This document shows positions 1 to 64,000 of a stretch of 64,000 nucleotides of DNA, piece after piece; position 1 is the first letter of the stretch, and the number at the start of each line of letters is the position of its first letter. This DNA comes from Gemmatimonadaceae bacterium. Its GTDB lineage: Bacteria; Gemmatimonadota; Gemmatimonadetes; Gemmatimonadales; Gemmatimonadaceae. The translations under genes and the position numbers were made by a program. The notes beneath the pieces are model-generated. The model saw only the letters and a list, made by a program, of their open reading frames with translations, was not told the DNA's origin and did no database searches. The DNA is taken from positions 1 to 64,000 of the forward strand of contig DATLTC010000030.1 in NCBI GenBank assembly GCA_035533755.1, written 5' to 3'.

Positions 1-818
1 CCCGCGTCGCGGAGCTGGTTGAACTCGGCGGGCGTCACGTAGCGGTCGAGTGCGATATGCCCGTCGGAGGGGCGGAGATACTGCCCCAGCGTGAGGATGT
101 CGACGTCTACGGCGCGCAGGTCCTGCATGACAGCCACGACCTCCTCGTTCGTCTCGCCCATGCCAAGGATGATCCCGGTCTTCGTGGGAATGTGGGGGGC
201 GAGGCGTTTGCTGGTGCGAAAGATCTCCATCACGCGTTCGTAGCGGCCGCCGGGGCGGCAGCGCTTGTAGAGTCGCGGAACGGTCTCGGTGTTGTGGTTG
301 TAGATGTCCGGCTCCGCCTCGAGTACGGTGCGAATGGACTCCTCGCGCCCCTGGAAGTCGGGTACGAGCACTTCGACGGAGGTGTCGGGGGAGACGGTCT
401 TGATCTGACGGATCGTCTCGGCAAACGCCCAGGCGCCGAAGTCCGGCAGGTCGTCGCGGTCCACCGAGGTGAGGACGACATGCTGCAGGTGCATGTTGCT
501 GGCGGCCTGTCCTACGCGCTCGGGCTCGGTGGTGTCGTACTTGGGAGGGCGGCCGTGAGCGACGGCGCAGTAGGCGCAGTTCCGCGTGCACACGTCGCCC
601 AGGATCATGAAGGTCGCGGTGCCGTGATCCCAGCATTCGCCGACATTGGGGCAGTGGGCCTCCTCGCACACCGTGTGGAGGTCCAGGTCGCGCATCAGAT
701 GTTTCAAGTGCACGTAGTTCTTGCCCCCCGGGGCTCGAACCTTGAGCCAGGATGGCTTGCGGTCGGGGAGGGGATCGGCGCGGTGCCGCCCCATGATCTG
801 ATAAAGGGCTTCGCCCAT
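1..818 (-). CDS. lipA: Lipoyl synthase, C-terminus cut by window edge
   Basis: Radical-SAM enzyme that inserts two sulfurs into protein-bound octanoyl groups to make lipoyl cofactor for GcvH and 2-oxoacid dehydrogenases. The translated minus strand shows both diagnostic iron-sulfur cysteine sets: C51/C56/C62 in CEEAHCPNVGECW, the auxiliary cluster, and C77/C81/C84 in CTRNCAYC, the radical-SAM cluster. The start is the first ATG after an in-frame stop (MGEALYQIMG), so the N-terminus is firm. The gene runs off the left end and the C-terminal part is not visible. Glycine cleavage genes and a lipoate ligase-like gene lie 12-17 kb away, consistent with use of lipoate in this organism. Confidence 0.95.
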   Translation of the reverse strand, partial: MGEALYQIMGRHRADPLPDRKPSWLKVRAPGGKNYVHLKHLMRDLDLHTVCEEAHCPNVGECWDHGTATFMILGDVCTRNCAYCAVAHGRPPKYDTTEPERVGQAASNMHLQHVVLTSVDRDDLPDFGAWAFAETIRQIKTVSPDTSVEVLVPDFQGREESIRTVLEAEPDIYNHNTETVPRLYKRCRPGGRYERVMEIFRTSKRLAPHIPTKTGIILGMGETNEEVVAVMQDLRAVDVDILTLGQYLRPSDGHIALDRYVTPAEFNQLRDA

Positions 819-882
819 TGGATCGGTCTGGTTGAGTGCCGGGCTGAATTTAGGGTCTGGGGCGGCTCAATGGTAGCGCTTA

Positions 883-913
883 GTAACCATTAAATATAGC
901 TTTAGAAGGTTAC
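883..913. promoter_or_regulatory. AT-rich inverted repeat upstream of lipA
   Basis: GTAACC (883-888) and GGTTAC (908-913) form a 6-bp inverted repeat around a 19-bp AT-rich spacer containing TTAAATATAGC. It sits in the divergent region between lipA (minus) and a small membrane protein (plus), in an otherwise GC-rich setting, so a promoter or operator role is likely. The regulator is unknown. Confidence 0.3.
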
Positions 914-1049
914 CGAGCCGGGCAGGGCACTCGAAACTCGACCGAGGCGCTTGCGTAGGGGCAGAGGGGGGGAACGCAGGTGGCATGGAGTGCGTTCGAC
1001 GTGTTATGGTTTACCGGAGCCTGCGGGCGCCGCGCCAAGGGGAGGGTTC

Positions 1050-1277
1050 ATGATCCGCACCATCTTTACCATCGGGTTGTTCGCGCTGGCGGGGCTGTTC
1101 GTGCTCCGGCTGGCGTTCGGGCTGTTTGGCACGCTGTTCGCGATGTTGCTGATGCTCTTGGGGCTGGCGGTCAAGATCGCGATCGTGGGCGTGGTCGTGT
1201 ATCTGCTCCTTCGGATTTTCAGTCCCGCCACGGCGCGCAAGCTGCGCGAGCGTTGGTCGGGGACTTCGGTGAGCTAG
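1050..1277 (+). CDS. Small two-segment membrane protein
   Basis: A 75-residue protein of unknown function. Residues from about 3 to 25 and 28 to 55 are strongly hydrophobic, with Leu, Phe, Val and Ile blocks and only isolated charges, and the tail (ARKLRERW) is basic. This predicts two membrane-spanning helices with the C-terminus in the cytoplasm. The start was chosen at the ATG preceded by AAGGGGAGG (1037-1045), an excellent ribosome binding site; the frame is open further upstream but that part looks non-coding. A hairpin terminator follows at 1324-1354. I see no conserved motif that would give a family. Confidence 0.7.
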   Translation: MIRTIFTIGLFALAGLFVLRLAFGLFGTLFAMLLMLLGLAVKIAIVGVVVYLLLRIFSPATARKLRERWSGTSVS

Positions 1278-1323
1278 ACGACACGCGCGGCGCGCCCGGA
1301 AATCGCGCAGCGTGTGTGGGGGC

Positions 1324-1354
1324 GGCGGATGTGGCGAGTGTTGCCGCATCCGCC
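1324..1354. terminator. Hairpin terminator between convergent genes
   Basis: GGCGGATG (1324-1331) pairs with CATCCGCC (1347-1354), and the stem is extended inside by GGC/GCC. A T-containing tail (GTTCCTGTTTT) follows on the plus strand. It lies just after the small membrane gene and faces the convergent minus-strand gene ending at 1412. Confidence 0.6.
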
Positions 1355-1367
1355 GTTCCTGTTTTGG

Positions 1368-1415
1368 GTAGGAGCGTAGGACGGAAAACTGCGGCACGCC
1401 GTCCTACCGTCCTAC
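1368..1415. repeat. GTAGGAC short repeat, copy 1 (inverted pair)
   Basis: GTAGGAGCGTAGGACGG (1368-1384) faces its inverted copy CCGTCCTACCGTCCTAC (1399-1415), giving a potential hairpin. The same 16-17 base unit recurs at 7123-7139 and 53398-53419, each time in a convergent intergenic gap. Confidence 0.6.
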
Positions 1416-2371
1416 TCTCCTTCTCTCAGCGCTTCCAGCACCGCCCACACGAGCAGTGGCACCATGAGTTCATGATGCCCCGTGATCTCATAGCCGGCGC
1501 CGCTCTGGAGCGTTGGCCGCTGGACGACGTTGACGCGCGGCCGATAGTGGCGCTGCATGTCGAGATCGCAACTCACGAACCCTTGCGGCCTGCCGCCGTT
1601 CAGGTTGCGAGCGATGGTGAGCGCCTTCAGGAATACTTCCGGCATGATCACGGCGCTGCCCAGGTTGAGCACGACGCCGCCCTCGTCGAGGTGGAGCACC
1701 GAGGCGGCCAGTCGGCGGAAGTCGCGGTGGCTGGTGTCGCCGATGGCGGCGCCGTTGGCCGCCGGATGCTGGTGGATGATCTCGGCGCCGATGGCGGCGT
1801 GCACCGTGGCCGGTATGCCGAGCCGGTGCGCGCCGAGCAGCACCGAGAGTTCGGGATGGGCGAGCTTCTGCTCCGCATCGAGCGCCACGGCGAGCGCTTC
1901 GCCCATACCCATGCGGGCCTCCATGCCGGCCACGAATGCGTCGTTCATGCCGCGCCCGGTCTCTTCGGCCATCCCGAACGTGCCGTCCTTGAGACCGGCG
2001 GCAACATCTTCGGACGTGGCGCCGAATCGCGCGATCTCGTAGTCATGGATGGCGGCCGACCCGTTCATCGCGAGGTGCGTGACGACGCCGCGTCGCATGA
2101 GTTCGATGAGCAGCGGCGCCAGCCCGGTCTTCACCACGTGGCCGCCGAGCATGGCCACCACGCCCCGGTCGCGACGCTTGGCATCGGCGATGGCCTGCAC
2201 GACGCGCTTGAAGTCGCGCGCCACGAGCACATCGGGGAGGGCGTCGAGGAACGCGCGGAACGACCGGTCGTTGCCCGGCGGGTGCGCGAACTCCGAAGCA
2301 TCCACTTTGTTGGGGCGGCGCGCCACCGGCACGGTGTGCACGGCGTGCAGATCGGCCTCGTCGTACTTCAC
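1412..2371 (-). CDS. Deoxyhypusine-synthase-like protein, function unassigned
   Basis: A 319-residue cytoplasmic protein. The stretches GGHVVKTGLAPLLIELM, NGSAAIHDYEIA, GATSEDVAAGLKDGTFGMAEETGRG, GAAIGDTSHRDF and GGVVLNLGSAVIMPEVF are glycine-rich loops that look like conserved cofactor-binding elements. Their order resembles the NAD-binding deoxyhypusine synthase fold, but I do not see the full catalytic lysine segment of true eukaryotic or archaeal enzymes. Bacteria lack eIF5A, so any role would be on another substrate, such as a polyamine. The start is the GTG forming a GTGA overlap with the upstream glycosyltransferase stop (2371-2368), so the two are probably co-translated. The family call is a tentative resemblance. 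Confidence 0.5.
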   Translation of the reverse strand: MKYDEADLHAVHTVPVARRPNKVDASEFAHPPGNDRSFRAFLDALPDVLVARDFKRVVQAIADAKRRDRGVVAMLGGHVVKTGLAPLLIELMRRGVVTHLAMNGSAAIHDYEIARFGATSEDVAAGLKDGTFGMAEETGRGMNDAFVAGMEARMGMGEALAVALDAEQKLAHPELSVLLGAHRLGIPATVHAAIGAEIIHQHPAANGAAIGDTSHRDFRRLAASVLHLDEGGVVLNLGSAVIMPEVFLKALTIARNLNGGRPQGFVSCDLDMQRHYRPRVNVVQRPTLQSGAGYEITGHHELMVPLLVWAVLEALREGE

Positions 2372-3108
2372 GGCGTGGCCGGGCCGCGCGCGCGCAGGGT
2401 ACGGGCCATGCGGAACAGATTCAACGCGTCGTTCCACGGGCGCACGCGGCTCTCCCGCGGCCGCAGGTCGTAGCGCGCGTCGAGCGATACCGTCTCGATG
2501 CGCCGCGCGAACGGGGCGGCGCGCACGAGCAGTTGGACGTTGGCCGCCCAACCCTCAGCCTCGACGATGGGACGGTCGCCCGACGCCTTGATCAGATCAC
2601 GGATGACCGCGATGCGGTACAGCCTGAGCGAGCCGAACGGGTCCTGGACGCCGGGGACGCTCGAGAAGGGGCGCAGGATCCACGGGGCCACGCGGCGCAG
2701 CCGGCGGGCCGGCGTGGGCAGCGCGGCCGGCGACCGCTCGGCGACGACCAGGTCGGCGCCCCCTTCGAAGCGCCTGATGAGTTCCGGCAGGTGCTCCGGC
2801 ACGTCGGTGAAGTCTCCCTGCATGGTGATCATGGCGTCGCGGCGCGGATAGCGGGTGCGCTGCGACACCGTGCGGGCCAGCGCGTCGAGGGCCGCCGCGT
2901 AGCCGACGTGCGTCTTGCCCCCGAGCACGGTGAGCGGGATCACCTTGTGGTACGGCTTCAGCACCTCGGCCGTATCGTCGGTGCTCCCGTCGTCGTACAC
3001 TACGATCTCGTACTCGCGCGAATACTCCTGGAACACGTTGCGGATGCGCCAGAGCAGCAGTCCGATAGTCGGGACTTCGTTGTACGAGGGAATGCAGACG
3101 TAGAGCAC
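2368..3108 (-). CDS. Family 2 glycosyltransferase
   Basis: A 246-residue GT-A fold transferase with the typical beginning LYVCIPSYNEVPTIG, a DDGSTDDT nucleotide-binding segment, and a later QGDFTDVPEHLPELI region matching the position of the metal-binding acidic motif. It likely transfers a sugar from a nucleotide or polyprenyl donor, acting at the inner face of the membrane. No C-terminal transmembrane helices are present, unlike dolichol-phosphate mannose synthases with membrane anchors. I chose the GTG at 3108 immediately before the first beta strand; the frame is open to 3198 but that extension looks non-coding, and no strong ribosome binding site decides it. It is coupled to the downstream deoxyhypusine-synthase-like gene by a GTGA overlap. 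Confidence 0.75.
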   Translation of the reverse strand: MLYVCIPSYNEVPTIGLLLWRIRNVFQEYSREYEIVVYDDGSTDDTAEVLKPYHKVIPLTVLGGKTHVGYAAALDALARTVSQRTRYPRRDAMITMQGDFTDVPEHLPELIRRFEGGADLVVAERSPAALPTPARRLRRVAPWILRPFSSVPGVQDPFGSLRLYRIAVIRDLIKASGDRPIVEAEGWAANVQLLVRAAPFARRIETVSLDARYDLRPRESRVRPWNDALNLFRMARTLRARGPATP

Positions 3109-3215
3109 GGATCGGAGACCGGTTGGGGAAGGCCCGGGGAAAGCTAGGCGCCCCGCGCGATGTGGGGTAGGGACCGGTATCAGGATCAACGAATGCACGG
3201 TCGAACGGAGGCGGC

Positions 3216-3950
3216 ATGATTCAACCGGACACTCGGCGTGGGATGACGCGCGGCGACGCGCAACTGGCCATCCGGCTCATGGCCGGCGAGGCAGGGGGCG
3301 AGGAGGAGCGTGCGCTGCAGCAGCGTCTCGCCAACGAGGGGCTGGACGCGGTGCTCGACGATCCACGGCTTCCGGGGGCGCTGCTGCAGCAGCCGCTGGG
3401 CGCGATCGCGTCACTGCGGTTGTTCACCTACGTGCTGGTGCGGGCCGCCCTGTTGCGTCTGGGAGAGGCCGATCACGTGATCAGCGACTACATGGCGGCG
3501 CTCGTCCTGGAGTTCGGCGCACGGGGGCGCGCGGAACGGTGCAGCGAGGACGACGACGAGATATACGACACGCTGGCCGCGTTGCTGCGCGACGCCGAGG
3601 GGCGCGACCAGCGCCGCAACTACCACGTGCGCGCGCATCTCGGCAACTACGCGCTCTGGTTGAGCGGGTTGTTTCCCGACCACATCGAGTACCGGCGGTG
3701 GCGCCGCGGCGGCCCCCACGTGTCGTACTACGAGGAACTCGGACGTCGGGGATTCGCGATGGCTGCCGAGCATCCCACGGCGCGCGAGCAGGGAATGGCC
3801 GACCTGTTCGCCGCGGTGGCCGAGCGGTTCGTGACGCTGCGCGTGGCGCTCACCGGGTTCAGCGATACGCTTCTGTTTCCCAACGTGCACACGCCCGAGC
3901 GACTCATGCGCCAGGTGCGCGACGAGGCCCGCTGGCGGTGGACGAGCTGA
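3216..3950 (+). CDS. Conserved hypothetical protein
   Basis: A 244-residue soluble protein that I do not recognise. It is rich in Arg, Leu and Glu and appears mostly helical, with the acidic stretch SEDDDEIYD near residue 110 and aromatic-rich segments YHVRAHLGNYALWLSGLFPDH and HVSYYEEL that may be conserved. There is no signal peptide or membrane segment. GGAGG at 3204-3208 supports the ATG start. Its 3' end overlaps the convergent class I amidotransferase gene by 47 bases. Divergent from the glycosyltransferase, it probably has its own promoter in 3109-3215. Confidence 0.6.
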   Translation: MIQPDTRRGMTRGDAQLAIRLMAGEAGGEEERALQQRLANEGLDAVLDDPRLPGALLQQPLGAIASLRLFTYVLVRAALLRLGEADHVISDYMAALVLEFGARGRAERCSEDDDEIYDTLAALLRDAEGRDQRRNYHVRAHLGNYALWLSGLFPDHIEYRRWRRGGPHVSYYEELGRRGFAMAAEHPTAREQGMADLFAAVAERFVTLRVALTGFSDTLLFPNVHTPERLMRQVRDEARWRWTS

Positions 3951-4662
3951 CGGCGGCCGCGAAGCCGCCGAACAGGGTACGGTCCCAGGTTTCGGGCGAC
4001 TGATCCAACTCTTCCGGATGCCATTGCACGCCGACCATCCACCAATCGTCGCTGCCCCATTCCAACGCCTCGATGATACCGTCGCTGGAGCGGGCGCTGG
4101 CGCGTAGGCCGTGGCCCGGTCGATCTGCGGCCTGGTGGTGCAGGGAGTTCACGGTGATGCGCTCGCCGCCCAGCATGCGCTGCAAGGTGGTTCCGGATTC
4201 CAGCGCCACGGCGTGGACGCGGGCGGCGCGTTCGGGTCCGCAGGCGTGCGACAGCGCGCCGGGGACCTGGGACGGAATGTCCTGGATGAGCGTGCCGCCA
4301 AACGCGACGTTGAGGATCTGGGCGCCGCGGCAGATGGCGAGCGTGGGAAGACGGCGCGCATGCGCGGCGTGGATGAGGCCCAGTTCGGAGCGGTCGCGCG
4401 CGGGATTGGGCGATTCGGCCCGGGGGTGGGGCGCCTGTCCGTAGAGACTCGGGTCCACGTCTTCGCCGCCGGTCAGCACGAGCCCGTCCACCCGCTCGAT
4501 GAGCGCTTCGATCGCCGCGGCGCTCAACGGGGGAACGACGACGGGGATCACGCCGGCGCGCTGGAGCGCGTCGACGTACCGCTGGTTCAAGCGGACTTGC
4601 GGGCGGTCGCGGACGACCTCGCTGGTGGCGGAGACAGCGACGACGGGAAGCAGCGGGGCCAT
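3904..4662 (-). CDS. Class I glutamine amidotransferase-like hydrolase (peptidase C26)
   Basis: A 252-residue member of the gamma-glutamyl-gamma-aminobutyrate hydrolase (PuuD-like) family. It shows the nucleophile elbow LAICRGAQILNVAFGG with catalytic Cys, the family segment DGLVLTGGEDVDPSLYGQ, and the catalytic His motif VGVQWHPEELD followed by a Glu. Such enzymes hydrolyse gamma-glutamyl amides, for example in putrescine catabolism; the substrate here cannot be read from sequence. The start MAPLLPVVAVSATSEV at 4662 places the first beta strand at the N-terminus as usual. No other polyamine catabolic gene is adjacent, so it may serve another gamma-glutamyl compound. Confidence 0.85.
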   Translation of the reverse strand: MAPLLPVVAVSATSEVVRDRPQVRLNQRYVDALQRAGVIPVVVPPLSAAAIEALIERVDGLVLTGGEDVDPSLYGQAPHPRAESPNPARDRSELGLIHAAHARRLPTLAICRGAQILNVAFGGTLIQDIPSQVPGALSHACGPERAARVHAVALESGTTLQRMLGGERITVNSLHHQAADRPGHGLRASARSSDGIIEALEWGSDDWWMVGVQWHPEELDQSPETWDRTLFGGFAAAVSSSTASGPRRAPGA

Positions 4663-4800
4663 GGAGTGAGAAGAGAGCGGTGGTGTGGTTGCGACGGCGC
4701 AGCGGACCACGGTATCGTACCGGGTCGGCCAGCCGTCGCGCTAGCGGTTCCCCTGCCGCGGCTACGGTCGAAACGCCTCCGCCGCCCACTTCGTAGGTGA

Positions 4801-5364
4801 ATGGTGTTCGAGAATCTCCGTCAGTCGTTGAACGATCTCATGGCGCGCGCCACGAAGCCCGAGGAACGGCGCGACGCGCTGGCCCGCATGAAGGATTCCC
4901 TGGTTCACGCGAAGCTCGGGGTCGAGGACCTTCGGGGCGGCCTGGCCAAGACCCGCGAACGCCTCGATCAGGACCGCCGCGAACTGGAAACGGTGCGCCG
5001 TCGCAAGACGCTGGCCGAGGGCATCCACGACGAGGAGACGGTAGGGCTCGCGGCAAAGTACGAAGGCCATTACGCGGAGCGTGTGGAGGTGTTGGAGCGC
5101 AAGCTCGACGCGCAGCAAAGGGAGTTGGAGTTGGCCGAGCGCGAGCTCGAGGAGATGAACGGGGAGTTCCGGCGGTACTCGATCGGCGCGGTGCCCCCCG
5201 CCTCGACAGCGGGCCCGCCGCCCGATCCGCTGGCCGCCGAGACGGGCGAGGCCGCACGCGACGAATTGGACGCGCTGGCGCGGGCCCGCGACCGAGCGGT
5301 GCGCGACGAGGACGCCGCGCGCCGGCTCGAGGAGTTGAAGCGGCGGATGGGGAAGTCGCCCTAG
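4801..5364 (+). CDS. Coiled-coil protein, hypothetical
   Basis: A 187-residue soluble protein dominated by heptad-rich, charged helices from about residue 5 to 128 (for example LERKLDAQQRELELAERELEE). A proline-rich linker (VPPASTAGPPPDP) follows, then a short second charged helix ending at LEELKRRMGKSP. This architecture predicts an elongated homo-oligomer. It superficially resembles PspA-type coiled-coil proteins but I see no amphipathic membrane-binding N-terminus that would secure that. The stop codon is one base from the ATG of the outer-membrane barrel gene, so the two form one unit; a link to envelope maintenance is inferred from context only. Confidence 0.65.
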   Translation: MVFENLRQSLNDLMARATKPEERRDALARMKDSLVHAKLGVEDLRGGLAKTRERLDQDRRELETVRRRKTLAEGIHDEETVGLAAKYEGHYAERVEVLERKLDAQQRELELAERELEEMNGEFRRYSIGAVPPASTAGPPPDPLAAETGEAARDELDALARARDRAVRDEDAARRLEELKRRMGKSP

Positions 5365-5365
5365 G

Positions 5366-7084
5366 ATGCGCGGGCCTTCGTACTTCGCGGCCGGGGTGCT
5401 GTGCGTTGCATGGGTGGGGGCCGCGAACGCGCAGGCCGCGCCACACAGCGTGCCCTGCCGGGGCCAACGGGTAGATGCGATCCGGATCGTATCGGAAGCG
5501 CCGTCGGTCACTGGCGTGCGCCGCCTGGCGGTTGTCTCGGACATCGCGCGGGCCGCCCACGTGACCACGCAGGCCGACGTGATCAGTCGCTTCCTTCTGC
5601 TGCACGTGGGCGACCCCTGCTCGGAGCGCCGGCGGGCCGAGTCCGAGCGCGTGCTGCGCGCCCAGCCCTTCCTGGCCGACGCCACGATCACGGTCGTGCC
5701 GAGCGGAAACGGCGGTGTGGTGCTGGACGTGCGGACCATCGACGAAGTGGCGCTCCTATTCAGTGCGACGGCGAACTCCAAGGGGCAATTGCTCACCCGA
5801 ACCCGGCTCGGCGACGGGAACCTGGGAGGCCAGGGTGTATACGCGCAGGGCGACTGGTGGCACGAGGCCGGCCTCCGCGACGGATACGCGTTTCACGTCA
5901 CGGACTATCAGTTTCTTGGCCGTCCGTACCAGGCCACGGCGACCGTGGCGCGCGATCCGTTGGGCGGACGGTACCACCTAGGCATCCAGCGCCCGTTCCT
6001 GACGGACGTGCAGCGCGTCGCGTGGCGCGTGCAGCAGGGCGAGGCGGACGACTACGTGCGGTTCGTGGATAACGCGGGGACGGTCCATGCCGACCGGCTG
6101 GGCCGCACGTACGGCGACATCGGTGGCCTGGTGCGGATCGGCGCGCCCGGGCGGCTGGCCCTGGTCGGGCTGTCGGTGTCGCACGAGGCGGAGCGATTGG
6201 ATGCGGCCCCGATTCTCATCACGCCGTCCGGGGTGTTGCCCGATCCCACGGCCACGCTCGACGGTCGCTATGCGGCCCACTCGGCGTCGCGCCTCAATCT
6301 GCTCCTCGGCTACCGCAATCTGAAGTTCGTGCGGGACACGGGGTTCGACGCGCTGCACAATACGCAGGACATTCCAGTGGGCCTCCAGGTGGGCACGATG
6401 GTCGGCAAGAGCGCACCGTTTCTGGGATCGCGCGACCACGACATGTTGATAGGTGCCGACGTCTACGCCAGTGCCGCGTCGACGCACTCGGCGGTGCGGT
6501 TCGAGACGCTCGGCGAGGTACGGCGCGAGTTGGACAGCACGACCTGGGACGGGCTCCTGGGGAGCGGCCGGCTGGCTGACTACCAGAAGCTTGGCGCACG
6601 GCAATTGTTCCTCACGTCGCTGGAATGGAGCGGTGGCTGGCGCGTGCGCGTGCCCTTCCGGATGACACTGGCCGGCACCGACGGCGGCGTGCGGGGCATG
6701 GCCCAGGGCACTGAGCAGGGAGGGCGCCGCGCCGTCTTGCGCATGGAAGACCGCTTCGATCTGGGATCGCCGTCGGGGTCCACGGCCGCGTTCGGGCTGG
6801 CGGTGTTCGCCGACGCGGGGCGGCTGTGGGCGGGGGACGTGCCGTTCGGCGTGACGACGCCGGTGCGGTCGTCGGTCGGGATCAGTCTGTTGGCCGCGGT
6901 ACCGGCGCGATCGGCCCGAATGTGGCGGTTGGACCTGGCGTTTCCGAACGTGCCGGGGCACGGGGTGCGGATGGCGCTCCGGCTGTCTTACGAAGATGGG
7001 ACGATCATATTCTGGCGGGAGCCGCGCGACGTAGCGATGGCACGGGAGCGAAGCGTGCCGGCGAGTCTGTTCAATTGGCCATGA
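5366..7084 (+). CDS. POTRA/beta-barrel outer membrane protein (BamA/TamA-like)
   Basis: A 572-residue exported protein with a Sec signal peptide (GVLCVAWVGAANAQA, cleavage near residue 24). Next comes one recognisable POTRA-like module around residues 35-135 with the pattern VISRFLLLHVGDPCSERRRAESERVLRAQPFLADATI, typical of the second half of a POTRA fold. The rest alternates polar and hydrophobic residues like a barrel. The end does not show the classical Phe-terminated signal (last residues SLFNWP), although an aromatic is near. With only one POTRA it is shorter than BamA, closer to patatin-linked or TamA-like barrels. It probably inserts or exports envelope proteins or lipids, but substrate is unknown. 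It starts directly after the coiled-coil gene. Confidence 0.7.
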   Translation: MRGPSYFAAGVLCVAWVGAANAQAAPHSVPCRGQRVDAIRIVSEAPSVTGVRRLAVVSDIARAAHVTTQADVISRFLLLHVGDPCSERRRAESERVLRAQPFLADATITVVPSGNGGVVLDVRTIDEVALLFSATANSKGQLLTRTRLGDGNLGGQGVYAQGDWWHEAGLRDGYAFHVTDYQFLGRPYQATATVARDPLGGRYHLGIQRPFLTDVQRVAWRVQQGEADDYVRFVDNAGTVHADRLGRTYGDIGGLVRIGAPGRLALVGLSVSHEAERLDAAPILITPSGVLPDPTATLDGRYAAHSASRLNLLLGYRNLKFVRDTGFDALHNTQDIPVGLQVGTMVGKSAPFLGSRDHDMLIGADVYASAASTHSAVRFETLGEVRRELDSTTWDGLLGSGRLADYQKLGARQLFLTSLEWSGGWRVRVPFRMTLAGTDGGVRGMAQGTEQGGRRAVLRMEDRFDLGSPSGSTAAFGLAVFADAGRLWAGDVPFGVTTPVRSSVGISLLAAVPARSARMWRLDLAFPNVPGHGVRMALRLSYEDGTIIFWREPRDVAMARERSVPASLFNWP

Positions 7085-7122
7085 TCGAGAGACAGCGCAG
7101 AGCAGGAAGCGCCGGGAAAGCG

Positions 7123-7139
7123 GTAGGACAGTAGGACGG
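7123..7139. repeat. GTAGGAC short repeat, copy 2
   Basis: GTAGGACAGTAGGACGG, a direct duplication of GTAGGAC, lies in the 68-base gap between the convergent outer-membrane barrel gene and the oppF-type gene. It differs at one position from the copy at 1399-1415 read on the other strand. Confidence 0.6.
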
Positions 7140-7152
7140 CCCGACGGAGGAC

Positions 7153-8255
7153 TTACGGTGCGGCGGTTCGGGGCGGCGTGGTGTGGAGCGCCGCGAGGGG
7201 AAGAAACCGTTCCGGCGGGCGAGTGCCACCCGCCTCCTGCTGCTGCTCCCACGACACGGCCGTGGGCGTCTGCTTGATACACGCCACGAAGTGGCCGGGC
7301 GCTTTCTCCTCGAGGGGCGGCACGAGGCGAGCGCAGGCGGCGTCCTTTGCCGGGTGCTGGCAGCGCGGGTGGAACACGCAGCCGGTCGGCGGGTGCGCGG
7401 GCGACGGGACGTCGCCCTGGAGAATGATCCGCTCGCGCGACGCCGCGGGGTCCGGCACGGGCACCGCCGACAGGAGCGCCTGGGTATACGGCATGAGCGG
7501 CTCCCGGTACAGATCCTGCGCCGCCGCGGACTCCACGATGTGCCCCAGGTACATCACGGCCACGCGGTCGGCGATGTGTTCCACGACCGCCAGATCGTGC
7601 GCGATGAACAGGTAGGCGAGCCCCCGGTCGCGCTGCAGATCGCTGAGCAGGTTGATCACCTGCGCCTGCACCGACACGTCGAGCGCCGACACCGGTTCGT
7701 CGCACACGATGAACGACGGCTCCACCGAGAGCGCGCGCGCGATGCCGACGCGCTGTCGCTGGCCACCGGAGAACTCATGGGGATAGCGGGTCGCGTACTC
7801 CGCACGGAGCCCCACCTCCTCGAGCAGCTGCCGCACCCGGCGGTCGGCCTCGGCGCCTTCGGCCACGCGGTGGATCGTGAGGCCCTCACGCACGATGGCG
7901 CCCACGGTCATGCGCGGATTGAGCGACGAGAACGGATCCTGAAACACGATCTGCATGCGCCGCCGCAGCCGGCGTAAATCGCCACCGCGCAGCGCGAGTA
8001 CGTCCCGGCCATCGAAGCGCACGCTGCCGCTGGTGGGCTCGATGAGGCGGAGAATGGTACGACCCGTGGTGGTCTTGCCGCACCCCGACTCGCCCACCAG
8101 GCCCAGCGTCTCACCGGGCATGACGTGGAACGAAACGCCGTCCACGGCGCGAACAGGATCGGGGGCCCGGCCGAACGTGCGGCCGCGACGCGGGAAGTAC
8201 TTCGTGAGGTCGCGGACCTCGAGCAACGCCGCGGCGGCGGATTCCGCGGGCGCCG

Positions 8256-8259
<4 letters not shown>
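7153..8259 (-). CDS. oppF: Oligopeptide/dipeptide ABC transporter ATPase (OppF/DppF type)
   Basis: A 368-residue cytoplasmic ATPase that energises peptide import. Walker A is GESGCGKTT, the signature is [14 protein letters not shown], and Walker B with catalytic Glu is [14 protein letters not shown]. The C-terminal oligopeptide-transporter domain has the cysteine pattern [17 protein letters not shown], which binds an iron-sulfur cluster in some Opp/Dpp ATPases. The GTG start at 8259 overlaps the oppD stop as GTGA. The tail after the domain (from about residue 330) is Pro-, Glu- and Gln-rich. It is the last gene of the oppABCDF unit. Confidence 0.92.
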
Positions 8260-9270
<1,011 letters not shown>

Positions 9271-9278
<8 letters not shown>

Positions 9279-10185
9279 GAGCACGCTCCTGCGGGTCGAG
9301 GGCGGGACGTCCGGGAAGCTGACGCGGATCGAGCACGTCTCGCAAGGCGTCGCCCAGTGTGTTGAACGCCAGCACGGTGGCCACGATCGCCACACCGGGA
9401 AAGATCACCGCCCACCACGTGGACACGAACTGCTCGGCGGCGTCCTGGAACATCGTGCCCCAACTGGCTATCGGCTCGTGCACGCCGATGCCGAGAAAGG
9501 AGAGCCCCGCCTCGAGGATGATCACGTTGCCCACGGCGAGCGCGCCGGCGACGACCACGGGGGAGAGTACGTTGGGAATGATGTGGCGCCAGACGATGGC
9601 CGCCGGGCGGGCGCCGAGCGAACGCGCGGCGACCACGAATTCCCGCTGGCGGAGCGCCATCGCCTGGCCGCGCACGAGGCGCGCGACGTCGAACCATCCG
9701 GTGAGGCCGATGAGCAGCACCAGCGCCGCGAGCGGCAGCGGCGACCAGAGCGCGAGCACGGCGATGAGCAGCAGCACACGGGGAATGGAGAGGAAGGCGT
9801 CGATGATGCGCATCATCACCGCGTCCACCGCGCCGCCGGCGTATCCGGCCACGGCGCCATAGAGGGTGCCGACCGTGGACGAGACGAACACGGCGAGCGT
9901 GGCGATGGCCAGCGACACGCGGGCCCCGTAGAGGATCCGGGTGAGCACGTCGCGGCTGTAGCGGTCGGTGCCGAAGGGGTGCGCCCATGACGGCGGCAGG
10001 CTCTGGAGGGTCACGATGCCGAGCTGTTCCCAGGGGCGGTAGCGGGTGAGCCAGGGGGCGAACACGGCCCCGAGCACGAACAGCGCGATGACCCCCGCGG
10101 CGACACGGGCGCCTGGTGGCAGGCGGCGCCACGACCGCGCGAACCCGAGGCCTCGTTCAGCCGACACGGAGCCTCGGATCGGCAA
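9271..10185 (-). CDS. oppC: Peptide ABC transporter permease (OppC/DppC type)
   Basis: A 304-residue inner-membrane permease. The N-terminal hydrophobic segment ([19 protein letters not shown]) is followed by the OppC hallmark [21 protein letters not shown] and several further membrane helices. The EAA-loop region [27 protein letters not shown] contacts the ATPases. ATG at 10185 overlaps oppB by 29 bases; a GTG at 10167 (VSAERGL) is an alternative with shorter overlap. It forms the translocation pore with OppB. Confidence 0.92.
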
Positions 10186-11122
10186 CGAGGTAGGCGAGAT
10201 CGGCGACCAGACTGCCGGCGACCACCATCACCGTGCCCACCATCACGCCCGCCAGCACGAGCGGGTAGTCGCGCATGCCGATGGCGTTCACGGTGAGCCA
10301 TCCCATGCCCTGCCACGAGAACACCTTTTCCACGAACACCGAACCGCCCAACATGGCGGGCAGGGCGAGGCCGACGAGTGTGATCGTGGGAATGAGGGCG
10401 TTGCGGAGCACGTGGCGGCGCAGGACGGTGCGGTCGTCGAGTCCCTTGGCGCGCGCCGTGCGCACGAAGTCGAGCGGGAGCACGTCGAGCAACTCGTTCC
10501 GTTGGAACCGCGCCACCCCGGCCGTGGTGAGCAGGGTGAGGGTGGCGGCGGGCAGCACGAGATGGCGCAGCCGGTCGAGCAGCGCCGGGAGCGGCGCCAT
10601 ATAGTCGTGCATCACCATGTTCACGGGATGGCCAGGCGGCAGGACCGGCCACCAGAACGCAAACGCGAGTAACAGGACGAGGGCGAGCCAGAAGTCCGGC
10701 AACGAGTAGAAGAACAGTGCCACGTGGCCGGCCCAGCGGCCACGGCGTGTCCCGCGGTGGCGGACCTGGAACAGGGCCAGCGCGATGCCGAGCGCGAACG
10801 ATGCGACCACGGCCACGCCCATGAGGAGGAGGGTGCGGGGGAGCGCGTCGGCGATCGCGGCTCGCACCGGCTCGTGGAGCGACGTCGAATACCCGAAGTC
10901 CCCGCGCGCGAGGTTGCGCAGCCAGAGCCCGTACTGGGCCGGCAGGGGACGGTCGTACCCGAACTGGGCGCGCCACTGGGCGCGGACGGCGGGCGTGACG
11001 TTGGGCGCGTCGAATCCGAACGGGTCGCCGGGCGCGGCGTGGATCAGCACGAAGGCCAGAGTCGTCACGACCCACAGGACGACGATGGCCTGCCCGAACC
11101 GGGCCGCGATGCGACGCCCCAC
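10157..11122 (-). CDS. oppB: Peptide ABC transporter permease (OppB/DppB type)
   Basis: A 321-residue inner-membrane permease beginning MGRRIAARFGQAIVVLWVVTTLAFVLIHAAPGDPFG, the usual OppB N-terminus with first helix and PGDP motif. Later it has the EAA loop (LDFVRTARAKGLDDRTVLRRHVLRNALIP) and the terminal VDPRLR-like end (ADPRLRVG). Pore-forming partner of OppC. It begins 3 bases after the stop of the binding-protein gene. Confidence 0.92.
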   Translation of the reverse strand: MGRRIAARFGQAIVVLWVVTTLAFVLIHAAPGDPFGFDAPNVTPAVRAQWRAQFGYDRPLPAQYGLWLRNLARGDFGYSTSLHEPVRAAIADALPRTLLLMGVAVVASFALGIALALFQVRHRGTRRGRWAGHVALFFYSLPDFWLALVLLLAFAFWWPVLPPGHPVNMVMHDYMAPLPALLDRLRHLVLPAATLTLLTTAGVARFQRNELLDVLPLDFVRTARAKGLDDRTVLRRHVLRNALIPTITLVGLALPAMLGGSVFVEKVFSWQGMGWLTVNAIGMRDYPLVLAGVMVGTVMVVAGSLVADLAYLVADPRLRVG

Positions 11123-11125
11123 GCG

Positions 11126-12811
11126 CTAGGGCTTGGCCGCGCCGAGCCCGATCCGGTCGCGATCGATGCGGTCGGCCGTCGGGATCGTCCAGTCGGCGAG
11201 ATGCGCCCACCACCCGTCGGTACGGAGGGCGGTGACGTGAAACCGGGCGTTGAGGATGCCGAGCGAGGTGAGGTCGTACAACCACACGGCGGGCACGTCG
11301 TCGGCGATCACCTGATAGGCGCGCACCGCGTAGCGTTTGGCCGCTGCCGGATCGAACGACGCGGTGGCGCTGTCGAGCAGGGCGTCGAACCTGGGATCGG
11401 CATACGACAGGTAGTTGCCGCCCGCCGGAATCATCGATGACGCCGCCCAACTCTGCGCGGCGCCGCCCGCATTGGGGTCGGTGCTGTAGGTGATCAACGC
11501 GGCGTCGAAATCTCCGGCCGTCTGTTTGGCGAAGAATGCCGGGAACGGTTCCGCGTCGAGGTCCACCCTGATCCCCACCTTGCGAAGCGCTTCCTGGATG
11601 AGCACGGCATAGCGCATCCGGAACGCGCTCGACGTGGGGACGATGAGCCGGATGGCCAGCGGAACCCCGTCGCGCCGCCGCATGCCGTCGGGGCCGGCCG
11701 TCCACCCCGCCGAATCGAGCAGGGCCGCAGCGAACCCGGGGTCGTGGTGCGGAATGCGGAGCGTGGTGTCGGCCGTGGCCAGACCGGCCGGGAAGGGGCC
11801 GTAGCCGATCGCGCCGAAGCCGCCGAACACGTTCTGCAGCATCGCATGCCGGTCGAGGGCCATCGACAACGCCCGCCGTACGCGCACGTCGTGGAGTACC
11901 GGATTGGGCTGTGCGTGGTGCTTGGGGTCGCGGAAGTTCAGCCCCAGAAAGCCGTACTGCAGCGTGGGCCAGGGGAACGCCCGGACATTGGAGTGTCCGC
12001 TAATGGCCTTGAGCTGTCCGGGTGTGGCGCTCTCGAACAGATCGGCCTGACCGCCGATGACCTGGGCAAAGGAGGCGTCGTTGTCGGGCGAGATCGCCCA
12101 GATGACGCGATCGAGCTTGGCGCGGCCGCGGTAGTTGGCCGTGTCGGCTTCGATCTCGATCCGCGAGCCGGGCTGCCAGCTCACGAAGCGGAACCGCCCC
12201 GAACCCACGGGATGACGGGCCAACTCCGACGTGGCCAGCTTCTCGGGCGGCACCGCGCCGTACACGTGCTCGGGCATGACCCACAGTTGATACGCGATGT
12301 CGAAGAACGATTCCGGCTCGCGAGCGTGGAACCACACGACGGCGTCGAGCGAGTCGAGCACGGTGGCCGAATCCACATTGGCGAGTGCCGCTGCGATGGG
12401 CGATGCAAGCTTGGGATTCTTGTAGAGCGCCACCGAGAAACGGACGTCGTTGGCCCGCACCGGCTGGCCGTCGTGCCAGCGCGCGCGGGGGTCGAGGTGG
12501 AAGACGATGGAGAGGGAATCCGGCGCCCACGTCCAGCTGCGGGCCAAACGAGGCGTGAAGCCCGCGTCGCCGAAGGTATTCATGTCGTCGCCGATCTCGG
12601 CGAGGTGATCGAACACGAGGTCGGTGACCTCGCGGCTCACGATGGTCACGGCGAGCGGCGGCAGCAGGTTGTCGGCGTCACCGGGCGAGGCAATGACCAG
12701 CGTCCCACCATCGGGGCCGGCGGCGGCGGGCGACGCCGGCAGCTCGCCTCGACCGCAGGAAGCGGCCAGCAGGATGGCGAGGGGGCAGGCGACGAGGCGC
12801 GAAAATCGCAT
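11126..12811 (-). CDS. oppA: Peptide-binding lipoprotein (OppA/DppA family)
   Basis: A 561-residue extracytoplasmic solute-binding protein of family 5. The signal peptide ends in the lipobox LAASC with lipidated Cys19, so it is anchored as a lipoprotein. The family core is clear: GGTLVIASPGDADNLLPP, FHLDPRARWHDGQPVRANDVRFSV, GSGRFRFVSWQPGSRIEIEA and the central DVRVRRALSMALDRHAM. It delivers peptides, or less often nickel or other small ligands, to OppBC. It is the first gene of the transport unit. The preceding lipoate ligase-like gene is on the same strand 65 bases upstream, so the opp promoter may lie in 12812-12876 or further up. Confidence 0.9.
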   Translation of the reverse strand: MRFSRLVACPLAILLAASCGRGELPASPAAAGPDGGTLVIASPGDADNLLPPLAVTIVSREVTDLVFDHLAEIGDDMNTFGDAGFTPRLARSWTWAPDSLSIVFHLDPRARWHDGQPVRANDVRFSVALYKNPKLASPIAAALANVDSATVLDSLDAVVWFHAREPESFFDIAYQLWVMPEHVYGAVPPEKLATSELARHPVGSGRFRFVSWQPGSRIEIEADTANYRGRAKLDRVIWAISPDNDASFAQVIGGQADLFESATPGQLKAISGHSNVRAFPWPTLQYGFLGLNFRDPKHHAQPNPVLHDVRVRRALSMALDRHAMLQNVFGGFGAIGYGPFPAGLATADTTLRIPHHDPGFAAALLDSAGWTAGPDGMRRRDGVPLAIRLIVPTSSAFRMRYAVLIQEALRKVGIRVDLDAEPFPAFFAKQTAGDFDAALITYSTDPNAGGAAQSWAASSMIPAGGNYLSYADPRFDALLDSATASFDPAAAKRYAVRAYQVIADDVPAVWLYDLTSLGILNARFHVTALRTDGWWAHLADWTIPTADRIDRDRIGLGAAKP

Positions 12812-12876
12812 GGAGTGGTAGGTTGGCGGGACGCGCGTGGAACGATTGCGCGGGGCCGAGGGCCCGTCAATCCAAT

Positions 12877-13674
12877 CTACCGTCTCCACGTCCATTCCTC
12901 ACTGCTGAATTCACGCGTCAGCGCTTCGACGTCGCGGTGCAGGTCGCGGTCCTCGGGCAGGGCCCGGGTGCCCGATTCCGTGGCGCGCAACGCACCGACG
13001 AGGGCATCGGCCACGGCGGCGAAGTCGGGCGCTCGGCCCAGCGCTTCGGTGAGCGTGGCGGCTTGCGGCGTCGGCACGTCGCGAGGTTGGCGAAGGAGGC
13101 GGCCGATGAGCGCCTGATCGTCGCGCAGCAGGATGGATCCGTGCTGCAGCAACGCGCCCTCGTGGCGCCACTGCGCGCTACCCACGAGTTTGCGGCCGTT
13201 CACCACGATCTCACCCGAGGCCGGCTCGTCGAAGCAGGGGGCGAGTCCGGGGCTCGGCGTCCGGGAGTGCACCGTGGCCAACTGGGCGCCAACGCCCAGC
13301 GCGCCGAGGGCGCGGAGGAGCAGCGTGTTGATGCGGGCATAGGCGCCGCCCAGTGACGGATCGAACGCATCGGGGGCGGTGACGCTGTAGGTCACCTCGT
13401 GGTGGTGCAGCAGGGCGCGGCCGCCGGTGGGACGGCGCACGAACCGCACGCCAAGGTCCTTGGCGCGGTCGAGGTCGTAGGCGCCGCGGGCGGTCTGGTT
13501 GCGGCCCAGCGACAGCGTCGGGGCGTCCCACGCGTACACGCGGAGCACCGCCTCTCCGGTGCGGCGGGCCCGGGCCATGAGCGCCTGGTCCCAGGCCATG
13601 TTGGCGGCCCCCGGAAGAGCCGGGGAGATGAGGTAGCGCCACGGGACGGGGCGCCGGTCGGGCGTGGTGGGCAC
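12877..13674 (-). CDS. Lipoate-protein ligase A / octanoyltransferase family protein
   Basis: A 265-residue member of the biotin/lipoyl A/B ligase family. Recognisable segments are [20 protein letters not shown], the substrate-binding signature [19 protein letters not shown], and [12 protein letters not shown] with the catalytic-type Lys seen in LplA and LipM. It attaches lipoate or octanoate to GcvH and dehydrogenase E2 subunits. Its divergent partner is gcvP, and lipA lies 12 kb away, so a role in making lipoyl-GcvH is likely. Ligase versus LipM-type transferase cannot be settled by eye. The start is uncertain: I prefer GTG 13674; a GTG at 13749 would leave only 20 bases before gcvP. Confidence 0.8.
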
Positions 13675-13704
13675 GATCTGTAACTTCGCCCGGTGGGGGC
13701 GGCG

Positions 13705-13731
13705 GGGGGAGGGGCGCGGAGCCGCTCCCCC
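13705..13731 (+). promoter_or_regulatory. GC-rich hairpin in the gcvP leader
   Basis: GGGGGAG (13705-13711) can pair with CTCCCCC (13725-13731) across a 13-base loop, about 40 bases before the gcvP ATG. It may be a leader structure, but nothing identifies it as a glycine riboswitch. The same sequence also lies in the leader of the divergent lipoate ligase-like gene. Confidence 0.25.
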
Positions 13732-13769
13732 GCGTAGGTTTCTTCGCACGAACTTTCACCACCAGGACC

Positions 13770-16667
<2,898 letters not shown>

Positions 16668-16740
16668 GGGGGGCACTGGCCCGCACCCCGACGGCAGGCT
16701 CAGCGCTCTGCGCGGTCAGGGGCGAGTTGCCTGCAACGAC

Positions 16741-16779
16741 ACCGGGACGCATCCCTGATTCTCCGAGATGCGTCCCGGT
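16741..16779. terminator. Perfect 13-bp hairpin between gcvP and gcvH
   Basis: ACCGGGACGCATC (16741-16753) pairs perfectly with GATGCGTCCCGGT (16767-16779) across a 13-base loop. CTGTTTC follows on the plus side. It lies between the convergent gcvP and gcvH ends and likely terminates both transcripts. Confidence 0.7.
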
Positions 16780-16844
16780 GCTGTTTCTGGCCGCTCGGAA
16801 CCGTCACTGACGGCTCCCAGCCTACGGTTTGCCGTTGGTGCTGC

Positions 16845-17234
16845 CTATTCGCCCAGCTGCGCCGTGTATGCAGCGGCGTTGAGCAACCCGCTCGTTTCGG
16901 CGGAGCCGGCGATCTTGAGCTTCACCATCCAGCCGTCGGTATACGGTGCCGTGTTGACCAGCGCTGGCTCGCCGTCCAGCCGGCCGTTGACCTCCAGCAC
17001 CACGCCGGCTACGGGGCTGAACAACTCGGAAACCGCCTTCACGGCCTCGATCGTCCCGAACACGTCGTGCTTGCCGAACTTGGCGCCAACCTTGGGTAAC
17101 TCGACGTACACGACGTCGCCCAGCTCACCCTGGGCGTAATCCGTGATGCCGACCACGACGACCGTCGGGTCGCTGCCGCGCTTCACGTATTCATGGTCTT
17201 CTGTATAGAGCAGGTCCTGCGGAATTTCGGACAC
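16845..17234 (-). CDS. gcvH: Glycine cleavage system H protein
   Basis: A 129-residue lipoyl carrier of the glycine cleavage system. It begins with the family pattern DLLYTEDHEYV. The lipoylated lysine is K66 in FGTIEAVKAVSELFSPVAG, flanked by the conserved acidic residue of the GcvH hairpin. The C-terminal segment GWMVKLKIA is typical. It shuttles the methylamine group from GcvP to GcvT. It is 59 bases downstream of coaE on the same strand, so the two may share a transcript, and it converges on gcvP. Confidence 0.96.
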   Translation of the reverse strand: MSEIPQDLLYTEDHEYVKRGSDPTVVVVGITDYAQGELGDVVYVELPKVGAKFGKHDVFGTIEAVKAVSELFSPVAGVVLEVNGRLDGEPALVNTAPYTDGWMVKLKIAGSAETSGLLNAAAYTAQLGE

Positions 17235-17293
17235 GGGAACTCCAGGAACGGGGATGTCGGTGCGGGCAGTCTACCCGGCGGCGCAGCGCGTTG

Positions 17294-17920
17294 TCAAGGA
17301 ACGCCGGCAGCCTCGTGCGCGTCGGCCGCGCCCTGCAGCGACTCCCACACCGCGTTCACCTGTTGCAGTAGTTGTTCACGGCTGCCGGCGTTGTGGATCA
17401 CGAGGTCGGCGCGGGCCCGCTTGAGCTCCGACGGCATCTGCGCGGCGATCATCGCCATGCCTTCGGTGGCGCTCAGGCCCCGCTCGGTCACCACGCGTTC
17501 CAACCGCAGAGAGCGTGGGGCATCGACCAGCAACACCATATTGAACTCGTCGACCATCTTCTTTTCGAACAGCAGCGGAATGTCGCACACCACAATCCGA
17601 TCGCCCCGGTCGCGTGCCTCGGCGACGGCGGCCGCGCGTAGACGCTCCACTTCGGGGTGCACGATCCGATTGAGAGCGACGAGCGCATCGGGATCATTGA
17701 ACACGATGTGGCGCAACGCGCCCCGGTCGAGCGCGCCATCGGGGAGCAGGATCTGCGGGCCCCACCGCGTGACGATCGCCTTGAGGGCGGGGCTGCCCGG
17801 CTCCACGGCGCGCCGGGCTAGGTCGTCGGCGTCGATGATCGTCGCGCCGCGCTCTGCCAGCAGTCTGGCCACGGTTGACTTGCCGCTGGCGATGTTGCCC
17901 GTGAGTCCTACGAGTAGCAT
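17294..17920 (-). CDS. coaE: Dephospho-CoA kinase
   Basis: A 208-residue P-loop kinase catalysing the last step of coenzyme A synthesis, phosphorylation of the 3'-OH of dephospho-CoA. It has the N-terminal VGLTGNIASGKSTVARLL with Walker A residues 8-15, DADDLARRAVEPG for substrate binding, and VCDIPLLFEKKMVDEFNMVLLVDAP in the CoA domain, all standard. The length is normal for the family. It precedes gcvH on the minus strand. Confidence 0.95.
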   Translation of the reverse strand: MLLVGLTGNIASGKSTVARLLAERGATIIDADDLARRAVEPGSPALKAIVTRWGPQILLPDGALDRGALRHIVFNDPDALVALNRIVHPEVERLRAAAVAEARDRGDRIVVCDIPLLFEKKMVDEFNMVLLVDAPRSLRLERVVTERGLSATEGMAMIAAQMPSELKRARADLVIHNAGSREQLLQQVNAVWESLQGAADAHEAAGVP

Positions 17921-18185
17921 GAGTCGGTGATTTTCGGATGGAGAAATAGCGCTGTCGCCAAGGTAGGGACGGCGGGGAAAAGCGTCAATAAATAGTATGG
18001 TTCGGAGGGTGATGGGAGATTGACGCCCGGTCCAATGCGCTACGGATCAAGGACTTACGTAACCGCCGGACGGGCGGCGGGAACGGAGCGCTCCCCGTGG
18101 TCGGATTGAGGCCCTCATCCTACGGCACTTAGAATGCGGTGCCAAGATCGGCCCCGATGTCTTGCCAACCCAACGGGTTGATACG

Positions 18186-19028
18186 CTAGTGTGCCTCCAT
18201 GGGTGTCCGTGGATCAGGCCTTTTGGGGGCCATGGTGCTGACGAACCGTTCGAGCAGGTGTTCGAAACCGGCTTCTCGCAGAATCCTAACCGGGCGGCTT
18301 CCGACGTGCCGTTCGACACCGTTGGCAAGCGCCTCTGGTGAAGAAAACTCTGCCTGCGCCGCCACGTCTTTCAGGGTCCGGCTCTCGACCTCAAGGCTCC
18401 AGACGGTGTGGAGGGCGAGCGCCCAACCGAGGAGTTGCTTTGGTGGAGGCAGCTGCCGCCGGGTCAGGAACAACTGGAGATTGCGCGTGGAGGAGCCGCA
18501 CGCGGCTGCCAAAGTGGGCACCGAAGCGTGCTTGCAGCCGAGGAGCACCGCGGCAGTCACAATGAGTTGCTCACGCGACTTTCGGGGTAGCGGAAGTGTT
18601 CGAATGATGCGAAGTGTTGCGGGGCGTTGAGAACGCAGACCGACCAGTGCTCGGAGGGATGCTCCGATCTCATCGAATCCACTCAAGCCGATTGTCACGT
18701 GAGTGGTAGTGCGCGCGATATCCCCGATCGCCGCCGCCGCAATCCGGTCCAGTTTGGTGGGTAGCAGGATCGGCAGCCGCAACGGACATTTGGCCAATTC
18801 GGCCACCCCCAGAGTGACGTCGCTGGCCGATTCGCCATCTAATTCCAATATGGTTGCCGCCGGCGGCCGAAGTATCGCCGCCGATACAAGGTCCCGTGTT
18901 TCGGAAAAGAAAGTTACGCCATGGGATGGAGGGACCGCGTCGAGGATTGCGGTTCTGTCCGCCGCTCCGTTTACGCACGCGAGCACATGCCGCGCCAGCG
19001 CCGATGGGTTCGAGGACATGCCGTGCAC
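18186..19028 (-). CDS. AraC-like transcriptional regulator of the accessory block
   Basis: A 280-residue protein with no export signal. The C-terminal part from about residue 165 has two helix-turn-helix-like segments: SVPTLAAACGSSTRNLQLFLTR and, after a linking helix, LKDVAAQAEFSSPEALANGVERHVGSRP. This spacing is that of AraC/XylS DNA-binding domains. The N-terminal 150 residues are unfamiliar and resemble a receiver-like or sensor fold with alternating strands (AAILRPPAATILELDG, RLPILLPTKL). No phosphoacceptor Asp is obvious. It is divergent from the large secreted protein gene, so it is the likely local regulator. The start may be M1 or M4. Confidence 0.6.
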   Translation of the reverse strand: MHGMSSNPSALARHVLACVNGAADRTAILDAVPPSHGVTFFSETRDLVSAAILRPPAATILELDGESASDVTLGVAELAKCPLRLPILLPTKLDRIAAAAIGDIARTTTHVTIGLSGFDEIGASLRALVGLRSQRPATLRIIRTLPLPRKSREQLIVTAAVLLGCKHASVPTLAAACGSSTRNLQLFLTRRQLPPPKQLLGWALALHTVWSLEVESRTLKDVAAQAEFSSPEALANGVERHVGSRPVRILREAGFEHLLERFVSTMAPKRPDPRTPMEAH

Positions 19029-19130
19029 CGGTGGGTAGGCCTGAGAGGCATACGACAGCGGCGTCGCCGGTCAACTTGCGATTGTTGTCGCCCATCATAA
19101 TACCTATAGCGCATCGTCTGCGTCGTCGTT

Positions 19131-19148
19131 AATACGACCATATGTATT
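19131..19148. promoter_or_regulatory. Candidate operator in the accessory-block divergent promoter
   Basis: AATAC (19131-19135) and GTATT (19144-19148) form an inverted repeat with an 8-base spacer, in the AT-rich 153-base gap between the AraC-like regulator and the secreted protein gene. It is a plausible regulator site; the assignment is by position only. Confidence 0.3.
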
Positions 19149-19181
19149 GTGATGTAACCGGCCCGTGAGGCGAGGATAGAG

Positions 19182-21116
19182 ATGCCTCGGATCAGAACAT
19201 TCCCCGTTCCGGCATTGACTGCCAGCCGCCTTCAAATCCGGCGTGCAATGCGACTTTGGGCCCTCGTCCCGTCCTGGGTAATAAGGATCTTCCGCCCGCC
19301 GTCCGGAGGTCGGACCGCGACGGAAGCCAGGGGTCGCACTCTGCGTAGGATGGGGGGCGCGCTGGCCCTCGAAGCCGCGGTCGTCGCTATCGTGCTGCTT
19401 GGCGGAGGCCACCGCCTTCAGGCTCAGGAGGTGGGGGGCGTCGTGGTGGACAGCGTCTCGAGGACCCCGATAGTAGGAGCCGTGGTGACAGGGTTGGACA
19501 ACTCCGATGGCGTCGTGATGCGCACCTTGACCGACCTCCGGGGTGTATTTCATATGGCAGACGAGCGCTCGAGAATTGTGAAATTGCGTGTTGCGCGATT
19601 GGGGTATCTTCCGCGGGATGTGACACTCGAGGAACTGACCTCCCATGCGGTCGTGCTGAGCGCATTTCCCGTCGGGCTGAGCGCCGTCCATTCGATTGCT
19701 CGTGTCGAATGTCCGCGCGGCGATGATCAGGGGCGGGCTGCGCAGCTATGGGATCAAGCGCGTGGAGCGCTCGCGGCAATAGTCGCCGGCCGGTCGTCCG
19801 ACGCGGCCCTGATGCGAATTGTCCGATACCGCCGACAGGTCGAAGGCGAGGGCGCCGGTGCACGGATCGTTGCCCAGTCCCTCGAGACCGTGGACGGCGA
19901 AGGCACGCGGGCGTTCGGGAGCGGTCGATCGCCGGAGTTCTTGGCCCGCAATGGGTATCTGGCAGGCAGCGGAAGCTCCGTCGAGCTATACATACCCGAC
20001 GAGGAGGCGTTGCTCGATAGTTCGTTCATCGAAACGCACTGCTTTCACATCGCCGATGGTGGACGAACGCATCCCGCCGACGTCGGCGTCTCCTTTGCCC
20101 CGGTGCCGTCAAGAGCGGGACTGACGGAGCTTGAGGGAGTGCTGTGGATCGATACCACGTTGCAGGCGCTTGATACGCTCCGGTTTTCGTTTGCCGGTCC
20201 TGGGGTTGCTGGAGTGGATGTTGCGGCCGCTCGGGGCGAATTCGTCTTTTCGACGACAGCGAACGGAGTGCCGTTTCGGTCATCGTGGTGGTTGAAGGAG
20301 CCTCCACAGCAAGACGTCGTCTTGTTCCGGCACACGACGCCTGAAGGGTACGGGAAGGGACTGGGACAGGTTATCCGACTCGCGGTGGAAGAGGGTGCAC
20401 AAGTCGCATGGGCACAGTGGCCCGATGGCAGCAGATATGCGAGCGTGATGCCCGCTATTGCCGGACGTGTCATCGATCCGAACACCGGGCGCGGACGGTA
20501 CGGGGTACCTATCGTGCTCTTGAATGCGTCGCGTCGCACGATCACCGACAGCTCTGGAAGGTTTGAATTCGGCGAGCTAATGCCGGGGCCCTATCTACTG
20601 GCGATTCCCGACACCATGTTCGCGATGTTCCACGACATGCTCGGTGCTCCAGACGCGCGCGCAAGCGGGTTTGTTCCTGCACCAGAGTTGGGGGACCGTG
20701 CGTTGGGCGTACGCTACCGGCCGGGACAGGCTCCGACAGTTTGGCTTGCGCTGGGGTCGGAAGGAAGCCCGAACATTAGGATCGAGATGGCTCCCCTCGA
20801 ACGGGCGTTTCAAACATACTGCGACGACGCGACGCGGGGCGACGACTCGGGAAGGCTCGCGGTGTGGCTCGTCACGGATGATGGAGCCGCCGCAGGCGCG
20901 CTGGTTGAGTGGCGGTTCCCGGATCGCCCCGGTGGCCAAACCGCGCGCGCGGACAAGGATGGCCGAGTCATCTTCTGCCGCGTGCCCCGCGGGCAGCCCG
21001 TCACAGTGCTTGGGGCCCGAAGTGACCGGTCGGCATCGCAGCGCGTGGTCGCCGTTGCCGGCGCCCCCGCGACACTCGTCGTCCTCCGACTCTCGCAGAC
21101 GGGTGGGCAGAAGTAA
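19182..21116 (+). CDS. Large secreted protein with carboxypeptidase-regulatory-like domains
   Basis: A 644-residue protein of unknown function. After a basic 57-residue lead comes a hydrophobic export segment (ALALEAAVVAIVLLGGG) ending in QAQ, then a carboxypeptidase-regulatory-like beta sandwich: VGGVVVDSVSRTPIVGAVVTG, then TDLRGVFHM and VARLGYLPRDV. A second copy of this fold is visible near residues 425-475 (IAGRVIDPNTGRGRYGVPIVLL, then TDSSGRFEFGELMPGPYLL), and a third, weaker one near the C-terminus (ADKDGRVIFCRVPRG). The middle (residues about 180-420) may be a beta-rich domain with WLKEPP. GAGGATAGAG before the ATG supports this start. It heads a probable unit with the cysteine-rich peptide and the DsbA-like gene. 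Confidence 0.65.
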   Translation: MPRIRTFPVPALTASRLQIRRAMRLWALVPSWVIRIFRPPSGGRTATEARGRTLRRMGGALALEAAVVAIVLLGGGHRLQAQEVGGVVVDSVSRTPIVGAVVTGLDNSDGVVMRTLTDLRGVFHMADERSRIVKLRVARLGYLPRDVTLEELTSHAVVLSAFPVGLSAVHSIARVECPRGDDQGRAAQLWDQARGALAAIVAGRSSDAALMRIVRYRRQVEGEGAGARIVAQSLETVDGEGTRAFGSGRSPEFLARNGYLAGSGSSVELYIPDEEALLDSSFIETHCFHIADGGRTHPADVGVSFAPVPSRAGLTELEGVLWIDTTLQALDTLRFSFAGPGVAGVDVAAARGEFVFSTTANGVPFRSSWWLKEPPQQDVVLFRHTTPEGYGKGLGQVIRLAVEEGAQVAWAQWPDGSRYASVMPAIAGRVIDPNTGRGRYGVPIVLLNASRRTITDSSGRFEFGELMPGPYLLAIPDTMFAMFHDMLGAPDARASGFVPAPELGDRALGVRYRPGQAPTVWLALGSEGSPNIRIEMAPLERAFQTYCDDATRGDDSGRLAVWLVTDDGAAAGALVEWRFPDRPGGQTARADKDGRVIFCRVPRGQPVTVLGARSDRSASQRVVAVAGAPATLVVLRLSQTGGQK

Positions 21117-21330
21117 GGCATACGGCAGTGGACTTGCGCATAACGTCAGGTAGGTACGCGAAATGTACGGAAAATGCGCGGATGCCCTCTGGTCCGCAGG
21201 TGATGCCGTGTGCATCTTCGCGCACGTGCGGCTACGCAATAGCCGTACGAAGGTCCTCGGAAGACAGGCTCACCGCCGACGTAGCTACTTGGTGAGCAAG
21301 GAGCAGACTCGAAATGGAGGGCGCGTTTCG

Positions 21331-21606
21331 ATGAAAGCGCATCGGCTCATCATGAAGAGCGGGTTGGTCGCAGCACTCGCGCTGGCTGCGCTCGCCATAC
21401 ATCCTCGGGCTGGCGTTGTCGTGACCCAAGGCGCGAACACGAGCTGCATTGAAGGGTGCTGCGTCTGCGGTTACCCAGGAGAGACGTGTTGGGGGGTGGA
21501 CGCCTGGGACACGTGCATGGAAGCTTGCGGGGTGCCTCCCAGCTCCTGCGTTGAGAACGACGTGTGGGACTGCGGGCAAGACGTGATCATGGTCGGTTGT
21601 TCCTAG
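21331..21606 (+). CDS. Secreted cysteine-rich miniprotein (10 Cys), unknown family
   Basis: A 91-residue precursor. The N-terminus MKAHRLIMKSGLVAALALAA continues as a hydrophobic core to about residue 24, a Sec-type signal peptide. The last 55 residues hold ten cysteines (Cys39, 43, 44, 46, 53, 62, 66, 73, 81, 90), including a GCCVCG cluster, and no lysine or arginine, so the mature part is acidic. That many cysteines in a small exported domain suggests up to five disulfides or metal ligation. GGAGG at 21316-21320 supports the ATG; the frame extends upstream but lacks a better start. The next gene encodes a DsbA-like oxidoreductase 74 bases on, which would fit oxidative folding of this peptide. 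I do not recognise a family. Confidence 0.65.
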   Translation: MKAHRLIMKSGLVAALALAALAIHPRAGVVVTQGANTSCIEGCCVCGYPGETCWGVDAWDTCMEACGVPPSSCVENDVWDCGQDVIMVGCS

Positions 21607-21680
21607 GCCCGTGCGCCGGTGTGACATCGTAAGGGCCGAACCCGTCCAACGGATCTTCGGATGCCTGGGTGCGAGGACCG

Positions 21681-22406
21681 ATGAAGCCAGAGACTCTTGA
21701 GCGTGCGATGTCTGCGACCCTGACCGTCGCAGCGGTCGTCATCGCAGCGGCGCTCGTACATGACGAACTCGCTTCCAAACGTGCGCTCGCCGCTCGAGGC
21801 GCTACTTCTCCGCCAGAGGTCGTCGCGCACTGGTCGGATGTCGTGAGAGCCGGGGTACTGATTGGCGACTCGGCAGCCCCGGTCAAAGTCGTGGAATTCG
21901 GAGATTTTGAATGCCCGTTCTGCCGCCGGTTCGAGATGACCTATCGATCCGTCAAGGCACGGTTTGGACGCTCTGTAGCACTTGTCTTCGTTAGCTATCC
22001 CCTCACGAATGTTCATCGATTCGCTGCGCCCGCGGACCGAGCCGCAAGTTGCGCGCTCGCTCAGGGGCGCTTTGCCGAGTTTCACGATGCACTGTACGAT
22101 GAGCAAGACTCGCTTGGGCTTAAGTCCTGGGGTTCGTATGCCGATCAGGCCGGTGTGCCGGATACGGCGCGGTTCATGCGATGCCTCAAGAATGCACCGG
22201 ACGTCAGTGCGCTTGTTAGCGCAGGACGCGCTGTAGCCAGTCAACTCGGCGTAAACGCAACCCCAACTGTCTTGATCAACGGTTGGCGATTCTATAGGCC
22301 TCCGAGCGATTCCGAACTCACGCTTGCGACTAAGGAGATTCTAGCCGGCAAGTCACCGGATGAGGTCTTCACCAATCCTCCGTTCGCCGGTGCACGCAAA
22401 CCTTGA
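21681..22406 (+). CDS. Membrane-anchored DsbA-like thiol:disulfide oxidoreductase
   Basis: A 241-residue protein with one N-terminal membrane segment or uncleaved signal (residues about 10-28) and a periplasmic thioredoxin-fold domain of the DsbA/thioredoxin_4 class. The active site is CPFC (C78, C81) in VVEFGDFECPFCRRFE, and the cis-proline loop is VNATPTVLINGWRF. Two more cysteines (ASCALAQG and RCLKN) lie in the helical insertion, as in related proteins with a second structural disulfide. Such enzymes form disulfides in exported proteins. Placed right after the ten-cysteine peptide gene, it is probably dedicated to it or to the preceding secreted protein. GAGG precedes the ATG at 21681. 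Confidence 0.8.
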   Translation: MKPETLERAMSATLTVAAVVIAAALVHDELASKRALAARGATSPPEVVAHWSDVVRAGVLIGDSAAPVKVVEFGDFECPFCRRFEMTYRSVKARFGRSVALVFVSYPLTNVHRFAAPADRAASCALAQGRFAEFHDALYDEQDSLGLKSWGSYADQAGVPDTARFMRCLKNAPDVSALVSAGRAVASQLGVNATPTVLINGWRFYRPPSDSELTLATKEILAGKSPDEVFTNPPFAGARKP

Positions 22407-22434
22407 ACTCCGTTGGTCAATCGAAGCCATGACC

Positions 22435-23055
22435 CTACAAGGCAAGGTCTCCCTGGCCTGCGTGGGGTCCGGGTAGCTCGTGGCAGGCGCGACAACGTGC
22501 CTCATAAGTCTCAGCGCCCCCAACCATAATCGTCGGTGACGAATAAAGCGCCGGCTTTCCCCCCACCAGCCGCTGGTTCCGGCTGGCCGGGTTGCCGCAT
22601 CGCACGCAAATGGCGTGCAGCTTGTCCACGATCTCGGCAATCGCCATCAACTGCGGCATGGCGCCGAAGGGCTCGCCGCGGAAATCCGTGTCGGTGCCGG
22701 CGAGGATCACCCGCAGGCCGCGGTCGGCGAGGTCGGTGGCCAGGGACACGATGCGCTCGTCGAGGAACTGCGCTTCGTCGATCGCCACCACCTGGGTGTC
22801 GGCGCGCACGCGCTCGGCGATCTGCGCGACCGTGTCCACCGGCACGGCCTCGGTGGTACGCCCATCGTGACTCGACACCTTGAAAACGCCGGCGTACCGC
22901 TCATCGAGGTGCGACTTGAACACCTGAACGCGGCGTTTGGCGATCGTGGCGCGACGCACGCGGCGGAGCAGTTCCTCACTCTTGCCGCTGAACATCACGC
23001 CGGCAATGACCTCGATCCACCCACTGCGCGCTGTGAAATACGTATCCGACGTCAC
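22435..23055 (-). CDS. tdk: Thymidine kinase
   Basis: A 206-residue type II thymidine kinase that phosphorylates thymidine to dTMP in salvage. It has the P-loop GVMFSGKS (residues 19-26), the DEAQF motif with catalytic Glu94, and a structural zinc site made from CVRCG and CRACH. The ATG overlaps the stop of the DEAD-box-like gene by 4 bases (ATGA). Thymidine phosphorylase is also present at 45.2 kb, so thymidine has both salvage and breakdown routes here. Confidence 0.95.
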
Positions 23056-24605
23056 CGCTCGCCACCCTCCGGTCGTCGAGGTCTACGCGGCGGGCCGCCG
23101 CGATCGTCCCTGCGGGGTGCGCGATCATCGCGGGGAGCCCCTCGGTCGTCCCGGCGGGGGCCTGAGCGTCCACCCGGCGCGGAGCGCGCGTCGCGGTCGC
23201 CCGGCGGACGACGGGGGCCGCGCGCCCCACCCTCCGGCCGCTCCTGGTCCAGCCGTGCGACAATCTGCCGCCCCTTGATCGTGACGCCGGTGATGCGCGC
23301 CGCCACGGCTTCCGCCGCCGCCGCTGGCACCTCCACCAGGGAATGCCGGTCGCGGACCTCCACGCGCCCCACATCGCGACCCGTGAGCCCGGCATGGCCG
23401 GTAATGGCGCCCACCAGATCGCTGGCCCGGAAGCCGTCGGTCTCGCCGACGTTGACGAACAGCCGCGCCATGGCCGGCGCATGGACTGGCGCTGCGGTGG
23501 CGGCGCGGAGCCGCTCCGCCTCGAGCAGCCGCAGCGCCGCAGCGGCGATCTCGACGCCGTCGTACTCGGCGAGCAACGGTTCGAGCGCCAGCAGGTCGCG
23601 GGCGAACGCGCCCGACGCCAGGACCTCGCGCAGCGAGTCGCGCATCTGCTCCTCGGCGGCCAAGGCGCGCTGCAGCGATTCGGGGAGCACGAACGGATTC
23701 ACGATCCCGCCCGTGATGTCGCGCAGCGCGGCCACCTGGCGCGGCGCCACGAGGGCGATCACCTGGCGCGGCGTGCGGCCGCCGAGCACGGCGTGGAGCT
23801 GGGCCCGTGTGGCCGGCAGCTCGTACAGCACGAGGGCGTCGGCGTCGGTCTCCATCGCGTCGCCCACTCGCATCGGCCCGTCCGCGGCGTACCCCATGGT
23901 CGCCAGCGTGGTCTGGACCTCGGAGCGCCCGCGCGGATCGGGCGCGAACACGAACGCCGTCGCCGGATCCAATTCATCGAGCACCCGGCGCAGTGCGATG
24001 GGGCGCACTGCCTCATGTACGGCCAGGTATTGCACGGGAACGGCCGCCGTCTCTTCGGCAACCGCCGGCAGTTCGCGCCGTGCGCGCCGGGCGTACCGCT
24101 CGATGAGCGCCTCCACGGCGGGCGTGATCGCGCGGGTCACGATGGTTCGGGGGGCTTCCTTGGGCACCTCGGCCAGGAGCACTTCGAGCGCGCCCTCGGA
24201 CGCCGTGAGCGCGTCGTCCAGCCAGGCGATCACCACGTGCTGCACGCCGGACAGCTTGAGGGCGGAACTCTGGAGCAGGGCGATGAGCGTGCGCGGGTCT
24301 CCTGCGACGACGGCCACTCCCCGGGCGCGGAGGGCGCGTGCGCCGCGACGAGCCGACGTCGCGGCCAGCGCCGTGAGCCCGCGCGCCGCGCCGAGCGCGT
24401 TGGCCGAGCGGGCGAGAGCCATGGCGGCGTCGGCGTCGGCGGCGATCACCAGTACCTGGGCACCCGGCGTCGACGGATCGGGGGACTCCAATCGGTCCAG
24501 CACCGGCGTGAGGAAGGTCGCGGAGCGCGTCCAATCCGGGGGGAGCACGAACACCACATTCTGGCTGCGGGTAATGCCCGCGGCCTGCACACCGTCCTGT
24601 TCCAC
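23052..24605 (-). CDS. Degenerate DEAD-box helicase-like protein with DbpA RNA-binding domain
   Basis: A 517-residue protein that aligns by layout with DEAD-box RNA helicases but has lost their catalytic motifs. The Walker A position reads [10 protein letters not shown] (21-30) with no GKT; TPGR is GDPR; DEAD is WLDD (128-131); SAT is TRA. In the second RecA domain the motif V/VI area [23 protein letters not shown] has lost the HRxGRxGR arginines. The C-terminal part is a DbpA-type RNA-binding domain (about residues 380-452, [20 protein letters not shown]) followed by an Arg-Gly-Asp-Pro-rich tail. It probably binds RNA without ATP-driven unwinding. It is translationally coupled to tdk. Degeneration is consistent through the whole core with the frame open, so it is not a pseudogene. 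Confidence 0.7.
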
Positions 24606-24756
24606 TCGACCTTGCCCGTGATGGAGCGGCCTGGCGCCGCGTTGTCAAAATATCGTTGCGGAAAATTACCACGAAACGGGGGCCAGCGTCGGGCGAACCG
24701 GCTTCCGGCGGCCCGATCGTGCGGTATGTTTGCCCGACGCTGGCGTGCGAGGATTG

Positions 24757-25260
24757 GTGGACATCGTCGTGCAGATCGGGCCCCGCACCGGGGCGGCACC
24801 AAAGGTGGCGTACCGATGGGATCCGGACACGGATATCCTGTCGGCGCAACTGCGCCCCGCGCATGCGCCGAACCGTGGGTCGGGATCGATCGAGGTGGAG
24901 GGGGCCGACGGATCGTGGCTCATCTTCGACGTGGCCGACGGGCACATCAACGGGCTGGAGATCGTGGTATGGCCCGAGGTCCACAAGCGGGCCGTGCTGG
25001 CCCTGCCAGCCAAGGTGGCCGAAGGGTCGGTGCAACTTCCGTCGCACGGTTCGATTCCGGAGGTGACCGCCAATGAGGTCGAGACCTCGATAGCCGCCGA
25101 ATCGGACGCCGAACAGCGTATCTTTCATTTCCGGATCGGTTCGCTACGCGAGTCCACCGCGGTGCGGCTCGCGAGCGATCTCTTGCTGGAAGTCGATGCC
25201 ACGAATCACGTTGCCGGGTTGTGGCTGCTCAATGTTCCACCCTTTCCCAGAGAGCCGTGA
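24757..25260 (+). CDS. Conserved hypothetical protein with DUF2283-like N-terminus
   Basis: A 167-residue soluble protein. The segment VAYRWDPDTDILSAQL followed by GSIEVEGADGSWLIFDVADGHINGLEIVVWPE looks like DUF2283, a small all-beta family of unknown role often found near other small genes. The second half has a further beta-rich stretch. I chose the GTG at 24757, preceded by GCGAGG; a TTG at 24730 in frame is an alternative. Its stop overlaps the next start as GTGA, tying it to the small RAM-domain gene and possibly to the NurA/HerA unit downstream. Confidence 0.5.
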   Translation: MDIVVQIGPRTGAAPKVAYRWDPDTDILSAQLRPAHAPNRGSGSIEVEGADGSWLIFDVADGHINGLEIVVWPEVHKRAVLALPAKVAEGSVQLPSHGSIPEVTANEVETSIAAESDAEQRIFHFRIGSLRESTAVRLASDLLLEVDATNHVAGLWLLNVPPFPREP

Positions 25261-25535
25261 TCACCACCATCGTACTGATTCGCGTGGAGCCCACCCAGAT
25301 TCCCAACGCCGCCAAGATGTTGGCCGGCGTGGACGGCGTGGCGGAGGTCTACTCGGTCTCAGGCGACTGGGACCTGGTGGCGATCGTCCGCGTGCCGGAA
25401 TACGACCAGATCGCCCGCGTGGTGACGGAGGTGTTCCCGACGGTGCCTGGCATCCAGCGCACGCAGACGCTGACGGCGTTCCGGGCCTATTCCAAGGGCG
25501 ACCTGCAGCAGGCGTGGGACATCGGCGTCGAGTGA
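25257..25535 (+). CDS. Stand-alone Lrp/AsnC ligand-binding (RAM) domain protein
   Basis: A 92-residue protein made only of the RAM domain of Lrp/AsnC regulators, without the DNA-binding half: TTIVLIRVEPTQIPNAAKML, EVYSVSGDWDLVAIVRV, then VVTEVFPTVPGIQRTQTLTAF. Such stand-alone domains assemble into rings and bind amino acids or similar ligands, and some tune partner regulators. The GTG start overlaps the upstream stop by 4 bases, and NurA begins 31 bases downstream, so it is probably cotranscribed with the DNA end-processing genes. Its partner is unknown. Confidence 0.8.
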   Translation: MITTIVLIRVEPTQIPNAAKMLAGVDGVAEVYSVSGDWDLVAIVRVPEYDQIARVVTEVFPTVPGIQRTQTLTAFRAYSKGDLQQAWDIGVE

Positions 25536-25566
25536 CGCCCGGCTGCATCGCCGAATACCTTTCGGC

Positions 25567-26562
25567 ATGATCGTAGCGGCGGCTGACACCGCGAATCTCC
25601 GCCTCGATGAGTTGCAGCGAGCGCTGGCGCGAGCGCTGCCCTCGGCGTCGCTCACCACGGAGGGCGGGCCGCCGCTCGAACTGTCCCCGGCCACCGACCC
25701 GCCCGTGCTCGCGCGCGCTGACGTGATCGAGGACGACGCCCTGCGCGTGCACCGCGTGGCCGGTGCGCCAGAAGCTCCTTTCTTGGCGTTTCTCGACGGG
25801 ACGCAGCGCAGCGATCTGGTGGCCCATACGAACGACGGGGCGCCGATCGTGTTAGGCGTGGTGGGGGCCGTGATCCGCGAGTGGACGGGTGGTCGCGGCG
25901 CCACCTGGTCGCACGGTCGGCAGCAGCGCCTGTATGCGCCGCGCGCCGCGATGCTGCCCGCCGAGTGGGACGCGGTGACGTCGCTTGGCCTCACGGCCAT
26001 CGACACGTCGGCGAACGACGCTGGGTTGGCCGAGGCGCACCCGGCGGCGCACCGCGATGCGGCCATCCAGCAGATCCAGAGCGACCGCGGCCAGTTGGAG
26101 CAGCGGCTGGCTCAACGGTGGTGCGCCGAGCGCGCCGAGGCGCTGTACGTGGACGGCGGACTGCGCGGCTCGGTGGTGCTGGCCCGCGCGTCGCAGACGG
26201 TGGGGGTGATCAAGAGTCACCGAACGCTGTTCGGCGACCGGGCGGCGCGGCGCGTGATCTTCGCGCTCGCCGCTGGCGAGCGCACGAGCGTGTTCGCGGT
26301 GGCCTCGCCCAGTATGGTGCCGGTGGCCAGCTGGTACCTGCGACTCCACGAGCGCGCGGGACGCGACCCCCTGTGGGGGCTGGTCCGGGTGGAGGTGCGC
26401 CACGAACCCGACGCCCCGCGCGCCGCACTCCGCTCCCGGGCCGACGGCATTTCGGCCCGTATTCTCGCCGAGCGGACGCCCACCGCGCATCCCGACGCGC
26501 GATGGGACACGATGGCGTACGGCATCCGCGACTGCGAAGTCTTTCTCAGGGCCACGCAATGA
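25567..26562 (+). CDS. nurA: NurA-like nuclease
   Basis: A 331-residue protein placed directly before a HerA ATPase and fitting NurA, the 5'-3' nuclease of archaeal and some bacterial end-resection systems. Two acidic motifs match the NurA active site: AFLDGTQ with D77 and YVDGGLRGS with D196, both followed by the expected hydrophobic and polar pattern. The central region RAAIQQIQ-type helix (residues about 160-185) corresponds to the helical insertion. It resects DNA ends together with HerA, after initial processing by Mre11-Rad50. Its stop overlaps the HerA start as ATGA, strong context evidence for the pair. Confidence 0.8.
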   Translation: MIVAAADTANLRLDELQRALARALPSASLTTEGGPPLELSPATDPPVLARADVIEDDALRVHRVAGAPEAPFLAFLDGTQRSDLVAHTNDGAPIVLGVVGAVIREWTGGRGATWSHGRQQRLYAPRAAMLPAEWDAVTSLGLTAIDTSANDAGLAEAHPAAHRDAAIQQIQSDRGQLEQRLAQRWCAERAEALYVDGGLRGSVVLARASQTVGVIKSHRTLFGDRAARRVIFALAAGERTSVFAVASPSMVPVASWYLRLHERAGRDPLWGLVRVEVRHEPDAPRAALRSRADGISARILAERTPTAHPDARWDTMAYGIRDCEVFLRATQ

Positions 26563-28541
26563 CCGCAGCCTTGGTGCTCGGGCGCGTCGTCGCCACCGAG
26601 CGGAAGCCCAACACCCCGCATGAATTTTCGTTCTGGACGGCGCTCGACTCGCCGGTTGGAATCGGGACAATCGTGCGCGTCGAGGGTCCCGACCCCGTGA
26701 ACGGGGTGATTCCGCGCGTGTATGGCGTGGTGACCGAAGGATTCAGCTACACCGATCTGCAGACGCCGTTGCACGACGTGCTGGGGCACGACGGGCGGCC
26801 GTCGGCCGAGTCGCTCTCCGCCACGCGGCGCACGGAGATCCGGCTCTACACGGCGGCCGTTCTGCGCCACCTGCCGGAGGAGCCATTGCAGCCGGTACCG
26901 ATGGGCGAGGTGTACCTGGCGGACGTGGACGACGTGGCCGTGGCGTTGCGCATGGATGCCTATCTCAGAGCGGGCGCGAACACGGGCATCCCGGTGGGCA
27001 TCTACCGCGCCGGTGGCATCGAGGCGCCGATCTACCTCGACGCCGACTTTCTGGTGGGGCCCGAGGCCGCGCATCTCAACATCACCGGCGTGTCGGGGCT
27101 GGCCACCAAGACCAGCGCCATCGAGTGGCTGCTCGCGTCGACGTTCGCCCACTTCCCTCCGCAAAAGGGATCGGTGGCTGCGGTGTGTTTCAACGTGAAG
27201 GGGCCCGACCTCTGTTTCCTGGACCAGCCGGGTGAGCTGGACGAGGCCGACCGCGCCCTGTACCAGGCGATGGGCGTGCCGGCGGCGCCCTTTGCGAACG
27301 TGCAGTACTTCGCACCGTACACGGCCAAGGGCTTCACGCTCAACACGCTGCGCTCCAACGAGGCCCTGTCGCAGAACGTGTGGCCCCTCACGTGGGGGCT
27401 GCGCGAGGTGATGCAGTACGCCGAGGTGCTGCTCAACAAGGAGGACGTGGATGCCAAGGCCGACGCGTTCATCGACTTCATCCGCGAGCGGGTGCTCGAC
27501 CGCGAGTTCACCGATGACGGATTCGCGAAGACGCACCGGGTGCAGTCGTTCGCCGATCTGGAGGATTGGTTCCGCGATCTGCTACGCACGGTGGAGCAGC
27601 AGAACCGGGGCGAACACTGGCGCACGCACCACGTGGCCACGATCCGCAAGGTGCGCAACCGGCTGTCCAACATCTCCATGCGGTGCGCCGGCCTGGTGAC
27701 CGACGAGGGGACGGTGAGCGATCTCCCGTTCGGCGCGTTCGACGACCGCGCCGTGTACGTGGTGGACGTGGCGGGGCTGGAGGAAGACGCCCAGGATCTG
27801 GTGTTCGCGCGCGTGGTGACCAAGCTGCGCGAGCATCTGGAGCGGCGCGATCTGGGCGTGAACCACGTGATGGTGTTCGTGGACGAACTCAACAAGTACG
27901 CGCCGGCCGACGGCGCCGACACGTACGTGCGCAAGATGCTGCTCGACATCGCCGAGCGGGGACGGTATCTGGGGCTGGTGCTGTTCAGCGCGCAGCAGTT
28001 CCGATCGCAGGTGCACCGGCGCGTGGTGGGCAATTCGGGGACGTCGCTGTACGGCCGGATGGACGCCGACGAGCTGGCCACGCCGGGGTACGCGGTGCTG
28101 AGTCCGGCCACGCGCACCAAGCTGGCGACGCTGGAGAAGGGGCAGTTGATGGTGCGGCATCCCCACTTCACGCAGCCGGTGTTCGTGCGGTTCCCTCGGC
28201 CGGCCGTGATGCGCGGGCGCGACGGCGTGGAGCGGTATCCGCAGGCGCAGGAGATGACGCTGGAGGCGGCCGTGGCGCGGGCGCTGCGGACGCTCGACGC
28301 CTCGATCACCGTGGGGTGGGTGCAGGAGGTGGCGGCGCTCCATGACGAGGTCGTGGTGCTGCGGGCCCGCGACGCGACGCTCCGCACGAGGCCCGACGAC
28401 GTGAAGGCGTACTTCGCGGCGCAGTTCAAGCGCGTCGTGCCGCCGGAAGCGCCACGGCCCCGCAACCCGCGCAACATCCGCGTGCCGCGGGGCGGCAATC
28501 CTTATGGCGACGACGAGCCGCCCGAGGAGCCGCCGTTCTGA
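26559..28541 (+). CDS. herA: HerA-type DNA translocase ATPase
   Basis: A 660-residue hexameric-type ATPase of the HerA/FtsK class. The N-terminal HAS-barrel-like beta domain starts ALVLGRVVATERKPNTPHEF. The Walker A is the unusual but family-compatible GVSGLATKTS (177-186), Walker B is VMVFVDELNKYAP, and the sensor region LVLFSAQQFRSQVHRRVVGNSG follows. A Gly-, Arg- and Pro-rich tail closes the protein. HerA pumps DNA into the NurA nuclease to produce 3' single strands for recombination. It is coupled to NurA by ATGA and followed, 126 bases on, by Mre11 and Rad50 homologues. Confidence 0.85.
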   Translation: MTAALVLGRVVATERKPNTPHEFSFWTALDSPVGIGTIVRVEGPDPVNGVIPRVYGVVTEGFSYTDLQTPLHDVLGHDGRPSAESLSATRRTEIRLYTAAVLRHLPEEPLQPVPMGEVYLADVDDVAVALRMDAYLRAGANTGIPVGIYRAGGIEAPIYLDADFLVGPEAAHLNITGVSGLATKTSAIEWLLASTFAHFPPQKGSVAAVCFNVKGPDLCFLDQPGELDEADRALYQAMGVPAAPFANVQYFAPYTAKGFTLNTLRSNEALSQNVWPLTWGLREVMQYAEVLLNKEDVDAKADAFIDFIRERVLDREFTDDGFAKTHRVQSFADLEDWFRDLLRTVEQQNRGEHWRTHHVATIRKVRNRLSNISMRCAGLVTDEGTVSDLPFGAFDDRAVYVVDVAGLEEDAQDLVFARVVTKLREHLERRDLGVNHVMVFVDELNKYAPADGADTYVRKMLLDIAERGRYLGLVLFSAQQFRSQVHRRVVGNSGTSLYGRMDADELATPGYAVLSPATRTKLATLEKGQLMVRHPHFTQPVFVRFPRPAVMRGRDGVERYPQAQEMTLEAAVARALRTLDASITVGWVQEVAALHDEVVVLRARDATLRTRPDDVKAYFAAQFKRVVPPEAPRPRNPRNIRVPRGGNPYGDDEPPEEPPF

Positions 28542-28667
28542 GGCCGGGCCGCCCGACGATTCGGCGCGCCGCGGGGCGGCGCGGTATGGACAAGCAGCAG
28601 AGTGGCGGTTAGCGATTAGGGATTCCACGCCCCCGCGCGGGAATTCTCCCCTCGACCCCGGACCGGT

Positions 28668-29852
28668 TTGCGCCTCGTCCATCTCTCGGACCTGCACCTT
28701 GGCTTTCGCCAGTACCAGCGATTGACGCCGTTCGGCGCCAACCAGCGGGAAGCCGACGTTGCGGTGACGTTCAGGCGCGCCGTGGACCGGGTGATCGCGC
28801 TGGCGCCCGAGCTGATCGTGGTCGCCGGCGACGTGTTCCACAGCGTCCGGCCGGCGAACCCGGCCATCCTCCACGCCTATCACGAATTCAACCGGCTCAC
28901 CCAGGCGCTGCCCGAAGTGCCGGTGATCATCGTGGCCGGCAACCACGACCTGCCGCGATCCAGTGAGACGGGGTGCATCCTGCGGTTGTTCGAGCAGGAG
29001 AACGTGTACGTCGCCGATTTCGAGGCCCGCCGGTTCTCCTTTCCCGAGCAGGGGCTGTCGGTGCTGGCCGTGCCCGACGTGGTGGGCGGGCGTCCCGAGC
29101 TGACCCCCGATCCGGCGGCGCGGCGCAACGTGCTGGTGATCCATGGGGAGGTGGCGGGGCTGCTGCCCAAGCGGGCCGCGGCGATGGACCGCGCCACGTT
29201 CGAGATCACCGAGGAGGAGCTGGGCGCCCCGCGCTGGACCTACGTGGCGCTGGGCCACTACCACGTGCACCGCGAAGTGGCGCCCAACGCGTACTACAGC
29301 GGCTCGATCGACTACTCGAGCGCCAACGCGTGGGGGGAACTGGCCGAAGAGCGGGCGGCCGGGCTGCCGGGCAAGGGGTTCATCGAGTACGATCTCGACA
29401 CGGGGGTGCACACCTTCCATCCCCTGCCGCCGTCGCGCGGCCTGGTGGACCTGCCGTCGTTCAGCGCGCGCGGCATGACGGGCGGCGAGGTGGACGCGGC
29501 GATCCGCGACGCCGTGGACGGCTGCCCGGGCGGCATCGCCGACAAGATCGTGCGCCTCGTGGTGCGCGACGTGGCCCGCCACATCAACAACGACCTCGAC
29601 CACCAGGCGCTGCGCGAGTACAAGCGGCGGGCGTTCCACTTCCAGCTCGAGACGCTGCGGCCCGACGTGCGCCCGCTGCGCGGCGAGGCGGCGCCGGGTC
29701 ATCCGCAGTCGCTGGCCGAGTTCGTGCGCGAGCGGCTGCTCACGCGCACCGTGCCACCCGAGGTGGACCGCGCGCAGCTCATCGAGCGCGTGTTCGAGTA
29801 TCTCGATCAGGCCACGGCGGCCGAGCTGGCGGCCGGCGAGGCGGAGGGCTGA
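28668..29852 (+). CDS. sbcD: Mre11/SbcD-family nuclease
   Basis: A 394-residue manganese-dependent nuclease. All phosphoesterase motifs are present: HLSDLHLGF, VVAGDVFHS, VAGNHDLPR, LVIHGEVAG and ALGHYHVHR. It works with the Rad50-type ATPase to cut hairpins and process protein-blocked or broken DNA ends. The start is a TTG at 28668 (LRLVHLSDLHLG), since no ATG or GTG fits and the first motif begins at residue 7; this weak start may keep its level low relative to neighbours. It ends by overlapping the sbcC ATG by one base (TGATG). Confidence 0.93.
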   Translation: MRLVHLSDLHLGFRQYQRLTPFGANQREADVAVTFRRAVDRVIALAPELIVVAGDVFHSVRPANPAILHAYHEFNRLTQALPEVPVIIVAGNHDLPRSSETGCILRLFEQENVYVADFEARRFSFPEQGLSVLAVPDVVGGRPELTPDPAARRNVLVIHGEVAGLLPKRAAAMDRATFEITEEELGAPRWTYVALGHYHVHREVAPNAYYSGSIDYSSANAWGELAEERAAGLPGKGFIEYDLDTGVHTFHPLPPSRGLVDLPSFSARGMTGGEVDAAIRDAVDGCPGGIADKIVRLVVRDVARHINNDLDHQALREYKRRAFHFQLETLRPDVRPLRGEAAPGHPQSLAEFVRERLLTRTVPPEVDRAQLIERVFEYLDQATAAELAAGEAEG

Positions 29853-32305
29853 TGCGCCTCAACTCGCTGCGCATGACGAATTTCCGCCAGCACGTGGACA
29901 CGCGCATGGAGTTCGAGTCCGGGCTCACCGGCATCATCGGGCCCAACGGCGCCGGCAAGTCCACGATCCTCGAGGCCATCGCCTGGGCGCTGTACGGCTC
30001 GCTGGCGCTGCGCACCGACAAGGAGAGCGTGCGCACCATCCGCGCTGCCGGCCGCGCGCCGGTGAAGGTGGAACTGGACTTCGAACTGGGTGGCCACCGC
30101 TACCGCGTGGAGCGCGGGCTCACCAGCGCCGAGCTCTTCCTGGACGGCGGCCTCGAGCCGGTGGCCAACTCCGTCACCGCCGTCACCGACTTCCTGCGGC
30201 GACGGATGCGGATGACGCGGCAGGAATTCTTCAACACCTACTTCACCGGCCAGAAGGACCTGAGCGTGATGAACGCCATGGGTCCCACCGAGCGCAAGCA
30301 CTTCCTGTCGCGCGTGCTCGGCTACGACCGGCTGCGGGCGGCGCAGGAGCTGGCGCGCGAGCGCCGCCGCCTCGTGACCGCGCAGCTCAACGGCCTGCGC
30401 AGCGCCATGCCCGACCCAGAGAGCGTGGAACGCATGCTCCGGCAGGCGCAGGAGCGGCTGGTCGCGGCCACGGCGCGCGCCGCCGAGGCGGCGGCGCGCA
30501 CGGCATCGGCGCGGGCCGCGGTCGCCGAACTCGAGCCGCGGTGGACCACCATCCAGCACGAGCGCGACGCCATCCAGCGGGTGGTGAGCGAGCTCCGCGT
30601 GCTCGAGAACGAGCAGGCGAATCTGGCCCGCGACGCCGAGCGGCTGGCAGGCGAGACGGCGGAGATCGCGGCCGCGCGCGGCGAGCTCGACCGCCTGGCC
30701 GTGGAGCTCATGCCGTTGGCCGATCTGGCGCTCAAGCTGCAGGGCATGGAGGAGCTGTACCGCGCCGAGGGGCGCCGGCAGACGCTGCTCGACAACGACC
30801 GCGTGCTCACCGAGGAGTTGGCGCGACTCCGCGAGCGGCTGGGTCGCGTCGAATCGTCGCCGACGCTCGAGGAAGAGGTCACGGTCGCGCTCGAACAGCA
30901 GCGCGAATCACTGCAGTCGGTGGAGGGCACCCTCGAGGCGCAGCGCACCGAGTGGGTGCGCGATCGCCAGGAAGCCGAGACCAAGATCCAGGCGCTGCGC
31001 CAACAGTACACTGAACTCAAGCAGCAACGCGACACCCTCGTGAACCTCGGCGAGAACGGCATCTGTCCCACCTGTGCGCGGCCACTCGGCGACCACTACC
31101 GCAACGTGCTCGATCTGGTCGACGCGCAGATCGAGACGGTGCAGGTGGACGGCAATTATTACCGGCAGCGCATCGGCCAGCTCGAAGACATGCCCGAGGA
31201 GGTCAAGGCGCTGGACGAGCAGCGGCGGCGCGAGTTCGAGGAGGTGGGCAAGCTCGAGCGCCGGCTGGCCAAGGTGCAGCTGGCCGTGCAGGAACTGGCG
31301 CAGCTGCGCCGCGACATCGCGGAGAAGGAGCAGCGCCACGCCACGCTGCAGCAGGACCTGGCGGCGGTGCCCAGCGGCTACGACGCCTCCGCGCACCAGG
31401 GGCTGCTCGACGAGCGCGCGCGCCTGCAGCCGCTCGACGCCCGGGCCACCAAGCTCAGCGCGCTCATCGAACGCGAGGAGCCGGTGCGCCGCGCGATGCT
31501 CGAGGCCACCACGCGCCTGGAGCAGGTGCGCGACCAGGTGGCGGCCCGCTCGGCCGAGCGCGTTGCGCTGCACTTCTCCGAGGACTCGTTTGCCGAGCTG
31601 CGCCGCCGCTACGAGGAGGCGACGGCCGAGTTCCGCGTCGCCGAGTTGGCGTCGGTGGCCGCCGACGGCGAGGTAGCCACCGCCGGTCTGGACGACGAGC
31701 GCGCCCGCACCGCCCAGCGCGATCTCGACGCCCAGCGCGCCAAAGCCGACGCTCTCACCGCCGAACGCCGGTTGCACGACGAACTCGACGACGCCTTCGA
31801 GGACCTGCGGTTCCGGCTCAACGAGCAACTCCGCCCCGAGATCTCGGCGCTGGCCAGCACGCTGATCACCGACCTCACCGACGGCCGCTACACTGAGTTG
31901 GAACTGGACGACGACTACGCCATCTGCGTGCTCGAGGATGGCATCCGCAAGCCGGCCATCTCGGGGGGCGAGGAGGACATCGCCAATCTGGTGCTCCGGC
32001 TGGCGATCTCGCAGATGATCGCCGATCGCGCCGGCCAGCCGTTCTCGCTGCTCGTGCTCGACGAGGTGTTCGGCTCGCTGGACGAGGTGCGGCGCCAGAA
32101 CGTGGTCGAACTGCTGCGCCGTCTGCACGACCGGTTCGAGCAGGTGATCGTGATCACCCACATCGAATCCGTGCGCGAGGGGTTGGACCGCGTGCTCAAC
32201 GTGCGCTACGACGAGGAGGCGGGCGAGTCGCGCGTGCGACTGGAGCGGCCCGGCGAAGGCGGCCCGGTGCTGGAGGCCGCGATGGCGGCGGGGGTGGAGG
32301 AATGA
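29852..32305 (+). CDS. sbcC: Rad50/SbcC-family ATPase
   Basis: An 817-residue SMC-like ATPase, partner of SbcD/Mre11. The N-terminal P-loop is IIGPNGAGKST (30-38). Long coiled coils of about 250 residues on each side surround a zinc hook CPTC (C405, C408), where two molecules join. The C-terminal half has the ABC signature ISGGEED and Walker B LLVLDEVFGSLD with ITHIESV. The length is close to archaeal Rad50 and well short of E. coli SbcC (about 1,050), matching the archaeal-style neighbourhood. Its stop overlaps the GNAT gene by 4 bases. Confidence 0.93.
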   Translation: MRLNSLRMTNFRQHVDTRMEFESGLTGIIGPNGAGKSTILEAIAWALYGSLALRTDKESVRTIRAAGRAPVKVELDFELGGHRYRVERGLTSAELFLDGGLEPVANSVTAVTDFLRRRMRMTRQEFFNTYFTGQKDLSVMNAMGPTERKHFLSRVLGYDRLRAAQELARERRRLVTAQLNGLRSAMPDPESVERMLRQAQERLVAATARAAEAAARTASARAAVAELEPRWTTIQHERDAIQRVVSELRVLENEQANLARDAERLAGETAEIAAARGELDRLAVELMPLADLALKLQGMEELYRAEGRRQTLLDNDRVLTEELARLRERLGRVESSPTLEEEVTVALEQQRESLQSVEGTLEAQRTEWVRDRQEAETKIQALRQQYTELKQQRDTLVNLGENGICPTCARPLGDHYRNVLDLVDAQIETVQVDGNYYRQRIGQLEDMPEEVKALDEQRRREFEEVGKLERRLAKVQLAVQELAQLRRDIAEKEQRHATLQQDLAAVPSGYDASAHQGLLDERARLQPLDARATKLSALIEREEPVRRAMLEATTRLEQVRDQVAARSAERVALHFSEDSFAELRRRYEEATAEFRVAELASVAADGEVATAGLDDERARTAQRDLDAQRAKADALTAERRLHDELDDAFEDLRFRLNEQLRPEISALASTLITDLTDGRYTELELDDDYAICVLEDGIRKPAISGGEEDIANLVLRLAISQMIADRAGQPFSLLVLDEVFGSLDEVRRQNVVELLRRLHDRFEQVIVITHIESVREGLDRVLNVRYDEEAGESRVRLERPGEGGPVLEAAMAAGVEE

Positions 32306-33279
32306 CCGCCGCGTCGCGCGCGTGGAAGTCGGGGGTGCCCGTGGAGGGGCCGTTCCGCGCTGGACGGGACGACATCGCCGGGCTCAATCAGGTGTTCAGC
32401 GACGCGTTCACCGAGCGCTATCGGCGCGACGGCATGGTGGGCGTGCGCGTGCCGTATCTCAATCCGGTGGTCTGGCGGTACGCCATCGACGACGCGGCCG
32501 ACGGCGCGCTCTGCTGGCGCGACCCGCGTGGGGAGATCGCCGCCTTCAACATGGTGCACCGGTCGGGCGCCGAAGGGTGGATGGGCCCGCTGGCCGTGCG
32601 GCAGGACTACCAGGGCAGCGGCGTGGGCAAGGAGATCGTGCGCCAGGGCGTGGAGTGGCTCCGAGCCACCGGCGCCACCGTGATCGGACTGGAGACGATG
32701 CCGCGCACGCTCGACAACATCGGGTTCTATTCGTCGCTGGGGTTCATTCCCGGACGGCTCACGCTCACGACCACCCTCGAGGCGGCCTCGGCGCCCAATC
32801 CGCCGCGCCTGTTCGGCCGGCTCTCGGCGGCGGAACAGGACCACGTGCTCGAGGAATGCCGCGCGCTGCTCGACGCCATGTTGCCCGGCTACGACCACAC
32901 GCGCGAACTCGTGCTCACCGACGAACTGTCGCTTGGCGACACGGTCCTCCTGCGCGAGGGCGACCGGCTGGTGGGGTTCGCGCTCTGCCACACCATCCCG
33001 CTGGTGGAGGGGCGGCCGCGCGAGGAGCTGCGCGTGCTCAAGTTGGCGCTCGACGACGAGCGCCACCTGGAGGCGATGATCGCGGTGCTCCGCGACTTCG
33101 CGCGGCGGAGCGGCACCCGGCGGGTGGCCGTTCGCGTGCAGGGCGAATACGCCGCGGTGTATTCGCGGCTGATCGCGCTCGGAGGGCGGGTGCGATGGAG
33201 CGACCTGCGGATGTCGCTCGCCGGCTACGAGGAGCGCGCGCCGGCCCGCGGCCTCGTGCTGTCCAACTGGGAGATCTGA
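32302..33279 (+). CDS. Double GNAT-fold acetyltransferase
   Basis: A 325-residue protein with two GNAT-like modules. The first (residues about 18-155) has the acetyl-CoA site GPLAVRQDYQGSGVGKEIVRQGVEWL and the following FYSSLGFIPG motif. The second (about 170-310) keeps the fold but lacks a clear QxxGxG/A loop, so it is probably structural. Such enzymes acetylate small amines or protein termini; the substrate is unknown. It is coupled by ATGA to sbcC and ends the DNA end-processing unit, an association that may be operonic convenience rather than function. Confidence 0.75.
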   Translation: MTAASRAWKSGVPVEGPFRAGRDDIAGLNQVFSDAFTERYRRDGMVGVRVPYLNPVVWRYAIDDAADGALCWRDPRGEIAAFNMVHRSGAEGWMGPLAVRQDYQGSGVGKEIVRQGVEWLRATGATVIGLETMPRTLDNIGFYSSLGFIPGRLTLTTTLEAASAPNPPRLFGRLSAAEQDHVLEECRALLDAMLPGYDHTRELVLTDELSLGDTVLLREGDRLVGFALCHTIPLVEGRPREELRVLKLALDDERHLEAMIAVLRDFARRSGTRRVAVRVQGEYAAVYSRLIALGGRVRWSDLRMSLAGYEERAPARGLVLSNWEI

Positions 33280-33285
33280 CCGGCG

Positions 33286-33447
33286 CTACTGGTGTTTGGG
33301 CGTCTTGTCGCGCACCGCGACGCGCCAGATCAGCATCGTCACGCCCACCGTGAGCAGCAGGTGGATCCACCCCGGCCCGTTGAATCCGAGCGCCACCACC
33401 GCCCACACGACAATCAGTCCGAGTGCCGCCAGGATACCGAGATCCAT
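33286..33447 (-). CDS. Very small membrane protein (lmo0937-like)
   Basis: A 53-residue protein, MDLGILAALGLIVVWAVVAL, then FNGPGWIHLLLTVGVTMLIW and a basic tail. Two short membrane helices separated by a Gly-Pro turn and ending in a charged tail match the lmo0937 family of tiny membrane proteins found across bacteria, often stress-linked, with unknown function. The start was placed at the ATG at 33447; the open frame further up is basic and non-hydrophobic. It converges on the GNAT gene. Confidence 0.7.
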   Translation of the reverse strand: MDLGILAALGLIVVWAVVALGFNGPGWIHLLLTVGVTMLIWRVAVRDKTPKHQ

Positions 33448-33766
33448 GAATTGCCCCGTCGCTAGATGAGGGATAGATTCAATTCCCAGAGTACAACACC
33501 CACGGGCGAAGAGCATCGTTTTTGAGCCAACAAGTCCTCCGAGTGGGTTCGATAATCTATACTGACGTCACGCCCCCAGTGCGGGGGAAGGCGGAAAGTG
33601 TGGTGAGGACCTCATACATTCGACTGGGCTTCAGAAAACCCTCTTCGTTCCGTCTCCTTCGAGCCCCGCGGGCAACCGCGGGGCTCGTCGTCTCCGCCGG
33701 CGCGGGCAGTAGCGCGCAGGGAACCGCCGGCGGCCCCACGGGGTTGATGCACCAGGCGAGGACCAG
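33448..33766. other. Gene-free 319-base region with structured elements
   Basis: This gap holds the upstream region of the minus-strand membrane protein and the leader of the PTPS-folE-reductase genes. Three potential hairpins lie in order on the plus strand: CCCCC/GGGGG at 33573-33587, TGAG/CTCA with flanking pairs at about 33599-33618, and an 11-bp stem at 33661-33686. A TATACT-like -10 lies at 33558-33563. I see no known riboswitch consensus and no convincing small coding frame. Confidence 0.5.
33661..33686 (+). terminator. Perfect 11-bp stem with GCAA tetraloop upstream of PTPS
   Basis: GAGCCCCGCGG (33661-33671) pairs with CCGCGGGGCTC (33676-33686) around a GCAA tetraloop. It lacks a T run, so it may be an attenuator-like or stabilising leader hairpin rather than a classical terminator. 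Confidence 0.45.
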
Positions 33767-34180
33767 ATGCCACAGGTAACGGTCACGCGGCGGCTGCACT
33801 TCAACGCGGCCCACCGCGTTCACAATCCGGCGCTGTCGGACGACGAGAACCGGACGCTGTTCGGGAAGTGCAACAACCCGAACTGGCACGGGCACAATTA
33901 CGTGCTCGACGTCTCGGTCGCCGGCGCCATCTCGGAGCGCACGGGGTACGTGATGGATCTGGCCGCGCTCAAACGGATCGTCGAGACGCAGGTGATCGAC
34001 GAGGTCGATCACAAGAACTTCAACCTCGACGTGGACTTCATGCGGGGCACGATTCCGACGAGCGAGAACATCGTCGTCGCCTTCTGGCGGCGGCTCGCGC
34101 CGGCGGTGGCGCCGGCGACGCTCACGCGACTCGTGCTCTGGGAGACGCCGAACAACTATGTCGAATACCAAGGGCAGTAG
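33767..34180 (+). CDS. 6-pyruvoyl-tetrahydropterin synthase (PTPS)
   Basis: A 137-residue T-fold enzyme that converts dihydroneopterin triphosphate to 6-pyruvoyl-tetrahydropterin. Zinc ligands are H16, H41 and H43 in FNAAHRVHN and [10 protein letters not shown], with catalytic Cys35 in LFGKCNNPN. The stretches [25 protein letters not shown] and [11 protein letters not shown] follow animal PTPS closely, more than typical bacterial QueD. No queC or queE is adjacent, while folE and a short-chain reductase are, so a biopterin-type pathway is favoured over queuosine. GAGG precedes the ATG, and the stop overlaps folE by 23 bases. Confidence 0.85.
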
Positions 34181-34829
34181 GCGCCCCCCGGGGGCGACGG
34201 TGATGTCCATCCTCGAGGCCTCCACGGGGCTGCCGCGGCGCGTGTCGCACGAGACGGCCGACCCCGAGTTCGCCCAACTGGTGCGGCGGCAGATCGAGCT
34301 GCTCGGCGAGGACGTCGAGCGCGAAGGCTTGGCCAAGACGCCGGAACGCGTGGCCAAGTCGCTGGCCTGGCTCACGCGCGGCTACCACGAGCGCGTGGAG
34401 GACGTGGTGGGCGACGCGCTGTTCGCGTCCGAGGGCCACCGCAACATGGTGATGGTGCGCGACATCGAGCTGTACTCGCTGTGTGAGCACCATCTGCTGC
34501 CGTTCTTCGGCAAGGTGCACATCGCGTACATCCCCAACGACCGCATCGTGGGACTGTCCAAGCTGCCGCGCATCGTCGAGGTGTTCGCGCGCCGGCTGCA
34601 GGTGCAGGAGCGGCTCACCGAGGAGATCGCGCTGGCCGTGGAGCGCGTGCTCGAGCCGGTGGGGGTGGGTGTGGTCATCGAGGCGTACCACCTGTGCATG
34701 ATGATGCGCGGCGTGGAGAAGCAGAACTCCAAGACCATCACCAGCGCGCTGCGCGGCTCGTTCCGCGACAACCCGATGACGCGCGACGAGTTCCTCCGTC
34801 TGGCCCACACGCCCGTGGCCGCGAGCTGA
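34158..34829 (+). CDS. folE: GTP cyclohydrolase I
   Basis: A 223-residue type I GTP cyclohydrolase making dihydroneopterin triphosphate from GTP, first step of folate and pterin synthesis. The zinc ligands are C109, H112 and C180 in [15 protein letters not shown] and [12 protein letters not shown]. The C-terminal [15 protein letters not shown] is family-typical. The N-terminal 30 residues are extra and basic. It overlaps PTPS by 23 bases and is followed 3 bases later by a short-chain reductase, giving the three-step set for tetrahydrobiopterin-like cofactors. Confidence 0.95.
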
Positions 34830-34832
34830 ACC

Positions 34833-35555
34833 ATGGCCGGCCTGCTGGCGGGTCGCACGGCGGTCGTTACCGGCGCCTCCCGGGGCATCGGGATGGCGTG
34901 CGCCGCGACGCTCGCCCGCGCCGGAGCCCGCCTGGCCCTCGTCGCCCGGTCGGCCGAACCGCTGCGGCGCATGGCGGCGGAGTTGGGCGGTGACGCGTTC
35001 GCCGTGCCCTGCGACGTGGGCGACGCGGGCGCGGTGGACGCCGCGCTCGGCGCCCTTCGCGAGGCGCTGGGCGCCGACGCCCCCGACATCCTCGTGAACA
35101 ACGCGGGGATCTTCTCGGTGCAGCCGCTGGAGCAGACCTCGCCCGAGGACTTCGCCCGCGCGCTGGGGGTGAACCTCGTGGCGCCCTTCCTGCTGACGCG
35201 CGCGCTCCTGCCGGGCATGAAGGCCCGCCGCAGCGGCCACATCGTGACCATCGGTTCGATTGCCGATCACGCGGCGTTCCCGGGCAACGCCGCGTACGCG
35301 GCCAGCAAGTACGGCGTGCGCGGCCTGCACGAAGTGCTGCGCGTGGAGCTCCGCGGCACCGGCGTCCGGGCCACGCTCGTGTCGCCGGGCCCGGTGGATA
35401 CCGATCTCTGGACACCGGCCAACCTCGGCGCGCGGCCCGGCATCCCGGCGCGCCCCGAGATGCTCCCCCCGCAGGCCGTGGCCGACGCGGTCCTGTTCGC
35501 GGTCACGCAGGCGGCGGCCGTCAACATCGACGAGCTGCGCCTGTCGCACAGCTGA
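34833..35555 (+). CDS. Short-chain dehydrogenase/reductase, possible sepiapterin-type reductase
   Basis: A 240-residue classical SDR. The NAD(P) site is TGASRGIG (13-20), NNAG is at 89-92, and the catalytic set is Ser142, Tyr155 and Lys159 (YAASK). The tail after VSPGPVDTDLW is short. SDRs are hard to assign from sequence alone. The position immediately after folE and PTPS suggests reduction of the 6-pyruvoyl side chain, the sepiapterin reductase step of tetrahydrobiopterin synthesis. It could instead be a fatty-acid or polyol reductase. The stop overlaps the next ATG by one base. Confidence 0.8.
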   Translation: MAGLLAGRTAVVTGASRGIGMACAATLARAGARLALVARSAEPLRRMAAELGGDAFAVPCDVGDAGAVDAALGALREALGADAPDILVNNAGIFSVQPLEQTSPEDFARALGVNLVAPFLLTRALLPGMKARRSGHIVTIGSIADHAAFPGNAAYAASKYGVRGLHEVLRVELRGTGVRATLVSPGPVDTDLWTPANLGARPGIPARPEMLPPQAVADAVLFAVTQAAAVNIDELRLSHS

Positions 35556-36193
35556 TGTTCATCGAGCTGGTCGATTCGCTCCGCTGCCCGCACCCGCACG
35601 AGGAATCGTGGCTCGTGGCGGCCGCCGATCGCATGGACGGCCGCAACATCATGGAGGGCGTGCTCGGCTGTCCGGTGTGCAAGGCGCAGTTCCGCATCAC
35701 CCAGGGCGTGGCGGATCTGCGCGTGACGCCCGGCCCCCGCCGCGCCGCCGCGCCGGCCGTCGCGCGCGATCCCGAGCAGGCCATGCGGCTGGCGGCGTTC
35801 CTCCATCTGAGCGACGGCCGCGGCTACGCGGCGCTGGTGGGCGAATGGACGGCGCATGCGCCGGACATCCAGACGGTGGCCGAGACGCATCTCCTGCTCG
35901 TGAATCCGCCGGCCGGCCTGACGATCGCCGCCGGAACGTCGGGGCTGCTCGCCGACGCGCGGCTGCCCGTGGCGGCCGGCAGCGCGCGCGGCCTGGCGGT
36001 GGATCAGGACGTGGGCGCGGACTGGCTCGCGTCGGCGCTCGCCGGGGTGCAGGCGGGCGGGCGCGTGGTCGCGCCGGCGACGATGCCGCTGCCCAGCGGC
36101 GTCACCGAACTCGCCCGCGACGCGGCGGTGTGGGTGGCGGAGCGGGCCCCGGAGCCGAGCGGCCTCGTGTCGCTCGGCCGCGGCGGCCGCTGA
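35555..36193 (+). CDS. Zinc-ribbon (Trm112-like) hypothetical protein
   Basis: A 212-residue protein. The N-terminus MFIELVDSLRCPHPHEESWL, followed by GVLGCPVCKAQFRITQGVADL, has the Cys pattern and context of Trm112-type zinc ribbons, which act as partners or built-in domains of methyltransferases. The remainder (residues about 65-212) has alternating helices and strands with NPPAGLTIAAGTSG and GGRVVAPATMPLPSG, resembling a methyltransferase-like tail without a clear SAM motif. No function is assigned. It is co-translated with the reductase (TGATG), so a link to the pterin genes is possible. Confidence 0.5.
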   Translation: MFIELVDSLRCPHPHEESWLVAAADRMDGRNIMEGVLGCPVCKAQFRITQGVADLRVTPGPRRAAAPAVARDPEQAMRLAAFLHLSDGRGYAALVGEWTAHAPDIQTVAETHLLLVNPPAGLTIAAGTSGLLADARLPVAAGSARGLAVDQDVGADWLASALAGVQAGGRVVAPATMPLPSGVTELARDAAVWVAERAPEPSGLVSLGRGGR

Positions 36194-36197
36194 CCGC

Positions 36198-38039
36198 TCA
36201 GGCCGGGTCGCCGGGCTCAGGTTCCTCGCGATACAACTCGTCGATCACCGATTTGTACGCGCGGTCCACCACGCGGCGCTTCACCTTGAGCGTGGGCGTC
36301 AACTCGCCGCGCTCGAGGCTGAAGTCGTGCTCGAGCAGGCCCACTTTCTTGGGTTGCTCGTAGCGCGCCAGGTGCGCGGTCTTGGAGAAGACCTCCTTCT
36401 CCATCTTCGCCTGCACGGTGGGCATCGTGAGCAGTTGGGCGCGATCGGTCCAGAGCAGGTTCTTGTACTTGGCCCACTTCTCGAGCTGCTCCCAGTTGGG
36501 GACGACGAGGACGATCGGGAACTTCCGCTTGTCGCCGATCATCACCACCTGCGAGATGTACTTGTTGGTCCTGATCTCATTCTCGATCGGCTGCGGGGCG
36601 ATGTTCTTGCCGCCCGCGGTGACGATGATGTCCTTCTTGCGATCGGTGATGCGCAGGAAGTCGTTCTCGAGCAGCCCGATGTCGCCGGTGAAGAACCAGC
36701 CGTCCTTGTCGAGCACTTCGGCGGTGGCGTCGGGTTGGCCGAAATAGCCTTTCATGACGTGCGGGCCGCGGGTGAGGATCTCGCCATCGGCCGCGATCTG
36801 CACTTCCACGCCGGGCACCGGCTTGCCCACCGAGCCGATGCGGAAGTCCTTGGGCGTGTTCACGCAGATCACTGGCGACGTCTCGGTGAGCCCGTAGCCC
36901 TCGAGGATCACGAGGCCCGCCGCGTAGAAGAACTTGTTGATCTCGGGCGCCAGCGGCGCGCCGCCGGACACGAAGTAGCGCATGCGCCCGCCGGTGCGGG
37001 CCTGCAGTTTGGAGAACACGAGGTGCTGGGCAATGGTGTACTGCAGCGCCAGCAGGCCACCGGGCTCGCGGCCGGCCAGCTTCTGGTCGGCCCATCGGTC
37101 CGCCACGCGCCGCGCCCAGAAGAAGATCTGCTTCTTGGCGCCGCCGCCGGCGAGCGCGTTCTCGAGCACGCGGGCGTACATCTTCTCGTACAGCCGCGGC
37201 ACGGAGAGCACGAGCGTGGGGCGCACCTCGGCGAGGTTGATCGGCACCGTGTCGATGGACTCGGCGTATGCGATCGACGTGCCGGTGGCCAGCATCAGGT
37301 AGTGGCCGGCCATGCGCTCGAACACGTGCGACAGCGGCAGGAAGCTGAGGCAGGTATCGTGCCCCGTGAACGGGATGACCTCCCTGGCGGCCATCACGTT
37401 GGAGTACAGGTTGTCGTGCGACAGCATCACGCCCTTGGGCTTGCCGGTGGTGCCCGAGGTGTAGATGATCGTGGCCAGATGATCGGGCTCCACCGCCATC
37501 GCGCCGCGGCGGAACGCGTCCTCGCGCGCCGGGGTCAACGCCGCGGCCCCGTTGGCTTCGAGTTCGAGCAGTGTGTGGTCCACTCCGGGTTCCCGCACGT
37601 CGTTGAACCCGATCACGTGCTGGAGCGTGGGACATTCCTGGCGGACGGCGGCGATCTTGGCCGCCTGTTCGGCGGTGGAGACGAACGCGGCCACGGCGCG
37701 GGAATCCTGGATGATGTAGGCGGCCGCTTCTGGCGTCTCGTTGGGATAGATCGGCACGTCGGTGACGCCGCTGGCCAGACAGGCGAAGTCGGCGATCGCC
37801 CACTCGGGACGGTTCTCGGACAGCAGCACCACGCGGTCGCCGTGGCGCACGCCCAGCTCGGCCAGTCCGATCGCCGCGTGGCGCACGCGGCTGAACAGCG
37901 TGCCGTGCGAGATGGGCTCGTAGCGCCCGTTCACCTTCACCTGCAGCGCGTCGGGCTTGTCGTATCGCGTGACGGCGTCAAAGAACAGGTGATTCAGCGT
38001 GCCCGGTTGGGAATTGCGGGGGCCTCCGGTCGCGATCAT
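36198..38039 (-). CDS. Long-chain fatty-acid-CoA ligase
   Basis: A 613-residue AMP-forming acyl-CoA synthetase that activates long fatty acids for beta-oxidation or lipid synthesis. The ATP loop is TIIYTSGTTGKPKGVMLSH, and the adenylation core has GYGLTETSPVI, GWFFTGDIG and RKKDIIVTAGGKNIAPQPIE. It is close in length and motif order to FadD15-like FACL enzymes. The C-terminal region ends with the usual ELTPTLKVKRRVV. It stands downstream of the ParA group with a 105-base gap, so it probably has its own promoter. Confidence 0.9.
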   Translation of the reverse strand: MIATGGPRNSQPGTLNHLFFDAVTRYDKPDALQVKVNGRYEPISHGTLFSRVRHAAIGLAELGVRHGDRVVLLSENRPEWAIADFACLASGVTDVPIYPNETPEAAAYIIQDSRAVAAFVSTAEQAAKIAAVRQECPTLQHVIGFNDVREPGVDHTLLELEANGAAALTPAREDAFRRGAMAVEPDHLATIIYTSGTTGKPKGVMLSHDNLYSNVMAAREVIPFTGHDTCLSFLPLSHVFERMAGHYLMLATGTSIAYAESIDTVPINLAEVRPTLVLSVPRLYEKMYARVLENALAGGGAKKQIFFWARRVADRWADQKLAGREPGGLLALQYTIAQHLVFSKLQARTGGRMRYFVSGGAPLAPEINKFFYAAGLVILEGYGLTETSPVICVNTPKDFRIGSVGKPVPGVEVQIAADGEILTRGPHVMKGYFGQPDATAEVLDKDGWFFTGDIGLLENDFLRITDRKKDIIVTAGGKNIAPQPIENEIRTNKYISQVVMIGDKRKFPIVLVVPNWEQLEKWAKYKNLLWTDRAQLLTMPTVQAKMEKEVFSKTAHLARYEQPKKVGLLEHDFSLERGELTPTLKVKRRVVDRAYKSVIDELYREEPEPGDPA

Positions 38040-38144
38040 CGACGCCTCCAGCAGAGTTGATGAGCGGGCGGGTTGCTGCTCGCTCTCCCCAAGTTACGCC
38101 GAGTTCACCAACGGATGAAGGGACGCCCGCGGTCGGGATTCCGT

Positions 38145-38948
38145 TCAGCGAATCCTGGAGCCCGACGCCACGGTTGACTTGATCGGCACGACGAACCGGA
38201 TGGGGCTGCCCCGCAGCGGCACTCCCCGGTAGCTGGCCGTGGCGGTGACCACGAAGCTGTCGGGGGCCGACGGGACGGCCAGCGCGGCGGGGCGCACGCG
38301 AATGGTGGGCGCCACCTGGCCGCTGGTGTTGGTCGTATCCGCGGTGGTGGGCGTGCCCGACGCGCCCAGCAGGATGCCGGTGACGGCGTTGTTGAAGCCG
38401 GGCGGCGCGCTCACGATGGCGTAGCGGACGATCACCGCCTGCACGCCTTGCGGTGGGACGAGTCCGGTGGCCAGCACGGTGGCGCCCAGCGCGGCACTCC
38501 TCGCCGTCGTATCGGTGGGCGCCCAGGTGACCGTCGCGAGGGTCGTCGCGCCGGTCGGCCCGATCGAATCGGGCAGCGGCGTGACGCTCAGATTCGCGGC
38601 CGAGGTCTGCAGCGTGCCGACGGTGGCCACGATGCGCACCGGCGACGGGCGCACGCTGTCGCCGATCACGTAGCCGTCCGGCGTCACATGGGCTCCCGGA
38701 TCGAGCACCACGTACGTGGGCACCACGGTCGTGATCGTGTCGCCCTCGCCGTGCAGTCCGAACGCCACCACGCGCAGCGGCGCGGCGCGTCCCGTGCTGT
38801 CCCGCAGGGTGTCGCCCGCCACGACGCCGGGCGACGGGAGCAGTATCGGCGAGAGCGCCAGCACGCCGTCGACCGGCGCCGGGATGGCGCGGCAGCCGAT
38901 GCCGATCGCCGCCGCCGCGGCTGCCAGGGCCACGAGACGATACCTCAT
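38145..38948 (-). CDS. Secreted lipoprotein with Ig-like repeats
   Basis: A 267-residue putative lipoprotein. The signal peptide MRYRLVALAAAAAAIGIGC ends in a lipobox with Cys19. The rest is Ser/Thr/Val/Gly-rich with repeated strand pairs such as PTYVVLDPGAHVTPDGYVI and PTIRVRPAALAVP, suggesting two bacterial Ig-like or cadherin-like beta domains. It ends with FVVPIKSTVASGSRIR. The function is unknown, perhaps adhesion or envelope structure. Its ATG overlaps the ParA stop (ATGA), so it is co-translated with ParA. Confidence 0.7.
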   Translation of the reverse strand: MRYRLVALAAAAAAIGIGCRAIPAPVDGVLALSPILLPSPGVVAGDTLRDSTGRAAPLRVVAFGLHGEGDTITTVVPTYVVLDPGAHVTPDGYVIGDSVRPSPVRIVATVGTLQTSAANLSVTPLPDSIGPTGATTLATVTWAPTDTTARSAALGATVLATGLVPPQGVQAVIVRYAIVSAPPGFNNAVTGILLGASGTPTTADTTNTSGQVAPTIRVRPAALAVPSAPDSFVVTATASYRGVPLRGSPIRFVVPIKSTVASGSRIR

Positions 38949-39715
38949 CCGGCCATCCGTGTGGCGAGCACGTCGGCGAGGGCGGTGTATGCCACCGACG
39001 CCTCATCGGCCGGGGAGCGCACCACCACGGGCTGGCCGGCGGCGAACGCTTCCACCGTGGCGGCGGTGCGCGGAATCGTCACGTCGAACACGAGATCGGC
39101 CGGCAGATGCTGGCGGACATAGGCGGCGATCCGCGTCGAGAGGGCATTGTGTTCCTCGAACATCGTGAGGATGATACCCTCGAGCTTGAGTTTTGGATGC
39201 TCGGCCACGGCGGTCCGGATGCCTTTGAGGATCTGCGACGTGGTCTGGAGCGCCAACGGCTCGCACTGGAGCGGCACGAGGACGCGATCCGCCACGCCGA
39301 GCACGCGATGAACCACGGGTCCGAGGCCGGGCGGCGTGTCCACGATCACCAGGTAGCCGCGATCACGGGCGAGTGCGAGCAGTTCGCCGAGCCGGGTGGA
39401 GCTGGCCACCAGCGCCTGATAGGCGCCGTGATCGCCGCTGTCGGCCACCGAGCCCGCGAGGAGCACGCGCAGAAAGGGCAGCGCCGTGCCGCGCACGATG
39501 TCCTTGAGCTCGCGGGCCCCGGTGAGGTAGTCGGCGATGCCGGGTCCGGTGCCGGGACCCTGCAGCCCCACGCCGAACCGCACCGAGCCCTGCGGATCCA
39601 TGTCCACGAGCAGCGTCTTCACGCCGCGCTGGGCGAACGCGGCCGCGACGTTGATCGCGGTCGTCGTCTTGCCCACGCCTCCCTTCTGACTCACCACGGC
39701 CAGGATGCGCTGCAC
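38945..39715 (-). CDS. ParA/Soj-family ATPase
   Basis: A 256-residue deviant-Walker ATPase. It has the signature KGGVGKTTTAINVA, DMDPQGSVRFG, and YLVIVDTPPGLGPVV, with later segments EGIILTMF and FDVTIPRTAATVEAF typical of ParA/Soj. Such proteins segregate chromosomes or plasmids or position large complexes along the nucleoid. No ParB gene is adjacent, and the neighbours are a TPR protein and a lipoprotein, so it may be an orphan positioning ATPase. It starts with a GTG immediately after the TAA stop of the TPR gene. Confidence 0.85.
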   Translation of the reverse strand: MQRILAVVSQKGGVGKTTTAINVAAAFAQRGVKTLLVDMDPQGSVRFGVGLQGPGTGPGIADYLTGARELKDIVRGTALPFLRVLLAGSVADSGDHGAYQALVASSTRLGELLALARDRGYLVIVDTPPGLGPVVHRVLGVADRVLVPLQCEPLALQTTSQILKGIRTAVAEHPKLKLEGIILTMFEEHNALSTRIAAYVRQHLPADLVFDVTIPRTAATVEAFAAGQPVVVRSPADEASVAYTALADVLATRMAG

Positions 39716-40171
39716 TTATGGCTCGAGTTCCGGGGGGGTGGCGTCGGCGCCGGACCGCAGTTCGGACAGCGTCTGCCGGGCGTGCTGCACCCAGCGCTCG
39801 GTGTCTCCGCCGGAGGGCGCGATGCCGAGAAACGCATCCAGGTGCTCCATGGCGCCGGCGCGGTCGTCGCGCTTGAGCAGCAGGAACGCCAGTCCGTAGT
39901 GCGCGCCGCCGAGTTCCGGCGCGAGTTCGAGCGCGCGGCGGTAGCAGCGGACCGCGTCCTCCAGCCGCGAGGTGCGGGAGTACGCGATGGCCATGTTCTG
40001 GAGGATCTTGGGGTCGTTCGGGTGATCGCGCAACGCGAGCCGGTACGACGTCAGCGCGGCGTCGTAATCCCCCTGGCGCTCGAGCGCCAGCGCTTCGTTC
40101 AGATAGTCGAGGCGCTGCGGCTTGAGGTCAGATTTCGACTTGCCGCCGAGTAGGCGGCTCCACCAAGACAT
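39716..40171 (-). CDS. TPR-repeat protein
   Basis: A 151-residue soluble protein of tetratricopeptide repeats. After MSWWSRLLGGKSK and a linker there are about three repeats with the pattern ALALERQGDYDAALTSYRLALRDHP, IAYSRTSRLEDAVRCYRRAL and FLLLKRDDRAGAMEHLDAFL. TPRs build protein-docking solenoids. The start was set at the ATG of MSWW because the frame upstream is basic and unlike the protein. It is followed directly by the ParA gene, suggesting that it helps place or regulate ParA, which is an inference from adjacency. Confidence 0.75.
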   Translation of the reverse strand: MSWWSRLLGGKSKSDLKPQRLDYLNEALALERQGDYDAALTSYRLALRDHPNDPKILQNMAIAYSRTSRLEDAVRCYRRALELAPELGGAHYGLAFLLLKRDDRAGAMEHLDAFLGIAPSGGDTERWVQHARQTLSELRSGADATPPELEP

Positions 40172-40357
40172 TCGGCGATTGATGAGGCGGATGAGGGATG
40201 TATGGCGAACGCACGCCGACGTGCGCAGCCCGAGCGCAAAGCTACCGAGTGTGACCACCCGGAGCAACGGTGGTGGCGTGGCGCCGCATGCTTCCAGCGC
40301 CGCCTGTTGCCATGTACCTTCCCAAAGAACCGTCTGCTCCCCGCCCCAGGAGGACCC

Positions 40358-40891
40358 ATGTCGCCGCGCAAGACCACGGTCGAACCTTCACAGGGCGTGT
40401 TCAATGTCGAATGGCCGCTGTTCGGGGAGCTGTCGCGCAGCCTGGCCCTCAAGGTAGCCCGCGGTTACGCCCCGGACATCGTCATCGGGGTGGCCACGGC
40501 GGGGGTGGTGCCCGGCGCCGTGATCGCCGCCATCCTCGACGTGGAGTTCCACTCGATCCTGGTGAGCCGCCGCTACCGCTCGGACCATGTGCGCGAGACG
40601 CCGGCGGTGTTCGGGCAGGTGCCGCACGAGGTGCGCGGCCGCAAGGTGCTGCTCGTGGACGAGACCTGCGATTCGGGCGCCACGATGCGCCTGGCCGTGT
40701 CGGCGGTGGTGAACGCCGGCGCCGCGGAGGTGCGCACGGCGGTGGCGTTCCGCACCGGCGATTACGTGCCAGACTTCCACGCCATCGCCACGCAGAGCAC
40801 GGTCATCCTGCCCTGGGACCGCGAGGTCCTGGTGGACGGCGAGCTCGTGCCCAACCCGCGGTACGCCGAGGCGCTCGAAGAGCTGGGCTAG
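40358..40891 (+). CDS. Type I phosphoribosyltransferase, substrate unknown
   Basis: A 177-residue PRTase. The PRPP loop is VLLVDETCDSGATM, and the N-terminal half has PDIVIGVATAGVVPGAVIAAIL, the usual flexible-loop and base-binding scaffold. The C-terminal hood is short. It could be a hypoxanthine/xanthine-type or adenine-type enzyme, but I do not see the specific base-binding residues to choose. AGGAGG right before the ATG (40349-40354) is the strongest ribosome binding site in this area and settles the start. Its stop codon abuts the stop of the convergent V4R gene, forming TAGCTA. Confidence 0.8.
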   Translation: MSPRKTTVEPSQGVFNVEWPLFGELSRSLALKVARGYAPDIVIGVATAGVVPGAVIAAILDVEFHSILVSRRYRSDHVRETPAVFGQVPHEVRGRKVLLVDETCDSGATMRLAVSAVVNAGAAEVRTAVAFRTGDYVPDFHAIATQSTVILPWDREVLVDGELVPNPRYAEALEELG

Positions 40892-41452
40892 CTACACCGA
40901 GGCGGCGACGGCGTCTTCATAGGCGACGCCGCGGCTCATCTCCTCGTACACGTGGTGCAGGGCGTCGGTGCTCCCGAGCAGGAACCGGCAGCGCGGGGCG
41001 CCCATCGAGCGGCACTCCACTTCCATGACCGCCATCGGCGTGTCGGCCAGCCGGCCGAAGAAGTCGGCGAACATGCCGGTGGTCAGATGGCACCCCGGAA
41101 ATTCCATGGCCGCCTGCGGGTCGGCCTCGCCCCAGTCGGCGCTGTCGAGCGTGCCCACGGCGCCGTGCAGCGTGCCGAGGGCGATCGAGCCCCAGCCCAG
41201 GTCGCGGAAGAACTCGCTGGCGCAGCGCTGGAAGTCGTCGGCGGCGATGGACGCGGCCGGTCCGTAGCCGTTGCGCACGCTCCATTCGCCGAATGCCGAG
41301 AACAGCGCGCCGCCGCCGGCATAGCCCGCCTCCTGGAGATAGTTGGCGGCGTCGGCCCCCAGGTCGCGGAACAGCGCGGCGCGCAACGCGGCCAGTGCGT
41401 CGCGCGTGAGCGCGATCATGCCACTGCCGGCAAGCGGGATGGATTGGGTCAT
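40892..41452 (-). CDS. V4R-domain sensor protein
   Basis: A 186-residue protein with a C-terminal V4R (vinyl-4-reductase type) domain: FPGCHLTTGMFADFFGRL, then VMEVECRSMGAPRCRFLLGS, with conserved Cys and Gly. The domain binds small hydrophobic or metal-containing ligands, for example in XylR/DmpR-like activators and in bacteriochlorophyll-related proteins. The N-terminal half is helical (ALRAALFRDLGADAANYLQE, FFRDLGWGSIALGTLHG) and looks like a typical V4R companion. It lacks a DNA-binding domain, so it would signal by protein contact. It follows ligA by 13 bases on the same strand. Confidence 0.75.
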   Translation of the reverse strand: MTQSIPLAGSGMIALTRDALAALRAALFRDLGADAANYLQEAGYAGGGALFSAFGEWSVRNGYGPAASIAADDFQRCASEFFRDLGWGSIALGTLHGAVGTLDSADWGEADPQAAMEFPGCHLTTGMFADFFGRLADTPMAVMEVECRSMGAPRCRFLLGSTDALHHVYEEMSRGVAYEDAVAASV

Positions 41453-41465
41453 CGTTGGTCTCCGG

Positions 41466-45115
<3,650 letters not shown>

Positions 45116-45225
45116 GAGGACCACTCCTGAGGGGGTCGGACGCGGGACTCCGATCTCCGCCCGCCTCGTGGCGAACGGTGTCCCGCGTCTCACGTCAACG
45201 TTAGGAATACCCCGTAGAACGGTCA

Positions 45226-46560
45226 ATGGACGCACGACAGCTCATCGAACGCAAACGCGACGGCGGCCGCCTCGCGCCCGACGAATGGACCGCCTTCATC
45301 CGCGCGTACGCGGCGGGGCAGATCACCGACTATCAGATGTCGGCGTTCCTCATGGCGTGCTTCATCCGCGGCCTCGATCGCGGCGAGACGGCGGCCCTCA
45401 CCGACGCCATGCTGGGCAGCGGCGGCCGGCTCGAACTCGGCCACCTGGGCAAGGCCCGCATCGACAAGCACTCCACCGGCGGCGTCGGCGACAAGGTGTC
45501 GCTGATCCTGGCTCCGCTGGTCTCGTGCCTGGGGGTTGCCGTGCCGATGATGTCGGGGCGCGGACTGGGCCATACGGGCGGCACGCTCGACAAGCTCGAG
45601 GCCATTCCCGGATTCCGCACCCGCCTGTCGCTGGCCGAAGCCCGCGCCGAGCTGGAGGCCATCGGGTGCGCGCTGATCGGCCAGACGGAGGAGATCGCGC
45701 CGGCCGATCGCAAGATGTACGCGCTGCGCGATGCCACGGCCACGGTGGAGTCCATCCCGCTCATCTCGGCGAGCATCATGAGCAAGAAGCTCGCCGAAGG
45801 GCTCACCGGCCTGGTCCTCGACGTGAAGCGCGGGTCGGGGGCATTCCTGCCCGAGCTGGATGCCGAGCTGGAACTGGCCGGCACCATGGTGTCGCTGGGC
45901 GCGGATCACGGGTGCCCGGTGGTGGCGCTGCTGACGGCGATGGACCGGCCGCTGGGCCGCGCCTGCGGCAACGCGCTGGAGACCGAGGAGGCCATCCACG
46001 CGCTGCGCGGCGAGGGACCGCCGGACCTCATGGACGTGACGTATGCGTTGGGCGCCGAGATGTTGCTGCTGGCCGGCGCCGCCGCCGACGGCGCCGACGC
46101 GCGGCGCCGCCTCGAGGGCGCGATCGCGGGCGGGCAGGCCGCCCGGCAGTTCCAGCGGATCATCGAGGCGCAGGGCGGCAATCCCGCCGTGGTGGACGAT
46201 CCGGCGCTGCTGCCGCAGGCCCGCGAGTGCGAACTGTTCGCGGCGCCGCGACGGGGATTCGTGGCCCGCATCGAGCCGCGCGCCATCGGGTACGGCGTGA
46301 CCACGCTGGGCGGTGGCCGCACGACGGTGGCCGACGTGATCGATCCGACGGTGGGGTTCGTGATCACCGCCAAGCCCGGCGACTGGGTGGAGGCCGGCGA
46401 GGCGCTGGCCACCGTATTCGCGCGCGACGCCCGCGGCGTGGCGGCCGGCCGCGCGTGCCTCGCCGGGGCGATCGTCATCGCCGACGACGCCGAGCCGCCG
46501 CTGCCGCTGATCTCGCACCGCGTGAGCCAGGCGGGCGTCGAGCGGTACGCGTCGCGATGA
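45226..46560 (+). CDS. deoA: Thymidine / pyrimidine-nucleoside phosphorylase
   Basis: A 444-residue family 3 nucleoside phosphorylase that cleaves thymidine or uridine with phosphate. Signature segments are DKHSTGGVGDKVSLILAPL, MMSGRGLGHTGGTLDKLEAIPGF, and VLDVKRGSGAFLPEL. The N-terminal MDARQLIERKRDGGRLAPDEW is the usual helix. Thymidine-specific and dual-specificity forms cannot be separated safely by eye. It is coupled by ATGA to a membrane glycosyltransferase gene, an unusual arrangement. Confidence 0.92.
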   Translation: MDARQLIERKRDGGRLAPDEWTAFIRAYAAGQITDYQMSAFLMACFIRGLDRGETAALTDAMLGSGGRLELGHLGKARIDKHSTGGVGDKVSLILAPLVSCLGVAVPMMSGRGLGHTGGTLDKLEAIPGFRTRLSLAEARAELEAIGCALIGQTEEIAPADRKMYALRDATATVESIPLISASIMSKKLAEGLTGLVLDVKRGSGAFLPELDAELELAGTMVSLGADHGCPVVALLTAMDRPLGRACGNALETEEAIHALRGEGPPDLMDVTYALGAEMLLLAGAAADGADARRRLEGAIAGGQAARQFQRIIEAQGGNPAVVDDPALLPQARECELFAAPRRGFVARIEPRAIGYGVTTLGGGRTTVADVIDPTVGFVITAKPGDWVEAGEALATVFARDARGVAAGRACLAGAIVIADDAEPPLPLISHRVSQAGVERYASR

Positions 46561-48035
46561 TCGCCGCGCTGCGCGCGTGGTGGGAGGGCGAGGACGCCGC
46601 CGCCCGCGGCGCCCTGGTGCTGATCGTGCTCGCCGCCGCGGTGGCGCGCGCGGCATCGCTCGGCCAACCCATGCGCTACGACGAGTCGGTCACGTTTCTC
46701 TATTTCATCGGCCGGCCGTGGGGCACCGCGATCAGCTCGTATCAGTTTCCCAACAACCATCTGCTCTATACCGTGGCCGCCAAGCTGACGTCCCTGCTCG
46801 GCGGCGGGGCCGCCTGGGCGCTGCGGCTGCCGGCGTTCGTGGCCGGCGTGGCGATCGTGCCGCTCACGTACGCGGTGGGGCGCGCGCTGTTCACCAGAGC
46901 GTCGGGCCTCATCGGCGCCGCGCTCGCGGCCGGCTCGACGCCGCTCATCCTGTATTCGGCCAACGCGCGCGGGTATGCGTTCGTGGTCGCGGCGTATCTG
47001 GGGCTGCTGCTCATCGCGGCGCGCATCCGCGACGCGGGCGCCACGCGGCGGCGGTGGATCGCGTTCGCGCTGGTCGGGGGCGCGGGCCTGGCGACGATCC
47101 CCGTGATGCTGTATCCGCTGGGCGCGGTGGCGCTCTGGCTGGCGCTCGCGCTCGTCGTGGAGCGCGGCGCGGCCGCGGGGCCCACGCTGGCGGGGCTGGC
47201 CGCGGCGCTCGCCGGCGCGGGGCTGGTGGCGCTCGTCGCCTACGCGCCGATCCTCGGCGCCAATGGCCTGGCGGCGCTCACCGCCAACAAGTTCGTGGCC
47301 GCGTCGTCGTGGCCGCATTTCTATCGGGAACTGCTTCCCGGAATCGCGGACGCCCTCGCCAGTTGGGGGCAGCCATTCCCGCTTCCCGTGGCCGTGCTCC
47401 TCGCGCTGGCCGCCGCGGCCGGCGCCGCGGGGTCCATGCGCATCACGCGCGAGGGCGTGTCGGTGCTGCTGGCCGCGTACGTGTGGAGCGCCGCGCTGCT
47501 CATCGCCACGCACCGCGCGCCCTTTCCGCGCACCTGGCTCTGGCTGGTGCCGGTGGCCGCGCTGCTCGTGGGCGTGGCGGGCGATCGCGTGCTGCGCCTG
47601 CCCTGGCTGTCGCGTGCGGCATCGCACGTGCCGGCGATCTCGGCGGCGGCCGCCCTGGCCGCCGTGGCGTGGGGCATCGAGACGCACGCCGTGGCCCGGT
47701 CGCTCGACACCGGCGTGTTCCAGGGCGCGCACGACGTGGCCCAGGCCCTCGCCACGCGGGCGCAGCGGGGCGACCGCGTGCTGGCGTGGATCCCGTCCAA
47801 CGCGCCGCTGCAGTATTACATGTTGCGCGCCGGCGCCGACACCAGCCTCCTGTCCACGCCCGACAGCGCCACCACCCGTGAGATCATCGTGTTGAACGAG
47901 AACTATGGACAGTCCGTGCCGTGGGCCGTCGCCGTCGGGATGGTGGACACGGCCCGGTTCGGCCCCATCGCGCCGGCCATGCACGCGCGCGACGGCGACG
48001 TGTACGTGGCGGAACTCAAGGCGGGCCACCCATGA
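46557..48035 (+). CDS. GT-C-type integral membrane glycosyltransferase
   Basis: A 492-residue protein with about nine to eleven hydrophobic helices. The first extracytoplasmic loop carries an acidic pair in MRYDESVTFLYF, characteristic of GT-C transferases that use polyprenyl-phosphate sugars, as in PMT and ArnT. A periplasmic C-terminal segment follows the last helix (AWIPSNAPLQYYMLRAG and onward). It likely modifies envelope glycans or proteins. Its 5' end overlaps deoA and its 3' end overlaps the next membrane protein by 4 bases. Confidence 0.75.
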   Translation: MIAALRAWWEGEDAAARGALVLIVLAAAVARAASLGQPMRYDESVTFLYFIGRPWGTAISSYQFPNNHLLYTVAAKLTSLLGGGAAWALRLPAFVAGVAIVPLTYAVGRALFTRASGLIGAALAAGSTPLILYSANARGYAFVVAAYLGLLLIAARIRDAGATRRRWIAFALVGGAGLATIPVMLYPLGAVALWLALALVVERGAAAGPTLAGLAAALAGAGLVALVAYAPILGANGLAALTANKFVAASSWPHFYRELLPGIADALASWGQPFPLPVAVLLALAAAAGAAGSMRITREGVSVLLAAYVWSAALLIATHRAPFPRTWLWLVPVAALLVGVAGDRVLRLPWLSRAASHVPAISAAAALAAVAWGIETHAVARSLDTGVFQGAHDVAQALATRAQRGDRVLAWIPSNAPLQYYMLRAGADTSLLSTPDSATTREIIVLNENYGQSVPWAVAVGMVDTARFGPIAPAMHARDGDVYVAELKAGHP

Positions 48036-50062
48036 CGCCGCGCGAGACCCGCGACCGCGTGGAGGTGCCGCCGCTGGCGATCGCCGCCGCGGCCTTCCTG
48101 TTGATCGTCGGGCTGTTCCCACTGCCGATGATCATCCCCAACAACGGCGCCTACTGGGGCGAGATGGTGCGCTACTGGCTGGGCGCCACCCTGCTCCTGG
48201 TGGGGCCCGTGCTCGCCCTCGCCGCGCTGCCGCTGCCCTGGCTGCGCGCGCTGCCGGCGCGCCTGATGGCCCTGCTGCGGCGGCCGTCGCCGCTCGCGTT
48301 CGCCGTGCTCGTGGGCGCGGCGTTCATCGGCTTCGCCCTCGCGCTCTCGCATTACGCGTATCACTTCGCCCCCACCACGGCCGACGAGATCGCCCAGCTC
48401 TGGCACGCCCGCATCCTCGCGCACGGCCGGTTCGTCCTGCCCGCCGACCCCAATGCCCAGTTCTTCTCGGTGGACAACGTCATCGATCGTGGCGCGTGGT
48501 ATTCGGAGTACCCGATCGGCGGCCCGCTGGTGCTCACGCTCGGGTACCTGATGCACGCGCCCTGGCTGCTCGATCCGCTGCTCGGCGGGCTGACCGCGGT
48601 GGCGCTGTATCACTTCGCGCGCCGCGCCTACGGCGAGACCGAGGGCCGCGCCGCGGCCGTGCTGTTCGCGCTCACGCCGGTCGCGCTGCTGATGTCGGCC
48701 AGTTACATGAACCACGTGCCGGTGCTCTTCCTCGCCGCGCTCTCGCTCGCCCTGCTCACCGAGTGGGAGCGCGCGGCGTCGCGCCGCCGGTCGGCCGGCC
48801 TGGCGGCGCTGATCGGCCTCGCGCTCGGATTCATGGCCACCATCCGTCCGCTCGACGCCGTGGTGGTGTCGGTGGTGATCGGCGTGTTCCAGCTGGCGAT
48901 CATCCGGCGGACGCCGGCCCGGTGGCGGGATCTCGGCGTGCAGGCGCTGGCCGGCGCCGTCGGCGTGGCGCCGCTGCTCTACGGCAACTGGGTCACCACC
49001 CACGGGATGTTCCATTTTGCGTATGAAGTCCTGTGGGGGCCGGGGCACCGGCTGGGCTTCCACGTCGATCCGCAGGGCGTGGCGCATACGCCGCTCCGCG
49101 CCCTCGCCCTGGCGGCCAAGTACGTGAGCGAGACGAACAACTTCGTGATGGGATGGCCGGTGCCGGCGCTCGTCGTGGCGATCATCGCGCTCGTCAGCCT
49201 GCGGCGCACCACGCGGTGGGATGCGTTGCTGCTCGGGCTGTTCGGCGCCCAGGTGCTCGCCTACGCCCTGTACTGGCACGACGGCGAGTTCCTCGGGCCG
49301 CGTTTTCTCTACACGGCGCTGCCGATGCTCGTCGTGCTCCTCGCCCGGGCGCCGTTCATCGTCGCCGATCGGTACGGCGGCTACTGGCGCCATGCCGCGC
49401 CGCTCGCCGCGCTGGCCTGCATCGGCGTGGGCTGGCTCGTGCCCATGCTGCCCTACGGCGCGCTCGGACTCGCCGGCCAGGTCCGCGAGGCGCGCACCAC
49501 GTTCAAGCTGGATCTCGCCGCCGCAACGCGCGCCGCCAACGCCCACCACGCGCTGGTCTTCGTGCACGAACCGTTCAGCGGGCGGCTCGTGCGCCGCCTG
49601 TGGGGCGTGGGCTTCACGCGCAGCGCCGCCGCGCAGGTGATGACGCGCGACGATGCGTGCTCCGTGCTCGAGGCCGTCCGCGCCGCCGAGGCCGACTCCG
49701 CCGCGCCGACCGCCGCGCGCGTGGCCGCGGCCACGCAGCGCATCGCCACCTATGCGCCGGGCGCCGACGCCATCCACGCCGTGGATCCCAGCATCCACAT
49801 CTCCTCCCCCCAATCGCTCACCCCGGCGTGCAAGGAGGAACTCGGCGCCGACGCGCGCTACGGCGCGCTGCCGTTCGGCGTCGGCCTGCTGCTCGAACCC
49901 ATCGGACCCGACGGCCGGCTCGCCGGCGACGTCATCTACGCCGTGGACCTGGGCGAGCGCAATGCCGCGCTCCGCGCGCGGTTCGGCGACCGCACCTGGT
50001 ATCGCGCCTACGTGGCGCGGGATGCCGCCGGCACGCCGCACGTCGTGGTGGCCCGGTACTGA
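48032..50062 (+). CDS. Second GT-C-type membrane protein
   Basis: A 676-residue polytopic membrane protein, also with the GT-C layout: a first loop acidic motif (TTADEIAQLWHARIL), about ten further helices and a 220-residue C-terminal soluble domain (from about residue 450, including FVHEPFSGRLVRRLWGVGF). It is longer than its upstream neighbour and not closely similar, so it is not a simple tandem duplicate. Likely another polyprenyl-linked glycosyltransferase. The start is the ATG in the ATGA overlap. Confidence 0.7.
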   Translation: MTPRETRDRVEVPPLAIAAAAFLLIVGLFPLPMIIPNNGAYWGEMVRYWLGATLLLVGPVLALAALPLPWLRALPARLMALLRRPSPLAFAVLVGAAFIGFALALSHYAYHFAPTTADEIAQLWHARILAHGRFVLPADPNAQFFSVDNVIDRGAWYSEYPIGGPLVLTLGYLMHAPWLLDPLLGGLTAVALYHFARRAYGETEGRAAAVLFALTPVALLMSASYMNHVPVLFLAALSLALLTEWERAASRRRSAGLAALIGLALGFMATIRPLDAVVVSVVIGVFQLAIIRRTPARWRDLGVQALAGAVGVAPLLYGNWVTTHGMFHFAYEVLWGPGHRLGFHVDPQGVAHTPLRALALAAKYVSETNNFVMGWPVPALVVAIIALVSLRRTTRWDALLLGLFGAQVLAYALYWHDGEFLGPRFLYTALPMLVVLLARAPFIVADRYGGYWRHAAPLAALACIGVGWLVPMLPYGALGLAGQVREARTTFKLDLAAATRAANAHHALVFVHEPFSGRLVRRLWGVGFTRSAAAQVMTRDDACSVLEAVRAAEADSAAPTAARVAAATQRIATYAPGADAIHAVDPSIHISSPQSLTPACKEELGADARYGALPFGVGLLLEPIGPDGRLAGDVIYAVDLGERNAALRARFGDRTWYRAYVARDAAGTPHVVVARY

Positions 50063-50135
50063 CGGCACTCGACGCTGCGCACGGGGTATGGCAGATTAGG
50101 GGCAGATCCACACGCTCAATACGGAGACGTTGCCG

Positions 50136-50393
50136 ATGCCGAAGTTCATCGCCCGCCTGCTGGGACTGGGGGCGTACATCGCCTGCGGCGGAATCGCGGC
50201 GATCTATGTGATGGTCGCGTTCGTGAGCCGCGACACGACCACCGGCGGCATGGACGTGACCATGACCCACGTGACCTGGCTGGCCTTGGGCGGCGTCACG
50301 CTGGCCATCATGTTCGTGCATCACGTCATCGGCCGGCAGTTCCTGCTCATCGCCCGCGAAGGCGACGCGCCCCAGCCGCTCGGCGCCCGCTGA
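50136..50393 (+). CDS. Small membrane protein
   Basis: An 85-residue protein with two predicted helices: residues about 8-30 (LLGLGAYIACGGIAAIYVMVAF) and about 48-68 (WLALGGVTLAIMFVHHVIG). It has a positively charged N-terminus and short polar loops. Function unknown. The ATG at 50136 is preceded by GGAG at 50122-50125. It sits alone between the membrane glycosyltransferases and the arsenic operon. Confidence 0.6.
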   Translation: MPKFIARLLGLGAYIACGGIAAIYVMVAFVSRDTTTGGMDVTMTHVTWLALGGVTLAIMFVHHVIGRQFLLIAREGDAPQPLGAR

Positions 50394-50425
50394 CCGCACA
50401 CATCCGGCTGCGGCCGCTCGGCCAC

Positions 50426-50453
50426 TTGACGAATCAAAAACCGTTGATATAAT
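50426..50453 (+). promoter_or_regulatory. arsR promoter with overlapping operator
   Basis: TTGACG (50426-50431) and TATAAT (50448-50453), separated by 16 bases, form a near-consensus sigma-70 promoter. The first base of the arsR ATG is 50461, about where transcription should begin, so the arsR message may be leaderless. The spacer holds an operator palindrome at 50433-50448. Confidence 0.8.
50433..50448. promoter_or_regulatory. ArsR operator, copy 1
   Basis: ATCAA-N6-TTGAT palindrome located between the -35 and -10 elements of the arsR promoter. A bound repressor would block polymerase. A matching copy lies upstream of arsM. Confidence 0.75.
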
Positions 50454-50460
50454 TATCGCC

Positions 50461-50793
50461 ATGCCAACGGCCGTCGCCCACGATCTCGACCGCGCGTCGC
50501 AACTCTTCCACGCGCTCTCCGACCCCACGCGTCTCGCGGTGATGGAGATGCTGCGCGGCGGCGAGCGGTGCGTGTGCGAGTTGCAGGACGAACTCGGGGC
50601 CGCGCAGTCGCGGCTGTCGTTCCACCTCCGCGTGCTCAAGGACGCGGGGCTGGTCACCGACCGCCGCGACGGCCGATGGGCGTACTACGCCATCGCGTCG
50701 GCCGCCGTGGCCGAGGTGCATGACCTGGCGGTGTCGCTCGAGCCCAGGCAGGGCGGGCTCCCCACGCTCCGCCGCGGACGCTGCTGTACCTGA
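50461..50793 (+). CDS. arsR: ArsR/SmtB-family arsenic-responsive repressor
   Basis: A 110-residue winged-helix repressor. Recognition region: ALSDPTRLAVMEML, then ERCVCELQDELGAAQSRLSFHLRVLKDAGLV and the wing RRDGRWAYYAI. The metal-site pair CVC (C37, C39) and a C-terminal CC (C108, C109) are typical arsenite or antimonite ligands. It represses the ars genes and releases DNA when As(III) binds. It is likely autoregulated through the operator in its own promoter. Transcription may start at or next to the ATG, giving a leaderless message. Confidence 0.93.
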   Translation: MPTAVAHDLDRASQLFHALSDPTRLAVMEMLRGGERCVCELQDELGAAQSRLSFHLRVLKDAGLVTDRRDGRWAYYAIASAAVAEVHDLAVSLEPRQGGLPTLRRGRCCT

Positions 50794-50832
50794 TTCCCTC
50801 GCATGATCCCGGCCACCGGCCGTTTCATATTC

Positions 50833-50848
50833 ATCAACCGTTTTTGAT
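50833..50848. promoter_or_regulatory. ArsR operator, copy 2
   Basis: ATCAACCGTTTTTGAT, again ATCAA-N6-TTGAT, lies 13 bases before the arsM ATG. Read on the other strand it differs from copy 1 by a single internal base. The match and its position between arsR and arsM argue for a second repressor site. Confidence 0.75.
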
Positions 50849-50861
50849 GCCAGGAGGACCG

Positions 50862-51821
50862 ATGCCCACGCTGCCCCTTGCCCCACGCGCCGCCCAGGAC
50901 GACGCGGCCTGCTGCGGCCCCGACTGCGGCTGCCGCCCCGAGACGGCCACGATCGCCGAGCCGCCCACCGGCGACGACCTGCGGACCACCGTGCGCGAGA
51001 AGTACGGCGCCGCCGCCAAGCGCGTGCTCGACCGCGCGGCCGATGCGGGCGCCGCGGCGTCGTGCTGTGGTCCCGTGAACTCGTGCTGCGGGGGCGCCGC
51101 GTTCGACGGCACCGTGGATCCGATCACAGCCGGCCTCTACGTGCTCGGCGAGACGGACGAGCTGCCCGAGGCCGCGGTGCTCGCCTCGCTCGGGTGCGGC
51201 AATCCCACGGCGCTCGCCGAGCTGCACGCGGGCGAGGTGGTGCTCGACCTCGGATCGGGCGGCGGCATCGACGTCCTCCTCTCGGCCCGCCGCGTGGGCC
51301 CCACGGGCAAGGCGTACGGCCTCGACATGACCGACGAGATGCTCGACCTGGCGCGGCGCAACGCCGCCGAGGCCGGCGTGACGAACGTCGAGTTCCTGCG
51401 CGGCCGCATCGAGGAGATCCCGCTGCCCGGCAATTCGGTGGACGTGATCATCTCCAACTGCGTGATCAATCTCTCGGGCGACAAGGCGCGCGTGATCCGC
51501 GAGGCGTTCCGCGTGCTCAAGCCCGGCGGGCGGTTCGCCGTGTCCGACGTCGTGGTGCAGGGGCAGCTCCCCGCCGACGTGAAGCGCAGCATGGAGTTGT
51601 GGGTGGGGTGCGTGGCCGGCGCGCTCGAGGACACGGAGTTCGTGGGGCTGCTGCGCGACGCGGGGTTCGAATCGCCGAGCGTGGAGATGACGCGCACGTA
51701 TTCCGCCGACGACGCGCGGGCGTTTCTCGCCAACGCCGGCCTCGATGTGGATCGGATCGCGGCCGAGGTGGCGGGGCGCGTGGGCGCGGCGTTCGTGCGG
51801 GCGCGGAAGCCGGCGGCGTGA
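50862..51821 (+). CDS. arsM: Arsenite S-adenosylmethionine methyltransferase
   Basis: A 319-residue enzyme that methylates As(III) to volatile or less toxic methylarsenicals. SAM site: VLDLGSGGGIDVLL (127-140). Arsenic-binding cysteines are seen in SLGCGNP (C112), SNCVIN (C200) and LWVGC (C250). The protein carries two further Cys clusters at the N-terminus, CCGPDCGC (C17, 18, 22, 24) and SCCGPVNSCCGG (C68, 69, 75, 76), beyond the usual set and possibly extra metal ligands. AGGAGG precedes the ATG. It overlaps acr3 as GTGA. Confidence 0.92.
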   Translation: MPTLPLAPRAAQDDAACCGPDCGCRPETATIAEPPTGDDLRTTVREKYGAAAKRVLDRAADAGAAASCCGPVNSCCGGAAFDGTVDPITAGLYVLGETDELPEAAVLASLGCGNPTALAELHAGEVVLDLGSGGGIDVLLSARRVGPTGKAYGLDMTDEMLDLARRNAAEAGVTNVEFLRGRIEEIPLPGNSVDVIISNCVINLSGDKARVIREAFRVLKPGGRFAVSDVVVQGQLPADVKRSMELWVGCVAGALEDTEFVGLLRDAGFESPSVEMTRTYSADDARAFLANAGLDVDRIAAEVAGRVGAAFVRARKPAA

Positions 51822-52864
51822 CCGTCCGGCGCCTGTCCACGCTCGACCGCTTGCTGCCGGTCTGGATCTTCGCGGCGATGGGCGCCGGGCTGCTGCTCGG
51901 GCGGATGTTTCCCGGCCTTGGCGCGCTGCTCGATCGCGTGCAGGTGGCCGGGGTGTCGGTGCCGATCGGCGTCGGGCTGCTCTGGATGATGTATCCGGTG
52001 CTCGCCAAGGTGCGCTACGAATCGATCGGCCGGCACGTGGCCGACCGGCGGCTGCTCGGCACCTCGCTCGTGCTCAACTGGGTGGTGGGGCCGCTCGTGA
52101 TGTTCGCGCTGGCCTGGGCGCTCCTGCCCGATCTGCCGCACTATCGCAACGGGTTGATCATGATCGGGCTGGCGCGCTGCATCGCGATGGTGCTGATCTG
52201 GAACGCGCTCGCCTGCGGGTCGGGGGAGCTGGCGGCGGTGCTGGTCGCGCTCAACTCGGTGTTCCAGATCCTCACCTACTCGCTGCTCGGCTACCTGTTC
52301 CTGGCCGTGGTGCCGCGGTGGTTCGGCGCCGATACCGCGGCGTTGCACGTATCGATGGGCGCGATCGCCAAGAGCGTGGCGCTGTTCCTGGGCGTGCCGC
52401 TGGCGGCCGGGTATCTCACGCGGCGCGTGCTGGTGGCCCGCCGCGGCGCCGCCTGGTACGACGGCGTGTTCATGCCGCGCATCGGGCCCACGGCGCTCGT
52501 CGGGCTGCTGTACACGATCGTGCTGATGTTCGCCATGCAGGGCGACCGCATCGTGCGTCTGCCGTTGGACGTGCTGCGCATCGCGGCGCCGCTCGTCGTG
52601 TACTTCGCGGTGATGTTCGGGCTCGCGTTCGTGCTGGCGGTGAAGCTCGGATTCAACTACGAGGAGACGGCGGCGCTGTCGTTCACCGCGGCCGGCAACA
52701 ACTTCGAACTCGCGATCGCGGTGGCGGTGGCCACGTTCGGCATCGGTTCGGGCGAAGCGCTGGCCGCGGTGGTCGGGCCGCTCATCGAAGTGCCGGCGCT
52801 CATCGGGCTGGTGTACGTGTCGCTGTGGGCGCGGCGGCGCTTCTTCATCCAGGAGGTTGCATGA
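51818..52864 (+). CDS. acr3: Acr3-family arsenite efflux permease
   Basis: A 348-residue inner-membrane protein with ten hydrophobic helices. The family helix LARCIAMVLIWNALACG with its conserved Cys, and the later FNYEETAALSFTAAGNNFELAI segment, identify Acr3 rather than ArsB. It exports arsenite using the proton gradient. The start is the GTG overlapping the arsM stop by 4 bases, and its end overlaps arsC by 4, so the whole set is tightly coupled. Confidence 0.92.
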   Translation: MTVRRLSTLDRLLPVWIFAAMGAGLLLGRMFPGLGALLDRVQVAGVSVPIGVGLLWMMYPVLAKVRYESIGRHVADRRLLGTSLVLNWVVGPLVMFALAWALLPDLPHYRNGLIMIGLARCIAMVLIWNALACGSGELAAVLVALNSVFQILTYSLLGYLFLAVVPRWFGADTAALHVSMGAIAKSVALFLGVPLAAGYLTRRVLVARRGAAWYDGVFMPRIGPTALVGLLYTIVLMFAMQGDRIVRLPLDVLRIAAPLVVYFAVMFGLAFVLAVKLGFNYEETAALSFTAAGNNFELAIAVAVATFGIGSGEALAAVVGPLIEVPALIGLVYVSLWARRRFFIQEVA

Positions 52865-53364
52865 CCACCGGGCGACCGCTCGCCGTGCTCTTTCTGTGCA
52901 CGGGCAATTCGGCGCGCAGCCAGATCGCCGAGGCGCTGCTCACCACCAGGGGGCGCGGACGATTCCGTGTGGGGAGCGCCGGGACGAGACCGGCGGCGCA
53001 GGTGAATCCGGGCGCGGTGCAGATCCTGGCCGAGCACGGCATCGACTGGACGGGGCGTCGGCCCAAGACCATCGACGAGGTGCAGCACGAGCCGTGGGAT
53101 CTCGTGATCACCGTGTGCGACAACGCCAAGGAGACGTGCCCGGTATTTCCGGGGCATCCGGCGTTCGCGCACTGGGGGATGCCCGATCCCGCCGACGTGG
53201 CGGATGACGTTGCGCGCGCGCGCGCGTTCCGCGACACGTTGCTGGTGCTGGGCCGGCGCATCGATCTGCTGCTCGCGTTGCCGGTGGAGAAGCTGGAGCA
53301 GCGGGCGTTGGAGCTGCGGGTGGGCGGGATCGCGGTGACGGGGCAGGCGGAGGCGGCGAAATGA
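52861..53364 (+). CDS. arsC: Arsenate reductase, low-molecular-weight phosphatase type
   Basis: A 167-residue reductase converting arsenate to arsenite for Acr3. P-loop FLCTGNSARS has the catalytic Cys13, and two redox cysteines C86 and C93 lie in VCDNAKETCP. This Cys10/82/89-like triad is the thioredoxin-linked (S. aureus pI258) type, not the glutaredoxin-linked E. coli type. The C-terminal about 25 residues are extra. It closes the ars unit, followed by a hairpin terminator. Confidence 0.93.
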   Translation: MTTGRPLAVLFLCTGNSARSQIAEALLTTRGRGRFRVGSAGTRPAAQVNPGAVQILAEHGIDWTGRRPKTIDEVQHEPWDLVITVCDNAKETCPVFPGHPAFAHWGMPDPADVADDVARARAFRDTLLVLGRRIDLLLALPVEKLEQRALELRVGGIAVTGQAEAAK

Positions 53365-53396
53365 AGCGCGCGGGCGCCTGAGGGCTCCCGCGCGCT
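53365..53396 (+). terminator. Hairpin after arsC
   Basis: AGCGCGCGGG (53365-53374) pairs with CCCGCGCGCT (53387-53396) around a 12-base loop, directly after the arsC stop and facing the convergent gyrB gene. No T run is seen, so Rho help or bidirectional stopping is possible. Confidence 0.55.
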
Positions 53397-53397
53397 C

Positions 53398-53419
53398 GGT
53401 CCTACCGTCCTACCGTCCC
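53398..53419. repeat. GTAGGAC short repeat, copy 3
   Basis: GGTCCTACCGTCCTACCGTCCC contains two full GTCCTAC units plus a partial third, in the gap between convergent arsC and gyrB. On the other strand it matches the copies at 1399-1415 and 7123-7139 closely. Confidence 0.6.
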
Positions 53420-53423
53420 AGGG

Positions 53424-55478
<2,055 letters not shown>

Positions 55479-55501
55479 TTAAGTCGTCGTGGCACAACTG
55501 C

Positions 55502-55813
55502 TTAGCGCACCAGCCGCCACCGGATCCGGTCCACCTTCGCTCGGCCCGATTTCTCGTTGATCACGCGCAGCAGTTCCAGCTCCATCATCGCCAACTCCGT
55601 CATCCACGCGGCGTTGGTGACCGCCACCGTCAACACCCCCTGCCGCGAGATCGAAATCGGCTGCGCCACCTTCGCGATGTCCTTGCCCACGATCGACGCC
55701 CAGTCGGTGATCACCACCGCCTGTTCCAGCCGCGCCTTGAGCCCGCTCTCGTCGAGCACGCCCGGCAACAGCTCGCTCAGCCGCGTCGGCTTGCCGCGCT
55801 TGCGTTCCGTCAC
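55502..55813 (-). CDS. dciA: DciA-like replicative helicase loader (DUF721)
   Basis: A 103-residue protein. LSELLPGVLDESGLKARLEQAVVITDWASIVG followed by QGVLTVAVTNAAWMTELAMMELELLRVIN is the KH-like DciA core that loads DnaB at replication forks in bacteria lacking DnaC. The C-terminus is short, with VDRIRWRLV. The GTG start overlaps the recF stop as GTGA. The recF-dciA-gyrB order is a common arrangement near dnaA in many bacteria, though dnaA is not here. Confidence 0.85.
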   Translation of the reverse strand: MTERKRGKPTRLSELLPGVLDESGLKARLEQAVVITDWASIVGKDIAKVAQPISISRQGVLTVAVTNAAWMTELAMMELELLRVINEKSGRAKVDRIRWRLVR

Positions 55814-56924
55814 GCCGCCTCCCAGCACCGCATCGTCCCCGCTTCCACCCGCGTCCGCGCCAGCCGCGTGAACTCGCGCGGAATGTCGGTCTCGCGCGGC
55901 ACGGTGAGCACGGTCTGTCCGATCCCGGCGCCGGAGAGCAGCGCCAGGATCCGCGCCGCGCGCCGCGCGTCCAACTCCGCGAACGGATCGTCCAGCAGCA
56001 GCAGCGGCGCGGCGCCGCACGCGTCGCGCAGCGTCTCCCACTCCAGCATCCGCAGCGCGATCGCCGCCGACCGCTGCTGGCCCGCCGACCCGAACGTCCG
56101 CAGGTCGCGTCCGTCGAGCGTGAGCGTCAGATCGTCGCGGTGCGGACCGGCCTGCGTCATCCCGCGCCGCACGTCGAGCGCGCGCCGGGCCTCGAGCGCG
56201 GCGGCGATCGCCGCCTCCGGATCGCTGCCGCCGTCCAGCGACGTCGCGTAGCGCAGCGCGCCCAGTCCGCTCTCGCCGATCTCGGCGCAGAGGGCCGCGT
56301 AGCGGTCGGCCACCGCCGCCACCCAGGCGCGCCGTTGCCGCCAGAGCACGCCGCCCGCCTGCGCCAGCGGCGTATCCCACACGCTCACCCGCGCGTCGGC
56401 GCGCCCCGTGCGCGCCGCGTCGCGCAGCGCCGCGTTGCGCCGGACGAGCGCGCCGCGATAGGTCTGCAACGCCGCCAGGTACGGCCGCGACGCCAGCGCG
56501 AGCAGGATGTCGAGATACCGCCGGCGCGCCACCGGCGCGCCGCCCACCAGGTCCACGTCGGCCGGCGAGAACATCACCGACGGCAGCGTCCCGATCCCGT
56601 CGCTCAGGCGCGCGACCGACGCGCCGTCCACCGTCACGCGCTTGCGGCGCGACTGGCGCTCGAATCCCACGCTGATCGTCCGCCCGTTCGCAATCGCGCC
56701 GTCGAGATGGAACCCGGCGGCGCCGAATCGCACGAGGTCCACGTCCCGCGCCCCGCGCACGCTGCGCAGGAGTTGCAGGTAGTAGATCGCTTCGAGGAGG
56801 TTGGTCTTGCCGTGGCCGTTCTCGCCCACCACGACCATGCCCTCGTCGGGCAGCGTGAGATCGAGCCGCGGGAAGTTGCGAAAATCGCGCAGCGCGAGCG
56901 CCGTCAGGCGGACGGCCGGGACGG

Positions 56925-56928
<4 letters not shown>
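55810..56928 (-). CDS. recF: DNA recombination/repair protein RecF
   Basis: A 372-residue SMC-like ATPase that loads RecA at gaps with RecO and RecR. Walker A is GENGHGKT (35-42), and the C-terminal part has the signature SAGQQRSAAIALRML and Walker B LLLLDDPFAELD. N-terminal LRDFRNFPRLDLTL is typical. The start is the GTG overlapping the enoyl-CoA hydratase stop by 4 bases. The absence of dnaN upstream, where recF usually follows it, shows that the classical dnaA-dnaN-recF-gyrB cluster is broken here. Confidence 0.93.
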
Positions 56929-57704
<776 letters not shown>

Positions 57705-57779
57705 GGCGGCTGGGAAGAGGACGCTGTCGAATCTAACGCCGGCGCTGCGGGTCCGCCGCCGCCCGCCTACATTCCCGGC

Positions 57780-58804
57780 ATGGAAATTCTGGAGGCCGTG
57801 CGGTGGGGCCCCGACCGCCGGAGCGTCCGCATCATCGATCAACGGGCGCTCCCGGAGCGCCAGGTCGAGTGCGACCTCCGCACGCTCGACGAGGCCTGCG
57901 ACGCCATCCGCACGCTGGCCGTGCGCGGGGCGCCGGCCATCGGCATCGCCGCGGCGATGGCGCTCGCGGTGGCCGTGACGCCGGACGTCGACGCGCCGCC
58001 GGAGATGCGCCGGACACGCGCCGGCGCGGCGGCCGCCGCGCTGCGCGGCACGCGGCCCACGGCGGTGAATCTCGCGTGGGCGCTCGACCGCGTCCTCCGC
58101 GTGGCACAGGGGCCGCTGCACGGGACGCCGCTGCGCGAGGCGCTGGAGCGTGAGGCCACCGCGATCCTCGATGAGGACCGCGCCATGTGCCGGCGCATCG
58201 GCGAGCACGCGCTGGCGCTCTTCCCGCGCGACGCCCGCGTGATCACGCACTGCAACGCCGGCGCGCTGGCCACGGGCGGCATCGGCACGGCGCTGGCCGG
58301 CGTGTATCTCGCCGCCGAGCGCGGCGACCGCGTGCGCGTGTACGTGGACGAGACCCGTCCGCTGCTCCAGGGCAGCCGTCTCACGGCGTGGGAACTGCAG
58401 CGCGCAGGCATCGACCTCGTGCTGATCACCGACGCCGCGGCCCCGTCGGTCATGCGCCGCGGCGACGTCGACCTCTGCATCGTGGGTGCCGACCGCATCG
58501 CCGCCAACGGCGACGTAGCCAACAAGATCGGCACCTATGCGCTGGCGCTGGCCGCCCGCCACCACGGCATCCCGTTCTACGTGGCGGCGCCGGCGTCCAC
58601 CTTCGACGCCGCCACGCCCACCGGCGACGCGATCGCCATCGAGCAGCGCGACGGCGACGAGGTGCGCCGTGGATTCGGCGTCGCCACGGCGCCGGCCGGC
58701 GTGCCGGTGTACAATCCGGCGTTCGACGTCACCCCCGCCTCGCTGATCACCGCGATCATCAGCGATCGCGGCGTGCACCGTCCCCCGTTTCACTTCGCCG
58801 CGCC

Positions 58805-58808
<4 letters not shown>
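57780..58808 (+). CDS. mtnA: Methylthioribose-1-phosphate isomerase
   Basis: A 342-residue enzyme of methionine salvage that converts MTR-1-P to methylthioribulose-1-P. The RGAPAIGIAAAMAL loop, catalytic Cys in THCNAGALATGGIGTALAGV and catalytic Asp in VGADRIAANGDVANKIGTY are clear. The tail has the usual YNPAFDVTP. It overlaps the kinase gene that follows by 4 bases, ATGA. No other mtn gene is adjacent. Confidence 0.93.
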
Positions 58809-60285
<1,477 letters not shown>

Positions 60286-60286
<1 letters not shown>

Positions 60287-60603
60287 TGCGCGGCATCCTG
60301 CTCGTCTGGACGCTCTGGGTGGGGCCCGGCGACCACGGCGGCGGCGACCGCTGGTTCGCCGCCGATAAGGCCAAGCACCTCCTGGCGTCGGCCGCCATCG
60401 AACTCACCGGCTACGCGATGATGCGCGGCGTCCGCGCCACGCGGCAGCAGAGCCTGGCGGCCGCGAGCGTGGCCACGATGGCGGCGGGCGTGACCAAGGA
60501 ATGGATGGATCGCCGCGGCGGCGGCGAGTTCTCGCTCAAGGATCTCACCTGGGACGTCGTCGGTGGAACCACCGTCGCCGTCGCCTTCCGGCACGGACCA
60601 TGA
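60286..60603 (+). CDS. Small YfiM/DUF2279-like protein
   Basis: A 105-residue protein with an N-terminal hydrophobic segment (LLVWTLWVGPG) and a pattern DKAKHLLASAAIELTGYAMM, AGVTKEWMDRRGGGEFSLKDLTWDVVGGTTV. The DK-H, KEW-D and DL-WD-GG residues resemble YfiM/DUF2279 proteins, of unknown function, often membrane-linked. GAGGAGGAAG lies before the ATG. It overlaps the glpK stop by one base. Confidence 0.6.
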
Positions 60604-60607
60604 TCGC

Positions 60608-62608
60608 ATGACCCTGATCGGCGAACTCTCGCTCTGGATCGCGCTGCTGATGGCGGCATGGGGCGCCGTCGTCTCGTTCGCCGGCGGCGCGCTGCGCCGG
60701 CGCGATCTCGCGGCCAGCGGCGAGCGGGCCGTCTACGTGGCGTTCGCCGCGCTGCTGCTGGCCGCCGCCGGCGTGTGGACGGCGCTGCTGGCGCACGACT
60801 TCTCGTTCGCCTTCGTGGCGCTGCAGACCAACTTCAGCCTGCCGCGCGCGTACACCGTGGCGGCGCTGTGGAGCGGGCAGGGGGGCGCGATGCTGTTCTG
60901 GTCGCTGCTGCTCGCCGGCTGCGCGTCGGTCGCCGTGTTCACGCACCGCGGGCGCGACCGCGACCTCATGCCGTGGGCCACCGGGACGATGGGCGCCGTG
61001 CTGCTCTTCCTGTTGCTCATCGTCTGCCTCGACACCAACCCCTACGACCGGCTCGGGTGGATGCCCACCGACGGGCGCGGGCTCGATCCGGTGCTGCGCG
61101 ATCCGCGCCTGTTCATCCAACCGCCGCTGCTCTTCCTGGGCTATGTGGCGACGGCGATCCCGTTCGCATTCTCCGTCGCCGCGCTCGTGGCGCGGCGCTT
61201 CGACGCCGCGTGGGCGCGCCTCACGCGGCGGTGGACGCTCGCCGCGTGGTTCTTGCTCACGATTGCGATCGTGCTCGGGATGCGCTGGACGTACGGCGAC
61301 CCCACGCAGAGCGGCTACTGGAGTTGGCGGCCGGCCGAGAACGCGTCGCTGCTCACCTGGCTCGCCGCCTCGGCGGTGCTGCACGCGCTCGCCGTGTACG
61401 AGAAGCGCGGCGCCCTCCGCGCGTGGAGCGTGGTGCTCGTGGCGGCCACGTTCCTGCTGTCGTTGCTCGGGGCGTTCATGGCGTGGCGCGGCACCGGCGG
61501 CGCGATGCTCGGCGTGAGCCGCTCGTCGCTCGTCGGCTGGCTCGGCGTGGGATTGGTCGTCGTCGGGGGGACGGCGTACCTGGTGGCGGCGCGGCTGCAC
61601 CAGGGGGCGCCCGACGCGACGATAGGCGCGCGGCTGGGTCGCGAGGCAGGACTGGCGTGGGGCAGCGCGCTGCTCGCGGCGATCGCGGCGGTGCTGCTCG
61701 TGGGCACGTTGGTGCCGCTCGCATTCGGCTGGCTGCGCGGTTCACCGCTTCCGGGCGGCGCGCGGTTCCTGAACGGCGCCGGCTTCGCGCTCGGGCTGCT
61801 GGCGGTGGCGGCCATGGCGCTCGCCACGCTGCTGCGCTGGGGCGGAACCACGGCGGCGTCGCTGCCGCGCATGCTGCGCGGCCCGGTGGCGGCGGCGATA
61901 CTGGCCGTGCTCACGCTCGCCGTGCTGGGCGCGCGCGGCGCCGGATCGCTGGCCGCCGCGTGCGCGGGCGGCCTCGTCATCGGCGCGATCGCGCAGGATC
62001 TCGCGGCCGCCACGCGCGCGCGGCGCGCCGAGCACGGGGAGGGCGCGGGTGGGGCGTTGGCGCGCGTGGTCGCCGGCGACCGCCGGCGCTATGGGGGATA
62101 CGTGGCGCACGTCGGCCTGGCCCTCGCCCTGACGGCGTTCGCGGGGATGTTCCTCCGGTCGCGCCACACCGTCACCGTGCGCGCGGGCGAGGCGGCCACG
62201 CTCGGCGATCCCTACGGCCACGTGTGGCGGTTCGTGAGTCAGGGCGTGTCGCGCTACGGCGCCGACGACCGCAACGTGTCGGCGGTGTCGGTGGAGAGTT
62301 CGCGCGACGGCGTGCCGCGCGGGCTGATCGTGAGCGAGCGCCGCCAGTACCTCGATGCGCAGGGACAGCCGCTGGCCGACCCGATGCCGTCGGCCGGCAT
62401 CCGGACGTCGCCGCTGCTCGACACGTACGTGGTGCTCGCCGGCACGAGCGGCGACACGGCCCGGCTGGATATCGCGTTCAACCCGCTCGTGGCGTGGGTG
62501 TGGGCGGCGGGTGTGATGATCGCGCTGGGCGGGTTGATCGTGATGTGGCCGCGCGCCGAACCGGCGCGCGAGACGGCCGCGGACCCCGCCGGCCGGAGCC
62601 GCCGATGA
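60608..62608 (+). CDS. ccmF: CcmF/NrfE-like cytochrome c haem-lyase protein
   Basis: A 666-residue polytopic protein with about 14 hydrophobic helices. N-terminal ALQTNFSLPRAYTVAALWSGQGGAMLFWS and FIQPPLLFLGYV are CcmF hallmarks. The WWD signature reads SGYWSWRPAENASLLTWL, in which the usual Asp of WDP is Arg241. It likely delivers haem to apocytochrome c with CcmH partners. The start is the ATG at 60608, 4 bases after the preceding stop. Confidence 0.88.
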   Translation: MTLIGELSLWIALLMAAWGAVVSFAGGALRRRDLAASGERAVYVAFAALLLAAAGVWTALLAHDFSFAFVALQTNFSLPRAYTVAALWSGQGGAMLFWSLLLAGCASVAVFTHRGRDRDLMPWATGTMGAVLLFLLLIVCLDTNPYDRLGWMPTDGRGLDPVLRDPRLFIQPPLLFLGYVATAIPFAFSVAALVARRFDAAWARLTRRWTLAAWFLLTIAIVLGMRWTYGDPTQSGYWSWRPAENASLLTWLAASAVLHALAVYEKRGALRAWSVVLVAATFLLSLLGAFMAWRGTGGAMLGVSRSSLVGWLGVGLVVVGGTAYLVAARLHQGAPDATIGARLGREAGLAWGSALLAAIAAVLLVGTLVPLAFGWLRGSPLPGGARFLNGAGFALGLLAVAAMALATLLRWGGTTAASLPRMLRGPVAAAILAVLTLAVLGARGAGSLAAACAGGLVIGAIAQDLAAATRARRAEHGEGAGGALARVVAGDRRRYGGYVAHVGLALALTAFAGMFLRSRHTVTVRAGEAATLGDPYGHVWRFVSQGVSRYGADDRNVSAVSVESSRDGVPRGLIVSERRQYLDAQGQPLADPMPSAGIRTSPLLDTYVVLAGTSGDTARLDIAFNPLVAWVWAAGVMIALGGLIVMWPRAEPARETAADPAGRSRR

Positions 62609-62892
62609 ACGCCGCGCTGCTCCTGGGCACGCTCCTCGCGCTCGCGGCGTTGGGCATCGTGCTGTACCCGCTATTTTTCCCTCCGGACGAACCGGAGCGC
62701 GAGGGATTGCCGATGGCGAAGACGGATGACGAAGGTGGTGCGCGCGAACGCGCGGTGCCGCGCGACGACGATGCCGTGGAAGCGGCGCTGCGCGCGTATC
62801 GCGCCACGCACGCGGCGTGCCCCCGCTGCGGCCCGCGCCCCGAAGCGGACGCGCGCTTCTGCTCCAATTGCGGCGCGCCGCTTCCCGGCTGA
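62605..62892 (+). CDS. Membrane-anchored zinc-ribbon protein
   Basis: A 95-residue protein with one N-terminal membrane helix (LLLGTLLALAALGIVLYPLFF) and a C-terminal zinc ribbon of two Cys pairs: CPRCGPRPEADARFCSNCGAPLPG. The 50 residues between are charged. This layout often follows ccmF and may belong to cytochrome c maturation. It overlaps ccmF by 4 bases (ATGA). No exact family is claimed. Confidence 0.65.
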   Translation: MNAALLLGTLLALAALGIVLYPLFFPPDEPEREGLPMAKTDDEGGARERAVPRDDDAVEAALRAYRATHAACPRCGPRPEADARFCSNCGAPLPG

Positions 62893-62917
62893 GCAGCGCG
62901 GGTATGCGGAAACGAGA

Positions 62918-62950
62918 AAGCCCCGGCATGCGCGATGCATGCCGGGGCTT
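62918..62950. terminator. 14-bp bidirectional terminator
   Basis: AAGCCCCGGCATGC (62918-62931) pairs perfectly with GCATGCCGGGGCTT (62937-62950) across a 5-base loop. On the minus strand it is followed by TCTCGTTT, so it ends the lysine-rich gene as well as the ccmF group. Confidence 0.85.
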
Positions 62951-62967
62951 CGTTCACACGGGCGACG

Positions 62968-63324
62968 TCAGCTGCCCTTCTTCGTCCCTGCGGTGTCGCC
63001 CTTCTTGGCCTTCTTCTTCATCTTGGCGCCCTTCTTCTCCATCTTCTCGCCGGCCTTGGACATCGCGGCGCCCTTGACCTCGGCCTTCTCGCCGGCCTTG
63101 GAGGCCACGGCACCCTTCTTCTCCAGCTTCTCGCCGGCCTTGGACGTCGCGGCGCCCTTGTTCTCCATCTTCTCGCCCTTCTTCTCCATCTTCTCGCCGG
63201 CCTTCTTCTTGCCGGCCTTGGTCATCGCGGCCTTGGGCTTGGCGGTGTCCTGGGTGGATTGCGCGTGCACGGTCGTAGCCATGCAGCACGCGAGTGCGAG
63301 AGCGAACCAACGCATGCGGATCAT
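62968..63324 (-). CDS. Secreted lysine-rich repeat protein
   Basis: A 118-residue exported protein. MIRMRWFALALACCMATTVHAQ is a Sec signal with cleavage near HAQ. The mature part is made of about four imperfect 15-residue repeats of the pattern SKAGEKLEKKGAVA, with Lys and Glu forming amphipathic helices and a lysine-rich tail. It is very basic overall and may bind nucleic acid, polyphosphate or acidic cell-surface polymers. GGAGG (GGAGGAAGTAC) precedes the ATG at 63324. I do not recognise the family. Confidence 0.75.
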   Translation of the reverse strand: MIRMRWFALALACCMATTVHAQSTQDTAKPKAAMTKAGKKKAGEKMEKKGEKMENKGAATSKAGEKLEKKGAVASKAGEKAEVKGAAMSKAGEKMEKKGAKMKKKAKKGDTAGTKKGS

Positions 63325-63358
63325 GTACTTCCTCCGAAATGGGGGGCTGGGTCCTGCG

Positions 63359-63377
63359 TTCGCCCGGATGGGGCGAA
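63359..63377. promoter_or_regulatory. Hairpin upstream of the lysine-rich gene
   Basis: TTCGCCC (63359-63365) pairs with GGGCGAA (63371-63377) across a 5-base loop, in the 171-base gap between the ABC exporter gene and the lysine-rich gene. It may be a terminator of the former or a leader element of the latter. Confidence 0.3.
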
Positions 63378-63495
63378 GCCTGGGTTACCGAAGCGTGACA
63401 CACCGCTGCGGTCTTGTGACGTAAATGACCCGGGGCGGCGCGCGGGCGTCACCGCGTCCGCAGGCGGTCGCTCACGCAAAGATTCCGCGAAGGGC

Positions 63496-64000
63496 TCAGC
63501 GCTCGACGGCGGACAGCCTCGTCAACGCGATTCGAATGGGCACCAATGTGCATCCGACGCACAACAGCGCGGCGGCGCCGAATCCGAGCCACATCTCCAC
63601 CGGATCGGGGTCCGTATGGTACATGCTGGCAGAGAGATACGAGTAGACCGGCCGGGCCTCGAGGATCACCACCCCGCCGATCATCGCCACCGACGCCATC
63701 ATGAACAGCAGGCCGCCGAATGACGTCGGGATCTGGGCCGCGTTCTCGGTGTCGAACTGCGGGAACATGGTGCCGAACCCCAGGGCCAATCCGGCCACCG
63801 CGAACGTCATCAGCGTGATCGTGAGCACCGAGACGGCGAACATGAAGTCGCTCACCGCCAGCAGGTAGTCGGTCACCGAGACGATCGCCAGCGCGAGGAT
63901 GAGCAGCGGCAGCGTGCCCACCCAGAACTTGGCCCACAGCAGGTCGCGCACTTCCATCGGGCTGGACCGCAGCAGCCATAGCGTGCGCCCCTCGAGGCTC
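63496..64000 (-). CDS. ABC-2-type exporter membrane protein, N-terminus beyond window
   Basis: The visible part is the C-terminal 167 residues or so. It begins inside LEGRTLWLLRSSPMEVRDLLWAKFWVGTLPLL, typical of large ABC-2-like permeases that act as exporters, and has about four hydrophobic helices. GTMFPQFDTENAAQIPTSFGG, which follows the second of these, is characteristic of the same group. It ends at TRLSAVER. The gene continues past the right edge. Substrate unknown. Confidence 0.75.
   Translation of the reverse strand, partial: SLEGRTLWLLRSSPMEVRDLLWAKFWVGTLPLLILALAIVSVTDYLLAVSDFMFAVSVLTITLMTFAVAGLALGFGTMFPQFDTENAAQIPTSFGGLLFMMASVAMIGGVVILEARPVYSYLSASMYHTDPDPVEMWLGFGAAALLCVGCTLVPIRIALTRLSAVER

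What the first reader, a model, noticed from the sequence alone, without database searches (positions are those of the whole stretch)
18186..22406. Accessory block encoding a ten-cysteine secreted peptide beside a DsbA-like oxidoreductase
Seen: an AraC-like regulator is divergent from a large secreted protein, followed by a 91-residue exported precursor with ten cysteines in its last 55 residues and by a membrane-anchored CPFC thioredoxin-fold protein. By eye the block is less GC-rich than its flanks and sits between housekeeping coaE and tdk. Known: DsbA proteins oxidise cysteines of exported proteins. Inference: the oxidoreductase folds the peptide, and the large regulatory-domain protein displays or recognises it; together this would be an undescribed secreted-peptide system.
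Basis: partly seen in the sequence, partly recalled or inferred. Interest (0 to 1): 0.75.

Follow-up and report, generated by a model that had tools for sequence, protein, structure and literature searches.

The report
Secreted disulfide-rich peptide with dedicated DsbA
In this bacterium of the family Gemmatimonadaceae a small exported peptide packed with cysteines sits next to its own disulfide-forming enzyme, and the same pairing recurs, with a highly variable peptide, across the phylum, which suggests an undescribed family of custom-folded secreted mini-proteins.

Summary
The block between coaE and tdk encodes an AraC-like regulator, a large CarboxypepD_reg protein, a 91-aa exported peptide with 10 Cys, and a membrane-anchored CPFC DsbA-like protein. 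GC3 is 0.59-0.74 in the block versus 0.82-0.92 in the flanks. It is an insertion: coaE and tdk are direct neighbours in all three congeneric genomes. The peptide has no Pfam, NCBIfam or PDB family and no BLAST relative, but the DsbA leads to its family: 39 of 53 close DsbA homologues in the taxonomic family, and 14 of 25 in other families of the class, have a short signal-peptide, Cys-rich ORF next door. The rate is 2/168 beside random genes and 1/79 beside DsbA-like genes of other phyla. In reverse, a peptide profile found 40 peptides in 28 of 179 genomes; all 30 loci fetched carry the DsbA. In 65 of 69 peptides the Cys count is even; non-Cys residues are no more alike than shuffled ones. Most loci also carry a CarboxypepD_reg protein, a beta-propeller or an outer-membrane barrel. 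Most likely a dedicated oxidase folds a hypervariable secreted miniprotein. Its role (antagonism, signalling, surface) is unproven; that the large protein displays it is weakly supported.

The parts
18186..19028 (-). AraC-like regulator (C-terminal HTH_18, sub-threshold), divergent from the rest of the block
   Evidence: Pfam HTH_18 E 3.3e-5; homologous HTH_18 regulators beside peptide-DsbA pairs in L131, L146, L160
19182..21116 (+). large exported protein: CarboxypepD_reg (TTR-like) domains around a predicted beta-rich middle domain; start possibly near 19350
   Evidence: Pfam CarboxypepD_reg 1.1e-17, two stretches; AlphaFold model mean pLDDT 74; Foldseek hits only to SdrD-B/pilin-type beta-sandwich domains with low TM-scores
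21331..21606 (+). precursor of a secreted Cys-rich peptide, 91 aa, 10 Cys: the 8-Cys core of the family plus two extra Cys
   Evidence: family alignment A3; found by the family profile at 3.5e-10 (the window peptide is one row of that profile)
21669..22406 (+). membrane-anchored DsbA-like thiol oxidoreductase (CPFC, cis-Pro TP, two further invariant Cys); start probably ATG at 21681
   Evidence: Thioredoxin_4 1e-24; invariant D79 C82 C85 P111 H116 C128 C172 T198 P199 in A1
18000..22434 (.). accessory insert between the coaE promoter region and the tdk stop codon; approximate ends
   Evidence: coaE-tdk adjacent (about 100-180 nt) in all three congeneric genomes; codon-position GC; no terminal repeats seen
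17294..17920 (-). flanking housekeeping gene coaE
   Evidence: 79-80% identical in congeners, next to tdk there
22435..23055 (-). flanking housekeeping gene tdk
   Evidence: 85-88% identical in congeners

Best explanation
The block is an accessory cassette that makes a secreted, disulfide-rich miniprotein. The 91-aa precursor is exported by a Sec-type signal peptide (inferred). Its cysteines are oxidised in the periplasm by the neighbouring membrane-anchored DsbA-like enzyme (inferred from co-occurrence, gene order and even Cys counts), which could be re-oxidised by one of the genome's VKOR proteins. The mature miniprotein has a conserved Cys framework carrying hypervariable, Lys/Arg-poor loops. 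The AraC-like gene (in other loci sometimes an ECF sigma factor) would control the cassette, and a co-encoded envelope protein (here the CarboxypepD_reg protein, elsewhere a beta-propeller or an outer-membrane barrel) would bind, present or transport the product. The hypervariable loops on a fixed frame point to an interaction molecule (antagonism or signalling between bacteria) rather than an enzyme part; this last step is a guess.
For: DsbA-like homologues ranked by BLAST to the window protein: 39/61 with score >=95 bits have an adjacent Cys-rich signal-peptide ORF against 5/23 below (p 6e-4). By profile: 39/53 in the family and 14/25 in other families of the class, 2/168 beside random genes, 1/79 beside DsbA-like genes of other phyla. 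Reciprocal: 30 of 30 fetched peptide-profile loci carry the DsbA; five of them, in G075, G076, G077, G137 and G140, were not in the profile's training set. Even Cys number in 65/69 peptides, and median gap to the DsbA start 82 nt on the same strand. Non-Cys identity of mature parts 0.25 equals the shuffled control. K+R 3.7% against 11.5% in the DsbA proteins. Two VKOR genes in the genome. Insertion at coaE/tdk. Precedents: BdbB forms the sublancin disulfides (PMC6391423) and cluster-encoded TmcD forms that of TMcin (PMC13252029).
Against: No direct evidence of expression, oxidation or secretion. Some DsbA homologues of the subfamily lack a visible peptide (14 of 53 in the family; a few are rescued with relaxed criteria). 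The profile A1 was built from peptide-positive loci, so the 39/53 figure is somewhat inflated; the BLAST-ranked test and the class-level test are less affected. In the class sample, 7 of 48 random genes also had a nearby Cys-rich ORF. No exporter across the outer membrane and no immunity gene is visible. The AlphaFold model of the mature peptide is of low confidence.
Confidence: 0.75

Rival explanations
1. The peptide is a bacteriocin-like antagonist: a disulfide-stabilised toxin against related bacteria, with the large protein or propeller acting as release or immunity factor.
For: Hypervariable loops on a fixed Cys frame, patchy insertion, tandem or paired variant copies in single loci such as L145, L154 and L162, dedicated oxidase as in sublancin and TMcin (PMC6391423, PMC13252029).
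Against: Mature parts are mostly acidic and poor in Lys/Arg, unlike common cationic antimicrobial peptides; no peptidase-ABC exporter, double-glycine leader or evident immunity gene in the block.
Confidence: 0.3
2. The peptide is a signalling or recognition ligand read by the co-encoded propeller, CarboxypepD_reg protein or outer-membrane barrel, feeding back on the AraC-like or ECF regulator.
For: Co-encoded envelope partners and regulators in many loci; one barrel partner has sub-threshold TonB plug similarity.
Against: Partner type varies; the closest homologues of the window's large protein lack the peptide; a regulator homologue was detected in only a minority of loci.
Confidence: 0.3
3. 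The peptide is a structural or metal-binding component of the cell envelope and the oxidase is general envelope redox machinery.
For: Acidic, Gly- and Cys-rich composition.
Against: Non-Cys positions are unconserved, the even Cys count points to disulfides, and the DsbA subfamily is the one tied to the peptide while other DsbA-like genes of the same genomes are not.
Confidence: 0.15
4. Chance: a GC-rich spurious ORF beside an ordinary DsbA.
For: No BLAST relative of the peptide.
Against: Recurrence in dozens of loci, even Cys counts, reciprocal profile search, good ribosome-binding sequence.
Confidence: 0.03

Closest known systems
Sublancin 168 and other glycocins with BdbA/BdbB (Bacillus)
   Same: secreted disulfide-bonded peptide encoded with its own thiol-disulfide oxidoreductase (PMC6391423)
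   Different: sublancin has two disulfides, an S-linked glucose and the SunT processing exporter; here 6-10 Cys, a Sec-type signal, no glycosyltransferase or exporter in the block, and a phylum with two membranes
TMcin with the DsbA-family TmcD (Staphylococcus)
   Same: cluster-encoded DsbA-family enzyme needed for the peptide's disulfide (PMC13252029)
   Different: TMcin has one disulfide and keeps a transmembrane helix in the product; here a soluble-looking Cys-rich domain follows the signal peptide
NVEALA peptides (PF14055) of Bacteroidota, often next to 6-bladed propellers (association recalled from memory)
   Same: small exported Cys-containing peptide; many Gemmatimonadota loci here have a propeller-like protein, some weakly matching PF17170
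   Different: no PF14055 match in the peptides tested or in this genome
BdbD/DsbA-type thioredoxin-fold oxidases
   Same: CPFC, cis-Pro, Thioredoxin_4; profile matches PDB 4pwp (1.9e-27) and BdbD 3eu3 (2e-19)
   Different: a Gemmatimonadota subfamily with two further invariant Cys, genetically tied to the peptide

Membership tests
DsbA-like thiol oxidoreductases (Thioredoxin_4) | thioredoxin fold with CxxC and cis-Pro | tested here: met
   Pfam 1e-24 above the cut-off; C82, C85, T198, P199 invariant
DsbA-like thiol oxidoreductases (Thioredoxin_4) | oxidase (not reductase) activity | not testable with these tools
   no biochemistry; VKOR genes present as possible partner
Sublancin/glycocin-type bacteriocins | dedicated thiol-disulfide oxidoreductase beside the precursor | tested here: met
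Sublancin/glycocin-type bacteriocins | glycosyltransferase and peptidase-ABC exporter in the cluster | tested here: not met
   the block holds four genes, none of these
Sublancin/glycocin-type bacteriocins | antimicrobial activity | not testable with these tools
   needs assay
TMcin | transmembrane helix kept in the mature product | tested here: inconclusive
   the only hydrophobic helix is the N-terminal signal-like one; cleavage not shown
NVEALA peptides (PF14055) | match to the Pfam model | tested here: not met
   no hit at E up to 1 for the window peptide or ten relatives, nor in the genome
CarboxypepD_reg proteins | CarboxypepD_reg domain above the gathering score | tested here: met
   64.6 bits against 32.3
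AraC family regulators | HTH_18 above the gathering score | tested here: inconclusive
   24.5 bits against 33.6; the regulator in L160 passes with 36.7

The most novel reading that the evidence does not exclude
Gemmatimonadota carry a phylum-wide, rapidly diversifying repertoire of disulfide-locked secreted miniproteins (a fixed Cys frame with free loops), each with its own DsbA-type oxidase and an interchangeable envelope partner: a bacterial counterpart of venom-peptide-like diversification used in interactions between cells.
Probability: 0.35. Interest if true: 0.8.

Novelty: new variant of a known kind. Interest (0 to 1): 0.62.

Why it matters
Few secreted peptides are known from Gemmatimonadota, a phylum that is hard to grow (own knowledge). 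A family found through its oxidase rather than its own sequence shows how hypervariable peptides escape annotation. The DsbA subfamily is a practical handle for mining more, and a candidate co-expression tool for making multi-disulfide peptides.

Tried and rejected
BLAST and tblastn with the peptide gave only chance hits; those followed up, in G170 and G104, are antisense frames of other genes. A Cys-spacing DNA pattern scan was swamped by TGC repeats and looked no better than its reversed control. The large protein as anchor: its top homologues carry no DsbA or peptide, so the DsbA was used instead. DsbA-like genes of other phyla carry no such peptide. No close relative of the oxidase on viral contigs or plasmids. 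No direct repeats mark the insert ends. The AlphaFold model of the peptide is too uncertain in the Cys-rich part to assign disulfides, so it was not searched. Foldseek of the large protein gave only generic beta-sandwich matches.

Full report
What is there. The block 18186-22406 lies between coaE (17294-17920) and tdk (22435-23055), both on the minus strand. It holds an AraC-like regulator (minus strand), then on the plus strand a large exported protein with CarboxypepD_reg domains, a 91-aa precursor with ten Cys, and a membrane-anchored DsbA-like protein with CPFC. Third-position GC is 0.67, 0.69, 0.74 and 0.59 for these genes against 0.82-0.92 for the flanking housekeeping genes. The genome is a 3.25 Mb draft. 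A relative from the same taxonomic family is a public Gemmatimonadaceae MAG (contig of 288,580 bases, G115:C21 = L211).

It is an insertion. In the three other genomes of the genus, tdk and coaE are direct neighbours with roughly 100-180 nt between them and gcvH behind coaE. The promoter-like stretch in front of coaE is recognisable in the window at about 17960-18000, so about 4.4 kb lies between it and the tdk stop. No terminal repeats and no transposase gene within the block mark the ends. One congener (G103) carries a related peptide-DsbA pair elsewhere, close to an IS3-type transposase (L132).

The peptide alone finds nothing. It has no Pfam or NCBIfam match, its family profile finds no significant PDB relative, and the weak tblastn hits in 179 family genomes that were followed up are antisense frames. 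The DsbA-like protein, in contrast, has 45-50% identical homologues in the family. Directly beside most of the best ones lies a short ORF with a signal peptide and 6-10 Cys.

Quantification. Ranked simply by BLAST to the window DsbA, 39 of 61 homologues scoring at least 95 bits have such a neighbour against 5 of 23 weaker ones (Fisher p 6e-4). With a profile of the subfamily, 39 of 53 in the family and 14 of 25 in other families of the class have it. Beside random genes of the same loci it is 2 of 168 in the family, and beside DsbA-like genes of other phyla 1 of 79. In the class sample 7 of 48 random genes had one, so that comparison is weaker. The profile was built from peptide-positive loci, which inflates the first figure; the BLAST-ranked test and the class sample are less affected. 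Turning the search around, a profile of 32 peptides found 40 places in 28 of 179 genomes, and all 30 loci fetched contain the DsbA. Five of these, in G075, G076, G077, G137 and G140, were not in the training set.

Anatomy of the peptide family. Most members have eight Cys with median spacings 3-3-7-4-6-6-8; the window peptide has the same frame plus two Cys. In 65 of 69 members the number of Cys after the signal is even, as expected if all are paired. Outside the Cys, mature parts are no more alike (0.25) than the same sequences with non-Cys residues shuffled (0.25), while the DsbA partners average 0.36 identity. Lys and Arg make up 3.7% against 11.5% in the DsbA proteins, and most mature parts are acidic. 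The median gap to the DsbA start is 82 nt on the same strand, so an operon is likely.

Partners. Among 64 peptide-positive DsbA ORFs, a propeller-like protein lies within 2.5 kb in 32, a CarboxypepD_reg protein in 13, an outer-membrane barrel in 6, an AraC-like regulator in 4 and an ECF sigma factor in 5. The family models were built from these loci, so the counts are partly circular. Two propellers match PF17170 (6-bladed beta-propeller) just below the cut-off. The window's large protein belongs to a big paralogous family, and its closest homologues have no DsbA or peptide nearby, so its role here is open. Its model shows TTR-like domains around a beta-rich middle, and Foldseek gives only generic surface-protein beta-sandwiches.

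How it most likely works. Shown: gene order, co-occurrence in both directions, even Cys counts, insertion. Inferred: Sec export, oxidation by the neighbouring DsbA, re-oxidation of that enzyme by VKOR (two VKOR genes in the genome), and regulation by the divergent AraC-like gene. Guess: the product acts between cells. The acidic, Lys/Arg-poor composition speaks against a classical cationic antimicrobial peptide, but hypervariable loops on a fixed frame and tandem or paired variant copies (L145, L154, L162) fit antagonism or recognition.

Comparison with the known. Dedicated oxidases beside secreted disulfide peptides are known from sublancin (BdbB, PMC6391423) and TMcin (TmcD, PMC13252029). 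This works like those, but is not a member of either: no exporter, no glycosyltransferase, many more Cys, a different phylum and envelope. Bacteroidota NVEALA peptides are a possible parallel (recalled from memory), but no match to PF14055 was found. Searches of an open-access library gave no description of such a system in Gemmatimonadota; subscription papers and sequence annotations elsewhere were not searched.

Noticed in passing
L145 (G117:C16), 3625-4277: Three tandem 59-60 aa peptides with a CC...CC...C...C frame, each a variant of the others, in front of one DsbA-like gene: a second peptide type served by the same oxidase subfamily.
   Followed up: partly
L386 (G137:C1), 830-1755: A peptide-DsbA pair (90-aa precursor) sits downstream of the ribosomal protein genes rpsL-rpsG, on the same strand; another case of an accessory cassette beside core genes.
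   Followed up: no
L132 (G103:C60), 3727-4638: An IS3-type transposase gene lies about 1.3 kb from the congener's peptide-DsbA cassette, a possible route of movement.
   Followed up: no
L142 (G052:C540), 866-2725: A 619-residue open frame that includes the DsbA-like domain follows a 9-Cys peptide; possibly a fusion of the oxidase with a partner domain.
   Followed up: no
G000:C51 (L054), 5964-8156: A paralogue of the large CarboxypepD_reg protein in the same genome, without a DsbA-like gene or Cys-rich peptide nearby.
   Followed up: partly
L323 (G423:C105), upstream of 2185: In another family of the class, two related short peptides with a CC...CC frame sit before a DsbA-like ORF, similar in style to L145.
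   Followed up: no
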